IMG/VR virus record: IMGVR_UViG_3300043411_001777
Coordinates: 89,968-153,967 of that record
From: a virus
Strand: one strand, 5' to 3'
DNA length: 64,000 nucleotides
The notes below the pieces were generated by a model. That model was not told the origin of the DNA. It did not search any database and was given only the letters and a program-made list of their open reading frames with translations. Shown one piece after another: positions 1 to 64,000 of the stretch (the stretch's first letter is position 1; every line of letters starts with the position of its first letter). Made by a program: the position numbers and the translations under genes.

Positions 1-216
1 CGGCGTAGTTGGCGTTTGGGGCAAACAAAGCCCGTACGTGTAATTTTCCTCATATATGCGGATACCTTGCAGGAAAACGCGAGTAATCTGATCGCACGTA
101 AGATGCGTGCGGCAGAGCAAGTGGACGGTGACGAGGTCCAAGGTTTGGGCTCCACCGATGATACTGGCGCAAACTTCTTCGTGGAGTTGGCGCAAGATGT
201 GTTCTCAAAAAACTAG
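1..216 (+). CDS. C-terminal end of a SNF2-type SF2 helicase (5' truncated)
   Basis: The reading frame is open from the first base to the TAG at 214-216, so only the last 71 residues of a longer protein are visible. They begin with R-R-S-W-R-L-G-Q-T-K-P-V-R-V, which matches motif VI of SNF2/Rad54-type superfamily 2 ATPases (consensus R-x-H-R-x-G-Q-x-K-x-V) followed by a helical C-terminus. In this family the second arginine of motif VI acts as an arginine finger for ATP hydrolysis. A second SNF2-type helicase is encoded at 18730-20316, so the phage probably carries two. The downstream IF3 frame follows the stop codon immediately, which suggests one transcription unit. Family assignment rests on motif VI only. 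Confidence 0.7.
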   Translation, partial: RRSWRLGQTKPVRVIFLIYADTLQENASNLIARKMRAAEQVDGDEVQGLGSTDDTGANFFVELAQDVFSKN

Positions 217-231
217 AGGTTGGTTCAAACT

Positions 232-753
232 GTGATTGTTGTGTCAAAGCCCGTGCCGGCTGAAAATAAGCATCGTATCAACCGGGATATCCGGTTTCCC
301 CAAATCCGTGTAATCGGAGCTGATGGCGAGCAATTGGGGCTGATGTCCCCCGATGAGGCTCGCCAGAAGGCTCAGGCCGTAGGGCTTGATCTGGTAGAGG
401 TGGCTGCGGATGCTCGCCCACCAGTCTGCAAGATCATGGACTATGGGAAGTTCAAGTACGAATCGGGGAAGAAGATGAAGCCCCAGAAGTCTTCTAAGCT
501 GAAGACGATTCAGATCGGAACGAAGATCAGCGACCATGACTTGGGGATCAAGCTGGCCCATGCTCGTGCCTTCCTGGGGGAAGGCGACAAGGTGCGCTTC
601 CTCATGCGCATGAAGGGCCGGGAGAATGCGTTTGCAGAGAAGCTGGCCTCTGAGCTGTACCAGAAGCTAACTGTGCTTGAGGATGCGGGGAAAATGGCTT
701 CTAGGCCCTCGTTTGAAGGACGGGTAATCGTATGCCAATTCGATCCGAAGTGA
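232..753 (+). CDS. infC: Translation initiation factor IF-3
   Basis: IF3 binds the 30S ribosomal subunit, keeps it apart from 50S and proofreads the start codon and initiator tRNA. Both domains are complete. The N-terminal domain runs from I-N-R-D-I-R-F-P through G-L-D-L-V-E-V-A and P-P-V-C-K-I-M-D-Y-G-K. After a lysine-rich linker, the C-terminal domain has K-T-I-Q-I-G-T-K-I-S-D-H-D and G-D-K-V-R-F-L-M-R-M-K-G-R-E. Length (about 173 residues) is normal for bacterial IF3. There is no in-frame ATG before the N-terminal domain. Possible starts are TTG 220, GTG 232, ATT 235 and GTG 241. GTG 232 was chosen because AGAGG at 215-219 lies 12 bases upstream, while TTG 220 abuts that site. The frame continues directly from the TAG of the helicase upstream and overlaps the next gene by 22 bases. 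Identity is very secure; the exact start is not. Confidence 0.96.
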   Translation: MIVVSKPVPAENKHRINRDIRFPQIRVIGADGEQLGLMSPDEARQKAQAVGLDLVEVAADARPPVCKIMDYGKFKYESGKKMKPQKSSKLKTIQIGTKISDHDLGIKLAHARAFLGEGDKVRFLMRMKGRENAFAEKLASELYQKLTVLEDAGKMASRPSFEGRVIVCQFDPK

Positions 754-1145
754 AGAAGAAAAAGAAGAAGGTCCCTCAGCCTGTTAAGCCGCCTCCAAGG
801 CTTGTCCCTAAGAATTCCCGCTCGGAATGGGTCGATCATAATTCGTGGAAGTGCCTTAACCACCTACCATCGATTAAGCTCCCCGCCAAGTGTGAATTCT
901 GTTGGATTAAGGGTTGCTCACAGCGCCCCTCAGAAGAGTTTCGTCCTGCACTCGACCTTTCTATGGCCGTGCCGACTGTAGCTCAAGTGGTTGTAGCAGT
1001 AACCAACAAGGTTTGTGCTCGCCCCGGGTGTGGTGAACCAACAGCCCAGAAGAGCAAATACTGTTCGCGTAAGTGCACTACGAAGGTCGCTCACGACCGT
1101 GCTAAAGAGCGGGAACGTTCCATGAGGTCGGACAAGCATGCCTGA
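732..1145 (+). CDS. Small basic zinc-finger protein, function unknown
   Basis: The 137-residue product starts with a strongly basic tail (Lys/Arg/Pro-rich, first ~30 residues) and then has two cysteine clusters. The first, near residues 42-62, is C-x-N-H...C-E-F-C...C. The second, near residues 95-115, is C-x4-C-x10-Y-C-S-x2-C followed by an Arg/Lys-rich helix, a layout common in small zinc-ribbon and zinc-knuckle proteins. Nucleic-acid or ribosome binding is plausible because of the charge and the neighbouring IF3 gene, but this is inference. ATG 732 lies inside the 3' end of the IF3 gene, so the two are probably translationally coupled. I do not recognise a named family. Confidence 0.75.
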   Translation: MPIRSEVKKKKKKVPQPVKPPPRLVPKNSRSEWVDHNSWKCLNHLPSIKLPAKCEFCWIKGCSQRPSEEFRPALDLSMAVPTVAQVVVAVTNKVCARPGCGEPTAQKSKYCSRKCTTKVAHDRAKERERSMRSDKHA

Positions 1146-1215
1146 GACGTACATGACATTGGTCAATCGGCCTTTTCTCCGCGAACTAATGCGAGGTTGG
1201 ACAAACATGCCTGAG
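1124..1215 (+). repeat. Duplicated ribosome-binding/start region, in frame
   Basis: The 23 bases at 1124-1146 and at 1193-1215 differ at only two positions. Each copy contains GAGGT, then GGACAA, then ATGCCTGAG, that is, a Shine-Dalgarno sequence, a start codon and the codons for Met-Pro-Glu. The copies are exactly 69 bases (23 codons) apart, so both ATGs (1138 and 1207) are in the same frame of the same gene. Either start can give a product, of 93 or 70 residues. The intervening bases are not repeated. Confidence 0.8.
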
Positions 1216-1419
1216 GGTCATTACGAGGACGAACTGCAAGCCTTCTTGAGCCGTTGGCACATTGATGTCTGGCCAACCGGCCAACCCCCACAGCCCATAC
1301 TCCCCGCCAATACCGGGACCATAGAAGAAAAGTTCTTGGCGGAACTAGATGCCCTCCTGGAAGGGGCCTATGGCCAAGGCTATTCTGACGCGCGAACCGA
1401 TCTCGGGTGCGAGCCCTAA
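1138..1419 (+). CDS. Small protein of unknown function with two in-frame starts
   Basis: The product is 93 residues from ATG 1138 or 70 residues from ATG 1207; both starts carry the same duplicated ribosome-binding region. It is acidic and helical towards the C-terminus (E-E-K-F-L-A-E-L-D-A-L-L-E-G-A-Y) and has no cysteines until its end. ATG 1138 overlaps the last 8 bases of the zinc-finger gene upstream. The extra 23 N-terminal residues (P-E-T-Y-M-T-L-V-N-R-P-F-L-R...) are more basic than the rest. No family is recognised. Confidence 0.6.
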   Translation: MPETYMTLVNRPFLRELMRGWTNMPEGHYEDELQAFLSRWHIDVWPTGQPPQPILPANTGTIEEKFLAELDALLEGAYGQGYSDARTDLGCEP

Positions 1420-1420
1420 C

Positions 1421-1747
1421 ATGGAATGCTGCACTAAACAGGCAAACCATGAGGATTGGGATTGCGGGTGTACGTTTGGCTGCGGTTGCTGTGACATCAC
1501 CAAGCGTTGTCGCGTGTGCCACAACGTGGTGGACACGCACACCCGCGCCAAAGCCCGCCGAAAGCAAATGCTGTTGAGCGCCTCGACCGCTGCACAGAAA
1601 ACCGGCTGGCTGCCCTCACAGCGCAACGAACTAGCTAAAGCAGTGCGGAATGCCGGGCTCGCACCCTCCCTATCCATGGCCATTGAGTATATAGCTGCGC
1701 ATGGTGGCTATGAGGCTGTAGCCAAAGTCTTAGGAACAGAACCTTGA
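1421..1747 (+). CDS. Cysteine-rich N-terminal protein, function unknown
   Basis: The 108-residue product begins with nine cysteines in the first ~35 residues (C-C, C-G-C, C-G-C-C and C-R-V-C-H groups), a density that implies binding of one or more metal ions. A basic stretch and a predicted helical C-terminal half follow. The frame is open further upstream (ATG 1349), but that would overlap the preceding gene by 71 bases. ATG 1421 sits one base after the preceding stop and gives the compact layout seen elsewhere, although no good Shine-Dalgarno is visible. No function can be assigned. Confidence 0.6.
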   Translation: MECCTKQANHEDWDCGCTFGCGCCDITKRCRVCHNVVDTHTRAKARRKQMLLSASTAAQKTGWLPSQRNELAKAVRNAGLAPSLSMAIEYIAAHGGYEAVAKVLGTEP

Positions 1748-2073
1748 CTCTGCAAGAAACCGTAGCTGATGGCCGACAACTCTTCCAGGAAGTCTTGGAC
1801 TTTCACGAAAATGAAGACTTCCAAACCAAATGGATCGCCTGGAAACATTGGGCTTTCCGCTTGGAATTACCCCGTTCAGACACGTTGGACGGACTGGAAG
1901 CCCTCATGACAGCTCTTGCCATGCAAGATGCCGAGGACTGGTCCTTGGAGCAGCTAGAGGCTATTTATCGGGTACTAGCCCATTGGGCGAACAACCCCGA
2001 GCCCACACGGAAGAACTACGAAAACTGGTACGACTACTTAGCCGACCGCGAAATCCACGTCCTTCCTTGGTGA
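1744..2073 (+). CDS. Hypothetical acidic protein
   Basis: The 109-residue product starts at TTG 1744, whose bases overlap the TGA of the upstream gene (TTGA), an arrangement typical of translational coupling. It is rich in Trp, Glu, Leu and Asp and looks all-helical, with no cysteines and no membrane segment. No motif of a known family is visible. TTG is the only start that keeps the full frame, and TTG use elsewhere in this window supports it. Confidence 0.6.
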   Translation: MTLQETVADGRQLFQEVLDFHENEDFQTKWIAWKHWAFRLELPRSDTLDGLEALMTALAMQDAEDWSLEQLEAIYRVLAHWANNPEPTRKNYENWYDYLADREIHVLPW

Positions 2074-2113
2074 CCCGATAATCATTTGATGCCCCTGCTT
2101 GAATGAGGCAGGT

Positions 2114-2779
2114 ATGCAAATGATTACCCAAGGCACCCAATTCCCTGGTTTTTCCAGGGGCAAAACCAAATTAGACGAAATCGTCCTCCACGAATCGGTC
2201 TCCCCTACAAGGGAAAAGTGCATTTCAGACCTTCTGGGTAAGAAGCTGTCTGTGCATTTCTCTGTAGACCGGGATGGTTCGGTACATCAGCACCTCGACC
2301 CCAAGTATGCTGGCGCACACGCGGAAGGCTTCAATAAGCCTTCACTGCACAATGAGCGTTCAATCGCCATTGAAGTGATCAACCCCTATTACGGGAGCCG
2401 CGCCACTTTAGAGCACGAGGTGATCAAAGCTGTTTGGGCTCACAAGGGCAAATATATCCTCCCAACCCCAGAACAGCTCAACGCGACCTGGGATTTGGTT
2501 GAGTCACAATGCGCCCAAAACGCTGTCCCCTGCATCTTTCCCGGGATGACCCTTTCAGGTCAGGTTGCCACCTTCAAATGGGGGCGCCTAATCAAGCACG
2601 AAATCCCCGGGGTTATGGCACACGCTCGGTGGGCACACGCGGACGCGCTCTTCGTAGAGCACTATTGTGCTATGCGGTCTTTGGGTTGGATGGCGGAGTT
2701 TGCCTACCAACTCACGGTTGACTCTGGTGCTTCGGGGAAGCGTAAGACGGACATCCCACTTTTGCAGGGGTCCGTATGA
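2114..2779 (+). CDS. N-acetylmuramoyl-L-alanine amidase (amidase_2/PGRP type endolysin)
   Basis: This enzyme cleaves the amide bond between N-acetylmuramic acid and L-alanine in peptidoglycan and is a common phage endolysin. Visible family features are I-V-L-H-E-S (His26, first zinc ligand), H-F-S-V-D-R-D-G-S-V-H-Q (residues 49-60), the G-A-H-A-E-G-x-N motif (68-75), I-A-I-E-V-I-N (85-91), and a late A-H-A-R-W-A-H-A-D segment supplying the second His and the Asp-type ligand or proton donor. The start is ATG 2114, preceded by GAGG at 2105-2108; TTG 2099 would lie upstream of that site. At 221 residues it is slightly longer than a minimal catalytic domain and has no obvious separate wall-binding domain. 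It overlaps the next gene by ATGA. Confidence 0.88.
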   Translation: MQMITQGTQFPGFSRGKTKLDEIVLHESVSPTREKCISDLLGKKLSVHFSVDRDGSVHQHLDPKYAGAHAEGFNKPSLHNERSIAIEVINPYYGSRATLEHEVIKAVWAHKGKYILPTPEQLNATWDLVESQCAQNAVPCIFPGMTLSGQVATFKWGRLIKHEIPGVMAHARWAHADALFVEHYCAMRSLGWMAEFAYQLTVDSGASGKRKTDIPLLQGSV

Positions 2780-3258
2780 GGGAACTAACAGTCCGGCAAC
2801 AATTGGACGCTGAGGGTGTCCGTATTGTCCGCAAGGACAAGTCTTGGGTCATGCGTACTTTAGGGGCTGTGTTTAAGCTCTTCGGCTATGACTTTATGGC
2901 GCGAGCTTGGACAACAATTGGCCCCAAAACCATTTACGCACCGACTTGGGTTCCGGAAGACATCAACACACGGGAAGACCTTACCCAATGGCAAATTGGG
3001 CTGCTTCACGAGCTTGTGCATATCAAGCAAGCCCGTAAATACCCGGTCATTTGGCAATTCACATACCTTTTCGTTTTCTTTCCCGTTTTACTGGCATGGT
3101 TTCGTTGGAGATGGGAGCGGGAGGCATACCTGACCGTGAACATCAACAAGTTCGGGCAGAACTCGGACGAGATTGCGGACACGATTTGGCGAGTCTACCT
3201 CTTCCCATGGCCTAAAGGGGCCATGAAGAAGTGGTTCAATAAGCACAAGGTAAGGTAA
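2776..3258 (+). CDS. Membrane-associated HExxH metalloprotease-like protein
   Basis: The 160-residue product contains L-L-H-E-L-V-H-I-K-Q with the zincin signature H78-E79-L-V-H82, followed by a hydrophobic segment at about 92-109 and then W-E-R-E-A-Y, where Glu114 or Glu116 could be the third zinc ligand. A second weakly hydrophobic stretch lies near 28-42, and the C-terminus is basic. The gene overlaps the amidase gene (ATGA), so the two are probably co-translated and may both act in lysis or envelope remodelling. The motif is clear; substrate and exact family are not. Confidence 0.7.
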   Translation: MRELTVRQQLDAEGVRIVRKDKSWVMRTLGAVFKLFGYDFMARAWTTIGPKTIYAPTWVPEDINTREDLTQWQIGLLHELVHIKQARKYPVIWQFTYLFVFFPVLLAWFRWRWEREAYLTVNINKFGQNSDEIADTIWRVYLFPWPKGAMKKWFNKHKVR

Positions 3259-3298
3259 TGCCAAGCATTGTTTACCTAAACCATCAAAAGGCAAGCTA

Positions 3299-4678
3299 AT
3301 GTCACGTAGCGTTTACCTTGAAGTAACCAACACTAGCGGAAGCTCGTTAACCATTTCAGACGGTATTGGGTCCCTCTATACAGTATTGGGCAACTCCCCA
3401 ACGACGGCATACCGGCAGCTAAATTCCGTAACGATTGGGAATGGGCTTACGGTTCTATTTCTGTGGGACCACACAACCCCATGGAGCTTTGAACGCGGAC
3501 ATATACGCGGCCTCGCTGATGACGGGGACCTGTCTGTCTACGTCCGTAAAAACATCACCACACTAGGGACCCCATATGGGGTGTTCCGTGTAAACGTGCT
3601 TGGTGTCGGGGGCTCCACTGTTGTGGAGCCGTTTTGGCTCCCTGAGGATATGGTGGTTGAAAATATCACAGTATTCTCAGCGGCTGCGCCAAGCACGGCG
3701 GGGTCCCTCGACTTCACGATCAACATAGAAGGCGTTGACATTGCGATCGCAGACCTAACCGGATTATCGGCGGATGCTGTAACGGCGGTTCCTTTTGAAG
3801 GGGTGTCCCTGGAATTCTTGCGTAATCAGGTTGGGACTATCACCATTGATAGTGACAACATCGATCTTGGAACGCACACCTTCGTTGTTCAGATCCGATA
3901 CACGGTATTGGAAAAGGACGAAGGGTTCTATCAAGGGATTAGCTACCTTAACTCACCCAATACTTCCGGAGCTTATGTTCAGACCGCAAATGCAAACGCA
4001 GCGGGCTTGATCATGTCCGGAACAACCCTCCCCAACTTTACTATTGCAGGCTGGTGGCGGCGTAGCACGGACGGGGATGAAACCGATGCACACCGGCTCT
4101 TGGACGTGCGGACGGCGGGCTCGGCCCTTTTAGATGTTATGGCCAGAACTAGCGGCACCCCACGCATAGACTTCAACCTCCGCAATGATGCTGGAGTGCT
4201 TGCCGCAGGCGGGGCCATCAACGATCCAACCTTTGGTGGTGCCTACGCCGATATCTGGAGGCACCTAGCAATCACCTTTGACACCTCAGTTAATCGATTG
4301 CGCGTCTATCTGGACGGCGTAATGATGATCAACTCCGTGCGGGCGGATGTAGATGCTTTCGCGGCGGCGACGTCCATTACGTTTGGCTCAAACGTGGGAG
4401 GGACCCTCTCCACCGCAGTACAACAGCGCAACAATGCAGTTTGGGGACGGGCATTAACCGCCCAAGAAATTGAATCTCTCTTCAAGGGAGGTCCCTGGCA
4501 CAACCTGCATGTTGCTCGGGGAGACTATACGGGCACATCGGGCGGTAATGACCCCGACCATTGGTGGCCGTTGGATACGGACTTTGGGACGGTAGGCACG
4601 GACCGAGGAAGTGCAGGTAACTGCAACCTCACCTTTGTAGGTGCTGCCTCTATCGGTCGTGTCACCTACGGAACCTAA
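3299..4678 (+). CDS. Tail fibre/receptor-binding protein with LamG-like domain
   Basis: The N-terminal ~210 residues are beta-rich and probably attach the protein to the virion. The C-terminal half (about 215-459) looks like a concanavalin/LamG jelly roll: F-T-I-A-G-W-W-R-R, W-R-H-L-A-I-T-F-D, L-R-V-Y-L-D-G-V and N-N-A-V-W-G-R-A-L-T-A-Q-E-I match the conserved pattern of Laminin_G_3-type domains, which commonly bind glycans. No catalytic motif is seen. ATG 3299 has an AAGG element upstream. The gene converges with the minus-strand 2H gene and overlaps it by four bases. It is unusual in lying apart from the main structural operon, next to lysis genes. Confidence 0.75.
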   Translation: MSRSVYLEVTNTSGSSLTISDGIGSLYTVLGNSPTTAYRQLNSVTIGNGLTVLFLWDHTTPWSFERGHIRGLADDGDLSVYVRKNITTLGTPYGVFRVNVLGVGGSTVVEPFWLPEDMVVENITVFSAAAPSTAGSLDFTINIEGVDIAIADLTGLSADAVTAVPFEGVSLEFLRNQVGTITIDSDNIDLGTHTFVVQIRYTVLEKDEGFYQGISYLNSPNTSGAYVQTANANAAGLIMSGTTLPNFTIAGWWRRSTDGDETDAHRLLDVRTAGSALLDVMARTSGTPRIDFNLRNDAGVLAAGGAINDPTFGGAYADIWRHLAITFDTSVNRLRVYLDGVMMINSVRADVDAFAAATSITFGSNVGGTLSTAVQQRNNAVWGRALTAQEIESLFKGGPWHNLHVARGDYTGTSGGNDPDHWWPLDTDFGTVGTDRGSAGNCNLTFVGAASIGRVTYGT

Positions 4679-5115
4679 TCCAGGTCTCGGATATCGTACA
4701 GAATATGTGTTCCATCATGGGTATACCCCACCACACCCCCTACTGTGATATAGGGGGTGTGGTGATAGGGACCCTGTTCTAGCAACTTATTGCTGTAAAC
4801 CGCACCCACGGCCGGATCATGGCTAAGTGTGATATGCGGATGGGCCTTTTCCACAAGTTTGCGGATTTCCGAATCCATATCAATGGATATTGCCTCAGCC
4901 CTTTCATCAACGCAATATGCGTCCACCCGAATGAGGACACGAGCCCCCATGTAGGGGGCGATTTCCTGCATGTGCTCGGCAGTCGGAGCCAACCGGATTG
5001 TCACATGGTGACAACGAACCTTTTCAAAGCGAGGCGGGAAAATTCGTTGAAGGATGGTGACTGACTGGGGTGGAAGAAACACCCCAGTGTATCCCTTGTA
5101 CCGTTTTGGTTTCAA
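4675..5115 (-). CDS. 2H-type phosphoesterase (LigT/tRNA-ligase-CPD/Acb1-like fold)
   Basis: The 146-residue protein carries the two H-x-T-x motifs that define 2H phosphoesterases: H37-V-T39-I and H94-I-T96-L, 57 residues apart. Members of this superfamily open or cleave 2',3'-cyclic phosphates, 2'-5' linkages or cyclic oligonucleotides. Known phage examples include the anti-CBASS enzyme Acb1 and RNA-repair enzymes. The segment before the first motif (G-Y-T-G-V-F-L then H-H-V-T-I) resembles the phosphodiesterase module of RNA-repair ligases more than LigT itself, a weak judgement by eye. The start is TTG 5115, with AGGAG six bases upstream. Substrate is not determined by sequence. Confidence 0.8.
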   Translation of the reverse strand: MKPKRYKGYTGVFLPPQSVTILQRIFPPRFEKVRCHHVTIRLAPTAEHMQEIAPYMGARVLIRVDAYCVDERAEAISIDMDSEIRKLVEKAHPHITLSHDPAVGAVYSNKLLEQGPYHHTPYITVGGVVGYTHDGTHILYDIRDLD

Positions 5116-5160
5116 GCTTAGCTCCTAAGACAGGACTACCAAGCCTGACCTATCTAGGTA

Positions 5161-5688
5161 TTAGTGCGAAAGCATCGGATCGATGGTGACCATGGCCTCC
5201 AGCCCCTGGGGCTTAGGTGCCTCGACCGCAGGCTCGACGGCCGCAGGCTCGACAGAGAGCGTCTCATAAACGAGCTGCTTCAGCGTCTTGGTGTCGACGT
5301 TATCCGTCGGGATCCCCAGTGCCTTGGCCTCCAGGATCACCTGCTCCGGCGTGATGTGAGCCTTGGCAGCACCCGTCACCGGGAAGATGAACGGCTTACG
5401 TCCACGCTTAGCGTGGCCCTCGTTATCCGTGGGATCCGCGGGAGCCGGAGCTGCTGCACGCGCAGCGAGACGGACTGCGGGCTTGGCGGGGGCGGCCACA
5501 CGCTCAGACTCAGGCTCGGGTTCGGCTTCCCCCTTGATCTGCACGAGCGTGATCGCCTCCGTAAGATTGGTATCACCAATGAGGCCCATGACGGACAGCT
5601 CCTTGATGAAGGTGAGCACCCGGGCACGCTCCCCCTTGGAGAGGGTGGCGACTTCCTTGACAGAAATAGGCATGAATACGTTGATCAT
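5161..5688 (-). CDS. Ala/Pro/Glu-rich protein of unknown function
   Basis: The 175-residue product has a short helical N-terminal region (residues 1-50), a low-complexity Ala/Pro/Glu linker (about 53-90), a basic patch (K-R-G-R-K-P), a small helical unit near 108-145 (H-I-T-P-E-Q-V-I-L-E-A-K-A-L-G-I-P) that looks like a SAP/HeH-type helix-extended-loop-helix, and a Pro/Glu-rich tail. AAGGA lies eight bases before ATG 5688, supporting this start. It follows the HslV-like gene on the same strand after an 88-base gap holding only weak hairpins. No family is recognised. Confidence 0.65.
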   Translation of the reverse strand: MINVFMPISVKEVATLSKGERARVLTFIKELSVMGLIGDTNLTEAITLVQIKGEAEPEPESERVAAPAKPAVRLAARAAAPAPADPTDNEGHAKRGRKPFIFPVTGAAKAHITPEQVILEAKALGIPTDNVDTKTLKQLVYETLSVEPAAVEPAVEAPKPQGLEAMVTIDPMLSH

Positions 5689-5776
5689 TAGTAGTTTCCT
5701 TGGGAATTGTTGTTAGGGATACTCTCATCCCCATTTTGGGCTACCCACTTCTGGGTAAAAGTTAGGCTCGAAAATT

Positions 5777-6316
5777 TCAGTTTTCGCCGATTACAAAGGT
5801 TCGGACCGGAAGCCCAGACCCAGAATCGAACATACAAGCGATCTCCACCGCCTTTGCTGCCACTTCTGCCGCAGAACATCCCTTCTGGAGGAAGGCCGCT
5901 GCGGCACCCAAAGCGAAATAGGCACCACTACCTATTGCGGCAAGCCCAGAAACCTCACAAACGTGCCTGTTTGTGGAGCACTGGAAGACCCCATTCGCAT
6001 TAACTACTAGTAGTTCCAGGTACTTAAGCTGATTTTTCGACTTGCGGTCTCCTGCAAATTGATGGAATGCCGTCCAAAACGTCCACACCTCATGAGTAGA
6101 AGAGAGGGCTGGCTTGTTCAACCTCAGGTATTCCTCTAGGTAGTTAAAACTGACTGCATAGCCGGTCAGAGCAAGGTACGTCCCTTCGTACACTACAACC
6201 TTCCCCGTATTCTCCATCTCCTTAGTAGGAGGGCAAACGAGGTCTCCGCTCGTTATACGAGTATCCGTTGCTAGGACGATGAACCCATCCTTCTTAACAG
6301 CTACACAGGTTGTCAT
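5777..6316 (-). CDS. HslV/proteasome-beta-like Ntn-hydrolase peptidase
   Basis: The 179-residue protein resembles HslV and proteasome beta subunits over its whole length. After removal of Met1, Thr2 becomes the N-terminal nucleophile (M-T-T-C-V-A-V-K-K-D-G versus M-T-T-I-V-S-V-R-R-N-G in E. coli HslV). L-A-T-D18 matches the A-G-D17 of the active site. Lys39 in G-K-V-V-V-Y-E-G is the best candidate for catalytic Lys33. L-A-A-I-G-S-G-A-Y matches the conserved A-I-G-S-G-G-P-Y loop, and S-A-A-E-V-A-A-K-A-V-E-I-A matches helix 4. HslV forms two stacked rings fed by the ATPase HslU; no HslU/ClpX-like gene is visible here. A GGGGGAGG Shine-Dalgarno lies just before ATG 6316. Family is firm; target and partner are unknown. 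Confidence 0.88.
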   Translation of the reverse strand: MTTCVAVKKDGFIVLATDTRITSGDLVCPPTKEMENTGKVVVYEGTYLALTGYAVSFNYLEEYLRLNKPALSSTHEVWTFWTAFHQFAGDRKSKNQLKYLELLVVNANGVFQCSTNRHVCEVSGLAAIGSGAYFALGAAAAFLQKGCSAAEVAAKAVEIACMFDSGSGLPVRTFVIGEN

Positions 6317-6370
6317 TCAAACCTCCCCCTCAATTATACCGCTAACCGGGGAGGGTTCTCTGGTACTGTA

Positions 6371-6383
6371 GTTCTAGGAGAAC
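6371..6383 (+). promoter_or_regulatory. Hairpin overlapping the ribosome-binding site of the cpREC gene
   Basis: GTTCT at 6371-6375 can pair with AGAAC at 6379-6383 around a three-base loop, and the Shine-Dalgarno AGGAG (6376-6380) lies within it. A second GTTCT at 6355-6359 can pair with the same AGAAC, so two alternative structures could hide the site. Control of translation is inference. Confidence 0.3.
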
Positions 6384-6388
6384 AGCTA

Positions 6389-6706
6389 ATGTGGCGTCTT
6401 TTTTTGGATGATTTGCGAACCCCCCTTGACAGTTCCTGGAAGGTGGCCCGCTCAGTCTCGGACGCAAAGGCGCTCGTTTCCGAGAACGGAACCCCAGCAC
6501 ACATCGCATTTGACCATGATCTAGGAGAGGGGCCCTCTGGGTACGACTTCCTCAAATGGTTGGTTGAGCAAGAGATCAAGGACTTCGACTACTCGATTCA
6601 CACGAGTAACCCCCCTGGACGTGCTAACCTACTCGGGCTTGCCCGCCCTTGGACGGAACGCGAGCCCGTCAACGGCCCCGCCTGGTCCGTTCCGGAGGAT
6701 GCATGA
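6389..6706 (+). CDS. Cyclic-phosphate-processing receiver-domain (cpREC) protein
   Basis: The 105-residue protein has L-F-L-D7-D8-L-R-T-P at its start, F-D42-H-D44-L-G-E-G-P-S-G-Y-D-F-L-K-W in the middle, and S-I-H71-T-S-N74-P-P-G-R near the end. This is the pattern of the stand-alone receiver-like family described as cyclic-phosphate-processing receiver domains, predicted from genomic context to act on 2',3'-cyclic phosphate ends in RNA repair. It lacks a signalling partner and the usual phosphorylation-relay context, so response regulation is unlikely. AGGAG lies eight bases before ATG 6389. The gene is divergent from the HslV-like gene and overlaps the next gene (ATGA). Biochemical function of this family is predicted rather than proved. 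Confidence 0.75.
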   Translation: MWRLFLDDLRTPLDSSWKVARSVSDAKALVSENGTPAHIAFDHDLGEGPSGYDFLKWLVEQEIKDFDYSIHTSNPPGRANLLGLARPWTEREPVNGPAWSVPEDA

Positions 6707-7329
6707 TCGAATTTCTATGTTGGTGGGTCTTTGGGGCCACTATATGGTTTTTCATGTCTTTGACGATTGACGGGTTGATCGTCAATCGTCGGGGCCGGCA
6801 CTATGAAAAGTGGCTCGAAAAGGCGGAACTGTCGGAGCCCACTTTGCCACGATTCCTACGCTGGCTCCTTCTTTGGCCCTTGGGGCTCATCCTCAGTATC
6901 TATGCCTATTCAAAGGGCATGACGCTTGTGGAGCTTAACCACAAGCTCTTCGAGGCTAAAGAACAAGAACAGCTACAGATCAAGAACAACATCGGGACAC
7001 CTATCCGCCCCCCGAAGTGGACGGCAATACATCTAAACGGCAAGACGTGCTACGTTCATTGGGTGACTTTCCCCATCGGGTCGTTTCTAACGCATCTGGC
7101 CGTTATTGAACGAAATGGGGTTTCAGTCTACCGAATAGGGGTGTTTCAAACCCCTAGAAAGGAAGTTAAAATCGTGAAAAAGCCGTTCCCCGATTACAAG
7201 ATCGGGGACTTCAGCCGTGCAAAAGATTGGGTTGACGAGGACGCCGATTTCTTGGCCCTGTGCAACCCGTTGCGTTTTGAGCAGCTACAGAATTGGCACG
7301 CGACTAACGGCTTTCCTGAGTCTCGATAG
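6703..7329 (+). CDS. Two-helix membrane protein, function unknown
   Basis: The frame is open upstream to 6649, but ATG 6703 overlaps the stop of the cpREC gene as ATGA and places the first hydrophobic segment right at the N-terminus, so it was chosen. The 208-residue product has two likely transmembrane helices, at about 4-25 (W-W-V-F-G-A-T-I-W-F-F) and 51-70 (W-L-L-L-W-P-L-G-L-I-L), joined by a basic/acidic loop. A soluble domain of about 135 residues with beta-rich character follows. No enzymatic motif is seen. Coupling with cpREC suggests a shared role, unproved. Confidence 0.65.
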   Translation: MIEFLCWWVFGATIWFFMSLTIDGLIVNRRGRHYEKWLEKAELSEPTLPRFLRWLLLWPLGLILSIYAYSKGMTLVELNHKLFEAKEQEQLQIKNNIGTPIRPPKWTAIHLNGKTCYVHWVTFPIGSFLTHLAVIERNGVSVYRIGVFQTPRKEVKIVKKPFPDYKIGDFSRAKDWVDEDADFLALCNPLRFEQLQNWHATNGFPESR

Positions 7330-7831
7330 TTTGAAGAATTCTCTCCTGCACAGGAGAGAGCTTCATGTTCCCCCTAAACGTAGGCAGGCCCGTATCTCGG
7401 TCAAGCCTTCGACTGGTGAGCCCAATGGCTCCAGGCTTCAGCATTTTAACCAGCTCGGGATTCACGTGGTGAATAGAGATATCCCAATCCAGGGTAAGTG
7501 ACATTCCTGCATGAACGATGATTGGGTTAACTCCGTCAAGCGAAATAGCTTTCTTCTGTCGGTATAGCGAAATACCCCCAGTTGTCCGCAACTCCAAATC
7601 GAAGTATTTTACGGGACGTGGGTGGCTAGCCTTGAATTCCAGGTTGAACCGACAGGACAACCTCTTATCCCCAAGACGGATTTGAGGACGCGAAAGCGTC
7701 GCCCACCCATGAATAACCAATTCAATGTCGTCTCGTTCCACCAATCGGTGTAGGGCTTCTTGCTCGTCTTCAGTGAGAGGGACGTAGAGGCCATTAGGGT
7801 TTGCACCGCCAAAGATGTTCTTTTCTGTCAT
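7304..7831 (-). CDS. Hypothetical protein
   Basis: The frame extends upstream to 7942, but ATG 7831 has AAGG seven bases before it and the extra N-terminal residues are low-complexity and basic, so 7831 is the likely start (175 residues). The product is a mixed alpha/beta soluble protein with T-E-D-E-Q-E-A-L-H-R-L near the N-terminus and a beta-rich core. It converges with the plus-strand membrane-protein gene and overlaps its last 26 bases. No family is recognised. Confidence 0.6.
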   Translation of the reverse strand: MTEKNIFGGANPNGLYVPLTEDEQEALHRLVERDDIELVIHGWATLSRPQIRLGDKRLSCRFNLEFKASHPRPVKYFDLELRTTGGISLYRQKKAISLDGVNPIIVHAGMSLTLDWDISIHHVNPELVKMLKPGAIGLTSRRLDRDTGLPTFRGNMKLSPVQERILQTIETQESR

Positions 7832-7835
7832 TGCC

Positions 7836-8357
7836 TTAAACCTTCTGGCTCTTGTTAAGGATCCCAACAACCTTCTTCGTGTTCCAGCGGCCTTTAGGCA
7901 ACTTGATTTGCAGACTATCTGCCAAGGCCTCCAGCTCTGCACGAGTCATCGTAATGTTGGCTACAGCACCTTCAGCATCTTCGATGTCATCGTCGTCATC
8001 GTCGTCACGATCGGGAATTGTCTCAATCGTTTCATCCTGAACGAGAGCCTCTAACTCGCGATCCTCAGCTTCGTAATCGATGGGCGACTCTTCGTAGGCC
8101 TGAGGCTCAAATGTAACATCCTCAATGAGGGGATCTACGGTGGGGTCTACAGGTGGCTCTGCTTGAGCCACCACAACATCAAACTCCTTTGGAGCTACAA
8201 CCTCTGGGGCATCCTGTTCGATGCGGGGGGGGCCAACAGCGGGCCCCCAACCTGGGCCATGCTCGGGTCCGGTATCGATTCGTGGGCTATCCCCAGGGAT
8301 CGATAGCTTTCCCTTGTTCATTTGATGCATTCTGGCACTGGGTGGGCGATATGTCAT
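7836..8357 (-). CDS. Acidic protein with C-terminal SAP/Rho-N-like helical unit
   Basis: ATG 8357 follows AGGAG and is preferred over an upstream start at 8453 (173 residues). The N-terminal part is Pro/Gly-rich. The middle is very acidic, including a run of seven aspartates (around 8000). The last ~37 residues (M-T-R-A-E-L-E-A-L-A-D-S-L, then a Lys/Arg-rich turn and K-K-V-V-G-I-L-N) resemble SAP, HeH or Rho N-terminal helix-extended-loop-helix units, which often bind nucleic acids. Overall charge suggests a DNA-mimic or scaffold-like role, which is speculation. Confidence 0.6.
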   Translation of the reverse strand: MTYRPPSARMHQMNKGKLSIPGDSPRIDTGPEHGPGWGPAVGPPRIEQDAPEVVAPKEFDVVVAQAEPPVDPTVDPLIEDVTFEPQAYEESPIDYEAEDRELEALVQDETIETIPDRDDDDDDDIEDAEGAVANITMTRAELEALADSLQIKLPKGRWNTKKVVGILNKSQKV

Positions 8358-8358
8358 C

Positions 8359-8676
8359 TCAGAATCTCCTCTGACCTTTACCTGCGAATCGTATAGCGGA
8401 AACACCCTTCCGATTCCATGTTGATTGAAACTCATCATTACGGCGAGACTCATCCCGTCCAGTAACTAAAGCACGTATCCGCGCCAAACGTGTTTGTTCA
8501 GCCGTGGACATATTAGGGAAGAGCCGCTCGAAAGAACTTAAGGCATCCGGAATCCGGTTAAGCCAATCAAGAATGGTGGTGTCATCAATCATAGCTGGAT
8601 TCTCTGGGAAATCCTCTGGGGGAGTTAAGCCCCTCAGAAGATTTTGACCCGAATTGTTGATCCACCATTCTGACAT
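8359..8676 (-). CDS. Hypothetical small protein
   Basis: The 105-residue product begins with S-E-W-W-I-N and has a largely helical middle and an Arg/Lys-rich C-terminus (G-R-D-E-S-R-R-N-D-E-F). GGAG lies upstream of ATG 8676. The stop codon is one base from the start of the next gene on this strand, so the genes are co-transcribed. No motif is recognised. Confidence 0.6.
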   Translation of the reverse strand: MSEWWINNSGQNLLRGLTPPEDFPENPAMIDDTTILDWLNRIPDALSSFERLFPNMSTAEQTRLARIRALVTGRDESRRNDEFQSTWNRKGVSAIRFAGKGQRRF

Positions 8677-8695
8677 TATGACTCCGCCTTCTGGG

Positions 8696-8717
8696 GCCGT
8701 TCTAAATGCTGAACGGC
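8696..8717 (-). other. Intergenic RNA hairpin
   Basis: GCCGTTC (8696-8702) and GAACGGC (8711-8717) are perfect inverted arms of seven bases around an eight-base loop, in the 50-base gap between two minus-strand genes. No T-run follows, so it is not a standard terminator. It may be a transcript-processing or stability element. Confidence 0.4.
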
Positions 8718-8726
8718 ATAGACAGA

Positions 8727-9089
8727 TTATTCCAGGACTTGGTCCAAGTCCACCTTATTCGCCATAGCTGCAAGCGCCGCCAGTTTGCCGGTCTTGAGAA
8801 TCGGCTCCGGAGCCTTGAAAGGCACCGCCTCCGGATTGTCTTTCAAGGGCACAACGGCCGCATCGAAAAAGCAAACCTCTGAGGTTTGGACCGCCTCTGA
8901 GGTTTGGACCGCCTCTGAGGTTTGGACCGCCTCTGAGGTTTGGACCGCCTCTGAGGTAACCACTACAGGGTCGCACAAGTATTCCGTCGTCATTTTCGCA
9001 ACCTGCTGATCGGAAATCTCCTCTCCGAAAAGGTCATCCAAAGGAATAACGGGGCCCACTGCTTCTGCATATCGTTTCATACTGCTCAC
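8727..9089 (-). CDS. Protein with hexapeptide (SEAVQT) tandem repeat
   Basis: The 120-residue product contains four S-E-A-V-Q-T repeats plus a partial fifth (around residues 45-70), encoded by an almost perfect 18-base DNA repeat. The flanking regions are unique: an N-terminal P-L-D-D-L-F-G-E-E-I segment and a C-terminal K-L-A-A-L-A-A-M helical part. The start is GTG 9089, overlapping the stop of the FmdB-like gene (GTGA); ATG 9080 is an alternative. Function is unknown. Confidence 0.6.
   Translation of the reverse strand: MSSMKRYAEAVGPVIPLDDLFGEEISDQQVAKMTTEYLCDPVVVTSEAVQTSEAVQTSEAVQTSEAVQTSEVCFFDAAVVPLKDNPEAVPFKAPEPILKTGKLAALAAMANKVDLDQVLE
8876..8957 (-). repeat. 18-bp tandem repeat, about 4.5 copies, inside a coding region
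   Basis: The unit CCTCTGAGGTTTGGACCG (plus-strand reading) recurs at 8876, 8894, 8912 and 8930 without change, with a partial copy at 8948-8957. Since 18 is a multiple of three, copy-number changes keep the frame. The perfect identity suggests recent expansion by slippage. Confidence 0.95.
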
Positions 9090-9283
9090 TTATCGTAACT
9101 GTCTTTGTACCAGCCACCACCCTTCAGTTGAAAGCTGTTCGTGCTGATAAGCCGTTCCAATTCCCCTCGGCACAACTCTTCCAAAAGTTGGGCGGGACAC
9201 TCTGGCGCTGGTGTATCCCACCGAGCCATCCTAAACTCGTGAGCAGCACCACACTTCTTACACCGATATTCGTAAATTGGCAT
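9086..9283 (-). CDS. FmdB-family zinc-ribbon protein
   Basis: The 65-residue protein begins M-P-I-Y-E-Y-R-C8-K-K-C11-G and ends with S-F-Q-L-K-G-G-G-W-Y-K-D-S-Y, both hallmarks of the FmdB/CxxC-CxxC-SSSS zinc-ribbon family. The second metal-binding pair is odd: instead of C-x2-C there are C29 and C38, eight residues apart, so zinc coordination may be altered. Members are small regulators or accessory factors of mostly unknown role. It overlaps the genes on both sides by four or fewer bases. Confidence 0.8.
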   Translation of the reverse strand: MPIYEYRCKKCGAAHEFRMARWDTPAPECPAQLLEELCRGELERLISTNSFQLKGGGWYKDSYDK

Positions 9284-10044
9284 CAGATCACACTCAGTAC
9301 ACCGCTCCAGCCCACCTGGCGCGTGTCATAACTGTCTACCGTGTAGACCTGCAACCGATACGGCAGTTCCTCAGAAACTAACTGCTTTTGCAGCTTTGCT
9401 GCAATGGCACGTCCTGCCACATCATAAATCGAAAACTCCGGATTCCAATTCCGGAAGTTATCCACCGATACAGTCCACGAAGACGAAGCCACCACTTTGG
9501 GAGCCTCACCACGAACAACCACAAAAGGAAGCTGTGTTGCTACTGCCTCCCACAACAGATCCGTAGCCGACCGACGCCCCTGAGTTGTGGACATCGCCAC
9601 AAAGGCCGCTTCTTGCCTCTCAGAAAGAGTTTCAGGCATCGAAGGCTCACCTACGTCCTGAGCGGCAGGAAAGCTCCCAGCCCTATAATTCGGGTGCTCA
9701 CGCTCTCCTGGATTCTCTTCCTGATAGGCACGGATGGCTTCTAGCATATCCTGGGATGCCTTTCGCAACTGTGCCCCAACCGCAACAGGGTTCAGGCTAT
9801 TCGTTCGCACAGGGACCGCAGGATGAACTCCAGGAGGTAGTGGAGTTGTCCGGAACTCTGGAATATCCCCGTCAAATTGACGACGCTCTATCAAATCCCC
9901 TTCTCTAAGCAAGTTTGCCCCCCGCTCCTTACGGATGAGAGCGAAAACTTGCTTAGCAAGCTCTGGGGAGCGGCTCAGCTTTTGAGCCAGCAACACAGGA
10001 TTATCCAGCAATAATCGAATCTCAAGTGGTAATTCGGCAATCAT
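9283..10044 (-). CDS. Hypothetical protein
   Basis: The 253-residue product has a helical N-terminus with repeated Leu/Arg patterns (E-L-P-L-E-I-R-L-L-L-D-N), a Pro-rich middle (about 60-80), and a C-terminal part from about residue 150 that looks alpha/beta. No signal peptide, membrane segment or catalytic motif is visible. Start and stop both overlap neighbours as ATGA, so it belongs to the same operon. No family is recognised. Confidence 0.6.
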   Translation of the reverse strand: MIAELPLEIRLLLDNPVLLAQKLSRSPELAKQVFALIRKERGANLLREGDLIERRQFDGDIPEFRTTPLPPGVHPAVPVRTNSLNPVAVGAQLRKASQDMLEAIRAYQEENPGEREHPNYRAGSFPAAQDVGEPSMPETLSERQEAAFVAMSTTQGRRSATDLLWEAVATQLPFVVVRGEAPKVVASSSWTVSVDNFRNWNPEFSIYDVAGRAIAAKLQKQLVSEELPYRLQVYTVDSYDTRQVGWSGVLSVI

Positions 10045-10520
10045 TTCTTAATGTTCCCTTCTCGATCAAGTTTGATGCGTGCTCCGGGGGCAACCCTCTT
10101 TTCAGGTTTCGCATCCCAAGCATCTCCGGGAGCCCGCACTTCCCTAGGAGGGGCTGCCCCGTCACCCACATACAACCCACTTTTGGGCAGAATGGCATTC
10201 TTCCCTGAAACCAAAGGTGGGGGCACAGGCCTCGGAGCTGTCGGAGTTGTCCAGATTTCCAGCGGGGCCGTGTGTTCTAACCCTACGAAATCTGGAAGGT
10301 TGGCCCATTTCGAATGTTCCTTCTGAGACACTTGCGGGGTGTTGAAAAACCGGTCCTCCTGGCTATTGACCCGTTTGCTAAACGGGTCGCCTCCCCATTT
10401 AGAACGCTCACAAGCCGTGTTTCGACAGAACTTGCAAAAGGCAGCTTCCAAATCCTGCTCTGTGGATTTAGGCTCAACCTTGCGCATATCCTCTAAACAC
10501 CCCCCTCCAAAGTCCTTCAT
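10041..10520 (-). CDS. Hypothetical protein with CxxC cluster
   Basis: The 159-residue product has C-K-F-C-R-N-T-A-C near residues 29-37, a possible metal site, followed by a long Pro-rich and probably disordered C-terminal region. AAGGAG lies eight bases before ATG 10520, which supports this start over the internal Met12. It overlaps both neighbours by ATGA. No function is assigned. Confidence 0.6.
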   Translation of the reverse strand: MKDFGGGCLEDMRKVEPKSTEQDLEAAFCKFCRNTACERSKWGGDPFSKRVNSQEDRFFNTPQVSQKEHSKWANLPDFVGLEHTAPLEIWTTPTAPRPVPPPLVSGKNAILPKSGLYVGDGAAPPREVRAPGDAWDAKPEKRVAPGARIKLDREGNIKK

Positions 10521-10855
10521 TTCAAAGACTCCTTACTTCGAGCTGGGGGTGTAGTGTTTGGAACCTGACCAATCGGAGTTGGTGACTTTCCGGCCAAAGT
10601 TACCATATGGGGTCTCCCATGAACGATTGCCAGTTTACGAACATGGGGGCAATCAAGACACTTGAGGGGGTGCATCTCTCTCAGACCACACACCTTCAAG
10701 TACACCAAATACTGCTGATACTCTGCTGGTGACACACTGTCTCGAACCTTCTCCGGGTCATCATTCAAAAATGAACACGGTGGGGGGAAGTTCTTCCAGT
10801 GGAAGCAAAGCAACAGTTCTTCTTTGCCCTTCATGGTGTGTTTTATAGGCCGCAT
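10517..10855 (-). CDS. Hypothetical small cysteine-containing protein
   Basis: The 112-residue product contains C-F-H-W, C-S-F, V-C-G-L and C-L-D-C-P-H elements that could bind a metal or an iron-sulfur cluster, though the spacing matches no family I know. It begins six bases after the polymerase stop codon. A Pro-rich tail closes the protein. Confidence 0.55.
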   Translation of the reverse strand: MRPIKHTMKGKEELLLCFHWKNFPPPCSFLNDDPEKVRDSVSPAEYQQYLVYLKVCGLREMHPLKCLDCPHVRKLAIVHGRPHMVTLAGKSPTPIGQVPNTTPPARSKESLK

Positions 10856-10860
10856 GGGAT

Positions 10861-13800
10861 TTAGGCCCCTTCTGCTTTAAGTGCTTGGAGAATCGAAGGG
10901 TGGAACTTCCAACCTGGGTTCCACCCTTCAAGGACAGCACCCGTAGAGTCTAATAACCGTAGCTCGCACGTTCCCGCCACATTCTTATGCCACCGATGAA
11001 GAAGATCACTCAAATGCTGAGCATTGGAGGGAGACAGACTAATACGCAGCTTATATTCCAGAATACTAGAATCGGCCTGGGGCGGACTGGACTGAGGCTG
11101 ACTGGGCTGCGCAGTAGCTCCCTCTATCACAGGGGCCATTACGCCCAGAGGGGCCTTTAGCATTTCTTCTGTCCACTGGATATGCTCCCCATACGGAGAC
11201 TGCGCAAAGGCCTCCAAAGTCTGGAGTTTGAATAGTGGTGCCAATGCCTCCGGGAAACGGGGAAGCTGCTCCCAATTCAGGCCCGCTTTAGCAGCCGCGT
11301 CAGGGTTCTTGATCTTCTTGTTTCCGACGTAACGAACCTCACCAGAACGCATGGAATCCAAATTCCAAGGAACCGACCAATCCTTACCGATTTCAACGTC
11401 CGAAGTGAGCGGGACGGGCCACTTCCGACCTTTAATGAAGTCGTTATTGATCATGATGAGACGGATGGTCTCAATCGCCTCTTCAAGGATTGAGCCGTGG
11501 ATCCGGAAGACCAATTCGTCGTGCATGGTGATGAACATCTTGACCTTGTCCAACCACCCCTTCTTCTTCACCATTCGGTAAATAAGAGCCATTGCGATTT
11601 TGGTAATGTCCGCCGAAAGACCCTGCACGGGTCCGTTAATCGAGTTTCGTTCGGATTTGGAGCGAAAGAACCCGTCGGGGCTATTGATATCCGGAAGGCT
11701 CAGTTTCCGACCGAAAGCGGTAAACACAAAGCCATTCTTGTGGGCGAAACTCTTCTGTGCCTCCCACCACCGAGCGAGGCCAGGATATTGCTTATCGAAG
11801 GTCGTCTTAATGCGATAGCCTTCGTTCTTATCGCCACCAACTGCACGCTGTGCAGCGCTCCCTCCGCCGCCATAAACCATAGCAAAATTAAGCTGTTTGG
11901 CCTTCTGACGCAGGAACTTCCAATCCGGCTTTTGCGCGGAGTTTTCGCCATACACCGACAATGCCGTCAGCGTGTGGAGGTCACCGATCTTATCGGAGCC
12001 GCACTTCGGACAACGAGGCGGAGGTGTCTTAGGCGTACCCTGGGTGAAATCACATTCGAATTTGAACTCGCAAGCACTGCAACGGAAATACTCAGCCAGC
12101 CATTTAGGCTCGCGGGACAGATTCGTGACAATGCGAAGCTCGACGCCCGAGTAATCGCAATTGAAGCTGAACAAATGTCCAGCTAGCGCGAAATTATGAC
12201 TTCCATCGACGGTAGCGCAAAACACTTTTTCCACACGATCAGTCGGCTCCACGGACTTAACAACCCAATAAGCCCTTTCTGAGCCCGTCCCGCCGCAATC
12301 TGGGCACTCGTCCTGCCAGACGTTGCCTTCCCCGTCGCACCGGTCTATTCCGACCCCGAGCCCGCCGCACCCGTGGCACTGGCCACCACCTTCCTCCGGG
12401 CCAACGTATATCGAGCGCATTCTAGCCCCCGGCCTTAACTCCCGGGTGGTAACTTCTACGTAGGTTTTACCTGAGTAATCCCAAACCGACCATCTATGCT
12501 CGGCAGTTGCCGATACAACTTTCTCGGACCCTCTTTGGGTAAAGATGATCTTTTGTAGGGGTTGCACCCCAAAACACCAAATTGGTGCGTCTACCCAAGT
12601 TCCGACCCCATTCTTATTTGTCAATAAACGTTGCGTGGTTCCAGCCAAACCCCCAATCTGTTTGATTCCATCTGCCGTAATAATCTCGGTCTCAGCCGCA
12701 AAGCAATTATGAACCACCAAACCGTTAGCTTGGAAGTTGTTCCCGTCAGGAACGGTCAGATCCCAAACCGCGGCCTCACCGTCGGAGCACACCGATTCCA
12801 ACTCATCTGTAAACGTCCGACCCCACGACTTGTCCTTTGGAAGCCGGTTTCCAGTGAGCATCAGAAGCTTCTCTTGATTTCGGGCCTCCGAAAAACCAAT
12901 CCGATCGGTGAACCGGATGATGTCTGCACTGTCCTCAATCCTCAGATGGTCATTCGAGCGGACAGAACGAACACCTTGCTTTAGAAGCAGAACCTGCAAC
13001 TCCTGAGCAACAGGCCCACCTATCAGCAAGTCAATGTGGTCAGTAACCTTGGCGTCCAACTCGAAAACACCGCGAAGGAATGAGGCTTGAACCCCAACCG
13101 AAGAAAGCCAAACTTCCTCGGGAATGGAATTCGGTACGTCCCCCCACTTTTTAGTGAAGTCCTGCACCCAACGAGCAAATTGATTCCCCCAGAATCGGAA
13201 CTCACCGTCTCCTAGGTACTTCTCCTTGAAGCTCACCCCGAATAGAAACTGGGACCAATCATTGGTGGTCCTCATGTAATCAACACCGCCCAACGAACCG
13301 AACTTGAAGCCCACAGAAACAGGGAGCTTGCCCTTGGACTCCACAAAGCCGGACCCGAACACGCGCCCAAGAAACTCAGCAACCAACTCGTCAAAGTGAG
13401 CCGGCACCCTTGCGGCCGTACGGCTCTGTCCAAGCGATTCTGCGAGCGGAGGCAGGGCGACATAGGGCTGGGCCGTGTACGCGTCTACAGCCGCAAGAAC
13501 ACACCGATCTCCGGGCCGTAGCTTGCCAGCCTCAACCCACGTCCTCCCCGTGTCGCGCTCAACACGCATAAGATGGTCGGACGTGACCCGTAGTTCATAG
13601 CCAGAGCGGGTCCGGACCCGAACCACGGGCTTAGTGCCATTATAGGTGACCGCACTTACCGGCTTCCAGCCATTTTCGGTCAGAACCAAATCCCCAATGG
13701 CCACATCACGAATCCGAAGGTCCCCTCGGGACGTTGGGATTCGTGCATTTTCATCCACGCAAGCAACTACGAACTCATCCTCTTCCGCTACGATTGTCTC

Positions 13801-15276
13801 ACGCAATCGTGTCATACATTCTGGCCGGGAGGTGTCATAGGATGCGGGAATGGCCTGGAGGTTAAGCGCGGGGATACCCTGTTTCCCGGAGCCCTCGCCT
13901 GCCGGGGTGGCAAACCGACCCGTGTCAACCTTATGTCCGTTGAAGCTGATCTTCATGGATCCGTCGATCGGGTCCGCGTCCTCAGCCATAGGATACAAAT
14001 AGGTTGACAGTGCCTTTTGCACTTCCCGGAATTTCTTCACCTTCCCCATGAAAGGGAATTGCTCACTGGCTTCCGTGACTACACGGTCCAATTCGTCTTT
14101 GGAGGTCTTAACCTGCTCAGACTTTTCTGTATAACGTAGCCCGGGAACCTCTAGCTCCTCAAAAAGGTGCCCCAACTGTTGGGGGGAGGAGATATCGTAA
14201 ACGTAGGGGTAAGTGACTTCCCCTTTCGGGGTGGCTTTTGTGATGAGAATGGACGGGTCAACATCCCGTACGGACTTAGCCTTAGCTAAGTCAATCCAAC
14301 TCGATATCCGCTTCGTTGCATCTTGTGGGTCAAACAGCTCAAACAGCTTGCGATAGAAACTAGGGGTACAGTCTCGCCCCAGAAGCTCTGTAGCTCCGGC
14401 ATACACTTCTTGGATTGCAGCAAGCCATTCAACATGGCCGAGCCTGATTAGCTCCTGGGTCTTATTCAGATCACGAAGAATTCGGCACCGCTCCATCCAC
14501 CGTGTGGAGGTAACACAGGACTTCTCAATGGCGTAGATAGCGGCTTGGTCAGCCTGCACTTTCGGCAGGAACTTCTCACATAGCAGGTAAGTGAAAATAC
14601 CGTCACCGCCGCCATACCAAAGGACAGCCTCATCCCTTGGGTCAAGCAAGGCAAAATTAAGGTCTTTCGTCCCTTCGGGGAACAGCTCGTCAAGTTCGAT
14701 CTGATCGAACCCCAACTCCTTGAAAGTTAGCTTCTTGAGCTTCTTTTCCTTCTGGTGGGCGTCCGTTAGATACACCAGAATCAAGGAATCTTCCCACGAC
14801 TTGTGGGAGTCGAAATTCCAATCCAGGCCCGGGATGCCTGTAAACTCCAAGAACTCCTGGTCAAACTTGCCATAATGGAACAGGGCAACATGACTGCCTT
14901 CCATAAAAGCGGCCATTAGCCTGCCAAATTCCTTCGTCCAAAGGCTTTGGGGGATATTGGCAGAAGCAATCTCTTCGTCCACCTTCCCTAGCTTCTCGTC
15001 GATACCGTGAGAAATTGGAAGGTAGTAGCCATTGACCCCGTCGGGAGAGAGGCAGATACCTACAATTCGGTCGACGGTCTTCCCGTTGAAAACCCGGTTA
15101 TCTAGGCCGGTGGTTTCAAGGTCAACGGCAATGCGTTTGGTAGGGGACGCAAGACACGTATCAATAGCCGCCGTAATGTTGTCTGGCGTAACAAGGTGGA
15201 ATTTGAAGTTGCTTAACCAATCCCGCTTACGGACTTGGATTTTGGAGTTTTCCTCAAGGAAGTCAAAAAAGCTCAT
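10861..15276 (-). CDS. polA: Family A (Pol I-type) DNA polymerase precursor with two tandem inteins
   Basis: The 1471-residue precursor would give a 937-residue polymerase after splicing. The 3'-5' proofreading domain is intact: D52-L-E54 (Exo I), H-Y-G-K-F-D (Exo II) and Y-G-G-G-D (Exo III). The polymerase domain has motif A C-D-Y-S-G-V-E-L-R (from residue 1040), motif B R-Q-K-A-K-Q-L-N-F-A-M-V-Y-G and motif C M-H-D-E-L-V-F. There is no 5'-3' exonuclease domain. Two inteins lie immediately before Cys1040 in motif A. A zinc-ribbon insertion (two C-x2-C pairs, about residues 1066-1092) lies between motifs A and B, and the last ~150 residues form an extra C-terminal region. ATG 15276 has AGGAG upstream; an in-frame start at 15315 lies upstream of that site. 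This is the phage replicative polymerase. Confidence 0.96.
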   Translation of the reverse strand: MSFFDFLEENSKIQVRKRDWLSNFKFHLVTPDNITAAIDTCLASPTKRIAVDLETTGLDNRVFNGKTVDRIVGICLSPDGVNGYYLPISHGIDEKLGKVDEEIASANIPQSLWTKEFGRLMAAFMEGSHVALFHYGKFDQEFLEFTGIPGLDWNFDSHKSWEDSLILVYLTDAHQKEKKLKKLTFKELGFDQIELDELFPEGTKDLNFALLDPRDEAVLWYGGGDGIFTYLLCEKFLPKVQADQAAIYAIEKSCVTSTRWMERCRILRDLNKTQELIRLGHVEWLAAIQEVYAGATELLGRDCTPSFYRKLFELFDPQDATKRISSWIDLAKAKSVRDVDPSILITKATPKGEVTYPYVYDISSPQQLGHLFEELEVPGLRYTEKSEQVKTSKDELDRVVTEASEQFPFMGKVKKFREVQKALSTYLYPMAEDADPIDGSMKISFNGHKVDTGRFATPAGEGSGKQGIPALNLQAIPASYDTSRPECMTRLRETIVAEEDEFVVACVDENARIPTSRGDLRIRDVAIGDLVLTENGWKPVSAVTYNGTKPVVRVRTRSGYELRVTSDHLMRVERDTGRTWVEAGKLRPGDRCVLAAVDAYTAQPYVALPPLAESLGQSRTAARVPAHFDELVAEFLGRVFGSGFVESKGKLPVSVGFKFGSLGGVDYMRTTNDWSQFLFGVSFKEKYLGDGEFRFWGNQFARWVQDFTKKWGDVPNSIPEEVWLSSVGVQASFLRGVFELDAKVTDHIDLLIGGPVAQELQVLLLKQGVRSVRSNDHLRIEDSADIIRFTDRIGFSEARNQEKLLMLTGNRLPKDKSWGRTFTDELESVCSDGEAAVWDLTVPDGNNFQANGLVVHNCFAAETEIITADGIKQIGGLAGTTQRLLTNKNGVGTWVDAPIWCFGVQPLQKIIFTQRGSEKVVSATAEHRWSVWDYSGKTYVEVTTRELRPGARMRSIYVGPEEGGGQCHGCGGLGVGIDRCDGEGNVWQDECPDCGGTGSERAYWVVKSVEPTDRVEKVFCATVDGSHNFALAGHLFSFNCDYSGVELRIVTNLSREPKWLAEYFRCSACEFKFECDFTQGTPKTPPPRCPKCGSDKIGDLHTLTALSVYGENSAQKPDWKFLRQKAKQLNFAMVYGGGGSAAQRAVGGDKNEGYRIKTTFDKQYPGLARWWEAQKSFAHKNGFVFTAFGRKLSLPDINSPDGFFRSKSERNSINGPVQGLSADITKIAMALIYRMVKKKGWLDKVKMFITMHDELVFRIHGSILEEAIETIRLIMINNDFIKGRKWPVPLTSDVEIGKDWSVPWNLDSMRSGEVRYVGNKKIKNPDAAAKAGLNWEQLPRFPEALAPLFKLQTLEAFAQSPYGEHIQWTEEMLKAPLGVMAPVIEGATAQPSQPQSSPPQADSSILEYKLRISLSPSNAQHLSDLLHRWHKNVAGTCELRLLDSTGAVLEGWNPGWKFHPSILQALKAEGA
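12160..12705 (-). other. Intein 2 in DNA polymerase (182-residue mini-intein with DnaJ-like zinc finger)
   Basis: It begins with the Cys right after Asn352 of intein 1 (C-F-A-A-E-T-E-I-I-T-A-D-G) and ends L-F-S-F-N182, followed by extein C-D-Y-S-G-V-E-L-R. Block B is T67-A-E-H70, and block F is C-A-T-V-D-G-S-H-N-F. The penultimate residue is Phe, not the usual His. There is no homing endonuclease. In its place is a cysteine-rich insertion, C110-H-G-C113-G-G-L-G, C123 and C134-P-D-C137-G-G-T-G, whose two C-x2-C-x-G-x-G units copy the DnaJ zinc-finger repeat. Zinc or redox control of splicing is an inference. Confidence 0.92.
12706..13761 (-). other. Intein 1 in DNA polymerase (352 residues, decayed LAGLIDADG endonuclease)
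   Basis: It starts at Cys506 of the precursor (V-V-A/C-V-D-E-N) and ends V-V-H-N, followed directly by the Cys that begins intein 2. Block A is C-V-D-E-N-A-R-I-P-T and block B is T60-S-D-H63. The C-terminal blocks are V-W-D-L-T-V-P-D-G-N-N-F and L-V-V-H351-N352. Between them lies a dodecapeptide-type endonuclease domain, but its first motif reads L-G-R-V-F-G-S-G-F-V (Ser137 where the catalytic Asp is expected) and the second reads R-G-V-F-E-L-D-A-K, so cutting activity is probably lost. The block F position normally His is Asn (N-N-F). Confidence 0.93.
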
Positions 15277-15721
15277 CAGGTCTCCTAGACAGGGAAAATT
15301 CCCCCCCGTCCGCAACTAGAACATACCGATTCTCACGCCACGCGAGGATCACCTGATTGGCGGCCCACAGGAATTCCTCTTCTAGCGGTGCCTGGTAACA
15401 AAGAGGCACTTTCTTATGCGGATAGCAGCTATTGTCTGCCAACACACACCTTTTGATCAACCCACAATGCATCCCGGTGACTTTAGCCAAACGATATTTG
15501 GGCTCGGGACCTATTTCGCGAAATAAGGGCAAAGAATCCCCATGCAGCGCTTTCGACAGAGATTCTCCGCTCACAATAGGGATCAGAGGTCGGAGAATGG
15601 TGTCTCTAAGACAATCCAATTTTCCCCAAGCATTCTCACCTATAGGAGTGGGCCGCAATATCAAAACGGGGGTGCACGTATGCGGGTGCAACACCTGAAA
15701 ACGTCTAAGCCCGTCACTCAC
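15263..15721 (-). CDS. Hypothetical protein upstream of polymerase
   Basis: The 152-residue product starts at GTG 15721, overlapping the stop of the primase zinc-domain gene, and ends 14 bases inside the polymerase gene. It has several cysteines (H-P-H-T-C-T-P, C-L-R-D, M-H-C-G-L-I-K-R-C, N-S-C-Y-P-H), some of which could bind metal, and a helical C-terminal part. Position inside the replication operon suggests an accessory replication role; no family is recognised. Confidence 0.6.
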   Translation of the reverse strand: MSDGLRRFQVLHPHTCTPVLILRPTPIGENAWGKLDCLRDTILRPLIPIVSGESLSKALHGDSLPLFREIGPEPKYRLAKVTGMHCGLIKRCVLADNSCYPHKKVPLCYQAPLEEEFLWAANQVILAWRENRYVLVADGGEFSLSRRPDELF

Positions 15722-16292
15722 TTGCTACCCACCCGACCTTGTTCATCACTTTCAGCCGCAATCCCGCCAAACGTTCAGCCGCCGCTTCCGGGGTAAATTC
15801 CTGCTCATGTAGTAGGAAATGAATTCGATCCACTTCCTCCCACAGCAAAAACGAGGCCTCCATTTTCAGGATCCGGTCCTCGGTTATGCCTTTAAGGAGT
15901 GACATTAGACGCTGCCTCTCCTGCTCATAGGGAGAGACTTTTTTCTCTACGGGTGTAGTTGTGGGGTTCCAGTCTTCCTGGATTGGAACCTTGATATGGT
16001 ACTTACGCTCAAGGAGCGTGAGCGCTTCGATGAAGGTCTTGCGCTCCTTTTCTTGGACAGTCTCGATTACATCGCGACCTTTCACACACGCGAAGCAATA
16101 CCAAGTGTTACTCTCCGGATAGACACGCGCGGAGGGCTTTGTGTCTCGCCCGTCACCGTGCAAATCACACTGGAACTGCTGTTCACGATGCCCAGCGTCA
16201 GACCGAACCCGGTACCCGTAAGCCTCTAGGATCTCAAGTATAGATACGGCTTCTTTTACGGCCGCGATGCGGTGTTTTAGGTGGTCGGACAT
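15714..16292 (-). CDS. Stand-alone DnaG-type CHC2 zinc-binding primase domain
   Basis: The 192-residue product contains C42-D-L-H45 then, 20 residues later, C66-F-A-C69, in the context Q-F-Q-C-D-L-H-G-D-G-R-D-T-K-P-S-A-R and W-Y-C-F-A-C-V-K-G-R-D-V-I. This is the CHC2 zinc-ribbon of DnaG-like primases, which recognises template initiation sites. The rest is helical and has no RNA-polymerase/TOPRIM catalytic domain (no E-G-x-x-D motif). A separate catalytic subunit must therefore lie outside the window, or the protein acts as a cofactor. ATG 16292 is preferred over TTG 16301; neither has a strong Shine-Dalgarno. Confidence 0.82.
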   Translation of the reverse strand: MSDHLKHRIAAVKEAVSILEILEAYGYRVRSDAGHREQQFQCDLHGDGRDTKPSARVYPESNTWYCFACVKGRDVIETVQEKERKTFIEALTLLERKYHIKVPIQEDWNPTTTPVEKKVSPYEQERQRLMSLLKGITEDRILKMEASFLLWEEVDRIHFLLHEQEFTPEAAAERLAGLRLKVMNKVGWVASE

Positions 16293-16374
16293 ATGAGCCA
16301 AATATGGAAATGACTACGGCTTGTGCAATCAGCAGCACGATGAAACCCACAATACCCGGAATTACCACACCCAT
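16234..16374 (-). CDS. Putative 46-residue single-span membrane protein
   Basis: Reading from ATG 16374 gives a 46-residue protein: a 25-residue hydrophobic N-terminal segment (V-V-I-P-G-I-V-G-F-I-V-L-L-I-A-Q) followed by a strongly basic tail (P-H-R-G-R-K-R-S-R). That is the layout of a small inner-membrane protein with a cytoplasmic positive tail. It fills most of the gap between helicase and primase genes and overlaps the primase start by 59 bases in another frame. A short AGGG is only one base from the ATG, so translation is uncertain. Function is unknown. Confidence 0.42.
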   Translation of the reverse strand: MGVVIPGIVGFIVLLIAQAVVISIFGSYVRPPKTPHRGRKRSRIYT

Positions 16375-16400
16375 GCCCTTTTACAAGGTGTCCACTATAG

Positions 16401-17915
16401 TCACTCCAGGGCCATCAACTCTCCGTCAATAACGTCGCCAACAGAGCGCTTCCCTTCTCCCGTCAAGATAAGGTCATAGCACGTAAGGAAACGGCGCCAA
16501 GGCATTTCAGTCCGGATAAGGAAAGTCTCGAAAGGCTCACTATCACGGGTTTTCAAGCACTGCATTTGCAGCCGATTTCGGGCTCTCAAATCGTCATCGA
16601 TCCAACCCGCGGTCACCACGTCAGACGACTTTTCACACTCGTTGGCATAAGCGAGGTCCGTTAGCTGATAACTAGCTTGCCCGCCCTTCTCCAACCGCTT
16701 CATTGCGGTCTTGAACCCCTCGCGGTTGATCTGGAACAGAGCCACTAGAGCCATACCAGCACCACGGTTGAAGCCCAGCGCGATCTTCTTGAGGTCACGC
16801 ATAACCTCATTGGTGGATTCCGTCGTGGAATTGTACTTGGTACGGCTCGCCATAAGACCCGCGTGATCAATGAAGATCGTTCGGAACGGGTCCTGCGAGT
16901 AAAGCAGCTCTGCCTGAGCCTTCAAGTCCGTGGACGTGAAATCCATCTTATCCGGGTCAGCCACCCGAATATGGATTTTGCCATATCCATTTGCCGGATC
17001 GTCGAAGTCCGGCACCACGTACTTTAGGAGGAACTCCTTCTCAGCCTCCGAAAGAAGAGCATCGCGGATGAGCTTGTATTCCAACCCCCCATTGGGGTTG
17101 TCTAGCCCCAATGCCTGCCGGATCTCCTTAAACTTCTCGTGGGAAGAGTGGATGGCAAAGAGGATGCGCCTAATCTGATTGTAGGGCATCTCCAAAGAGA
17201 AAATGAGCGATGAGTATTTGTACCAGACTGCTTGGTTATACGCCCAGTTAACCATCAGGGTACTCTTAAAATGTCCTGTAAAGGCGGCATGAGTCCACAG
17301 CTCATATTTCTTCGCCCCACCTAGAACACTATCCATCTGCTCAATACCCGTGTGCTGCCCAACACCTGCTAACGGGTCTGCCTCAATCCTCAGATACTCC
17401 TCTGTAAAGTCAACGCCGTCACCCGTTATCTCACCGCTTAACTTGCTACTAAGCGTTGGGGTGATTACGTCATGACTAGACTCAGCTACAAATTTGGCAG
17501 AGGCTACAGGTCCTTGCAAAAACTGCTCGACACCCCGTTTCTTAACCGTTATGCCCGTATTGGCAATTTGCTGGGCCGTTGATAGGATCTCTGCCCATTT
17601 GCGCTTACGGGCTTGTTCCGCCAACGTCTCAATACGAGCAACGAAATCCCCATGATACTTAGGGGTTAAAGCCGCTAAAGTAGCAAGGTGGTCCTTGACA
17701 TCGGTCTTGTTGTTTGAGTCAAAGTAGTTGACAATAGTGGAGTATTCGGGCACATGGTTGTGTGCCCCAACGAACTTCTCCACGTAGCTGAAAATCTCTT
17801 GGTTGTGTGAGTCGAACTGCAACCCGCTCTGTGAGAGCATGAGGAAGTTCCTCAACATCAACTCTTGAGAGTCCGTCGGGCCAACCTGAAAGACACTCCG
17901 CAGCAACATTCTCAT
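16401..17915 (-). CDS. DnaB/gp41-like replicative helicase with atypical P-loop
   Basis: The 504-residue protein has a helical N-terminal half and a RecA-like C-terminal ATPase domain (from about 185), as in superfamily 4 replicative helicases. The Walker A region reads A-A-F-T-G-H-F-K217-S-T: the Lys-Ser is kept, but the Gly normally just before the Lys is Phe. Other features fit the family: L-I-F-S-L-E-M-P (about 237-244), Walker B T-I-F-I-D350-H, and a late R-D-S-E-P-F motif. ATG 17915 overlaps the stop of the loader-like gene (ATGA). The gene order loader, helicase, primase domain, polymerase supports the role of replication-fork helicase. Confidence 0.85.
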   Translation of the reverse strand: MRMLLRSVFQVGPTDSQELMLRNFLMLSQSGLQFDSHNQEIFSYVEKFVGAHNHVPEYSTIVNYFDSNNKTDVKDHLATLAALTPKYHGDFVARIETLAEQARKRKWAEILSTAQQIANTGITVKKRGVEQFLQGPVASAKFVAESSHDVITPTLSSKLSGEITGDGVDFTEEYLRIEADPLAGVGQHTGIEQMDSVLGGAKKYELWTHAAFTGHFKSTLMVNWAYNQAVWYKYSSLIFSLEMPYNQIRRILFAIHSSHEKFKEIRQALGLDNPNGGLEYKLIRDALLSEAEKEFLLKYVVPDFDDPANGYGKIHIRVADPDKMDFTSTDLKAQAELLYSQDPFRTIFIDHAGLMASRTKYNSTTESTNEVMRDLKKIALGFNRGAGMALVALFQINREGFKTAMKRLEKGGQASYQLTDLAYANECEKSSDVVTAGWIDDDLRARNRLQMQCLKTRDSEPFETFLIRTEMPWRRFLTCYDLILTGEGKRSVGDVIDGELMALE

Positions 17916-18733
17916 TTGAAGCCCTTCTTCTTGAACTTAGACTTCTTATCCCCGAAAAGCTCAGAATCGGAGAAAAGCGAAACCGCGGGCTTCGGTGTGG
18001 CAGTGGGCCTGTATTCCGGAGTAGGAGGTCTGAACTCTACTGGTGCACGGCCATCTTCAGGAAAAGACAATTCAACGGGTCCGGACTGGGCCGCCTTACT
18101 CCCAATCTTAACGTGCTCCATTTCCCCTAAGATGTCTCCCACACGGTAGTCCCAAAAGAGGTGGCCCTCATTAAGGGGGTTCTGAGGTGAGTCTACAATC
18201 CAAGTAGGCTTGTCCATTTGCTCCCGAAGGTGTAGCGCCTCTATAAGGCAATCCGCAGAACATCGGTTGGGGGCAGCTTTAACCCCTGTCAGTATCACCA
18301 GCAAGTCGCTGAACGCGACCAGATCGGATAGGCTATTGGCCACAGGCATACCCCCTTCTTGACGCTGGGAGGACACATCGGGGTCCAAGGGGGTGGCCTT
18401 GCCTAGCCACGCATCCAAGAGGTCTACGTCGGTAATCCGCTGGAAATAGAACATCGGACCTGAGCGGATCGCTACATGCCTCATATGGCGCTTGAAATCC
18501 GAATAGGCTCCAGTCACCCACAGGTTCTCGGTCTCCTTCCCTAAGAGGGGAGAGCTTTTGATCGGGCTAGACTTTACGAGTCCTTTCCAACGGCGCTCGA
18601 CGTTAGCCAGAACGTCTTTAGCCAAGCGGCATTTACATACCTGTACTGCGACTTCGATTCCGGTCTTAATCACCGGAACAACACCCCGACCCTTACATTG
18701 GGGGCAGTTTACGTCCCCATCAAAATGCGTCAT
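17912..18733 (-). CDS. Probable helicase loader, DnaC/IstB-like fold with degenerate ATPase motifs
   Basis: The 273-residue protein starts with a zinc site (C10-P-Q-C13 ... C33-K-C35), as in several DnaC-type loaders. A region then follows the DnaC/IstB plan: F-Y-F-Q-R-I-T-D-V-D-L-L-D-A-W, S-D-L-L-V-I-L-T-G-V-K (Walker B position, acidic residues missing), L-R-E-Q-M-D-K-P-T-W-I-V-D-S-P-Q-N-P-L (matching R...KPTIITSN-x-P-L), and D-Y-R-V-G-D-I-L-G-E-M. No Walker A P-loop is present, so ATP hydrolysis is unlikely. A long Pro-rich, basic tail ends the protein. It overlaps the helicase gene directly, which fits a loader or clamp role. The assignment is by pattern and context. Confidence 0.6.
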   Translation of the reverse strand: MTHFDGDVNCPQCKGRGVVPVIKTGIEVAVQVCKCRLAKDVLANVERRWKGLVKSSPIKSSPLLGKETENLWVTGAYSDFKRHMRHVAIRSGPMFYFQRITDVDLLDAWLGKATPLDPDVSSQRQEGGMPVANSLSDLVAFSDLLVILTGVKAAPNRCSADCLIEALHLREQMDKPTWIVDSPQNPLNEGHLFWDYRVGDILGEMEHVKIGSKAAQSGPVELSFPEDGRAPVEFRPPTPEYRPTATPKPAVSLFSDSELFGDKKSKFKKKGFK

Positions 18734-20316
18734 TTAAGCGCGTCCTCCCGCAAGGATGAAAACAGATCGTCTAGAACAGAGGACTCTTGCATAAGCGCCG
18801 GATCGGCAAGGTCCGTATCGCCCTTGATCCGTTTCCCCAGCACCTCTTCTACCAGCTTCATCTTCTTGGACAGAATCTCCATTACCCGATGGTCAATAGT
18901 TTTGGCGCGACCGGACCGAGAAAGGATATGGATCGCATACACCCGATCGTGCTCTGACCCAATTCGGATCATCCGACCAAGGATTTGCAAGTAATCTCCC
19001 GCCGAGAACGGGGCATCATAGAAAACAAGAGCTTTGGCGGCTTGCAGGTTGATCGCATCGGAAGCCGCCATCGTAATGAGAATTACGTTGACCCCCGAAT
19101 TCGGGTTCTGGAAGGTCTCCATCGCCTTTAGACGATCTTCGGTCTTTGTCTCAGCCCCGGTAATACGGACGCATTTGATCTTCTTAGACGCAAGCACCTT
19201 TTCAAGGTGGTCGACGTATTTACGGAAGCGCGTAAATACAATCACCTTCTCCCCCGCCAGCTCGCCCGGCTCCTCCCCCTCACTCAGCAAATCAAGGAGG
19301 GCTTCTTCTTTTCCGGAATCGCCCTCGGCCTCCACCAGACACGGGTGGTTCACTACCTGTTGGCAGTAGGTCACAGCGGTTAGCTTCGTAACCTCTTTGT
19401 CAACACCACCCACCTCTAGAAGGCCGTTTAGAGCATCGGCATAGAGCTTTTCTTGCTCATCGGTCAACTGGACTTCAATGGTTTTCTGCTCTAGAACTGG
19501 GAGATCCGCGGCTACTTCAAACTTGGCCCGCCCTAAGAAATAGGGTTCGATGATCTCTCGGAATTGCTTAATGCAACCTGGAGGATACCCAACCACAACC
19601 GGAATCTTGCGACCCCCACCGATGGGCTGCATCTTCGTGATGCAGAAGTTCTGGAGGAACTTCGTCTTAGCGGGCAAAAGTCCGGGGACTATGATCTTGT
19701 AGATCGCCCAACCTTCCATCAGAGCGTTCTTTATGATAGTGGCAGATAGCCCCCAAACATGACTAGCTTTTTGGGCGAGAAAATGGACAACCTGATGAAC
19801 TCTGGATTTGTCATTCTTAAAGGCACTACATTCATCGGCAACCAACACCCCATTTTCCCAATCTTGCATGGGGGTGAAATCCTGAACAGCGGCGCGATAC
19901 CCCATAATCAAGACCGCTGGGCCTTCATGCGCCCGAAAAGCATCCCGAGTCTTTGTTCGCTGCGCAGGGGTTCCCTTACAGAAGAAGGGCGTTATCCCCT
20001 CAGTGAACTTGTGGAATTCGCTGACCCACTGCCCGGTAGCGGATTTTGTTGTCAGGAGCACCACCTTTTTGGTGGGGTCCTTTTCCCAAATCGAGCATAA
20101 AGCGGCGATAGTCATCAAGCTCTTGCCCGTGCCTGTATCGTCTCCAAGAACGAACCTAGGACACACTGCTAGATGCAGAATAGCCTGGACCTGATAGTAA
20201 CGCAGCTTCAGTTCCCGACTTTGTCCAAAGTGGTCGAAGTGCGTTCTTAGGTATTTGATCGGCTTAAGGGCTAGGTCTTTAGACTCTCGGATTTGCTTCA
20301 AACGGGCGCTTAGCAT
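18730..20316 (-). CDS. SNF2-family SF2 helicase/ATPase
   Basis: The 528-residue protein has the SNF2 core: motif I D-D-T-G-T-G-K-S (about 59-66), motif Ia near V-V-L-L-T-T-K-S, motif II A-D-E-C (about 160-163), motif III G-L-S-A-T, motif IV V-I-V-F-T-R-F, motif V region A-S-D-A-I-N-L-Q-A-A, and motif VI Q-I-L-G-R-M-I-R-I-G. Such ATPases translocate on double-stranded DNA and act in replication, repair or fork reversal. AGGG lies close before ATG 20316. It overlaps the next gene by ATGA and is the most upstream clear replication gene in this unit. Confidence 0.88.
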   Translation of the reverse strand: MLSARLKQIRESKDLALKPIKYLRTHFDHFGQSRELKLRYYQVQAILHLAVCPRFVLGDDTGTGKSLMTIAALCSIWEKDPTKKVVLLTTKSATGQWVSEFHKFTEGITPFFCKGTPAQRTKTRDAFRAHEGPAVLIMGYRAAVQDFTPMQDWENGVLVADECSAFKNDKSRVHQVVHFLAQKASHVWGLSATIIKNALMEGWAIYKIIVPGLLPAKTKFLQNFCITKMQPIGGGRKIPVVVGYPPGCIKQFREIIEPYFLGRAKFEVAADLPVLEQKTIEVQLTDEQEKLYADALNGLLEVGGVDKEVTKLTAVTYCQQVVNHPCLVEAEGDSGKEEALLDLLSEGEEPGELAGEKVIVFTRFRKYVDHLEKVLASKKIKCVRITGAETKTEDRLKAMETFQNPNSGVNVILITMAASDAINLQAAKALVFYDAPFSAGDYLQILGRMIRIGSEHDRVYAIHILSRSGRAKTIDHRVMEILSKKMKLVEEVLGKRIKGDTDLADPALMQESSVLDDLFSSLREDALK

Positions 20317-20334
20317 GCACCCTACTACCCGAAA

Positions 20335-20931
20335 TTACAGCCTCCACAACCCTAGGTAAACCAACAAATCTCCAAGGAAATGACCATTGGAGATATGCTC
20401 GGGCCGAAAGCGGAACCAATCCTGTACTTCCAGCTCGAAGTCGTCGCGATCCATTCCCAATTTGGTGGCGTGTGTGTTTAACGAATGGGCGTAACCTTTA
20501 ACCGCCTCTACCGTAAAGGTTCTACCCACCCACAGCGCCCCGATTTTAAGGGTTCGTGTTAACGCCTCCGTATCGGAAACCAAGCTGGCCGTATGGGTAC
20601 GGGCAGGGAGCGTGCCCCACCCATTCATGAGAGATACAAGGATCTGAAGGTTTTTCATCTCCCGAGGCGTGGCTGTAAAGGGCAACTTTCGAGGTTTAGT
20701 CACCAGAACTCGGAACACACCCCCCAATTCTTCTTTGGGGATACCCTGCTGTAGGGCGTGAAGGCGCAGCACTTGAGGCACGTCATAGGCAAGAGGCTGA
20801 ATGGTGGAGGCTTCCCACTCTTTAGCAGCCTCTAAGGAGAGCTTGCGGATGGCGTTAAGTTGAAACGTATCCGCGTCTTTTCCGGTTTGACGTTCATATA
20901 ACGCGTTAGCCAAGTCTGGTGGAAGTGCCAT
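20335..20931 (-). CDS. Hypothetical protein
   Basis: The frame is open to 21165 but crosses the terminator; ATG 20931 has GAGGG upstream and gives 198 residues. The product is mostly helical, with a Leu/Arg-rich middle and a Trp/Phe-rich C-terminus (W-F-R-F-R-P-E-H). It begins the replication transcription unit just after the terminator, 18 bases before the SNF2 gene. No family is recognised. Confidence 0.62.
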   Translation of the reverse strand: MALPPDLANALYERQTGKDADTFQLNAIRKLSLEAAKEWEASTIQPLAYDVPQVLRLHALQQGIPKEELGGVFRVLVTKPRKLPFTATPREMKNLQILVSLMNGWGTLPARTHTASLVSDTEALTRTLKIGALWVGRTFTVEAVKGYAHSLNTHATKLGMDRDDFELEVQDWFRFRPEHISNGHFLGDLLVYLGLWRL

Positions 20932-20967
20932 TAAGTCCCTCTGCATACACTGGCTGATAACCAAAGA

Positions 20968-20996
20968 AAAAGGCCGGAGGATTCCCCCGGCCTTTT
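20968..20996 (-). terminator. Rho-independent terminator
   Basis: AAAAGGCCGG (20968-20977) and CCGGCCTTTT (20987-20996) form a perfect ten-base-pair stem around a nine-base loop. Read on the minus strand, the stem runs into a T-rich tract (TTTTTCTTT), as needed for intrinsic termination. It lies 21 bases past the stop of the 21017-21538 gene and separates the structural unit from the replication unit. Confidence 0.88.
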
Positions 20997-21016
20997 CGAC
21001 TACCCAAAGAAGGGTA

Positions 21017-21538
21017 TTAGACGACTTCTTCCTTTTTTGCAGGAAGAATGTGCTTGAACACCGCGGACCACAAGAGCGCAGCCGCAGCGCTCGCAATGAA
21101 CCCAGTCCATAGCGCCGTGAGGATAGACACCCCAGCCGCCGCCGACAAGGAGAAGGCAAGAACACAACCCAGGGCCAGGTTCACCCATGGGAGAGCATTG
21201 GGGGGGACACGCTTATCGAGCCCAAAACGGCGAAAACCGTACATGAGGATAAGTAACGAGAACCCGATTACAGCTACCCACTTACCTCCCTTTGCGGCGG
21301 CTACGAGGTCCCCAATGAGACCGAGGGCCTCTGCATCCGTAGTGGGCTCCGTAACCACAGGAGCTGGGGCTGCTACGTCTGTAGCCTCCACAACGTCTGT
21401 AGCCTCAACCACATCAGTGGCCACTGCCTCAGTAGAGTCAACCGCCTCGACGGTATCCTCAACAACATCCTCAGCCATGGCAATGGCTGGGGTGAACAAG
21501 CAAAACGCAACAAGAACACCAACAAAAACCTTAGTCAT
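21017..21538 (-). CDS. Secreted-type membrane protein, holin candidate
   Basis: The 173-residue protein begins with a signal peptide (M-T-K-V-F-V-G-V-L-V-A-F-C-L-F, likely cut after A-M-A at residue 22). A Val/Glu/Asp/Thr repeat region follows, with V-V-E-A-T-D repeated (about 43-54), then two to three transmembrane helices (about 87-101, 116-133 and 137-160) and a charged C-terminus K-K-E-E-V-V. A signal sequence, a short periplasmic stretch and two or three helices occur in some phage holins and pore proteins, but no family match is certain. AAGGA precedes ATG 21538, and a terminator follows. Confidence 0.7.
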   Translation of the reverse strand: MTKVFVGVLVAFCLFTPAIAMAEDVVEDTVEAVDSTEAVATDVVEATDVVEATDVAAPAPVVTEPTTDAEALGLIGDLVAAAKGGKWVAVIGFSLLILMYGFRRFGLDKRVPPNALPWVNLALGCVLAFSLSAAAGVSILTALWTGFIASAAAALLWSAVFKHILPAKKEEVV

Positions 21539-21586
21539 ACTTTCATCCTTCCCGCGTCATGCGGAGCTACACCTTACCCACCAAGA

Positions 21587-24500
21587 TTACGAATCTGTAT
21601 CCAGCACCGTACCAGTTCGTACGGTCTCAGGATAATTGATCAAATCAATTGCAGCCGGATTACGTACCCGACGTGAATTGGTTTTGATCATTGGCCGACC
21701 ATTTATTCGGAAGCGATCTGCTGCTGCATACCCCTCCCCGTATCCTGTAGGAGATATAGTCCCGTTAATGGTCAACCCGTTAAGAGCCGTATCCTCATTC
21801 CCAAATACAGCATTTGTCAGGATAACCATTTGCAGCTCATCTCCGTCAGAAACCTTAAACGGCCCCGACAAAGCCTCTTCGTAGAAGTTGCGGACAAGCA
21901 ATGCCTTGCAGGCCAAAAGACCGCCCTTTAGAACAGGACGAGAGGCGGCAGGGAAGGACCCGGAAACCCAATCCACGGGACCCCCTGGAGTTGTCCCCGA
22001 CAACACAAAGGCCGACCCACCACCCCGGTGGAGACGGAATTTCTTGGTTTTCAGCGGATTATCCGTTTCATGGTAGCCCTCGAAATCCGTGGTGCAAATG
22101 AACCCGTCACTCATAGCGATTAGCTCACCGGCTGCACCAGTAAATCGGGTGGCCTCGTCCCCTTCCCCTGTTAGGGGGAGTAGCGACTGCACGGGGCTGA
22201 TGTTGGAGACCATAGACCGAAGCGCCGAAGTCTTATCCCCCAGAGGATTCTCGCACAAGAAATCGCTATCCTGAACCAGGGCCCCCAACGGCAAACGCTC
22301 TGTCAGACCTGTGAGCTTTAGCTGTGTGGTTCCGTTGCCAGCATTTAACGGGAGGTCTACACCACCAGACAGATATACAAAGGTCCGGGTGGCACCGACA
22401 ACCTCAGCGTTGTTAGGTGCCGAAGATAGCTGCCATACATCCTCAACAGGACCACAAGGAATTTCAGAAACCATCCCGTTGAACTTCGTGAAGTCCTCCG
22501 GACCAATCTCAACCCCAATCCCATTGCCCTCCGCACCAGTAGGAACTGCCTGGAGAATAAGGTCACTTGACCCACGCGAATGGATCGCCGTAACCGTTTC
22601 TTTCAAGAGCGGGTGAGCATTGATACAAGCTGCCATATTTGCCAACGTGACAGACGGATCTGGTCGCGTAGTAATGGCAGTGAGCGTGAGGTCCACCGTG
22701 CCGGGTGTGATTGTCCAATTAGCAATCGCCGGGGGCGAAAACACTACAATTTTAGCAGTTGCAAAAGCACCTGGGGCAACAGCCACACCTGTATGGTTAT
22801 CGCACCACACGCGAACGGTGTTTAGCAGACATTCTGCTCGGAACACAAATCCGGCTGGTGGGGTGCTTGGAATTGCCACCAACGCAGCCATGGAGGTTGT
22901 TACCCCGGTTACTGTAACATCATACGAATCGGTGAACCCATCCGCGATCACATCTGGGAAATCAATAGCGGCCGTAAAAACACTAGCCCCATCAAACTCC
23001 CCATCAGGCAGCACTTCGAAAGCTGTCGGGTTGGCATTGTAGATGAGCGTCACAGTGACTTCATCATCATCCGTTACCTCAGCATAGAAAGTAGCGGTTC
23101 CCTTATCGTTTTCAAACTTGTCCGTTACGAACACTTCTGTCCGGATATCCCCATCCGCAGAGGCACGACGAACACCTGGGAATGCAATCACAGCCGAATC
23201 ACGCGGAGCCAGCATGGTCACAGGATCAAATGCCTGTGAAACCTCCAACTGTAGCATTTCAACCTTAGAGGTCTGATCTACAATGAAGACACCGTTTTCG
23301 CTTACCCCTTCTGCAAGAAGGTCAGACTCCCATAGAGCCGCAGTTCCGTACAGAGGAACCGTCTCACCATTCAGCTTATGGATGGTCACCGGATAGTAGT
23401 TTCCGTTGATGTTTTCGACGATTAGCTCGTCCGCATCCAAAAGTGTTAGCTTTGCACTGGCCCGAGAAGGGTTCGTCTTCTGGCCCTCGGAGAACGCCCG
23501 TGGCAGGACCCGCCAATTTGGTGCATCCACGGCAGACGGACGGCGGACCGCAGCATTAGCGCTGTTTTCGGTGTACCCGATATCCAGCGGAGTGCCGGGA
23601 TAGAGAGATCCACCGATCTTGCCAGTTCCCAGCGTGGTGCTGAAATCTAAGGACGCCAGCACCTGGAACGCACGGGTGTTAGCCGTTTGCGGCACGAAAC
23701 CAGAGGAGTCATACTGCTGAACAGGCGTTGCCAACGCAAACTGGTCACTGATCGAAATATGGCCGTAACGGACCGTATAGTCAGTCATAGCCCGAGTTGC
23801 CCCATTACGAGTGCCGAACGGATCCCCCTGATATACCGGGCGGTTATAGCAGACGTACAGGTCCTCATTCAGTGCGGCTGCACTGGGAAGAACCATCCCG
23901 ACGCCTTCCAGCTCAGTATTGGCGCCGTCAACAACGGTTGCCCCGGCCCCCGTGTGACGGCGCGCAAGAACGAAGTTGTTCTTGTTGATCCATCCCTTGG
24001 AGAAAACGAAAACAACAGCCTCAACCACGTACTCAAAGTCCTCAAACTCATCCCCAGCCACATAACCAGGAATCCGAGTTAGGTCCAAAACATTGGACGG
24101 GATGATATACGTGTGGTCATGGTCCTGAGTCGTCAAGTCCTTAGCCCCGTCTTGGAAAATGAACAGGGTCTGTCTGTCCGCATCCTGACGTAGCAAATTG
24201 GTTGCCGGGTCGGCTTCCACTTCCCAACGATTTGAAAGGAAGGTACGACCACCCTTAGCCTCGTAATCAGCCCGCTCGAAAACGCCTTGAAGACGCGCGA
24301 TACCGATATGGGGTGGGAGCTGAATTCCCCTTAGACCACGGCCAAGGTCGGAGGAATTTACCGCTGCAAGCCGGTCGATAATGTCCTGTGCATAGGGATC
24401 TGCATCATTGATGTCCGCAGGAACCTTTCGCGCACCGTAAAAGGGTTTGTTGAGCACAGTCCCGATAGTTGTGGAGCTGTCCCCGTAATCAGACCCAACC

Positions 24501-27500
24501 TCATTAGTAACAAAGAAAAGCGGCTTAACCGAAGTCCCCGCAGTGACGTTGTCCTCCCCACCAATGATGTTGAACACTGGCGAGGTAAGCGTGAGGTTGT
24601 CTAGGAACAGGTGGTTGATGCCCGGCAGGAACGTCGCCGCTCCCGTATCGTCATCAAAGTACGGGATATCCTGCCGACCAAACCGAGGCATGTATTCCTG
24701 AGGAATTGGGTAGCCCATCTTCTGCCCAGCGGTAGCCAAATTCAACGAATCTTTCGTTGTAGCATCCGGATATGTCATATCCCCGATTAGCGTCTTGCTC
24801 CCAGTCATAGGGGCAAGGCCTGTAAACGTCATCGCCTTTAGCGTCATTGACTGAGCGCGGAAAGGCCGGAACAGAAGGGTCTTTGACCCCTTGTCAATAA
24901 AGGCTTCAGCTTCGCGGTCCTGCTCGGTAAAACCGACCACAGCCCCACCGTAAGCGACGTCCGCGGGGGCAATGAACCCACGTGCTGGGAGCCGGTTCCA
25001 TGTTTGGATGTGGGCCGAATCAAACATGATTTCATCGTCCGGCATGCCCGAGGCCGCTTCAAACGTAGGATCTAGAACCCCAGGGGCCTGTCTAAGATAG
25101 GACGCCCCAGGGCTACGAAGCGCAATCCGGGAAATGCCATCCGCCACCCGAGCTTCTGCCCCACGCCCCGGGAAGTATTGGAGTGTGAGGCTGAGAAGCA
25201 TCTTATCGGCAAAGATGCTTGAGACCGCTACGCGGTAACTAGCATCCGCCTCATTCATGTTGTATGTGGCCCACGGATAATCCGTAGCATCCGCATCCGT
25301 CACACCCGAACCGTAAAGAGCCCCGCCCACGTCTGTTAGAACAATGGCAAGGTCACCGATACGGGAAGCGTAATCCGAAATGTCGTCGGCATCATGTTCT
25401 TGAGAACGGAACTCGACCGTAACCGAGTTTCCTGTGCCCGTGTCAAACGGGCCTGTATACGGAGCTACCGAAAGGGGCTGCACCACAATGCTCGTAGCGT
25501 TGCTGGCATTTACATGCGTATACCCCGCAGTCCCACAGCCCAGCACCTTAAAAGCTCCGTTGTTGTAGTTGCTGTCAGCATCCCCCCACAACAGAACATA
25601 AACCCCGGATGAATTACCCGTGCGATCCAGGCCGTTGTTGGTCAACATCCCGTAAAGGGTCTTACGGCCGTTCTTGAGAGGCTCCCCTAGGTTACCAGGC
25701 TCATTCTCAAACTGCCCATTAGCATCCAAAGAGAAATAGGTGTCCTCTACATCGAAATCAATCCCAAGGTCGATTTCATAAACGCCATCGGTCGTTACCA
25801 AGTTGGTAGCTGCAAGCCCTTCCACGCGAAGTGTATCATTTAGCAAACCACCAAGCACGAGAAACGGGTGCTCGAAATTAGCTCCGCGCCAAGGGTACAT
25901 CGGACCGGAATGGTTCTCCGGATTCAAAACATCAACAGGGGGCGCCTCCAAACCTCGTGATCCCTGGAAACGTAGCGTAATCGGCGTTTGGTTACCGGTC
26001 TCATCCGTTGGGGTATGCGTTTTCCAGGCCTCAGCCGGAGTCAAGAATCGAACAGCACGCGTTGCACCATCACGGAACGTCCCGCGAGCACCCCCATTAC
26101 CATCCGCCCCACCAATGAACAATTGGATGTGAGACCCGTTAACCCAGCTATCAGCAGGAATTCCTGAGGTGTTTTGGAAACCAATCGGCTTGAACCCAGG
26201 AGCTACATCCCACTCAACCAAAGTGTCAAACTGAGAGGAGTCCCCAAACCCAACCCCCCCATCAATCTTTGTGGCCTCGTGGTCCAAAAGAAGGGTTACG
26301 TTAGGCTGAATCACCGCCGCATCCGACCAGATGGTCCGAACCCCGTCCGGACCATCCAAAGCCTCGGTCATATTTGGAACGGCTGTCCCTCCGTCCGCCA
26401 GCAAATAGCCCACTTCGCTTACAACAGGGCCCTGGCTATTGCCAGACCCTGAGGTCTTCCATGCCGTGCGAAGGTTACCTGAGAGCAACGCTTGCACGTT
26501 GTGCTCTAGAATACGCTTGTAGTCCCATTCCCCTTGAGTAACTGCACGCCTCAAATCCAACACGTCCCGCTCAGCGATTTGATCCGCGAACAGCCCATCC
26601 GGGTGAGACGTGAAGAACTTCACCACAGAACCCGCGGGATGACCCACAGCCGCCGTACCATAACGACCACGACCGGAGATTGTGAAAGTACCGCCCCCCG
26701 CGTTTACCGCAGACAGACCAACAATCTCATCGTCAATCATGAGGAAGGTGTTAGCCAACACCAAATCCCCATCCTCTAGACCCGAGCCGTTTAGTCCTGT
26801 AACGGTCACGGCCACAGCATCCGTCGTGTGTGTAATAGCCGCAGTAAGGGTGCCAGTTAGCAGCTCCCGAGCACCGTCAAGCGGGTCGGGGAGGCCCGCC
26901 GCACTGGGGTTACGATCAAATGCACCGTTGTGGTTTGGGTTACCCACAGCAACAGCCGTGAAAGCAGCGGTGTTGCGGCGGAATATCGCTGCAACAGGAA
27001 TCGCGTAGGTATAGCCATCAATCGTGCCCAGCTCATTGTCCGGGTCACCATCTCCAGCACGCCAGAGCCCAGCGTCGCCGAGAACAGCACGCATATTGCT
27101 AAAGGTGAGGCCAGCGATCGGGTCTGCGGCCGTTCCCTGTCCGAGAACATCAGGGTCATCTAGACCATCTGGGTATACATCCAAAGCTACACCAGAGCTA
27201 GCGGTATTTCCCTGCCCAAAGGTGCGAAGACGGTACTGCACTTGAACCCGAGCGGCCGTCTCCTGGCCGATGTCCGAATCTTCCAGGTCGTCTGTAATGT
27301 TCGTCCCGCCATACAGCACATTTCCGTGCTTCCAAAGCGTCGAGGCACTCGGCTTATTCGCCGTGGAGGGGTTTGGGCGGATAAGGGCTGCCCAGGCCTC
27401 TAGGAACACAAGATCGATGCGGTAGGTGCTTGAGGGAGGCGGGTACAGCTTTACGACGTTCTCGTACTCACCTTCAGCCTCAACCCGTGTGCCCGTGACT

Positions 27501-27826
27501 GGGATGATCCAGCCATTGACATTCGCAACAACAACCCCTTGCTCTTCCTCATCCTCTAGAGATCCAACCACATCCTTAGTGGGCCCAAGGACAAAGTAGT
27601 TGCTCCAATTCTCATCGAACTGGAAATCGTCCGTAGCCCGAGTCGGGTCCATAAAGAACCCAGAGGGCATTGCCGCCTGCACACCAGCCCTAAAGCGCTC
27701 CCAATCAGCTTGGCCGATAAGGTTGAGGTCCGCATCTAGCGGAGGCTTACCCGCCTGCAAAACGACCAAGCCAAAGGATCTGGCCGTTGCACTTAGAGTG
27801 CGCGAAACTTTGTCGCCAAGATTCAT
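21587..27826 (-). CDS. Very large virion structural protein (2079 residues)
   Basis: The N-terminus has the pattern V-V-L-Q-A-G-K-P-P-L-D-A-D-L-N-L, shared with phage structural proteins that carry a 'lDaDlNe' N-terminal module linking adhesins to the baseplate. The rest is beta-rich with many Gly/Asp/Thr turns and no enzymatic motif. It could be a tail fibre, whisker or baseplate-attached adhesin. AAGGA lies six bases before ATG 27826. It is the last gene but one of the structural unit and directly follows a smaller structural gene. Confidence 0.7.
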   Translation of the reverse strand: MNLGDKVSRTLSATARSFGLVVLQAGKPPLDADLNLIGQADWERFRAGVQAAMPSGFFMDPTRATDDFQFDENWSNYFVLGPTKDVVGSLEDEEEQGVVVANVNGWIIPVTGTRVEAEGEYENVVKLYPPPSSTYRIDLVFLEAWAALIRPNPSTANKPSASTLWKHGNVLYGGTNITDDLEDSDIGQETAARVQVQYRLRTFGQGNTASSGVALDVYPDGLDDPDVLGQGTAADPIAGLTFSNMRAVLGDAGLWRAGDGDPDNELGTIDGYTYAIPVAAIFRRNTAAFTAVAVGNPNHNGAFDRNPSAAGLPDPLDGARELLTGTLTAAITHTTDAVAVTVTGLNGSGLEDGDLVLANTFLMIDDEIVGLSAVNAGGGTFTISGRGRYGTAAVGHPAGSVVKFFTSHPDGLFADQIAERDVLDLRRAVTQGEWDYKRILEHNVQALLSGNLRTAWKTSGSGNSQGPVVSEVGYLLADGGTAVPNMTEALDGPDGVRTIWSDAAVIQPNVTLLLDHEATKIDGGVGFGDSSQFDTLVEWDVAPGFKPIGFQNTSGIPADSWVNGSHIQLFIGGADGNGGARGTFRDGATRAVRFLTPAEAWKTHTPTDETGNQTPITLRFQGSRGLEAPPVDVLNPENHSGPMYPWRGANFEHPFLVLGGLLNDTLRVEGLAATNLVTTDGVYEIDLGIDFDVEDTYFSLDANGQFENEPGNLGEPLKNGRKTLYGMLTNNGLDRTGNSSGVYVLLWGDADSNYNNGAFKVLGCGTAGYTHVNASNATSIVVQPLSVAPYTGPFDTGTGNSVTVEFRSQEHDADDISDYASRIGDLAIVLTDVGGALYGSGVTDADATDYPWATYNMNEADASYRVAVSSIFADKMLLSLTLQYFPGRGAEARVADGISRIALRSPGASYLRQAPGVLDPTFEAASGMPDDEIMFDSAHIQTWNRLPARGFIAPADVAYGGAVVGFTEQDREAEAFIDKGSKTLLFRPFRAQSMTLKAMTFTGLAPMTGSKTLIGDMTYPDATTKDSLNLATAGQKMGYPIPQEYMPRFGRQDIPYFDDDTGAATFLPGINHLFLDNLTLTSPVFNIIGGEDNVTAGTSVKPLFFVTNEVGSDYGDSSTTIGTVLNKPFYGARKVPADINDADPYAQDIIDRLAAVNSSDLGRGLRGIQLPPHIGIARLQGVFERADYEAKGGRTFLSNRWEVEADPATNLLRQDADRQTLFIFQDGAKDLTTQDHDHTYIIPSNVLDLTRIPGYVAGDEFEDFEYVVEAVVFVFSKGWINKNNFVLARRHTGAGATVVDGANTELEGVGMVLPSAAALNEDLYVCYNRPVYQGDPFGTRNGATRAMTDYTVRYGHISISDQFALATPVQQYDSSGFVPQTANTRAFQVLASLDFSTTLGTGKIGGSLYPGTPLDIGYTENSANAAVRRPSAVDAPNWRVLPRAFSEGQKTNPSRASAKLTLLDADELIVENINGNYYPVTIHKLNGETVPLYGTAALWESDLLAEGVSENGVFIVDQTSKVEMLQLEVSQAFDPVTMLAPRDSAVIAFPGVRRASADGDIRTEVFVTDKFENDKGTATFYAEVTDDDEVTVTLIYNANPTAFEVLPDGEFDGASVFTAAIDFPDVIADGFTDSYDVTVTGVTTSMAALVAIPSTPPAGFVFRAECLLNTVRVWCDNHTGVAVAPGAFATAKIVVFSPPAIANWTITPGTVDLTLTAITTRPDPSVTLANMAACINAHPLLKETVTAIHSRGSSDLILQAVPTGAEGNGIGVEIGPEDFTKFNGMVSEIPCGPVEDVWQLSSAPNNAEVVGATRTFVYLSGGVDLPLNAGNGTTQLKLTGLTERLPLGALVQDSDFLCENPLGDKTSALRSMVSNISPVQSLLPLTGEGDEATRFTGAAGELIAMSDGFICTTDFEGYHETDNPLKTKKFRLHRGGGSAFVLSGTTPGGPVDWVSGSFPAASRPVLKGGLLACKALLVRNFYEEALSGPFKVSDGDELQMVILTNAVFGNEDTALNGLTINGTISPTGYGEGYAAADRFRINGRPMIKTNSRRVRNPAAIDLINYPETVRTGTVLDTDS

Positions 27827-27902
27827 GTAGTGTCCTTAGGGATTTAGCGGGCTCTATTAGCCCACTACCCAAGCTGGTATTATAGCCACTTCACTGCTGA
27901 AC

Positions 27903-28523
27903 TCAGTGCGTAAGCCGCCAGGTGATCGACATAACGAAATTGTTCGGCTTGTTTATCACTGGGAATGTCAAGTAATTGACCAGGATGTCATATGAGGACA
28001 CATCAATAGTGTCGTCATAATCCCCAGGGCCGTTCGTATTCGGGTTCAGAACTAGCGGGTTAGAAGAAATTGGGCAGATAATGCCCATTTCATTTAACGC
28101 TCCAACGGCTTCTGACGCCGCAAAGGTTGTCACATAATCGACAATGTTGGTCGGATAAGCTACTGCATTCCCAAGAGAATCCCGGTATTGGGTACTTGCA
28201 AAAGCCTTACGGGCCAGCTCACTTTCAAGTGCCCGCTGCTCATTAGTTGCAGCTCCTAAAGAGCCTGTCCCAACCGCCAACATTGCGGGACCGTTGTGTA
28301 ATCCAACGTTTGGTACAGTTGAGTTTTTCCACAATCGGGCCGTCATGATCCCGGCATCCAAGGTCACAACGTTGAGTTTATCCAGCACAACTTCCGATTG
28401 ACCCGTAGGATCAATCAGTTCTATGAGAACACGCCCAACTAAAGACGGGGCCCTGTCCAAAAACAACCCCTGCGCGCTCATGCCCCAGGCATCCCTCGGA
28501 GCCTTAATGTGTTCTTTTCTCAT
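27903..28523 (-). CDS. Hypothetical structural protein
   Basis: ATG 28523 lies one base past the upstream stop (TGATATG); TTG 28532 is a possible longer start. The 206-residue product is beta-rich (F-L-D-R-A-P-S-L-V-G-R-V-L-I-E-L-I-D) and ends in a strand-rich segment. It sits between two very large adhesin-like genes, so a connector or small fibre role is likely. No family is recognised. Confidence 0.6.
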   Translation of the reverse strand: MRKEHIKAPRDAWGMSAQGLFLDRAPSLVGRVLIELIDPTGQSEVVLDKLNVVTLDAGIMTARLWKNSTVPNVGLHNGPAMLAVGTGSLGAATNEQRALESELARKAFASTQYRDSLGNAVAYPTNIVDYVTTFAASEAVGALNEMGIICPISSNPLVLNPNTNGPGDYDDTIDVSSYDILVNYLTFPVINKPNNFVMSITWRLTH

Positions 28524-28524
28524 A

Positions 28525-31500
28525 TCACCCAACTAGGTTATGTGTTGCTTGGACCACATCAAACTCATCCGTAAGGATGACTTCAACATCTCCGTTGGAC
28601 AGGTCCCACCCGTCCATGATACCCGACTCCGTGAAGAGATCCCCAGAAAACTCAATAACTAGGCCAGCAGATTCCTGCAAAGGCACTCCGTCACAGGCAA
28701 TAGCCAACAGATTGTTATCCCCGTCGTTATCTATCGTGAAGTGCTCGGCCTCTTCCAGATAGGTGCCTTCCGGGTCTGTATACGTCAAGAAGTCACGAGC
28801 TAAAGCCCCACCCGTGGAATCCTCCCCCTTCACGGCTTTTCCGACTTGGCTTAACACAAAGGGAGGTGTCCCTTCGTTCAACAGAGTTGCCGAATCCCAA
28901 AAGGGCTCTGCCCTCAAATAAGTTTCCGTCGGGACGGACGCGGAGTAAACCACTGTCACCAGTGGGTTCGCAAACTCTTCCTCAAACTTAAGGGTCAGAA
29001 TTTGAGAGCGGGCGTCAAAGTCCCAGCTTTCCTGAGTCCAAATGGTACTGCCGTCAACCACTTTGAAAACCGATTTGGCATATACCTGTGTCGGTCTTAG
29101 GTTAACGGAATTACCCCCAGTGACTTCTAGAATGACAGACTCGGGGGTGGTATCCTTACCCAGCTCTCCGCTATGAATGACATTGAACCGGTTGAGCACC
29201 ATAGGGTGCGAGAGACTACGGCTATCCGAAGGGTGGTTGAAAATGCGGTAACGCACATAATCCCACAACTGCTCGGTAATAGCCTCAGCGTTCAAAGACC
29301 CAAAGGAAATCTTTCCCACCAACGAGGTGGCTCGCGGCAATTGCTTGTATTCGACGTTGATCCAACCTGCGCTAGGCTCCACGGTTTCCGTCAAGAACCC
29401 CGAACCCGCAGAGCCACTCTCCGCTACATAGTAAGGGGGTGCTGCCAAATCCGGCCTAATGACCGTCACACCCCATTCCGGGTCACGCAAGACGCGAACC
29501 TCAGTGGTGGCGGTCCAATCCATTTCCTCGATCGCAGGGCCTACCTGAGCCGAATTCAACGCAGAGGAACTATCGGATCTCGGCAACTCCCAAGAGTCAA
29601 TATCCCACTCATCCGTCCCACGCAATACGCCCAAGGTCCGTTTAGCAGACGCCGAAGGGATAGCTACAGCAGTCACCGCCCGCCATAGAATGGTTGCGGT
29701 GTCCTCAGCATCCCCTGGCAAATCTGGAAAGACGCCCCAAGCGAAACTGGTGTTGTTTCCCGCAACAACAAAATCCGTGTAATCCTGAGTAAGGAGCTGC
29801 ACCTCACCATCAATGGTTAGGGTAACGGAACCTTCCGCAATAGCCGTGACTCGATAGATATGCTCAACCCCGTCATTCCAATCGAAGGTATAAGCAACTA
29901 CAGCCGCCCCATCGGAAACCAAATAGACATAAGGCACCTCTGCAACAACCGCCAACCTAACAATAACCTCACGCTCCGAAGCCGATCCGAAATTGCCTCC
30001 GAAGGAGATTGGAGGGCTTCCCACCAAATTGACAACCGTAATGGCAGCTTCAAAGATTCGAGAACCCGAATCAAAACCCGCCATTTCGGTTAGGTCTAAC
30101 TCAGAAGAGTAGTACCCATAACCATTATTGGTTTCTGGATTAAGGGACCAACCAGTCTGAAAAAAGGCTTGATTGCGAACTTCTGTCAGAACGACCTGTG
30201 TGTCTATATCCCAGCCTTGCTCCTCAGGTGTTGAAAACCCGATGAAGGAAAGCTGTGCGGGCTTCAAAAGCCGACGATAGGGTGCCGAATACCCCTCTGC
30301 ATAAAGCAAAGTAGCTAAGAGAATCTTACGCTTGCCATCGTCAATTAGCAGGGAAGCATCCCCAACGCCTCGGGAACCACTTGTGACACTGAGGTCTGCC
30401 TGCAAATCAAGGATAGCCTTGGACGTGAGAAACGGCTCATACCTGGAGTAGGTGGCATAAACCCCACTGTGCGCCCCCAAATCTTTGAGGGTCAACACGC
30501 TACTGGCTACTGCCCCGCTATTAGACACGCCTTCTCGGAACCACGGCTCTTCGTTGTCTTCGGGGAGGGCTGTCATTTCGGTCTGAACGAGCACACCCTC
30601 TTTCAGCTCCGTTCCCAGGTACGGGACAACCCCCGCGCGATAAAAGCTCCAAGTAGTCTGGTTCGTCGCAGTACGGCTGAAAGACCCGAAGAAGGTTGCC
30701 CCTGTTCCTGTAAGAGGGAGCACCAGAGGTAATTCCGAAGGAGGTGGGATCCGTACGCTTGAAGCACTAAGGCTTAGTGATCCCCGAGTATCCCCACTCA
30801 CCGTGAGTGTGCAAGACGACTCTGCGGTATCGACTTCCAAACGATAGGTAAACAGCGTCCGCCAATCTGTCTCAAAATAGACTGTGGGGTACTGCCCCCC
30901 AAAAGCTTTATAGCTAGCTGGGAAAACTTCCTCAATCACAATCGTGGTGTTGACGGCACCTCGGCTAAGGGAGCTTATCGTGTAAGTCCCGGCCTGAACC
31001 CCGTCCAAGATTTGGAATCGATCATTCTCTTGAAAGTCTAGCGGGATACTGGCATTTGGGATCTCAAACGAGGAAGCCGTCTTAATGGTTATCTGGCTGT
31101 TTGGTCCGATATTCCAAGAGGCCGTGAGGTCCGGACGTTCCGGGTTACTCAGCACCCCAACATGACGGACACCATTGATTTCCAAACAGCCGACAAAAAA
31201 GAGCTTGCGGTTTGTGTGGCAGCCGAAGCCAACCCCAGTAAACACACCATCTAAGGTGTAGGCGTCAATCGTAAACCGGGATACGAAATATCCGGTGAAG
31301 GCATACGTGCTGTCAATCGACTGTGAGTAAACGGCACAACTGTTGCTGTCTTCCTCATATGGAGAGGACGATTCATCTAGCAGGTTGTAGGTCCCATCCG
31401 TGTTTGGACCACCCGTGTCTGTTCCGGACAACGCCCAACCTTCCTCCGTAGGGACTTGCAAACCCTCCCAGGACACAGGGGCTGCACTCAGGGTTCGCCT

Positions 31501-33204
31501 GAATGGGTCCACAGCATTCCGCATTGGACGGTTAAATAGGAGCGTGGTAGGGCTATTTAACGCCGAGGTGTAGGCTCGCTCAAACCCCATATAGCGATGG
31601 GCGATATACTTGGGGTTGGGGCGGGTAAGCGGTCCAAGGACCGTTGCCATGGGGAAACGCCCAGAAGACCCAATGAAGTATTGGTTCAGCACCAGCCCAA
31701 GGGTGTTCAACGAAGCGAACTCCATAATTGGGGAATGCATCCACCGATAGTCAATCTCAACATCAACCGTACCCGGAGCCTGATATGGAATCGGAGTCTC
31801 CAAAAGGATGGACCCGTTCCAGGGATTGACTGCCCGAACAGCAACCTCAGTCCCATTAAGCCGCACAGTAACATCGTTAGGAGTCGCAGGCGTCGCGTCT
31901 CCCCAATCCTTGACCAATGGGCCGTGGGTAGTCAGGAGTACGTTATTTGCGTAACCGTCATCTCCCACAAAAGCATCGGTAACGCCATGCAGGAAGTTGA
32001 GCGCCGCAGAGTAAACAGTGCTACTGGAAGAAACTGACAATCCACTAATGATGAAGCTATTCGTTGCAATAGCGGCCAACACTACGGCTACCCCAGGGCC
32101 TCCTACAGTTGCAGAAACACCCAACAGGTCCGCGAAAGGGGCAGAGATCCATGGGTGGTCGTTGACCAGAACTGTCCAAATCTCAACATCTGGGTTCCGA
32201 ACTAACGAAAGGGTACCTCCATCAGACCAATCTGCGTTCACAGTGGTGGTAAAAGCCCCGGAGACTAGACGCAATTGGTAAGTGCCGGCTGCGTATCGCA
32301 GAATAACACTCAAACCATGTCCAGCTCCCGTTGCTGCATCTGCAAAGACAAACTGCAAGGGTTCAATCGTTCCCGCAATCAATGCCCCCGGATGGACTTC
32401 AAACTGGAGATCCGCACGCACCGCAGACGTTGTTGTTATCTTGCCTGAGGTGTCCCAGAAAGCGTAACCATATTCCGAAACCCCAAGACTCTCCATCACA
32501 AGAGCGCCCGAATCTATCACAGAAGACCCAGCACCCGCGTTGATGGGTATCGCCAGCAGCTCGTCAGTTTCTAACGGCAGAGTGCTGCCATCATATGTAA
32601 TTGCCGACGCTGGACTAACTGTTACATCATAGGTAAGTGACGTCTGGTCACTTACTGTGACCAACACCTTATTATCATCCCCATCGTACGGGTGTGTAAT
32701 AGACTCTACGACGAGAGATATTGGGTAATCAATACGATCAACAATTTCGTAATCCGAAACTGACCCCGGATCTGACAAATCCGTACTGAACTCCAAAACC
32801 ACTTCTGTGGGGGAAATGGCCTCAGCCGTAAATGTAAAATCCTCACCTCGACACAAGAGGGAAACGGAATCCACCAACGGATTTCCAACAAGGTCTACAG
32901 GACCGTTAGGAATCAACGTATAGGTCCCACCCAACGTTGTGCCCGTGTGTGTGATCACAATCACCGTGGCCCCACCATCCTGAGTTTCTTCTTCTTCGAT
33001 ATCCGTAATGGATACCGCAACTCCGGTAACCTCTGCAATACTCCAAGAGGCTAAGTCAAGCACACTCGCTTGCTGCATTGGCTCATTAAAGGTGACCTGT
33101 ATCTGATACCCGTTGATGCTCAACGGGATCATTGAGGGGTAATCAGTCTCTACGTCACCAAAAGACGCCTGCCCATATGGACTATGTCCGTAGCCGTTTG
33201 CCAT
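28525..33204 (-). CDS. Large adhesin-like protein with Ig-like and lectin-like domains (1559 residues)
   Basis: The N-terminal region has two Ig-like units of the SwmB/Big type (I-Q-V-T-F-N-E-P-M-Q-Q-A-S at about 34-46, then T-E-V-V-L-E-F-S-T-D-L). Later parts contain several jelly-roll-like stretches (for example A-Y-W/W-D-T-S-G-K and F-D-S-G-S-R-I-F) resembling LamG/concanavalin folds. The protein has no signal peptide or transmembrane region, as expected for a virion component. TAATG coupling with the tailspike gene (stop and start share bases at 33204) supports co-translation. It is probably a host-binding fibre. Confidence 0.7.
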   Translation of the reverse strand: MANGYGHSPYGQASFGDVETDYPSMIPLSINGYQIQVTFNEPMQQASVLDLASWSIAEVTGVAVSITDIEEEETQDGGATVIVITHTGTTLGGTYTLIPNGPVDLVGNPLVDSVSLLCRGEDFTFTAEAISPTEVVLEFSTDLSDPGSVSDYEIVDRIDYPISLVVESITHPYDGDDNKVLVTVSDQTSLTYDVTVSPASAITYDGSTLPLETDELLAIPINAGAGSSVIDSGALVMESLGVSEYGYAFWDTSGKITTTSAVRADLQFEVHPGALIAGTIEPLQFVFADAATGAGHGLSVILRYAAGTYQLRLVSGAFTTTVNADWSDGGTLSLVRNPDVEIWTVLVNDHPWISAPFADLLGVSATVGGPGVAVVLAAIATNSFIISGLSVSSSSTVYSAALNFLHGVTDAFVGDDGYANNVLLTTHGPLVKDWGDATPATPNDVTVRLNGTEVAVRAVNPWNGSILLETPIPYQAPGTVDVEIDYRWMHSPIMEFASLNTLGLVLNQYFIGSSGRFPMATVLGPLTRPNPKYIAHRYMGFERAYTSALNSPTTLLFNRPMRNAVDPFRRTLSAAPVSWEGLQVPTEEGWALSGTDTGGPNTDGTYNLLDESSSPYEEDSNSCAVYSQSIDSTYAFTGYFVSRFTIDAYTLDGVFTGVGFGCHTNRKLFFVGCLEINGVRHVGVLSNPERPDLTASWNIGPNSQITIKTASSFEIPNASIPLDFQENDRFQILDGVQAGTYTISSLSRGAVNTTIVIEEVFPASYKAFGGQYPTVYFETDWRTLFTYRLEVDTAESSCTLTVSGDTRGSLSLSASSVRIPPPSELPLVLPLTGTGATFFGSFSRTATNQTTWSFYRAGVVPYLGTELKEGVLVQTEMTALPEDNEEPWFREGVSNSGAVASSVLTLKDLGAHSGVYATYSRYEPFLTSKAILDLQADLSVTSGSRGVGDASLLIDDGKRKILLATLLYAEGYSAPYRRLLKPAQLSFIGFSTPEEQGWDIDTQVVLTEVRNQAFFQTGWSLNPETNNGYGYYSSELDLTEMAGFDSGSRIFEAAITVVNLVGSPPISFGGNFGSASEREVIVRLAVVAEVPYVYLVSDGAAVVAYTFDWNDGVEHIYRVTAIAEGSVTLTIDGEVQLLTQDYTDFVVAGNNTSFAWGVFPDLPGDAEDTATILWRAVTAVAIPSASAKRTLGVLRGTDEWDIDSWELPRSDSSSALNSAQVGPAIEEMDWTATTEVRVLRDPEWGVTVIRPDLAAPPYYVAESGSAGSGFLTETVEPSAGWINVEYKQLPRATSLVGKISFGSLNAEAITEQLWDYVRYRIFNHPSDSRSLSHPMVLNRFNVIHSGELGKDTTPESVILEVTGGNSVNLRPTQVYAKSVFKVVDGSTIWTQESWDFDARSQILTLKFEEEFANPLVTVVYSASVPTETYLRAEPFWDSATLLNEGTPPFVLSQVGKAVKGEDSTGGALARDFLTYTDPEGTYLEEAEHFTIDNDGDNNLLAIACDGVPLQESAGLVIEFSGDLFTESGIMDGWDLSNGDVEVILTDEFDVVQATHNLVG

Positions 33205-35171
33205 TAAAAGGTGTACCAGTTAGTGCCGTCGAAAAACAAATTGACACTACCGTAGTTCGTAGAGATTACCGCAGAGGCACCCCCATCAATAAGCGACCCA
33301 TCCGAGGTCGTGATGGTGATTGGGTACGAAGCAGCCGTGCCGGAAATGTCCTTCACCGTTATTTGAGTGCTGATGGTGATACCCCCGCCAGCCCCGGTGG
33401 GCGGAGTTGCAGGCAACTCGACCGAAAAAGGAGCCGCAGCCGGGTCCACCCCAATAATCTCCCTTCCAAAAGGAACCACATAAGGGGTGGCCCCAGGAGC
33501 AACAAAGGCCCGGGTTCCAATTCGTGTGCTCAATTCGTCGATAGCATCCTGGACATTGTAAACGGATCCAACCAGCCCCGGGCTAGTCGTTAACCGCTTA
33601 TTCATGGGGACTGTATTCACCCAATTAGGGTTGTCCGTCCAAACAGAGTAAGCTACGCTAACCGGATGGCCTGTAGACGAAAAGGTTGTAGGATTCCCAG
33701 TCGGGAACGTAATCGGGCCACATGCAGTATGAGTCAAATACACATTGACATCACCGGATGTACACGTCGTGTCTAATTCAAGCCCATCCAAATTAGAATG
33801 TTCGGCCGTAACCGTCAAATTGTCAGTTACGGTTGAAGCTCCACCATGAGCATTTAGAAGAACCGTACCGCATTTCGAAAACCGCAAGGTTAAGTCAACA
33901 GGGCCTTGAATCCCATCGCCAAAAGTCTCAATTCGGGTGTACTCCAAAATCACAACACAGGTGTCGAGATCAGCATTTGGATTTGCCAAAATACCATTGA
34001 CCCCTGTTATGTGGCAACGGACCAGGCTCAGTTGGGAAGGAGCATCAAACTCAACAACCCACGAGGTGGGGTCAACAGCGTCTACCGCACAGCTAAAAAA
34101 GCAACTGTCCATTAAGGCGTTCACATTAGCATCAGCCCTAACCACCCGAAAAGCTGGAGCAGTTGCATCCAAAAACTTCTGGAGAAAAGCACAATTGGTG
34201 GCATGAAACACACCCCCAGTCAAATCAAACGTGGGGTAAGCGACGTCCACAATGCATTCAAATTGGAGGTTCTCCACACAGACAATATCCGTTGCTCCTC
34301 CGTTAAAAACGTGAGAGCTTCCGGCCGTTCGGAGTTGAACTCCGGTCGGGTTTCCTGGGAAAAAGACCCCACCTACCTCAAAACCTCTGTAACCCAAACC
34401 TACAAGGTTTACGAAGGGCTCTAACGTAAGGCTCTCTGCGTACAGGCCCGGCTGAATTAGGATTGTCCAGGGGTTCGTGGAACTTGGGGCAGGCTCACCC
34501 CGAGACACTGCATCTGCCGCATAATCAATGGCATCCTGCACCGAAGAGAAATCTCCGTGTGCAACAGCCGCCATCGTAATGGCTGAGGTTGCCATGCTGC
34601 CAGGCAACTCAAACTCATTAGCTAAGGTGTTGGGAGTCTCCGTATTATCCCGACCCCTATTGGCATCCACGAAGAGCGTACGGCCGCTAGTGGCAGTTCT
34701 GCGAAGCAGGGCAAGCATGCGCTGCATGTTCTTATTCTGGATACCCGCCCAACCCTTCGTGCTGATATCCACTGGGATATTCTCGGACGGATCCCGCTGC
34801 TCTGTGGGTGAGATAAGCTCCAACTGAGCAAAATCAGTCTGGCACCGTAACGCTACGTACTGAACGTCTTCCGTTCCCAGCCCAGAATCTATCAACAGCC
34901 GAACAAGATAGGTCCCTTCATTGTCCACTACAAAATTAGCAGTTTGTGAGTTAGCATTATCAGGTGCCAAAAACACAGCGGCTGAGGCCGTCCCGTCTGG
35001 ACGGTCAGGAATGAATGAAAGGGACCAAAGGTATGTAGCCGCCACATTGATAGAGGTAAGGGCTACTTCATACCCAACCAGCAAATCGCTACGGCTTGCA
35101 TTATCCACCGTTGGTGGGACCACAGGGCCCCCCAAACTAGAATGTAGCACTGATCGAATGTTAGCAGTCAC
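33204..35171 (-). CDS. Tailspike-like protein with right-handed beta-helix (pectin-lyase fold)
   Basis: The 655-residue product starts with a PKD/Ig-like region (Y-L-W-S-L-S-F-I ... G-T-Y-L-V-R-L-L-I-D). From about residue 205 it has F-S-S-V-Q-D-A-I-D-Y-A followed by P-W-T-I-L-I-Q-P-G-L-Y and L-V-G-L-G, the signature entry of pectin-lyase-type beta-helices, with repeating strand turns up to about 530. The C-terminus is a Gly/Thr-rich strand region. Such helices in tailspikes bind or cleave surface polysaccharides; catalytic residues cannot be picked out. The start is GTG 35171 with AAGGAG five bases upstream. Confidence 0.78.
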   Translation of the reverse strand: MTANIRSVLHSSLGGPVVPPTVDNASRSDLLVGYEVALTSINVAATYLWSLSFIPDRPDGTASAAVFLAPDNANSQTANFVVDNEGTYLVRLLIDSGLGTEDVQYVALRCQTDFAQLELISPTEQRDPSENIPVDISTKGWAGIQNKNMQRMLALLRRTATSGRTLFVDANRGRDNTETPNTLANEFELPGSMATSAITMAAVAHGDFSSVQDAIDYAADAVSRGEPAPSSTNPWTILIQPGLYAESLTLEPFVNLVGLGYRGFEVGGVFFPGNPTGVQLRTAGSSHVFNGGATDIVCVENLQFECIVDVAYPTFDLTGGVFHATNCAFLQKFLDATAPAFRVVRADANVNALMDSCFFSCAVDAVDPTSWVVEFDAPSQLSLVRCHITGVNGILANPNADLDTCVVILEYTRIETFGDGIQGPVDLTLRFSKCGTVLLNAHGGASTVTDNLTVTAEHSNLDGLELDTTCTSGDVNVYLTHTACGPITFPTGNPTTFSSTGHPVSVAYSVWTDNPNWVNTVPMNKRLTTSPGLVGSVYNVQDAIDELSTRIGTRAFVAPGATPYVVPFGREIIGVDPAAAPFSVELPATPPTGAGGGITISTQITVKDISGTAASYPITITTSDGSLIDGGASAVISTNYGSVNLFFDGTNWYTF

Positions 35172-35189
35172 CGATACTCCTTTCCCCTA

Positions 35190-36479
35190 TCAAGGACTAT
35201 AGAAGAAATGGGAGACGTCCTCTCCCTCAACCAATCGAGGGGTCTTTACTCCAAGCCGGTCCACCCCCACAGTATAGGACTGTCCGGTAAGAACTCGTGG
35301 CATTCGCTTGTACAAGCGAAGAAGACTGGGAGCAATTTGGACTTCCGTGTAAGTCCCAACAGGGACCACAAAACCCAATTTCCCCCCATCATTACCAGAT
35401 AGGGCGTCAATTCGATAAGAACCGAGGTTGGGGCCTTCCGAAAACGTTAAAACCTCACCCTCAACTACCGATGCGAAATCCTGATCCGGATCGGTTACCG
35501 AATAACCACTGACAGTCGCAAGCCCCTCAAGACCTGAGCTAGTGGTATATCGCCTGGGTGTGCTGTCATCAAAAACAAAGCCCAACACTTCCCGAACTCG
35601 ATAGGTATTGGCATTCAGTCCAGCGTGGATTACCAGCTCTGCACCCGGCAGGATATGCTCAAAGGACCTTGAGGTGTCCGAAAACAGAGTGCGATCCACC
35701 CATGTCGTACCCCCCTCTCCAGAAAGAGACTTAACCCCTCCGCAATACTTTCGGTAATCCTCATAGTTGTAGGAGGATCCCGTCGCAAAGAACTCATCCT
35801 CAGGAACGGGGATAGTTTCGAGGAAGAGGTGTCGGTAGCTGTAAAGCACGTGAGCAGGCTTAAGTGCGCGAAGAACAATTCTGGCATTTTCCTGCAACAA
35901 GGCAGGGTTTTCGGGAAACTCTGTGCCCTCATCTTGAGAAACAAGGATTTCAAGTGAGAACTGGCTTCCCAAAGGTGCATTACTTCGCCGATCTCGATAG
36001 GTTATCGGCGTCTCAAGCACCGAGATATCCGCGTCAGTTAGAAGCTCCAAACCCTCTTGTATGGAGGTGGCTTTCGAACCCTTGACCAGAATTAGGAGCA
36101 TCTGCTCCAAGAATGACCTAAAGGAAAGGTCACCTTCTATCTTTGGATACCCACTAGCAACGTCTGGGAATACCAACTGCCCTATGATTTGGTACAAGAA
36201 TTCAGGTCGTGTGTACGAGACTTGGTTGTCAGCGAACACCTCTTGAGCTTCAATTTGAAGCTTCGCGATCTGCTCCGCTAAGGCTTGGAATTCCAGGGTG
36301 TAAAACGGACCCGTAACCTCAGACACGTAATTGCTTGGCAGCAATTCCCGGTACACACGCATGATCTCTTCAAGCAAATTCTGAACGGCATCTCGCTTCG
36401 CCTGGGAGTCCCCTAAGGGGGCTGGATTTAGCGCGATCGAGGTTGAAAATTGCTGCTTAGGGTTAGGCTGGTCTGTCAT
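35190..36479 (-). CDS. Baseplate-associated protein next to J (wedge candidate)
   Basis: The 429-residue product has a helical first half (about 20-210, with L-L-E-E-I-M-R-V-Y-R-E-L-L and L-E-F-Q-A-L-A-E-Q-I) and a beta-rich second half. It overlaps the baseplate J gene by ATGA and follows it in the operon, where T4-like and P2-like phages place wedge partners (gpI, gp53, gp7). Sequence alone does not show membership in those families, so the call relies on position and on the helix-then-strand layout. Confidence 0.55.
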   Translation of the reverse strand: MTDQPNPKQQFSTSIALNPAPLGDSQAKRDAVQNLLEEIMRVYRELLPSNYVSEVTGPFYTLEFQALAEQIAKLQIEAQEVFADNQVSYTRPEFLYQIIGQLVFPDVASGYPKIEGDLSFRSFLEQMLLILVKGSKATSIQEGLELLTDADISVLETPITYRDRRSNAPLGSQFSLEILVSQDEGTEFPENPALLQENARIVLRALKPAHVLYSYRHLFLETIPVPEDEFFATGSSYNYEDYRKYCGGVKSLSGEGGTTWVDRTLFSDTSRSFEHILPGAELVIHAGLNANTYRVREVLGFVFDDSTPRRYTTSSGLEGLATVSGYSVTDPDQDFASVVEGEVLTFSEGPNLGSYRIDALSGNDGGKLGFVVPVGTYTEVQIAPSLLRLYKRMPRVLTGQSYTVGVDRLGVKTPRLVEGEDVSHFFYSP

Positions 36480-39400
36480 GCGCGACCCCGGATCCGAGCT
36501 GCAAAGTCCGGCTCTTCGTCCATCACAATCTCCAAGTCTCCTAGAGTCAAATACTCTATCGGAGAGGGGACAATGCTCTTGACACCTGAATCCCCATCCA
36601 CCACATAATAGCAGTGATACTCATAATCCGTTGGAACCTCTCCCTTCGGAAGAACCAGCAGCACTCTATTACGAGAAAGCTCCTCACGCTTATCCGCGCG
36701 CTCTGTAGCTGTGGCAAACGGATATGCCGCCTGGAGGGTGCTTTCGTCCGTAACTCCTGGGACAACCATTCCGGAAGCACCAATAATGTACTCAGCTCCG
36801 GCCCGATACTTGAAAGGGACCCCATTTGCATTCGGAGGGGTGTCAAAATGGGTGAGGACAGTCTTATTCTGAGTTACCCCACGGAATTCGTATTCCGGGC
36901 CCCCACCATTGGTAGTGCTAGCCTCTAGCTCCTGCACAAGAAAAAACACATCGGTTGTGGAAGTAGACCATGAAGTGATATGAACGTAATCCGAGTCCTG
37001 CTCGACGAGCAAAGGTTCTTGGCTCACCACAGCCCCATCCGACTTTGTCATTTTCGTGAAAGGCAGAACCAAATAGGACACCCCTGACAACCCCTTAACC
37101 ACATCCACAACATCAGACGGGTACAAGGGCTCCCCTTGGGATAGCCCATCAAAAAGTCTGGAAACTTCCGCCCGAATTGCACCCTTCATTTGGGTAGCCG
37201 ACTTCTGCCGATAGGCAGAGTTTGCCAATACTACAACGAGCACCAAACTGACAGGGACCGGAATGGCAGCCTTGGCGAGCACATCTGCACTCCCATGCCG
37301 ATTGTTATCGAGGTCTTGCTGAACCGCAGAAATCAAGGCATTGGTGCGGTAAGTGACCACAAAGTTCTCGTCATGCTCATAATCAAACAAAAGGGACTGG
37401 CCCTCCACAATTTCAGAATCAGAGGTTAGCTGAATGCCAATAGGGGTAGTCTCATCCCCCGAAACTAAGGTGTAGTCGGGTGTTCCACTTAGAACAAAGG
37501 GACTGATGTACTCAACAGTTCGGTCATTTGAGAAAACGCGCAAAGACAAAGGGTTAGCCCCTAAGTTGTTGACGTATTCAATGCCGTCGAGAATAACATG
37601 AGCCTCGTCTTCCACAACAATAGGCTCACTTGACGGAATACTGATATTCCCATCGGGATCCTGCACCACCTGTATGTAGTCATTTGCCTCTGAAGACCGC
37701 CCTAATTGGAAAGGGCTTTCCGTGTGGAACAAGCTATAGAGATCCGAAGAAACCGTCCCCGTTCGGGAACCTGTAAAAGACACGATGCTACTTACAGGTT
37801 GTCGGGTGAAGATGTACTTGTTGCTACGGCGATAGCGATATGAACCTCGGATAAGGTCCTCCAAATCCAAATCCGCAGGGTCATTCAGGGTGCCGTCCAA
37901 CTGAATCATGTTGTAGGACGTGACTTCCACGTTTGTGAGGTCAAAAGCATAGTCCTTTGACTCATTACGCATTTGGAAACCGAAGTCCCCGAAGTCCAGC
38001 ATTTCAATGATGGGGTTTTCTTCGCTCAGATTCGGGTCGATGGCACGGAAACGCAGATCCGAAGGGTCTCCAAAGGTCTCAAATTGCATCCCCTTGACCA
38101 GAGAAAAGGAGAAAGCAAACGCATCTGTGACGGACGCTTCCACGCCGCCACGAACCCAAACATCAACTTTCCCGCCCGTGTGCAAATCATGCTCAGGCAA
38201 GTAATCCCGAAGCATCAACGGATGCCCGGCCTCGATCACATTGACCTGGCGGACGCCACCGATAGCGGCCGCTGTGCGCACGATACCCTGTGCCGTCCCC
38301 ACGTCCACCGACGCAATGGCGTTCCCTGCACGAGTAGCCAACTCACGATTAGTCTCACGGCCTTTACCGCCAAAGGTGCGGCTTTCGTTGGTTACCTGGA
38401 CCCCAGCCGGGGCTCCCGTAATAGTCCGGATAACCCCCGGAGCGACATCACCGCTAACCCCAGAAGAAGCCGCCTGAATGAATGCACGGGTCGACCAGCG
38501 CCCGGTGACAGGGTTGTAGTTAGAACCCGCCCCAGAAGCGTTTATCTGGGCATTTGAGGTCAACCTGAAGCGCTGCCCCCCACCGGACACTTCCTGCCCA
38601 ATGAAGAAAGACAGGCTTGTTGACGGCCGCGAAGTCACATATATAGTAACCTCACCGCGGGAAGCCTTGCCACTCTCTCTTGAGGAAGCAGTACGGGCTG
38701 CCAAGGCGTCAAAACTGTTGTCGATCAAAGCCTGAACCTCAGCATCAGAACGCAGGTAAAAGGCGGCCTTTAGCTGTTGCTTGTAACTGCTCTGATTTAC
38801 AGGGATTGAGGTTCCAGTTCCCGAAGGATCATCAATTGCAAGCAGGGTTGCAAAATTGGAGGCCGCGTGGACGAACTCCAAAATGAAGCGGATTCGAGAA
38901 GCTTCTAGGACGAAGGGGTCAATCTTAGTATCCCGAGTCACCGACCCGGCATGTACCGCGATTAGAGGCTGGCTTCTGTGGATTGCCTCCACGATCTGCC
39001 CATCGATTTGCGTGGTGGAAACCACAGGCAAAGAACCCACTTGCGGGGTTAGAAGTAGGGGTGTTCCAGACACCTCAGGACTGAAAGCACTCTCAACCTC
39101 AATATCAGAGATCAGGTATATCGCCGTAACGGCGTAAAAGACGGGCTCTGTTGGGGCAATAGTGCTAAACAGCGGGTTTGGAACGGTCGGGTTCGTGGAT
39201 GTTAGGGTGCCCTGCCTATCGTGTACAAAAGAGAACTGTGTCTCAACCGAGACAGCCTGCACTGTGATAGAAGTCCGGAGTCGAGTAACCAACTCGGAAA
39301 TCGAGAACCCTTCATTGAAATCTGTCTGCACGACAACGCCATCCGCGTCTGTTTGGGTGCCCAACAGATTGAAATAGAGGGGGTCTGCTAGACGCACATC

Positions 39401-39982
39401 GTTTTCGTCTACGGTGATATCGGAGTCAATTTCCGTATCTGCTATATCAGATAGGACTTCCACACTCTCGCCCGTAGAAATCAGAGTCGGGTTGATCCGA
39501 TACCAGCCTACAGACCCGCCTGCGGGTGCCGTGGTTGCGTAAACGTTGTAGCCCATTACGTTCGAATCTTCCAACCCAGAGATAACTACTTTCACAGTAC
39601 GATCTTGACGCTCAACCCAAACACCAGTCGGGGGGGATGCTACGGACCCAAACTCATTCTCCGTAGATAGGATAGCCGTGGCTTTGCCCACCGAAGTGGA
39701 CCCACCACTCGACAAAATACTCTTCACCTCAATGACATTGTCCCCGAAAAACAGTTGCAGACCATTTGGGTAAGCCGCAGGATTTGGGACTGTAAACGAG
39801 GTCCCCTCAAACACAATAAGGTCCGGATCAGAGGAAAAGTCCCCGCCGTTGATAGCAATCTGCATATCAATGGTATCAGCATCCACAACGCCAGAGAAAA
39901 ACCGGAACGATGACGTAGTGGAGAAGATGAAATCTGACCGAAGAACATTATCCGGCCCGTAGAATTGCGGGGCAGTTGCCAT
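36476..39982 (-). CDS. Baseplate J-like protein (gp6/gp47 family, enlarged)
   Basis: Baseplate J proteins form the wedge ring of contractile tails. The family signature is clear near residue 510-600: S-G-V-S-G-D-V-A-P-G-V-I-R-T-I, then G-G-K-G-R-E-T-N-R-E-L-A-T-R-A-G-N-A-I-A (equivalent to GG-x-D-x-E-S-D-x-x-L-R-x-R), and A-I-G-G-V-R-Q-V-N-V. At 1168 residues it is much longer than P2 gpJ (about 300) and T4 gp6 (about 660), with added beta-rich N- and C-terminal parts. It overlaps the gp25-like gene (TAATG) upstream and the wedge candidate (ATGA) downstream. Confidence 0.88.
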   Translation of the reverse strand: MATAPQFYGPDNVLRSDFIFSTTSSFRFFSGVVDADTIDMQIAINGGDFSSDPDLIVFEGTSFTVPNPAAYPNGLQLFFGDNVIEVKSILSSGGSTSVGKATAILSTENEFGSVASPPTGVWVERQDRTVKVVISGLEDSNVMGYNVYATTAPAGGSVGWYRINPTLISTGESVEVLSDIADTEIDSDITVDENDVRLADPLYFNLLGTQTDADGVVVQTDFNEGFSISELVTRLRTSITVQAVSVETQFSFVHDRQGTLTSTNPTVPNPLFSTIAPTEPVFYAVTAIYLISDIEVESAFSPEVSGTPLLLTPQVGSLPVVSTTQIDGQIVEAIHRSQPLIAVHAGSVTRDTKIDPFVLEASRIRFILEFVHAASNFATLLAIDDPSGTGTSIPVNQSSYKQQLKAAFYLRSDAEVQALIDNSFDALAARTASSRESGKASRGEVTIYVTSRPSTSLSFFIGQEVSGGGQRFRLTSNAQINASGAGSNYNPVTGRWSTRAFIQAASSGVSGDVAPGVIRTITGAPAGVQVTNESRTFGGKGRETNRELATRAGNAIASVDVGTAQGIVRTAAAIGGVRQVNVIEAGHPLMLRDYLPEHDLHTGGKVDVWVRGGVEASVTDAFAFSFSLVKGMQFETFGDPSDLRFRAIDPNLSEENPIIEMLDFGDFGFQMRNESKDYAFDLTNVEVTSYNMIQLDGTLNDPADLDLEDLIRGSYRYRRSNKYIFTRQPVSSIVSFTGSRTGTVSSDLYSLFHTESPFQLGRSSEANDYIQVVQDPDGNISIPSSEPIVVEDEAHVILDGIEYVNNLGANPLSLRVFSNDRTVEYISPFVLSGTPDYTLVSGDETTPIGIQLTSDSEIVEGQSLLFDYEHDENFVVTYRTNALISAVQQDLDNNRHGSADVLAKAAIPVPVSLVLVVVLANSAYRQKSATQMKGAIRAEVSRLFDGLSQGEPLYPSDVVDVVKGLSGVSYLVLPFTKMTKSDGAVVSQEPLLVEQDSDYVHITSWSTSTTDVFFLVQELEASTTNGGGPEYEFRGVTQNKTVLTHFDTPPNANGVPFKYRAGAEYIIGASGMVVPGVTDESTLQAAYPFATATERADKREELSRNRVLLVLPKGEVPTDYEYHCYYVVDGDSGVKSIVPSPIEYLTLGDLEIVMDEEPDFAARIRGRA

Positions 39983-41088
39983 TAGAGCACTCCCAAGGAT
40001 TGACCATTAGTCCCCGCCTGAGCAGTGACGCCTGGGACCGTGAAGACCACGGGGATATTGATAGGTTCGGCCGATGCGTTTTGCACCGTTATGTCAATTA
40101 GGAACACCGTCGGATCTTTCTCGTGCTGCATTACATTAACACTCAATATCGAGTATAGCCGTTCTCGCGGTGAAACTTGTTGGACAACAGCCTGTTGCCT
40201 TTGAACGTTCTGCACCAGAGAAAGCGCGCGACGTACATCCTCAGATAAGAGGGCCGCAGTTCCGGCTAAAACCTTGGTTCCAACGACGGATTTTACGATT
40301 GACCCGTACTGACGGTGAAAGAAATTGCTTCCGCGCTCTGTAAGCAGCATCTTGAGCACGATTTGTTGCAGCAAGGACTCATTCTCAATGAGAATGTCTT
40401 GGCCAGAAGCATCATACCTGAAGTCATTCTCGACATTCGTTCCGCCGCATCTGAGACACCGGTCTCTTGACGTAGCATAGCTAATCTTGAGTAACGGGTT
40501 GCTTAAGACGGGCTCTCTAAACCGCGGATACTTATCCGTGATCGTTATGTCCCGTATCTGTCGGGAATATGCCAAGATATCCCATGCTGGCAAAATCTTC
40601 TGCCCACGCGCTCCGTAGCATCGACCATTTGATGAGCTACCGAAACCCAACGCGGCAACGGCGGAACCAGATACCTTAACAAAGGATTCCGGTCCTACTT
40701 GAGAGGTGTCCGAAATGCTCAAATGCCCATTGACATTTTCAGCTAGGAATGTCCCGCGCCCCCGCAGCTCACGCAAAACTTGTTCCGTTGTAAGACGCGT
40801 CCGGCTCGCTACGGGCAGGCTGATACCCCAACTCCCCTGAGAGGTCTCAACCGTCAAGTCTTTGGTCAACGGCGTTAAATCAAAGGGCCCCCCGACTGAA
40901 GCGAACAGTTGGGCCACAGAGAATAACCCCGATTGGGGGATGGCAATATCATTAGCTGTGAGCCTGACTGTATTGCTACTAGCAATGCTCTGGGCAGTCT
41001 GCAAAGTCCTACGGTCTGAAGGGAGCGTCAAACGCTCTTCGTAGGTTAAGTGGGGGCAGTTCCAGCCTAAGGCAAAATCACGTGACAT
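39982..41088 (-). CDS. Baseplate wedge protein with gp25/gpW-like domain
   Basis: The C-terminal part has L-L-T-E-R-G-S-N-F-F-H-R-Q-Y-G-S-I-V, the core of the gp25/GPW lysozyme-like baseplate family (L-L-T-x-P-G-E-R-x-x-x-P-x-F-G). T4 gp25 helps start sheath assembly at the baseplate. Here the domain is fused to about 200 extra N-terminal residues with one C-L-R-C pair. ATG 41088 has a GAGAGG element about 11 bases upstream and is preferred over ATG 41109. The 368-residue product is roughly three times the length of T4 gp25. Confidence 0.75.
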   Translation of the reverse strand: MSRDFALGWNCPHLTYEERLTLPSDRRTLQTAQSIASSNTVRLTANDIAIPQSGLFSVAQLFASVGGPFDLTPLTKDLTVETSQGSWGISLPVASRTRLTTEQVLRELRGRGTFLAENVNGHLSISDTSQVGPESFVKVSGSAVAALGFGSSSNGRCYGARGQKILPAWDILAYSRQIRDITITDKYPRFREPVLSNPLLKISYATSRDRCLRCGGTNVENDFRYDASGQDILIENESLLQQIVLKMLLTERGSNFFHRQYGSIVKSVVGTKVLAGTAALLSEDVRRALSLVQNVQRQQAVVQQVSPRERLYSILSVNVMQHEKDPTVFLIDITVQNASAEPINIPVVFTVPGVTAQAGTNGQSLGVL

Positions 41089-41171
41089 TATTGCAGGGTC
41101 CTCTCCCATATCTAACGATAGACGGAGAACCGCCCAATAATCACACGATACCAGAACCCTAAAGAGGTGTA

Positions 41172-41798
41172 ATGCATGTGAGAGCTGCCATTATACAGCT
41201 TTGTATACTGTTCCTAGGCGCCTGCACCTATCACACAACACCGCCTCCCTCACCAACTCTCCTACCCGTACCGATTATCCAGCAATATGGGCATGTTACA
41301 AATTGTGGCCCAACTTCCGCAGCAATGCTGCTTATTGCGTACAACTCGGCACTGGATATGGGCAGCACCCAAACTCTAATTGGGGACTGGACTTGGGAAA
41401 AATTCCCAAGCCGTAAAGTGGCCTGGGCAGGTCAAGTGGGCCTAACTTCTGCCAAAATGCTTCAAGCTGCGTTAGCTGAATTCGGCTTCCTTACGACTCA
41501 TGCGGAGTTTCCACCATACTTCCCCGCCATATTAGCTTGGACCCATTTGAAAATCGCAATCGGATCCCACAAACCGGTGCTGGCTCTTGTCGACGCGACG
41601 ATTTTATGGGGACACCAAGCCAGAGGGCTCCACTGGATCGTAGTAGTAGGCATTTTAAACGACACCGTTTGGTTCAATGACCCGGCCTATGGGACGCGAT
41701 CCCAACTTCCCAAGCAAACGTTTCTAGAGGCCTGGCGTCTCCCTCCAGAATACAAAGGCTATGAAGCCCTCGTCCCAGAAAACCCTTTACCCCCCTAA
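41172..41798 (+). CDS. Lipoprotein with papain/C39-like cysteine-protease fold
   Basis: The 208-residue protein starts with a lipoprotein signal (C-I-L-F-L-G-A-C18, cleavage and lipidation at Cys18) and a Pro-rich spacer. The domain that follows has Q37/Q38-Y-G-H-V-T-N-C45-G-P-T-S, the Gln-Cys pair of C39/papain-like peptidases, H154 in G-L-H-W-I-V-V-V-G, and N169-D170-P in W-F-N-D-P-A-Y-G, completing a Cys-His-Asn/Asp triad. It is the only plus-strand gene inside the structural operon and has its own AGAGG site. Lipid-anchored phage proteins often act in superinfection exclusion; this is inferred, not shown. Confidence 0.78.
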   Translation: MHVRAAIIQLCILFLGACTYHTTPPPSPTLLPVPIIQQYGHVTNCGPTSAAMLLIAYNSALDMGSTQTLIGDWTWEKFPSRKVAWAGQVGLTSAKMLQAALAEFGFLTTHAEFPPYFPAILAWTHLKIAIGSHKPVLALVDATILWGHQARGLHWIVVVGILNDTVWFNDPAYGTRSQLPKQTFLEAWRLPPEYKGYEALVPENPLPP

Positions 41799-42671
41799 TG
41801 GGTCTCGAATCTCAGAAGGCATGTCTGGAAACACAAAGTACAGAAGTCCGGACTGCACCGGAGCTGAGTACGCCCGGACCCCGTCCTCCCCAGTCTCGAA
41901 AATCAACTCATTCATATCGTGAATGAGTGACTGCACCAACTGGCCTCTATTGTAGAGGTCCGGATTGAAATCTGGGAACCCCGTCAAGGATCCAGAAAAC
42001 GCCTGGTAGAGGGTTTCCTCCTTCTCGATAGTGAGCTGTTCCCTCAGGTCACATTGTTTGATGATACGCCACTCTATATCGGTCACGCGCTCCTTAATTG
42101 CTTGGCCAGCCCAAGCACGGATTTGGTGCATGGTTCGGACAACAGTCTCACTATCCCAAGCCGCCCGTGACAACTTCCCACCCATACGAGCCGGGTAATA
42201 CCGATCGGACTTTACCCACCCACCCTGATAAGGCCCATACCCCGTCTCTCCAGGCTCTCCTACAGGGGAGTTAGGAGCCACTGACGAAGGAGCCAGCACA
42301 CCACCGTGGGGGTATTCCTGGCTGAAAATTGGGAGCCCTGAGGGGTCCAGCTCCACAACACTGTGGGTGTCTGGATACCGAAAGGGCGAAATATCGTATG
42401 GGTTGCCCCCCTGTGCTATATATGCCTGTAACAGCTTACACAACACCGTATCTTGCCCAACGGAAAAGCCAGTCCGCTCTTCGGTCCGTGTGAGCACACC
42501 AGCACTGTCCCTGACTCCACGATAGTACACCCGCAAAAACCCAATCCGAGCGATCTCCACTTCCAGAATGCGGACGTGTGAGACAAGATCACGCCGATTG
42601 TTCAACAGCCAACGGGAAACCGCACGGAAATAGCCCGCGGGAAAATGCGATAGTTTGGAGAAACTCGACAT
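41787..42671 (-). CDS. Hypothetical tail/baseplate structural protein
   Basis: The 294-residue product is helical and charged at its N-terminus (F-R-A-V-S-R-W-L-L-N-N-R-R-D), Gly/Pro/Tyr-rich in the middle (about 95-165) and alpha/beta at the C-terminus. It overlaps the 984-residue gene (TAATG) and converges with the lipoprotein gene by 12 bases. The operon position makes a tail or baseplate role very likely, but no family is recognised. Confidence 0.6.
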   Translation of the reverse strand: MSSFSKLSHFPAGYFRAVSRWLLNNRRDLVSHVRILEVEIARIGFLRVYYRGVRDSAGVLTRTEERTGFSVGQDTVLCKLLQAYIAQGGNPYDISPFRYPDTHSVVELDPSGLPIFSQEYPHGGVLAPSSVAPNSPVGEPGETGYGPYQGGWVKSDRYYPARMGGKLSRAAWDSETVVRTMHQIRAWAGQAIKERVTDIEWRIIKQCDLREQLTIEKEETLYQAFSGSLTGFPDFNPDLYNRGQLVQSLIHDMNELIFETGEDGVRAYSAPVQSGLLYFVFPDMPSEIRDPLGG

Positions 42672-45625
42672 TAGATCACATCCGGAGGGTCTAAGACATT
42701 TTCAGGCTCGGTAACAGCAATAGAAGACCCGTCTAACAACGCCCCCAAAGAGGCTGCCGTTTCCTCTACGTCCGTAACCGAAAACAAGTCCAAGATAAAC
42801 GAGGGCAGGGATGGCGCCACAAACGCAACCCCAGCACCATAAGCCAAGGGGCTGTCCGCAGGTTTGTTCTCTGCGTTCATGAAGGCCGAGATCAACCCGT
42901 CGGTCCCAGGAGCAATGCACATCAGCGCTGATCCACTCGGAATCAGGAAGGACAGCTTGGACAGGGCCGAAATCAGGGAGTCGATCTTACGGATGAACTC
43001 TTGGATCTCAGTCAAGCGGGCCTGAGCAAAATCAGAGTACGCCTGCAACGTCTCCCCGACACTTTTAACTCCCGTGGAAAACGAGGACAGCCAATTCAAC
43101 ACAGAATCAAACAGTCCGGCAATAGGTGGGAATGCATCGAAAGCCTTTATGGCAATCCACTCCCCATCCTCCGGGGAGCGTAGCGAAGCCGAAGCCGCAA
43201 CACCCAAAGCCAAGGCTGCTTCCGTCATGAGCCTGCCAGATTCAAACTCGGCCAGAGCAGAACGGCAAAACACCACTCGGCTCTTAACGGATTCGACTTC
43301 TAGCCCATTGGACAAATCGAGAAGCTGGGCTCGACGGGAATAGAACACGGGGAGGTAATCTTCGCTCCCGATTGGGGTCGTGGTGGGCAATTCCCGTATA
43401 TAGGAAGCAACATTGTCCGGAACAGCCAATGAGCCGTCTTCCTGTATGTATTTCTCATACACCATCCGCAGACCTGGGCTCGCTTCTTCAAGAAGGTCCG
43501 GCACATCCTCTGCGGATGCCGTGGCTGTGAAGTTGATCTCCAGAGCGGAGGACTCCACAAAATGGGGTGCTCGCCCTAGTAGGACACCAGGGGTTTTCAA
43601 AACCCCGCGAATGTCATCCGCAGAAATCCCTAGGCTGAAAGGGTTGACTGCAAGCCCAAAGTCTAACTCTTCGTGCGGGTGTGCTAACACAAGGGGGGCG
43701 AAGGTAGATTGCTCATAGCCCTCATTTGGTACGGCGTCTATAGCGTTGATTACGTCAATTGAACTTTGCTGTCTCACAGTTTTAGTGACAGAACTCAAAA
43801 TTGTCATTGGCTTACTTGCATCAACAACTTCAGGAAAAGCCGCAAGAATGTCCCCCCAAGAGACCGTGCGGAGACGTGCAGTAGCCTGAGCAACTGCACT
43901 TTCTAACTCGGGGGTAGGCTTGATTTTGACATATAGGTCAAGGGTGAGTTTTCGTGCGGCATCTGACAGGAACTTACGGAACAGCAAGGGGTTTGACCCC
44001 TCGGTTCTGACCATAGCTGTATATTCCGCCATGAAGTTGTTCAGAAGTCCACGGAAGGGCTCAAGCCCCGTCCGACGTAACGCAACACTCTGAAGAGGCA
44101 GATTGCCTTCCTGCACAGCCTTTACAATAGCACTTCCCTTTGCGGCCTCCAACTCGTCTAACGTGGGGATGTCGGGCCTAACCAACGCCATTGTGATCAA
44201 AGCAGTTTCAATCGCATTGAGGAAAGCCTTTGTGTTAAGGCCCGGGACCATAATCCGCTTAGGCTCTGACCATGCTGAAAGACTTGACGAATCAAACTCT
44301 CCGACAATGTCAAGCACAACGGGCCCGCCTTCGGTGGGGTTCGTTTCTGACATATCGTAAAAGCAGCCCTTGTCCTTGATCTCTGAGATCAACTCTGCCG
44401 AACACGCTGCCACCCTAACATAGTAGTTGGCGGGTTTATGTTGCCCAGTCGGAGTAACCAAATCCCCATCAATAACAAAGTCTGCGTGCCAAGGCAAGAG
44501 GCTCGCACTTATTGTGACCGAATACTCATTCGTCGGCCACTGTACAGTGACTTGCTCAGAAGACACGAAAAAAGACCGCTGAAAATAGCGCATATCATTT
44601 TCTGGTTCTATAAGATCCGCACGCCGTACGTGCTTGAAATTCTCCAGAGGCAAAATTCCACGCGAAGGATCATTATCCAACACCCCGTATATCCGAACAG
44701 CTCCGTCCTCAATACTGCCGTCCGAGGCCAGCGACCGCGCAAAGGCATATTGAGGATTCAACTTCAATAGCTCTGCACCACCGTGAAGCACAATAGGAGT
44801 GCCTCCAGCATCCCTAACCACTCCGAACTCGCGGGGCTGCACCCCAGCCGTCTTCACCGCATCAGGACGAGGGCGATCATAGACCAGCTTCACCCCCTCA
44901 AGGAGGGTGGACACCGTTACAATAAACCCACTCGGACCAGCAGCCGGAATTGGGTTATACGCATCCCGCACATTCGGATTCGGGCAGTCCCACACAATCC
45001 GGATTAAAGTCGGCGCTGATGTTGGCTTTAACGAAAGGATATTCTGATAGCTGTCGAAGTCCGTTACGTTAGTGGACTCAGAGCCAAAGTAAACCGCTTT
45101 GATCCGCGGGACCGGAAAAGACGACACCATTCGACCAGAGAAATCAAGGTTGAACACCCTGCGGATGTTGTTGAGGAAAGACAACATCCGGTCAATATGC
45201 TGGAAATCCACCGAGGTATAGAAGAAGGCTGCCACAATAGTGGTTGCGGGAGAAATATCTGGACGGGTCGGGTCGTCCCGGTCCGTCATCCTTGCCAGCA
45301 TTCTCGTTTGATAGGCCTGGAAACCCCCGCGTAGATCCTCGTAGGGGGGCTTTGCAAGCGCCCAATCCCCAGTAATGTACAGCCCAAGGTCTCGGAAATC
45401 AGCCGCCAGCCCATCCAACTCAGTGACCAATTGCTGGACCAAAGCCGCCAAAGGGTCAATGTAGTCTGGTGCAAACGATTTGGCGAAATCCAAAAGGGAT
45501 GAAGCTGTCGTAAAAAACGACACCAAATCGTTCATTAGCTCGGATAAAGGCTCCCCAACATCCGATACGATATCAGGAACCTGAACCTTGAGATGCCCCC
45601 AAGTTCCTTTAGGAAGGTCGGCCAT
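42671..45625 (-). CDS. Large structural protein of unknown family (984 residues)
   Basis: The product begins with long helices (about 10-110), continues with alternating alpha/beta segments, and ends with a coiled-coil-like helical part near 830-900 and an Ala/Ser/Gly-rich tail. No enzymatic, cysteine-rich or membrane motif is seen. Start codon 45623-45625 overlaps the 45-residue gene upstream by 17 bases. A tail-tube, wedge or connector role is possible. Confidence 0.6.
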   Translation of the reverse strand: MADLPKGTWGHLKVQVPDIVSDVGEPLSELMNDLVSFFTTASSLLDFAKSFAPDYIDPLAALVQQLVTELDGLAADFRDLGLYITGDWALAKPPYEDLRGGFQAYQTRMLARMTDRDDPTRPDISPATTIVAAFFYTSVDFQHIDRMLSFLNNIRRVFNLDFSGRMVSSFPVPRIKAVYFGSESTNVTDFDSYQNILSLKPTSAPTLIRIVWDCPNPNVRDAYNPIPAAGPSGFIVTVSTLLEGVKLVYDRPRPDAVKTAGVQPREFGVVRDAGGTPIVLHGGAELLKLNPQYAFARSLASDGSIEDGAVRIYGVLDNDPSRGILPLENFKHVRRADLIEPENDMRYFQRSFFVSSEQVTVQWPTNEYSVTISASLLPWHADFVIDGDLVTPTGQHKPANYYVRVAACSAELISEIKDKGCFYDMSETNPTEGGPVVLDIVGEFDSSSLSAWSEPKRIMVPGLNTKAFLNAIETALITMALVRPDIPTLDELEAAKGSAIVKAVQEGNLPLQSVALRRTGLEPFRGLLNNFMAEYTAMVRTEGSNPLLFRKFLSDAARKLTLDLYVKIKPTPELESAVAQATARLRTVSWGDILAAFPEVVDASKPMTILSSVTKTVRQQSSIDVINAIDAVPNEGYEQSTFAPLVLAHPHEELDFGLAVNPFSLGISADDIRGVLKTPGVLLGRAPHFVESSALEINFTATASAEDVPDLLEEASPGLRMVYEKYIQEDGSLAVPDNVASYIRELPTTTPIGSEDYLPVFYSRRAQLLDLSNGLEVESVKSRVVFCRSALAEFESGRLMTEAALALGVAASASLRSPEDGEWIAIKAFDAFPPIAGLFDSVLNWLSSFSTGVKSVGETLQAYSDFAQARLTEIQEFIRKIDSLISALSKLSFLIPSGSALMCIAPGTDGLISAFMNAENKPADSPLAYGAGVAFVAPSLPSFILDLFSVTDVEETAASLGALLDGSSIAVTEPENVLDPPDVI

Positions 45626-45746
45626 TTGTCCCCAGCTTTGCCTTCTCGGCGGCTTCCCAGGTAAGCATTAGAGCTTTCATTTTCGCCAGAATAGCCTTAA
45701 GCTGTTCTGCCTCATAGGTGCCTGAAATGGGTTGCCACTTACTCAT
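45609..45746 (-). CDS. Small helical protein (45 residues)
   Basis: From ATG 45746, with GAGG four bases upstream, a 45-residue protein is read to the TAA at 45609-45611. It starts M-S-K-W-Q-P-I-S-G-T-Y and continues with a single amphipathic helix rich in Ala, Lys, Glu and Leu, ending in N-G-R-P-S. Overlaps of 8 bases with the giant gene and 17 bases with the 984-residue gene show the compact coupling seen throughout the operon. It fills the only gap between those two genes, which strongly supports it being real. Function is unknown; a small assembly or capping factor is one option. Confidence 0.7.
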   Translation of the reverse strand: MSKWQPISGTYEAEQLKAILAKMKALMLTWEAAEKAKLGTNGRPS

Positions 45747-48700
45747 TTAGCCTCGTTACCGTACGCCTAAGCATGGAAAATTGTGAGCCCTTTGCCCGTT
45801 TACTCGTAAGGGCTGCCCTGAATTGACGGATTGCCGCTAGGGTCCCCGTCGTCTTATGGGTCCGATACCCAAGCCACATAAGCCGTAGGGCACGGAACTT
45901 TTCCGAAGTGTCTAGCACTTCAGAGATCCTGTCTGGAAAGAGAGGGCGCACAATATCCCCGTCCTCAGAAGAGAATGAGGTATAGGGCCCCCCATCAGTC
46001 TTAAAGGCCGGGTCCACTCCAGAGTCATACGTTCGCGCAGTGAAATCCGTATTCGGCACCAGACGGTCCAACCTGGCATCCTGAATCCAAAAACGTCGAT
46101 CCAAAATTGACAAAGCATCCGAACTGTTCGCGAAAGGGCTCACCCCAAACTCACCCATCAGATTACGGATTACTCCATTAGTTAGGAGTCCCCGGGCGAC
46201 TTCTAGGTCCTCCAAATCCCCCAGAGAAGCGATGTGAGTATCGTCCTGGAAATCGAAGTAAGAACCACCTTTCACTCCCCGCATAAGTGCCCCGAACTTA
46301 TCAATCAGAGATAGGGTGCGCTCCCTCATCAGGAGGATGAGATCCACGGTCTCCGGCTCAAACAGAGAAAGTGGCCGGATGATCCGATAAGAAAAGGGTC
46401 GGATCGAATAGGCGTCTTCACTATAGGTTAGAACATTCTTCACCTTAGTCGGACGCAAGTCGTTCTGCCCCTCTCTGTTATCCAAAGGAGCTGGGGACAC
46501 GTAATCAGTGTGGTTTAGGAGGGAGTCATTTACCGTAGGGTAAGCAACATAGCCCAGGGCTGCTTGCTCGGTCGCAGGAAATACTTGATCAGAGTCAATA
46601 TCCCCGCTAAACGTAGTCACTGGGTCTACAACGAGGTGGTCACCAGCAACTTCCAAGACTCGATAGAACCCACGATTGTCGTCCAAATTAGAAGGTGACC
46701 CTGCCACGTAGCCAGCTCGTGTAGAGACTCGGGTGTCTCCAAATGCACGCGAGCCTCGATCTATAGAATTGGGGATTGCCCCGATTGGGTCCACGATAAC
46801 GATATCCCCAACGGCAACCCCTAGAGTCTCGTAAGTCGTCCCCCCAACCACGGATTTATCATCGTATAGATGATTGGCTACGTCAGACCACGAATCGCCA
46901 GGAGTGAATTCCGGCACGTAACCGCCTTCCTCAGTATCCCAATCTGCAATTGTACGATGGACCTCTTTCGCCGTAATGAGGTTGAGTAACTGCTCGTTGG
47001 TTTGTTCGTGAGGAACAGGGGCCTGGCGCAGCCAAATCTCAAACCGATACCCTCCGTTTGAAGCGTGCCCACTAGGAATAACACTTTGAGGGGGCCGCAA
47101 CAATAGCCGACCATCACTGATAACAGCCGCAATCTCATGCTGCTCGATCAGATCCCCCTCCTCGTCCAAAATACGGAACCAATCACCTGCATGGATATTG
47201 ACATTACTGTCTAGGAAGCCGCCAAGGTTAGTCCCCGTATACACTTGGAGATCATTCCACACATCACCGGCCCAAGGCGCCACCACATCGTTGTTGAAGT
47301 CCATCGTAAAAGACTCCGCCCGTACAGTAGCGAACCCTTTATCGTCCTCAGACCAATCTGTAATGCGCCCGCGTCGAATTTCATAGGCGAACCGAAGAGC
47401 TTCAAAACTTGAGCTAACCTCGATTTGAGCCTCATGCCAACGCCTACACCGACGAATCTCGAAATCAACTTCCTCCGGAAGCCCCGTGATATCGTCCTGA
47501 TTTGCAGCGTAGAATAGCTCCTTATTCCGCACCCCAACATCAGCATCATCCATGTTGTTGTTGTCATCAACCACATGGGCATAATTTGTTCCCATGTTCA
47601 GTACGGGAAGGGGGAAAGAGGGCTCCAAAAAGATGCCCGCCTGTGCATAAAAACCGGGGGTGGCCCCATCCGCCAAGATGAGCTGAGCCCCAGGCAAAAG
47701 GCAATGGGTCTTTAGATCGTTGGCAGCAATACCATTGCCATAGGACCCGACCGGCACATTAAGCGACTTCCACTGGGCAGTCGTTAATTGGTCCAGAGAA
47801 AGGCATTTAGGAACTGACGGATATACCGCCTTTTCCAATGAATCCACAAAAGTAGCTAGTCCGCCTGAAATACCCCAAACCGTTCCTTCTGTAACCGTTA
47901 GATGGCCCGAGGCCGCATCCGCAGGCTTGTGGACTTTCGCCCCACCGCCACTTTGCTGTCCATCGAAGAGCAACGCGACGCCAGACACCGACACTGGGGG
48001 CGCCAATTCCAAGAAGCGAATCCCGTACACGGAATGATGGTTTGTCAATGTCGTCGACAAATCCGCCCCTACACCCGCACCCGATATGCTGGCGAGAGTC
48101 GGCGCCGCCGTATACCCTGTTCCGGGATGCGTGATTGTCACGCTCGTTATATCTCCCAACCCGCCAACCGTAGCCACTATTGCCTTAGCTGTGACTCCAG
48201 CAACGGGGGCTGTAAACGTAATGACATCCCCGATGGAATACCCCGTTCCTGGAACATCAATAGCAATTGAGACCACCGATCCAGGCTCATCGTAACCAAC
48301 GACATTGTTAGACGGAAGCTCCCCTCCCTTTACGTCTATCGGTAGGTGGCTCATCCCAGTCACATACCGACCAGCGATCGCCAAAGCAGCAAACTCGTCC
48401 GCTGTCATTGCCGTGTTATCAGCCCACCGATACACACCCGTCCCCAAGAACTTGTAGGCGATGGCGCTCATGCTTGTGTATTCGCAAGAGATTACGGACA
48501 CACGGAAATCCGCAGCATCACTAGCATTCAAAGCAGCCGGGTCTAGGACAATGAACAAACGTCCGCTTGACTCAAAACCACTCTTGAGCCCACCGATTGA
48601 AACCGGAGAGTCCTCAAACCCTGCATAGTCACTGACCGTCAGCTCAGAGCTGCCCGAGTCAAACTCCACAATCGTGGGGAATTGAACGGGACACCAACCG

Positions 48701-51700
48701 CCGGAGCTATTTGCCCATGCCGTGTGTGAGCTTTCTCGGTATGGGTTTCCGCCCGTTGGGGTGACCGCATGCCGGACGAGATAGGTGCCGGTTTTCGTGC
48801 TGGCGATGTGGTCCCCGTATATTGGACTCGTTTTACCCAGCACACATAGGTCCCCAGGCTCGATATTGGCAAGGGCCCCATCAGCTACAACGATATCCGC
48901 CAAACGGGTGTCATAGAGGAACACTCCCACCTGAGTATGGGCCGCCGACTCTACATAGCCAACACCTCGGCAGATATAGTCCCCATCTACTTGTGACGTG
49001 GAAGGTATTGCCGAACAGATAATGTCGGCAGACACGATAGACGTATTCGGGTTCGTCTCAAGCGCCATAACCTTGATCGACCCCACCTCAGAATCTGCGC
49101 CCCGAGCCACCCACTGACCCCCCACATCCGACCGCAGGTAATAGGAGGCAGCATCCGTCGCAACTGTTGAGCGCGGCACGAACGTAAGAGCCGCAGACAC
49201 CACGTCATTGATCGTGGAAGCCGTTCCGTCCCGCAGAGTAACCTCTCGAATCCGGAGCCCGCCCGCGAGGGAAACACCGGACAGCGGGTGAGTATACCCA
49301 CGAGCCTTAACGTGACGCATATCCCAAACATCACTGAACGTCAACCGATCTTCCCCAACCCAACCCGTATTGCTTCCGCCTCGATCGGCAGTCGAATTAA
49401 ACGTGTCGATAGATAGGGAGAACTCATACCCATACAGACCCGTTTTACGTGCTCCCGCCACCGCATGGGGAATGAACCACTGATTTGGCGTGCCTCCGCC
49501 CCAATCGATAATCGCAGAGTCCTTTAGGTGGATTTGACGATTTTCGATCACAGTTCCCGCTGGGGTTTCCTCCGTACCGAAAGTAATCCCAAAGCCGGTT
49601 AGGGTCCCGCTACTGAAATTGCCCCAGTAATCTGTTACGGTCCAAGTAGTACCAAAGATTCGGATGGTGAGGAACACCTGCCCCGCAGAAGGCAGACCAG
49701 GATCAGGGGAGTCCGTAATAGAGGCGTCTGTCCGCCAGTACAGCCGGAACGTGAAGATATTCTTGGACTTGTACCCAGTGCTTGACCACAACTCATTCAG
49801 ATTACCCAAGCCGATGGTGTCACCATCGTTGAGAGCCAGCTTTGTCAAGCTGGAGAAGTCTAGAATGGTTAGATCCGCGCCCGTATCTTCAATGATCTGT
49901 AATCCGGGTGGGATAGCAACCTGCGGGTCCAGGGCATAATTGCCGGGGTCATCCGTGTACACAATGGCATTGTCAAACGTGTAACGAATGACACTGCCCG
50001 TATCCGGATCAGCCAAATTCAAAGGAGGGGTGGTGGGGGTTACGAATCTTGGGGGTTCGTAAATCGATCCGTAACTCCCACCACCAAGCGACACAGTGCT
50101 TATCTCTCCAACGGATATAATACCCTGCCAACCAGCTTCCACTACTTTAGGCTGAACCAAAACAAGGTCAAATCGACCAACGTCTCCAATACCAGGGTCC
50201 GTTGCACCATGAGCAACAGGAGTGGCATCTACGGGAACGATGAGGGCCGCAGGCTCAGCATAACCAGAGCCCCAAACCTCATAGGCGCTCAGGATTTCCC
50301 CCTCAGTTGACAAGATTTCATCCGGATAGAGATATCCGCCAGAACCATCTTCTGCTTCGATCACCAACGGCGCTGCCACCGCAGCATCCCCCAAGCGTTC
50401 CAGCTCTGAATTCAGGACGGCGACAAAGGGGATAGCCTGGTCCCCCGTATCATCTAGCTCCTCACCGCGCAGAGCGGGGATTTCAAGGGGCCCTAGCTCA
50501 GTATAGCTGAACCCTGCCACAGCTTCCAATGACTGAAGCGGCCTTGGGGAATTCTGCCCCAGAATCTCCTTCAAACCTATGAAACTCGGATCGGCAAAAG
50601 AAGGGAGGGAGATATCTAGGACACGGCCATCCTTTGTGATCGCCAAATCTCGACCCACCACATACTGGTCATTTCGAGATACGGCAACTTCCAAGTCATC
50701 TGTTGTTATGGGGCTGCTCAAAGCGGTATTGGAATTTAGGCTAGGAGCCGCGTAGATAGTTGCCCCGGGCTGAAACTCGAACTCTCCCAACGGGATCGCC
50801 TGATCCGGACCTTGCCCGATGAGCAAATTGTTCGGATCGGCTATCCGAACGCTATTGACATTTCGGAATGTCAATACACAACCGTATTCCACAGAGTCAA
50901 CGAAAACACCCGTAAACGAAGACTGTCCGAAAATGTCCACGGTCTCGGGAGAGAAGAGCAAATAGGTCTCCCCAGAAGGCAGGCCGAAACTTAGCTGGTC
51001 ACCCACTTGAAATCCTGGAACCGATAGGTCAGGATTGCCTGATTCCAGATCCGGGTCCTCTCCGCCCTGAGACAGGAGATCCGCATAGCTAGGGAACCCG
51101 GTCTCCGGATCGATCTTGAAATCACGAAGAAGTTGCGGCGTAGCGATAATTACAGGATCTGTAATCGCAAGCGGGAACGCCCCACCGGGGACTCCAGTAG
51201 GGAAATACCCCCAAACCCGAGCCCGAGCCCGGCGTTTGAAAACAACTGCATCCGATACGCCCGTAATCTCACCCAACACCGGATTTTCAAGCTGACCAAT
51301 CTGCTTTCGATACGTGCTACGTCGCGAGCCCCCAAACAACGTCCCCCAGCTATAACGGCCCTCACCATCCAAGTCCGATCCAATGCCCGGATATGTGGTG
51401 AAAAAGGCCCGCGTTGTAGTCGGAAACAGCCGAGAAAGCCCATGCTGCTCGCCCATTTGAGCAACCAAGGACGCTGCCTGTTGCTTAAAGAACGGGAAGA
51501 ACGCTGTCCGAATAGCAGTCACCTTGCCAGGTGAAACGAGCACGTAATCGTCTACGTCATTCTTAATGAGTAGAACTTGCTTGCCAATCAACTGGTCAAT
51601 GCGGTCGGCTTCAGGCAAATCTCCGGCAAGCTCACCCTGAGAGAGAGTTGCCGTACGGGGCTCCATTAACGGATCGGTCCTCAGCACCCACAGGGTGTCA

Positions 51701-54700
51701 GCGGCCTCCTGCATGGATACTTCAGCCCACAGGTATCTTGGAGTAATCTGGCCGGAGATATCGTCCTCATACCCAGGCACCGGGAGGGTCTTATCCTTCC
51801 CAACCCAAAACCTGAACTTGCCTGACCGATCGCCAATGACTCCAGAAGTCATTGTCTCCAAGGCCTGCTCAAACCCTTCGATGGTCTCATTGTAGAAAGA
51901 CAGCATTACACGGGAGGCACGATCCTTGTCAAGTAGATCAGCCAACCGAGTAAGCAGCCCAGCACGGCCGAATTCCCAGTTGTTCATTGGAGTTGCCGGA
52001 ACAACACTGCCAGTCTCGGAATTCAAGTCCTGAATTGCTTGGGTCACCGTTTCAGAAACGAATCGAGTCAGCGGAGTCACCCGCACATAGAACGAATCCG
52101 GAGACCTGTAAAAGAACCGGCCTTGGAGCTGGCTATTCAGCACACCATTGGCAACAGAAGGGGCGTCCCGGTATTTGAAGCTAGCATAGATCCGTGGGAA
52201 AATCAGCGCCCCACGATCAACAAAGGGCTCCAGATACCGCAACTTTGTGTAGTGCAGCAAAAGCTGCTCCCCACGAGTTACACCCGCCGCTAGTTGAATA
52301 CCTTCAGGCGTGAAAGTGTAGTCAACTTGAGACCTTAACTCCCGGCCTTCTGGGAAGGAAATAAGCCGGACATCCGTCCCAAATGTCTGGGCACCGACTG
52401 CAATGGCTGTATCCTGCTCATAATAGAGCGGTAAGTAGGAGCATTTGACAGGCTCCGTTCCAGCCAAATCAAGGCGGACCGGCGAGGACAAGGTCACAAA
52501 AGTCTTAGACCCGTCCTCTGCCAGAGCTGTTCTCCGCACAATGTACGGCTGCCCAGCAACTTCTAGGAGGTGGCCGGGTTTGGCGAAGGCCGACACATCC
52601 CCAACGAAAGCAAGTGTCACAGCTCCGCGGGAAACAGCATTAAATGCAAAGGCTTGGGGGAAAGACTGCAACACACCAAAGTTTGCGGACGTTGCTGTGC
52701 CATCAACACTGGCCGTAAAGGCTATGTCAGATAGCCACATCCCTACATCATTTACAGGCGCACGACTACCAAGTTCACTTGCAGTTGCAGGGTAGAGGGT
52801 CACCGCCGTAATGTCCTCGGCCGCAAACAGCTCCACGGATTTAATGTAGTGGCAAACCTCTCCAATCTTTAGGATTTGACCCGGCGTAAACTCAGACGCG
52901 CGATCACCACGCACACCAAAGCGATTCTTTCCGGAAGGAATGTAGAAAGGAGGACGGTATATCGGATAGGCACCGCTTCGAAAAGTGACCTCCCCACCAA
53001 AAGCAACGGGAACAGAACTGATCGCCTTGACCTCAGCTTGCTCCGGGACCTCCCGGTAAAACTTGATATTGGACCCCTCCACATAGAAATCCCGAGCGCC
53101 GCCATAATTCAAACGACGACCCCCGAGAGTAACAATTGGGTCCGCCCCTCCCAAGTACCCGTAAACTGTAGCTGAAACTCGCGTGGCTACTTCTGTGTGG
53201 GTGAAACTGACAATTTCCGTTATGGCATCTCCGACCTTCCGGCCTTCCATATCCGCCTGGAAGTACGTCAACTCTAGGACCTGTTCCGCTTGGAGAGGCT
53301 CTCTCAAAGAACAAGCTCCCGTTTGGGCGGACACCATCACATCGGCGCCCAAGAGCAACTGCTCTGCGAAATAGAGCTGCCCTTCTCCGGCCTGCACATT
53401 CAGCTCGCCAGAGAAGGGGTCAAATTCAGCAGCACCGTCCAAATCTGCCAATTCCAGGAAGGTCTCCTCCAAGTAGACTTGGGAAGTACCGTAAGCATCC
53501 AACACACTTTGTGGGAAGCGCAGAGTGCCTTTAGTAAGGCCCTCTCCCAGAACCTCGACAACCACAGGTGTCGTGCTCCATGCACTTACGATAGAGGGCT
53601 CGAAATAGGTGTCCCCAACGCGGATTTGGAATTTACCCGTGGAGAGCCGAATGTCCGAAACGGACACCACCAAAGTGTCTTGAGACAAGACCCCAAGCTT
53701 TACCGTTCGCAGAGGGCTAAGAAGAATGTCAAGCCCTTCTATGCCGTACCGGAGAGAAACACCACGACCACGCTCGATTGCTTGTGCAACCGGGGCCGTC
53801 TCAGAAACCTGAGTAAGCTGCTTAACAATGAAAGTCTCGGAAGGAAGATGGCTAAAGGGCCGCAGCACACCCCGGACTAACAACGAAGGGTCGTATACAT
53901 TTGGCGAGAACCCCTCATAGAGGGCCCAGCTCAATTCCGTGCTATCCTCCAACGTAGGGGTTAAGGTGATACCCCCATCAACCGACGTAACCATGAACCA
54001 AGAGCCGTCGATCTTAAACAGACTGCCCTCAACCACCACACTCAGATCGGCATTCGAATCAGTAAAGATTCCCGAAGACACCTGACCCGTCTGCCCCGAG
54101 GAAACGAAAGCCCCGAAAGTCTCGGTCAAGAGCATCTGCCCAGTCTGACCCCCTTGGGGGAGGTTGAAGTCTTCCTCATAGGTAAGAGGCGTAAGTGCTC
54201 CGCCCTCTTCTGCCAGCGAGATATGTCCGAGCCCGTCTATGTTCCGGACAGTTGGAGTGACCACGGAGGACACCCCCAAATCAAAGGAAAAGGTCTTCTT
54301 CTCAACAAGAATCTCAGTTTCCTTAGAAGAGAGCCAAGCTAGCTTGCTTTCCCCAAACAGGTATTCCACTTCCTCGAAATTGGAAACTGGGGTGTCCAGT
54401 AAAACTGGCTCACCCTCCGCGTCCAACGTACTGTTTCGCAGGTAGAAGAATACGTCCGTATCCAACCCAGGCCGGTCCTCTAACGGGATTGCCGGTAGAA
54501 ACTGAAACGGAGCACTAGAAACCTTGTCCTGAATGACGCCATTGTATTTAGCGTGGGCCTTGAAATCCGAAACCTCAGCATCCAATTCTGTATTGCTGTG
54601 TGACCGATAAAACCCAAAGCTCACACCCGAATCAGGATTCCAGGCCCCAACTTCTGCGTACCAGCCCTGAGCGAAACCGAGGGCCCGATTTCCAGTGTGG

Positions 54701-56811
54701 TTGGGACTCACCCGAATCAACAGCGGGTTCACATTAGAGTGCAGCACCACGCGCCCATTTTCCGCGGTAGCCGTGCCCCGAAGCGCGACGCTATAGCCGG
54801 TGCTTTGCGTAGCAATTTGCGCTTGGATACTTGCTGCAACTTCCTCAGCCGTATAAGTCCCGTCACTGCTAAACGCAGAAACCCAAGTAAACTCATACCC
54901 GCCTAGGGAAAAAGACAACTCCTCATCCCCCTCAAACCTAAAGACGTGCTGGACTCTAGAGTAGAGAGTGCTGTCACTCGCCCAGGTTGACGGAGTAAAA
55001 GTGCTTTGGAGAAAGTGTATGTCCTGACCATTGATGTTCTTCAGGTCTGCATTTGAAAATCGGACTAGACTCCCACTAGCCCCAAGCTCTTTTGCCACAT
55101 AAGCCTCCCCCTTCTTGATCTTGTGGCGGGGTGGGATATCAGCCTCAAAGTCCACAACATTGATCGTATGGATTGTGAAGTCCCTAGAAAAAATCAGAGT
55201 GTCCCCAACACCATCCTCAATTGCCCTCACAGCACCAGAGGCGGCGGCAACTGCTGTATCTCCCCCAGGTCGCACGCCCACCAGTTCGTCCACAGGAGTC
55301 AGCCCCGTGCCATCAAACGCTGTCAACGTCCCAGAAACGCCCAACCCAGGAACAGGGCTCCCGGCCGGGATATAGTAATCCCCGGAATTCAAAACCAGTG
55401 CCTGTGCGGCCTTTAATGGCTGAGGAACCGCATTGAGCGCAACTCCATCATAGAAGACTCTGGCATCCAAATACGACCGGACAAACCCACTTGAGGTTGG
55501 CAAAGCCTTATTCAGATCGGTCTGGCTGAACCGAATCCGACCCGTCTCAAGGGAGACCCCGACTTCCCCTACAGCCAAAGAAAGTAGAGGAAGCTCCGCA
55601 TCGGTATCCGTCAACGTAGGGGTTAAGTACCGCCGGTTTCCAATCCGAAGAAAGGGGTTGTCATTTTTCTCAGGAATTGGAGAAAGGAAAAGTGGGTCCG
55701 TTGAAGCCGATTCAAGAGATCCTAAGTCCCCGGTATTCTCTGCCGAGACTGCCTGGTAAACCCAAACCGTCTCCCCAATGTGATCGGACACAAACTCCGG
55801 ATTAAAGCGCAACACCCCATCCTGACTAAGGGTCGCGTCTACAGTATCCGAACTCCAATCATACCGAGGCGCCTGCCCCTCGGTAACAACTCGGACATCT
55901 GCCCGTGTGCTTTGAGCCAACTCAAAACCAACCCGGAGGTGGAGCGGAGAAAGAACCCCCACAGGGAAAATTCTCGGCTTAGGGCTCAAAGGAATTGAAT
56001 CGAGACCGATAACACCCAAAGAAGTTGGGGGAGCGCCTTTCCATGGCTCCCACCTTTGGGACTTCGCGCGCCAACCAAACCTCGTCTCGTATTTGTCGTT
56101 ACGAGTCCACCAAAAGGTGGGCTCTTGCCGCTCAAAGCGGACTGCCACAATGGAATCGCCCCGAAGGGCGGATAAACCACCGTCCAAAAGGGACAACTGA
56201 GCACTGGAAAGAGTGACCAATCCAGCATAAGTATCTTGCGTGGCGACCTGAAAAACCAGATACGGAACAGTCCCCGCACGACCTGCCGAAGGGTCCTCTT
56301 CGTCTAACCAGCCCCCATCATCATAGATGACATCACCGCGAGCCACTACGAGATATTCGATGTATTCCAGGGAGCGATTGTCATCATCGGACACCACCAC
56401 TTGTGCCGTTCCGTCAGCATAGGTGCGGCCCTCTCCATCCACAACGGAGAGAGAACCCAATCCTAAGCTCCCAGACCCCGCCTCTGACCAAGAAGGGAAG
56501 TACGTCAGGCTAGCCTCATTAGCGGCCCAAACCAGATACTCGCTTTCAGAAGCCGAAGGGGCTTCCAAAACCATATCCCGATAGGCATGCCCATGCACGT
56601 CCTGCCAGGTAACTCCCGTAACGGCCGGGGACCCGTCTCCTTCCTGAACGAAATCGACAACATCTGCCAAATTACGCAACACCCCGGAAGAGGCCTCGGC
56701 TGTCGTCGAAGCATTTGAGGTTGCCTGCCGTGCACCACAAATCACATGCCCAGAAAAGGGGTGCTTCTTGTCCGCAAATTCGGCGTCAGTAGGGTCGGGG
56801 TTGAAGCTCAT
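45739..56811 (-). CDS. Giant virion protein (3690 residues)
   Basis: This single frame of 11 kb encodes one of the longest phage proteins. It is mainly beta-rich. Around two thirds along, a Gly-rich pair of repeats occurs (G-T-G-Y-S-I-G-D-V-I-T-F and G-T-G-Y-T-A-A-P-T-L), a motif common in phage fibre and baseplate proteins. A jelly-roll-like stretch lies before it (W-R-T-D-A-S-I-T-D). The last ~300 residues are helical (M-R-E-R-T-L-S-L-I-D-K-F). No protease or polymerase motif was seen. It sits between spike and wedge genes, as a baseplate or tail-tip component would. There is no strong Shine-Dalgarno before ATG 56811, so it may depend on coupling with the gene upstream. Confidence 0.7.
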   Translation of the reverse strand: MSFNPDPTDAEFADKKHPFSGHVICGARQATSNASTTAEASSGVLRNLADVVDFVQEGDGSPAVTGVTWQDVHGHAYRDMVLEAPSASESEYLVWAANEASLTYFPSWSEAGSGSLGLGSLSVVDGEGRTYADGTAQVVVSDDDNRSLEYIEYLVVARGDVIYDDGGWLDEEDPSAGRAGTVPYLVFQVATQDTYAGLVTLSSAQLSLLDGGLSALRGDSIVAVRFERQEPTFWWTRNDKYETRFGWRAKSQRWEPWKGAPPTSLGVIGLDSIPLSPKPRIFPVGVLSPLHLRVGFELAQSTRADVRVVTEGQAPRYDWSSDTVDATLSQDGVLRFNPEFVSDHIGETVWVYQAVSAENTGDLGSLESASTDPLFLSPIPEKNDNPFLRIGNRRYLTPTLTDTDAELPLLSLAVGEVGVSLETGRIRFSQTDLNKALPTSSGFVRSYLDARVFYDGVALNAVPQPLKAAQALVLNSGDYYIPAGSPVPGLGVSGTLTAFDGTGLTPVDELVGVRPGGDTAVAAASGAVRAIEDGVGDTLIFSRDFTIHTINVVDFEADIPPRHKIKKGEAYVAKELGASGSLVRFSNADLKNINGQDIHFLQSTFTPSTWASDSTLYSRVQHVFRFEGDEELSFSLGGYEFTWVSAFSSDGTYTAEEVAASIQAQIATQSTGYSVALRGTATAENGRVVLHSNVNPLLIRVSPNHTGNRALGFAQGWYAEVGAWNPDSGVSFGFYRSHSNTELDAEVSDFKAHAKYNGVIQDKVSSAPFQFLPAIPLEDRPGLDTDVFFYLRNSTLDAEGEPVLLDTPVSNFEEVEYLFGESKLAWLSSKETEILVEKKTFSFDLGVSSVVTPTVRNIDGLGHISLAEEGGALTPLTYEEDFNLPQGGQTGQMLLTETFGAFVSSGQTGQVSSGIFTDSNADLSVVVEGSLFKIDGSWFMVTSVDGGITLTPTLEDSTELSWALYEGFSPNVYDPSLLVRGVLRPFSHLPSETFIVKQLTQVSETAPVAQAIERGRGVSLRYGIEGLDILLSPLRTVKLGVLSQDTLVVSVSDIRLSTGKFQIRVGDTYFEPSIVSAWSTTPVVVEVLGEGLTKGTLRFPQSVLDAYGTSQVYLEETFLELADLDGAAEFDPFSGELNVQAGEGQLYFAEQLLLGADVMVSAQTGACSLREPLQAEQVLELTYFQADMEGRKVGDAITEIVSFTHTEVATRVSATVYGYLGGADPIVTLGGRRLNYGGARDFYVEGSNIKFYREVPEQAEVKAISSVPVAFGGEVTFRSGAYPIYRPPFYIPSGKNRFGVRGDRASEFTPGQILKIGEVCHYIKSVELFAAEDITAVTLYPATASELGSRAPVNDVGMWLSDIAFTASVDGTATSANFGVLQSFPQAFAFNAVSRGAVTLAFVGDVSAFAKPGHLLEVAGQPYIVRRTALAEDGSKTFVTLSSPVRLDLAGTEPVKCSYLPLYYEQDTAIAVGAQTFGTDVRLISFPEGRELRSQVDYTFTPEGIQLAAGVTRGEQLLLHYTKLRYLEPFVDRGALIFPRIYASFKYRDAPSVANGVLNSQLQGRFFYRSPDSFYVRVTPLTRFVSETVTQAIQDLNSETGSVVPATPMNNWEFGRAGLLTRLADLLDKDRASRVMLSFYNETIEGFEQALETMTSGVIGDRSGKFRFWVGKDKTLPVPGYEDDISGQITPRYLWAEVSMQEAADTLWVLRTDPLMEPRTATLSQGELAGDLPEADRIDQLIGKQVLLIKNDVDDYVLVSPGKVTAIRTAFFPFFKQQAASLVAQMGEQHGLSRLFPTTTRAFFTTYPGIGSDLDGEGRYSWGTLFGGSRRSTYRKQIGQLENPVLGEITGVSDAVVFKRRARARVWGYFPTGVPGGAFPLAITDPVIIATPQLLRDFKIDPETGFPSYADLLSQGGEDPDLESGNPDLSVPGFQVGDQLSFGLPSGETYLLFSPETVDIFGQSSFTGVFVDSVEYGCVLTFRNVNSVRIADPNNLLIGQGPDQAIPLGEFEFQPGATIYAAPSLNSNTALSSPITTDDLEVAVSRNDQYVVGRDLAITKDGRVLDISLPSFADPSFIGLKEILGQNSPRPLQSLEAVAGFSYTELGPLEIPALRGEELDDTGDQAIPFVAVLNSELERLGDAAVAAPLVIEAEDGSGGYLYPDEILSTEGEILSAYEVWGSGYAEPAALIVPVDATPVAHGATDPGIGDVGRFDLVLVQPKVVEAGWQGIISVGEISTVSLGGGSYGSIYEPPRFVTPTTPPLNLADPDTGSVIRYTFDNAIVYTDDPGNYALDPQVAIPPGLQIIEDTGADLTILDFSSLTKLALNDGDTIGLGNLNELWSSTGYKSKNIFTFRLYWRTDASITDSPDPGLPSAGQVFLTIRIFGTTWTVTDYWGNFSSGTLTGFGITFGTEETPAGTVIENRQIHLKDSAIIDWGGGTPNQWFIPHAVAGARKTGLYGYEFSLSIDTFNSTADRGGSNTGWVGEDRLTFSDVWDMRHVKARGYTHPLSGVSLAGGLRIREVTLRDGTASTINDVVSAALTFVPRSTVATDAASYYLRSDVGGQWVARGADSEVGSIKVMALETNPNTSIVSADIICSAIPSTSQVDGDYICRGVGYVESAAHTQVGVFLYDTRLADIVVADGALANIEPGDLCVLGKTSPIYGDHIASTKTGTYLVRHAVTPTGGNPYRESSHTAWANSSGGWCPVQFPTIVEFDSGSSELTVSDYAGFEDSPVSIGGLKSGFESSGRLFIVLDPAALNASDAADFRVSVISCEYTSMSAIAYKFLGTGVYRWADNTAMTADEFAALAIAGRYVTGMSHLPIDVKGGELPSNNVVGYDEPGSVVSIAIDVPGTGYSIGDVITFTAPVAGVTAKAIVATVGGLGDITSVTITHPGTGYTAAPTLASISGAGVGADLSTTLTNHHSVYGIRFLELAPPVSVSGVALLFDGQQSGGGAKVHKPADAASGHLTVTEGTVWGISGGLATFVDSLEKAVYPSVPKCLSLDQLTTAQWKSLNVPVGSYGNGIAANDLKTHCLLPGAQLILADGATPGFYAQAGIFLEPSFPLPVLNMGTNYAHVVDDNNNMDDADVGVRNKELFYAANQDDITGLPEEVDFEIRRCRRWHEAQIEVSSSFEALRFAYEIRRGRITDWSEDDKGFATVRAESFTMDFNNDVVAPWAGDVWNDLQVYTGTNLGGFLDSNVNIHAGDWFRILDEEGDLIEQHEIAAVISDGRLLLRPPQSVIPSGHASNGGYRFEIWLRQAPVPHEQTNEQLLNLITAKEVHRTIADWDTEEGGYVPEFTPGDSWSDVANHLYDDKSVVGGTTYETLGVAVGDIVIVDPIGAIPNSIDRGSRAFGDTRVSTRAGYVAGSPSNLDDNRGFYRVLEVAGDHLVVDPVTTFSGDIDSDQVFPATEQAALGYVAYPTVNDSLLNHTDYVSPAPLDNREGQNDLRPTKVKNVLTYSEDAYSIRPFSYRIIRPLSLFEPETVDLILLMRERTLSLIDKFGALMRGVKGGSYFDFQDDTHIASLGDLEDLEVARGLLTNGVIRNLMGEFGVSPFANSSDALSILDRRFWIQDARLDRLVPNTDFTARTYDSGVDPAFKTDGGPYTSFSSEDGDIVRPLFPDRISEVLDTSEKFRALRLMWLGYRTHKTTGTLAAIRQFRAALTSKRAKGSQFSMLRRTVTRLNE

Positions 56812-56814
56812 CAG

Positions 56815-57396
56815 TTAACTCACAGTGGAGGTGGTATTTCCGCTCGTCGCGAAAGTCGGTGTGGTGGTTACCCCAGCCACAACCCCAATGCCGGCTGACA
56901 CGTTTAGAAGTGACGAAACGGTATGGGCAAGCCCTATGGATAAGGATGGGACCAGTAATCCCGATCCTAGGGATCCAAGTAAGCTAGAATTGAGAATGGG
57001 TATCAACAAACTTGGATCCGCTGCGACTAGCGCAGTGTCTACCCCTGTCGCAACTAAAGGAGAAACACCGCTGTAGTCAGCCTGAATTGTAAAGACTTCC
57101 GAAATGATAGATGCTATCACACGGGACAAGCTAGGCGAAGTAACCCCATTGAACCCTGCCGCCTGCATTTGCGCCTGGGCCAGTGTGAAATTAGCAGGAA
57201 CCGCCAACTTACCTTGGACGCTGCCCACCCCAGCAAGACCGGAAGCGATCCCAGTTATACGGATAGTGGGGGTCCAAGCTAAAACGGCCTGGACAAAACC
57301 AATAGACAAGCGCTCGAAATTGATTCCGAGCATTGGGATTTCGGCTACCTCACGTTTACTCAGGCACGTCGTAAGGAACGTTGGAAAAGATAGCAC
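56815..57396 (-). CDS. Small hydrophobic structural protein beside the spike
   Basis: The 193-residue product starts at GTG 57396, directly after the TGA of the spike gene in the same frame. An internal ATG at 57333 is possible. It is rich in Ala, Ser, Leu, Val, Thr and Gly with repeated hydrophobic patches (about 90-160: L-L-I-P-I-L-N-S-S-L-L-G), but has no charged ends typical of a membrane protein. A spike-tip, hub chaperone or capsid-like role is possible; PAAR motifs are not visible. Confidence 0.58.
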   Translation of the reverse strand: MLSFPTFLTTCLSKREVAEIPMLGINFERLSIGFVQAVLAWTPTIRITGIASGLAGVGSVQGKLAVPANFTLAQAQMQAAGFNGVTSPSLSRVIASIISEVFTIQADYSGVSPLVATGVDTALVAADPSLLIPILNSSLLGSLGSGLLVPSLSIGLAHTVSSLLNVSAGIGVVAGVTTTPTFATSGNTTSTVS

Positions 57397-59784
57397 TCAT
57401 ACCCCAACAATATGGTTAGCAGCCCCCATGCCAAAAAAGGCAAAGGGCAGGCCCGTTAATGGGTCTAAGGACCCTGAACAGATAATACCACCCATATCAG
57501 GCCCTACGATAGGGGCACCCAAATACACCGACCGTCCCCTTACGGTTGCAGTCCCCGTTTCCGAAGCCACAGTAACCCCCGTAAAGCCCCTAAATTCAGC
57601 CGACCCGGCCGATGCCACTAGGGTCATGTTCCCCACCGCTACCTGCGCGTTAAGGCCGTCTGGCTTCAATTCCGTGCTGTTCTGACCCGATTTGTGGGTT
57701 ATCTTGCCAGTGGTCGCCTCAAAACGTGCATTACCTACATCAATCCTCGTTGTATGGTCCCCGAGCTGGAACAGCTCTTCCCGGGACCCCTGTACAAAAG
57801 TCGTCTTCTGGGCCACCATATTCGGTAAGGATGGGGCGTAGGTCACTTCATGTAAGGGCCCCGAGGTAGGCAGCCCCCACCTCGGACCAGAAAACAGTTC
57901 CGTCTTCCGCCCCGTTACATTCTCCACCATCTCCTGGGCGGACACATTCATCCGATTGCCAGAAAGCAGCTCGATAGTTTCCCCCATGACAACAGAGAGC
58001 GCGTTCCCCTGCATCTCTGTATTCTGGGCTTGCGTCTTCAACTTACGTTGCGCTGACAACCGCATCCCGGAGGCTGCTTCAATCTCAACCGAAATGCCAT
58101 CCTTTGCGATTGCTGATTCCGATCCTTTTTTAGAGCCTCCGCCGAAAATACGCACGGACCCATGATCAGAACCCAAATCGAGGCCAACATTTGAAGCCGC
58201 ATCCCCGCGAGACGACCTGAATGCAATACCTTGGTCAAGAGAAAGCTCTAGCTTCCCGCCCACCGAAAGCCGCAACCCACCAGCCAAAGCGACCTCAGCC
58301 GAGGTTTCCCGGATAGCCCCACCCACAAAAGCTTTGAGCTGGCCTTTTTTGTTCCAAGCGACAAAGGACGAAGCCGACCCGTCCAAGGGGGAAAGACGGA
58401 ACAGACTAGCCATGTACTCCGACACGGGTGTTGCTATCTGACTCCGGGTTCCAGAACCGATAACCGCAGCTTCTAGTCGTGGGTTTACCGTTGGACCATC
58501 AAACAGCTTCGCAACAAGTGGCACCCCGTACTGGCGACGACCTTCAAGAGAAAAGGGGTCATTTCCGACCACGGTCCCAAGCACTGATTCTACGTGCGGG
58601 CGGTTCTGACTTTGCCCACCTCGGGTGTCTAAGTCAGACGTCGGTAGCCGGTCAGCGTCAAAAAGGTCAGTCTGCTCGGTAACGGGTAGGCGACCTTTAG
58701 ACGTATTAGCAACCTCGATCCGATATTCGGTGAACGTCTCAGCATCGGGGTCTAAGGCCCCATTCTGACCATTCTTGGCCACCCGAAAGAGAGGTTTGCC
58801 CCCATATGTGGGGAGACTTGGGTTCGTTGCAAACCCAGCCTCGTCAATGAAGCCTCCATTCTTAAGAAACACATAGGGATCTAGGTGCCCATCCGTCGAA
58901 TGCAACGGGGCCCCCAAAAAACCCTCCGCAGAAATCTTTTCACCACGAGCAAGAATTCTCGCGGGGGTGAGGAAACCCTCAGACTCAATTGAGTCCGGCA
59001 AATCTCGCTCGTGAAGGGGTGCCCCGTTGACCATTTGCAGAGGGCCATCCCACTGCTTGCCATCGGACACCATTGAGGCAGGAAGGGCCGTAGCGTCTCG
59101 CTGCACCATGCCGTGGTAAGAACGCACACCAGCCATGGCGTGAAACTGTTGTAGAGACCGCGTGACCAGTGCGTTATCTTGATCACGCAGCCTTAGTTCT
59201 CCGCCCCGCCGATTTGCTAGAGTAACACTCTCGTCGAGAATGAGATCAGCACCCTGTGACGAGCACCCGATGATGTTGCCAGGCTGGCCGTGCCTTAGCT
59301 TATGTCGAACTCGATTATAGACGCCGTCGACAATCCCGCGCTCTTTGACATTGCCTAGGTCTGCCTCTTCGATTGGGAATCCCACAACGGTTTCCCAATC
59401 TCGTGCGGTCCAGACCCCGGGCACAATCCAATTGAGGATGATCGGGATCTTCGTCCCATTTGGGACGTCCGACTCTTGTGGCATGAACCCAACAACACAA
59501 TAGTCCCCGACCTCGGGCAGGGATCCAAAATAATGCCGGGCTCCGGCTCCGGGAGCGGGGAGCGGAACGGCAACGCGATCAAATTCATGTGGGGTGGCCC
59601 CGACAATCCGTAGGGAGACGAAGTGCTCTTCGTAATCCACCAACGTAACTCGGGCAATGCCAAAGTTGTTGTTTTTGGTTGACATCCGAGCAATGTCAAC
59701 AGCGGCTTTACGAGAGGACACCCGGAATTTGGCCCTAATCCCAGCGGAATGAGCACTTACAGGAGCTTGTTCAAATCGCCTCAT
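57397..59784 (-). CDS. Baseplate spike protein (gp5/gpV/VgrG-like)
   Basis: The 795-residue product has an OB-fold near 40-125 (V-T-L-V-D-Y-E-E-H-F ... G-S-L-P-E-V-G-D-Y-C-V-V-G-F-M), the domain that seats the central spike of contractile tails. Its C-terminal half (about 450-720) consists of short repeated strands (for example L-R-L-S-V-G-G-K-L-E-L-S) and fits a triple-stranded beta-helix needle. No lysozyme domain like that of T4 gp5 is visible. ATG 59784 has AAGGA six bases upstream; TTG 59790 abuts it. The gene follows the hub gene by two bases. Confidence 0.78.
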   Translation of the reverse strand: MRRFEQAPVSAHSAGIRAKFRVSSRKAAVDIARMSTKNNNFGIARVTLVDYEEHFVSLRIVGATPHEFDRVAVPLPAPGAGARHYFGSLPEVGDYCVVGFMPQESDVPNGTKIPIILNWIVPGVWTARDWETVVGFPIEEADLGNVKERGIVDGVYNRVRHKLRHGQPGNIIGCSSQGADLILDESVTLANRRGGELRLRDQDNALVTRSLQQFHAMAGVRSYHGMVQRDATALPASMVSDGKQWDGPLQMVNGAPLHERDLPDSIESEGFLTPARILARGEKISAEGFLGAPLHSTDGHLDPYVFLKNGGFIDEAGFATNPSLPTYGGKPLFRVAKNGQNGALDPDAETFTEYRIEVANTSKGRLPVTEQTDLFDADRLPTSDLDTRGGQSQNRPHVESVLGTVVGNDPFSLEGRRQYGVPLVAKLFDGPTVNPRLEAAVIGSGTRSQIATPVSEYMASLFRLSPLDGSASSFVAWNKKGQLKAFVGGAIRETSAEVALAGGLRLSVGGKLELSLDQGIAFRSSRGDAASNVGLDLGSDHGSVRIFGGGSKKGSESAIAKDGISVEIEAASGMRLSAQRKLKTQAQNTEMQGNALSVVMGETIELLSGNRMNVSAQEMVENVTGRKTELFSGPRWGLPTSGPLHEVTYAPSLPNMVAQKTTFVQGSREELFQLGDHTTRIDVGNARFEATTGKITHKSGQNSTELKPDGLNAQVAVGNMTLVASAGSAEFRGFTGVTVASETGTATVRGRSVYLGAPIVGPDMGGIICSGSLDPLTGLPFAFFGMGAANHIVGV

Positions 59785-59786
59785 CT

Positions 59787-62700
59787 TCAATCCTTATCGA
59801 ATGGGTCTAGCGTCGACTTCAACACTGACTCACGCCGCTCCAAACTCTTACCACTGAAACTGTCTTCTGCTTGACGCCAAGCAACTGATTTCAATTCGGC
59901 TTGCTGGCGCATTACCTGTGCATACTTATCGGTCGAATCCAGTTCCAAGAATTCCTCAGAGCCAAAAAGATCCAGCGTTATTGCCGCCTCGCTAGCTTTG
60001 CAGCTACAAACCTGGCCGTCATGGGTCACTCGTATATCTGTAAGTGTCTTAGCCGCATTAACGATGGGGATCTTATCCAATGATCCCAACCCATTGGAGA
60101 ACATATTGGCAAGCCCGATTTGGAAATGGTCGCCATCGGACCCTGGCTTCGCCCCAAACAGGTCCAGGATTTGAGTGTCCGATAGGTTCCGCTTTCGGAG
60201 CGCGTCAATTACCTTTTGCTCTAGAGCTGCACCAGCTTCCACGCCCACCAGCTTACGGTTTTCAAAGACCGGGACGCCATTATGCATCTTCTGGCGGCCT
60301 TTCTCGTCAAGGGCTGGCTGAGGGACTGAAACGGACACCCCGCGGGTCAGGAAATCCGTGACTTCTTCGACCAATTGACGATCAAGAAGGGACAGGGGGT
60401 CTTGCGCGTGAAGGTTAGCCCACACCCCATCCGGGCTGATAGACACGTCGCGCCCATAACGAAAAGAGCCAATCACCTCAAAACCATTTGCGTCTGACAC
60501 AGGGAAAATGGCGCTGTGTGTACCGGCTTCGAAATTAGCTTGTGTCACCGTCTTTTTTGTGTAAGCCGCAGCAATCTTAATCCCCCAAGCCATTTCCAAC
60601 TGTTGGGTGAAAAGGGACCACGCTTCCTCCACTTGCTCAGGGGTCCAATTAGCCTTAGTAATGGCCTCCAGCCAAGATCGCAGATTAGCGTTGAAGCTTT
60701 CAACAAGAGCTTTGGCAATAGGCTTAGCCAGCCGACTGGCAAACTCTGCCGTTGTCCAAGTTGATGCCTTAGGCGTTTGCAGTTGGATTCGGGGAGTCAT
60801 TGGAACAGGAGCAAGCGAAGGTAAAGACTGCTCTATCGGAGGAACCGTTTGAATCGCTGTTGAGCCACGTTTGGGCACGTCAGCTAAGTCAAAGCTATCA
60901 AAAAGCTTTTGAAGATCGATTTCATCTTTACCCAGCCGGACCTTAAGAGGAACTGCCGGAGGACGGATGAGGATAGCCTGAGTTACCTGGGCCTCTGCCA
61001 CATCAACCACTATGGGTTCGATCGCCTTTTCATAGTAGTAGGAAAGACTGCGAAGCTCGTTCACTCCAACAAAAAAATCCGGTGCTGACCTCTGCACATA
61101 ATCCGACAACACCGTCTCGAAATAGTCTTGAGTCTCCACCCCAGCCTCACGACTTAACGAGTAGACCTTTTGTGAAGACGTTACGTTTTTCTTCCCCTTG
61201 ATTAGTTGGGAGGAGAACCGAATCTCCCGAATTTCAGACGTCGGGACAGACACACCACGGGGTCGGGACGGGTCTGCCGTTAGCACCCTAATACCCCGCG
61301 TTGGGCGCACTTTACCCAGCTCCGCTTCTGCCCTGTAAGCTCCAGGGTAGGGGAGACTCACTTCCTTCCGGAAGCCCTTCACCTCAATTCCAGCAAAGGC
61401 AGGGTCCAAGTCCAGAGGTGTTTCTATTATCTGTGTACCCCCCGAAGTGCTGTCATAGGTGATTTCGGCCTGGCCTTGAGACTCCGGATCAGGGTGCGAA
61501 GCAGAATAATAGCGGTATTCGCCTGGCTGAGAGGCATTTGACAAATGGGATTTCTTCTCAGACAACATCTCCAAAATGGAGATAGTCGAATCCAAATTGG
61601 CGAAATCAGAATTTTGGGCCTTGTAGCGTGAGCCCACCTGACGAATCAACTCCGCAATGAGGGCCACACCAGCACGTTCCGCCTCATTGAGCGTGGCCTC
61701 AAATGCCTTTAGGTCTCCGTCCTTTAAGGCCTGTAGGGTCGTGGCCCGATCCTGCAACTTCGTCCGCTCTTCTTCCAAGGCAAGCAGCGAGGTTCCTGCT
61801 TTCTTTGCAGCTTCGCGCTTCTCGTTTACGACGCCGAGGGCATTTGTAGCCTTTTCCAGCTCCTGGTCACTAGGCTTTGCTACACGATAGAGGTTCTCTC
61901 GTGCATTGATAGTACCTTCTGGGATTTGCTCTGACTTGCCGAAGTAGAACCGCACAGCCTTTGGGCTAGCCGTTCCGTCCCCACGAAGGGTTCCAGGCAT
62001 ATCCATAACATAAACGTCTTGATCCGATCCATCCTTACGGAGGATGCCCAAATGCACTGCCATATCCAACATCCGGTCAAGCCCGGCTGCGTCCGTTATC
62101 GATAGATCCAAACCACTCACGTAATGCAGCGGGTTGATCTTTTTGGGGTCCAACGCCATCACCACATTAGGGAAGCCAACCTTACGCGGGCGGCCGTCAT
62201 TGTCCAACACCTCAAGCAACCGCTCGGGAAGATCAGGACGGTCTAGCCGAATCGCCGAAATTCCACCCACCCCTTTGCCAATGAACCCTGGTGCGGCAAA
62301 CTTTGACCGCTTCGCGATTAGACTAAGCGTGGTTGTGGCTTGGGCTCCTGGTGCAAAGCTATGGCTGAAACTGTTGATGTAGTAAAAGCAGTCCCGATTA
62401 ACAATGTACACGGGGTATCCGGGTCTTAGCTCCGGGCGTAGCGGGATCGTAAGGGTTGCACGTTTCGTGGGTGCATTCATTACGTCCAGACGATTAGCCC
62501 CAGAGTAGTAAAGAGCTTTAGCATCATTCAGAAATGAGGTGCTGAAATCCGCAGGACGCCAACCATATTGGGCAACCAACCGGTAATCGATATACGTGCC
62601 AATGTTGCCATACTCACCTTCGCCAGCGCCAATCTGAATGTTAGCAAAAAGACCGTTCGTCCCTTTGATGTAGGTCGCCTGAGGCTCATCCTCCGAGGGG

Positions 62701-64000
62701 TTGAAGTTGATGATGTCAATTGGTTCAATGCGATAGGCCCGTGAGCCAGATGTGTCTAGGTTGTAGAAGGGGGGCTTGAAAACCAAATCCCCGTCCACAT
62801 CCTGGTAGAACTCAAATCCCGTAACTGTCGTAACACTTTGGGCTACGTCGAGTTTGCTTTCGTAGGTGCTCTCAAAGAGAGAAATCGTACTTGTGGTCAA
62901 GTCCGCCGAAAAGGCGTGCATCTCCGAAAGGTTGATTTCGGGCACTTTGCTGTCACCGATACCCAAAGATTGGGTTAAGGCGCCACGGCGCAGCTTATCC
63001 GTAAGAGCCACGGCCTGAGAAGCTTCCAACAGGCCCTTCACATTGGGGTCCTTCGAGGCATTCACACCCGGGAACCGATTTTTCAAGAGCGTCGAAAGCT
63101 GAGATGCCGAAAGACGTGCTAAAAAGGCACTTTGCGCCGCAGAAAACAAGTCACCGTTCAACCCGTGGAGACGGAGTTTGGTTTCCCTAGCCTTAAAACG
63201 CTGTTCCCAATACTTGACGGTATACGAGAAAAAAGACTCGTTTGTTCTTGTGGACTTAGCATCCTGATCACCAGCTTGCTGAAGAGCCCAAGCAACACCG
63301 CCAGCGGAACCCGCCATATCATGGTGAAGGGTATACATAATCTGATAGGGGTGCTGCTTCGAGAACACGTGGGACATAACAGACATTCGCAGCTTGCCAT
63401 TGTCTGGCTTCGCCCCCATCACAGAGGCGTTCGTGCTCATCTTGTGGTATTCCCAAAAATGAAGCATGCTCCCACAGGAAACTTGAATTGTGCCCGATCC
63501 GGGAGCCCAAGAATGGTTGACGCTAGTGACCACCCCTCGAAAGGTGTGGTAATAGGGGTAGCCGATAAGCTCATCCAAACCTGAACCCGTCAGCCCTGTT
63601 TTATCCAGGAGGGAGGCACCGATTTCGACAGGACGGTCGAAATTCAACTGGTCCAGCTCTTTTTTAGTCAATGGGTTCAGGGGAAGGTCACCCGCTGAAA
63701 CTACCTCATTCACAGTAGCCTCAGGCACCACCTTGTTAATTTGGAGGTTGGCTACAGGGGGAGAAGGGTTACCCTTTGGACCTAGGAACACCTCATTTTT
63801 ACTTGAGGAAGCTAATGCTATTGCCGTATTGTAGGCCTCTTCTTTCGACTTACCACGAGACCGTAAAGCCATATACAGGGTCGGGAAACCACCATCGGAG
63901 TGTGGATCCTCCCCGATTTTTTTGATGTGGCTCGCAGCATTGTAGTGGGAGACCACGCCCGAACTTTCAGGGTTTGCGCCTGAATTTGCGATATAAAAAG
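59787..64000 (-). CDS. Baseplate hub protein (gp27/gpD-like), 5' truncated by the window
   Basis: The frame is open through the right edge, so the N-terminus is missing; 1403 residues are visible. Near the start of the visible part, Y-H-T-F-R-G-V-V-T-S-V-N-H-S-W is followed by G-T-I-Q-V-S-C-G-S-M-L-H-F-W-E-Y, a pattern found in late control gpD/gp27-type hubs. A further hub-like segment reads F-Y-Q-D-V-D-G-D-L-V-F-K-P-P-F-Y-N. The long C-terminal part (from about 600) has helical coiled stretches (E-E-E-R-T-K-L-Q-D-R-A-T) and is far larger than gp27 (about 390). It lies just upstream of the spike gene, in the order expected for hub and spike. Confidence 0.78.
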   Translation of the reverse strand, partial: FYIANSGANPESSGVVSHYNAASHIKKIGEDPHSDGGFPTLYMALRSRGKSKEEAYNTAIALASSSKNEVFLGPKGNPSPPVANLQINKVVPEATVNEVVSAGDLPLNPLTKKELDQLNFDRPVEIGASLLDKTGLTGSGLDELIGYPYYHTFRGVVTSVNHSWAPGSGTIQVSCGSMLHFWEYHKMSTNASVMGAKPDNGKLRMSVMSHVFSKQHPYQIMYTLHHDMAGSAGGVAWALQQAGDQDAKSTRTNESFFSYTVKYWEQRFKARETKLRLHGLNGDLFSAAQSAFLARLSASQLSTLLKNRFPGVNASKDPNVKGLLEASQAVALTDKLRRGALTQSLGIGDSKVPEINLSEMHAFSADLTTSTISLFESTYESKLDVAQSVTTVTGFEFYQDVDGDLVFKPPFYNLDTSGSRAYRIEPIDIINFNPSEDEPQATYIKGTNGLFANIQIGAGEGEYGNIGTYIDYRLVAQYGWRPADFSTSFLNDAKALYYSGANRLDVMNAPTKRATLTIPLRPELRPGYPVYIVNRDCFYYINSFSHSFAPGAQATTTLSLIAKRSKFAAPGFIGKGVGGISAIRLDRPDLPERLLEVLDNDGRPRKVGFPNVVMALDPKKINPLHYVSGLDLSITDAAGLDRMLDMAVHLGILRKDGSDQDVYVMDMPGTLRGDGTASPKAVRFYFGKSEQIPEGTINARENLYRVAKPSDQELEKATNALGVVNEKREAAKKAGTSLLALEEERTKLQDRATTLQALKDGDLKAFEATLNEAERAGVALIAELIRQVGSRYKAQNSDFANLDSTISILEMLSEKKSHLSNASQPGEYRYYSASHPDPESQGQAEITYDSTSGGTQIIETPLDLDPAFAGIEVKGFRKEVSLPYPGAYRAEAELGKVRPTRGIRVLTADPSRPRGVSVPTSEIREIRFSSQLIKGKKNVTSSQKVYSLSREAGVETQDYFETVLSDYVQRSAPDFFVGVNELRSLSYYYEKAIEPIVVDVAEAQVTQAILIRPPAVPLKVRLGKDEIDLQKLFDSFDLADVPKRGSTAIQTVPPIEQSLPSLAPVPMTPRIQLQTPKASTWTTAEFASRLAKPIAKALVESFNANLRSWLEAITKANWTPEQVEEAWSLFTQQLEMAWGIKIAAAYTKKTVTQANFEAGTHSAIFPVSDANGFEVIGSFRYGRDVSISPDGVWANLHAQDPLSLLDRQLVEEVTDFLTRGVSVSVPQPALDEKGRQKMHNGVPVFENRKLVGVEAGAALEQKVIDALRKRNLSDTQILDLFGAKPGSDGDHFQIGLANMFSNGLGSLDKIPIVNAAKTLTDIRVTHDGQVCSCKASEAAITLDLFGSEEFLELDSTDKYAQVMRQQAELKSVAWRQAEDSFSGKSLERRESVLKSTLDPFDKD

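Follow-up and report, generated by a model that had tools for sequence, protein, structure and literature searches.

We found that the family A DNA polymerase (PolA) of a large phage carries two inteins back to back at motif A, intein 1 of 352 aa followed by intein 2 of 182 aa, with zero extein residues between them and 534 intein residues in total. The gene lies in a window of 64,000 nucleotides, the whole stretch of DNA that was analysed, which comes from a 206,089-bp virus record (IMG/VR). The tandem is a real and unusual arrangement made of ordinary parts. Probably two class 1 inteins were acquired independently and became stacked: intein 1 was the resident, intein 2 landed on its Asn/Cys junction, and the two would leave the protein by sequential splicing.

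Two abutting inteins at motif A of a phage DNA polymerase

The PolA open reading frame encodes 1471 aa and is uninterrupted across both inteins (Table 1). Genes next to it on the upstream side match families of primases and DnaB-like helicases. The polymerase is 45-55% identical to a clade of phage polymerases; relatives in viral contigs gave no match to a single protein query and were matched with a two-row extein alignment. The N-extein ends ...EEDEFVVA and the C-extein starts CDYSGVELR. It had been predicted from the letters of the window that two complete inteins occupy 12160-13761 with no extein residue between them, and both the protein junction and the DNA junction (...GTTCATAAT followed directly by TGCTTTGCG...) read exactly so. 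The pair is therefore not a double intein at separate sites, which has extein sequence between its members. The tandem junction signature has a single match in the window and none in 100 shuffles, and chance is thus not an issue. When both inteins are removed, PolA aligns gap-free through motif A with the polymerase of the huge phage LR745208.1, in agreement with the expectation that a normal motif A would be restored, and the numbering Cys506 and Asn1039 given for the outer residues is correct for the ATG at 15276.

Table 1. Coordinates in the window of the polymerase gene, the two inteins and their motifs
Feature	Position	Strand	Basis
Family A DNA polymerase (PolA) gene, exonuclease and polymerase, carrying both inteins	10861..15276	(-)	Pfam DNA_pol_A, E 1.2e-57
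Intein 1, 352 aa, CVDENARIP...NGLVVHN, degenerate LAGLIDADG endonuclease	12706..13761	(-)	Intein_splicing, E 1.2e-12; homologues in L091 and L093
Intein 1 block B, T-S-D-H (T60-H63)	13573..13584	(-)	Sequence; T, D and H invariant in alignment A2
Intein 1, LAGLIDADG helix 1, FLGRVFGSG, Ser in place of the catalytic Asp	13348..13374	(-)	Alignment; relatives FLGRFLGDG and FLGRFMGDG
Intein 1, LAGLIDADG helix 2, FLRGVFELDA, Asp retained, Gly gone	13051..13080	(-)	Alignment
Intein 1 blocks F and G, VWDLTVPDGNNFQANGLVVHN, ending His-Asn	12706..12768	(-)	Sequence; TIGR01443 intein_Cterm
Intein 1/intein 2 junction, His-Asn/Cys-Phe	12700..12711	(-)	Sequence; Cys is +1 of intein 1 and Cys1 of intein 2
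Intein 2, 182 aa, CFAAETEII...HLFSFN, NrdJ-type mini-intein without endonuclease	12160..12705	(-)	Identity to NrdJ inteins; AlphaFold2 Hint fold
Intein 2 block B, T-A-E-H	12496..12507	(-)	T67 and H70 invariant in family alignment A6
Intein 2 zinc-knuckle-like insert, CHGCGG...CPDCGG, at the endonuclease position of the family	12280..12387	(-)	Weak DnaJ_CXXCXGXG match, E 0.029; low model confidence
Intein 2 blocks F and G, VFCATVDGSHNFALAGHLFSFN; family-invariant F:4 Cys, penultimate Phe	12160..12225	(-)	Sequence, family alignment
C-extein restart, motif A CDYSGVELR, Cys at +1	12133..12159	(-)	Comparison with empty and intein-bearing relatives

Each intein has blocks A, B, F and G of its own, as had been proposed, and the catalytic residues of class 1 inteins (Cys1, TxxH, a terminal Asn and a +1 Cys, with roles taken from PMC4031507) are present in both. 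In intein 1 these are Cys1, T60-S-D-H63, H351-N352 and the +1 Cys, and in intein 2 they are Cys1, T67-A-E-H70, N182 and the +1 Cys. Class 3 inteins have no nucleophile at position 1 and a Cys at F:4 (PMC4031507); intein 2 has the F:4 Cys but also Cys1, and so is not of this WCT type. On sequence, both look like complete class 1 inteins. A single intein with a duplicated segment, the finding that was to have refuted the prediction, was excluded by sequence comparison. The similarity between intein 1 and intein 2 is weak and at the level of the Hint domain (34% over 50 aa, E ~0.03-0.06), and tandem duplication of one intein was rejected because each half matches separate families far better than it matches the other half. 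Pfam and tblastn searches over the 206-kb record returned these two inteins only. The AlphaFold2 model of the whole tandem was poor (pLDDT 60, pTM 0.36).

The site itself can be followed through the relatives of the polymerase. Motif A is uninterrupted in 14 distinct PolA relatives, all with Ile at +1, and the empty site is Ala/Ile; all three intein-bearing alleles have Cys at this position. The motif reads A-I-D-[YF]-[SA]-G in the empty relatives and A-C-D-[YF]-[SG]-G in those with an intein. PolA of this clade is an intein hot spot.

Several side observations concern the polymerase and its inteins. A zinc-ribbon-like insertion, CSAC...CPKC, lies directly after motif A of the window PolA (~11950-12120, minus strand) and is common to PolA relatives. 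Members of the clade (L001, L011, L012 and L093) have inteins at two more sites, one before [SL]-NFAL and one after P-[VI]-Q-G, and the intein at the PVQG/PIQG site of L001 and L011 contains an internal GMT[AS]HN, which resembles a second intein C-terminus immediately ahead of the endonuclease part. In L092, a PolA from a different phage group, one intein is found at motif A (VE/CVKKGT...IIVHN/CDFSQMELR; here and below a slash marks a splice junction), so that motif A has served for insertion more than once. Intein-like stretches in L114 and L116-L119 seemingly start with Ser after Pro (TNP/SLRAGTKVLT); these could be Ser1 inteins or misplaced starts.

Separate ancestries of the two inteins

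Sequence and position identify intein 1 as the motif A allele of this clade of phage polymerases. It scores 48.3 bits against PF14890 (Intein_splicing), above the curated cut-off of 35.8, and TIGR01445 and TIGR01443 are also above their cut-offs. Scanning DNA for inteins ahead of motif A returned two IMG/VR loci of the same polymerase clade, L091 and L093, with one intein each at the identical site (AA/CFAxGSLVST...LAHN/CDFGGVELR). In BLAST against a small comparison set, intein 1 aligns with these over its full length (~430 alignment columns, 27-30% identity, E 1e-36 to 1e-41). The statement that all are the same allele is based on site plus full-length homology; none of the polymerases found carries a highly identical intein 1 by itself, the inteins of L091 and L093 being only ~30% identical. 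The three share host clade, site, -1 Ala and +1 Cys, whereas the inteins of L091 and L093 are single and have both LAGLIDADG motifs intact (GDG and DADG). Intein 1 is 76-77 aa shorter, and the change from GDG to GSG in its first motif removes one of the two catalytic Asp residues that characterize a homing-competent LAGLIDADG enzyme. In its block F, Asn stands at the usual His position (PDGNNF).

Intein 2 belongs to a different, endonuclease-bearing family, within which it falls in a supported 13-row group on the tree (95/91). Its N-terminal part is 46-57% identical to inteins of class II ribonucleotide reductase (NrdJ), with identities of 46/38% to the NrdJ intein of L084 and 57/59% to the second intein of a tandem in L100, described below. 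The best match of its splicing domain is 54% identical; a sister relationship to the second L100 intein, which shows this highest identity, was rejected because tree support is absent. Against Pfam Intein_splicing, intein 2 reaches E 1.8e-5 and 25 bits, below the gathering score of 35.8, which is an annotation threshold and no defining biochemical feature; its membership is assigned through NrdJ homology and fold. The AlphaFold2 model of intein 2 has a pLDDT of 84 overall and 92-98 in the Hint part, with the CxxC insert at low confidence, and its best PDB matches are the mini-inteins Ssp DnaB, Npu DnaB and Npu DnaE (TM 0.70-0.79 by target length). Intein 2 is thus confidently predicted to form a complete Hint (horseshoe) domain.

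In phages, the hosts of the intein 2 family include NrdJ, PAPS-reductase-like, nuclease, primase and portal genes, as labels that we read from the sequences. The 19 relatives of intein 2 that were examined are ~295-350 aa long, and a simple pattern test detects the second LAGLIDADG motif in nearly all of them. NrdJ-type phage inteins (L084, L097-L113 and that of Thermobifida phage P318) share Cys1, TxxH, the F:4 Cys and the +1 Cys with intein 2, and many of them follow an Asn. They keep the LAGLIDADG endonuclease and end TGN, whereas intein 2 has a CxxC...CxxC insert, ends SFN and, at 182 aa with no LAGLIDADG motif, is not a homing-competent element of that kind. The CxxC motif is present in 0 of the 19 family inteins checked, and no further copy of the DnaJ-like CxxCGG...CxxCGG knuckle was found in the 206-kb record.

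A second tandem and the probable order of arrival

The PolA pair is not the only one of its kind. The NrdJ of L100 (IMGVR_UViG_3300045256_000188) contains two abutting inteins of 343 and 350 aa (ALNN/CLEFNT...LTGN/CLPAEEE...HSRN/CGFVST), and here too the second intein sits on the Asn/Cys junction of the first. This NrdJ tandem is a second, independent case. It differs from the PolA pair in that its members belong to the same family, being 49% identical to each other, and both retain endonuclease motifs. A profile check of the 888 long ORFs of the collected loci returned exactly two abutting pairs, those of PolA and the L100 NrdJ, and one further pair in the same NrdJ, 12 extein residues apart. 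A strict DNA pattern for the tandem junction gave three viral matches, all single DnaE inteins ahead of the extein CFQEDT, and two matches in 85k species genomes, both false. These zeros are weak because, on the inteins met here, the genome pattern has a sensitivity of ~8% of pairs and 17% of His-Asn types; the viral pattern was slightly different. Other candidate tandems in phage and plasmid records were rejected, as their matches cover ~1 kb and are single inteins.

The record that holds the NrdJ tandem is rich in such elements. At L136 (IMGVR_UViG_3300045256_000188, G003:C1:44000-58000), the NrdJ ORF of 3046 aa has apparently six inteins, the back-to-back pair plus four at other sites, and terminase-, portal- and helicase-like ORFs of the record have several inteins each.

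We next considered how the PolA stack was built. Of 19 inteins of the NrdJ-type family, 13 are preceded by Asn (-1) and every one is followed by Cys (+1). By hand count, ~5 of ~10 distinct insertion sites have the -1 Asn (binomial P 6e-5 against a 5% background and 1.6e-3 against 10%), and the enrichment across the family is in part the same NrdJ site used repeatedly. Single motif A alleles are intein-1-like, the empty site is Ala/Ile, and the family of intein 2 is often found at Asn/Cys, from which we infer that intein 1 came first and intein 2 second. Intein 2 requires a +1 Cys, which the empty site does not have and the intein 1 allele provides, and this also points to intein 1 as the earlier resident. 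Intein 1 would have spread by homing to motif A, bringing the +1 Cys in place of Ile by co-conversion, and its endonuclease would have decayed after arrival; the NrdJ-type intein 2 would then have inserted exactly at the Asn/Cys junction made by intein 1 and lost its own endonuclease after insertion. The window is not sister to L091 and L093 on the polymerase tree, and two changes are needed, forced by starred branches; this is what would be expected from homing rather than simple descent. The long branch that the window forms there counts against this reading. The donor was searched for as an NrdJ in the phage's own record, and none was found there. Of the two origins first suggested, independent arrival at the same target site and invasion of a splice junction, the alleles of L091 and L093, the Ala/Ile empty site and the Asn/Cys habit of the family favor the latter, with the direction being intein 2 onto the C-terminal junction of intein 1.

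It could be argued that the order was the reverse, with intein 2 first at motif A and intein 1 homing in just ahead of it later, since the intein 1 family has an apparently active endonuclease for this gene in L091 and L093. We consider this unlikely because the empty Ala/Ile site offers intein 2 no +1 Cys, because intein 2 would have split the target of intein 1, and because, among the relatives, lone inteins at motif A were intein-1-like and none was intein-2-like. Given that the source is an IMG/VR virus record, the tandem might also be an assembly artefact that joins two strain variants. This would be very surprising, as the junctions share only AATTGC, a 6-nt stretch too short to mislead an assembler, the reading frame is kept, and an independent tandem exists in another record.

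Proposed splicing through a shared cysteine

Each intein of the PolA stack is expected to form its own Hint domain and to excise itself by the four-step class 1 route. While intein 2 is a linear thioester, the thiol of the shared Cys would be unavailable for the transesterification of intein 1, and once intein 1 has moved the N-extein onto this thiol, intein 2 could not begin. Because one Cys is common to both reactions, class 1 chemistry would make them mutually exclusive in time and splicing sequential. Either order would lead to the same product, VVA-CDYSGVELR. The original prediction that splicing must be ordered is therefore upheld insofar as the reactions would exclude each other via Cys1 of intein 2, and goes too far insofar as the chemistry permits either order. 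We have a slight preference for intein 2 leaving first (last in, first out), because each intein would then splice between its usual neighbors, Asn and Cys for intein 2 and Ala and Cys-Asp for intein 1. Against this, intein 1 is translated earlier and could act sooner. An expected side reaction would be cleavage at the inner junction, with the Asn of intein 1 cyclizing while held as a thioester.

Two other fates of the insertion were weighed. It had been suggested that all 534 residues could exit as one unit, with Cys1 of intein 1 cooperating with the terminal Asn of intein 2 and the inner Asn and Cys remaining silent. The outer residues needed for this are present, and the halves of split inteins are known to cross-pair, but the front half of intein 1 would have to find the back half of intein 2, a member of another family, across two complete domains. 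Each intein also has its own set of blocks with all inner catalytic residues kept, and intein 2 alone models as a complete Hint domain, so that composite excision appears highly improbable. Decay of the double insertion, in which one intein no longer splices fully and cleavage products or a slow-maturing polymerase result, is somewhat less far-fetched yet still improbable. The first endonuclease motif of intein 1 is broken, and the Asn in place of the block F His in intein 1, together with the missing penultimate His of intein 2, suggests that one of them could be slow. However, Gly occupies the penultimate position in the intein 2 family (TGN/C), so the lack of His is normal there; Cys1, TxxH, the terminal Asn and the +1 Cys are all in place, and the host is a replicative polymerase with intact motifs and a frame that is open through both inteins. 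Sequential splicing of two complete inteins remains the reading that we favor.

Known systems offer partial parallels. In Haloferacales, MCM-a and MCM-d are two inteins of different alleles at separate sites of one gene, each of which cuts its own target, and the MCM-d intein comes with an extein change from Pro to Ser (PMC10643990). Like the PolA pair, these are inteins of different alleles close together in one replication protein, with an extein change carried along that compares with Ile to Cys here; unlike them, the PolA inteins are not separated by any extein residue, the second occupying the splice junction of the first. An engineered dual-intein domain consists of Ssp DnaE N159A, a linker and Ssp DnaB C1A (PMC4339811). 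It likewise fuses two inteins in tandem in one polypeptide, but is artificial, joined by a linker and mutated to cleave, whereas the PolA pair is natural, linker-free and equipped with all catalytic residues. Among the open-licence papers searched, no natural back-to-back intein pair was found.

The usual view allows one intein per site, such that an occupied target is closed. The two independent abutting pairs suggest instead that an occupied site is open to re-invasion at its splice junction, and insertion there would be chemically safe because the Asn and Cys are already present. We tentatively propose, as a possibility and little more, that the Asn/Cys exit junction of a resident intein may be a recurrent landing site for NrdJ-type inteins, so that inteins stack, that the shared Cys may interlock the two reactions and so force sequential removal, and that the zinc-knuckle-like insert of intein 2 may tie polymerase maturation to metal or redox state. 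The PolA pair is a natural test of one cysteine serving two splicing reactions and may provide a ready-made scaffold for protein ligation in two ordered steps.
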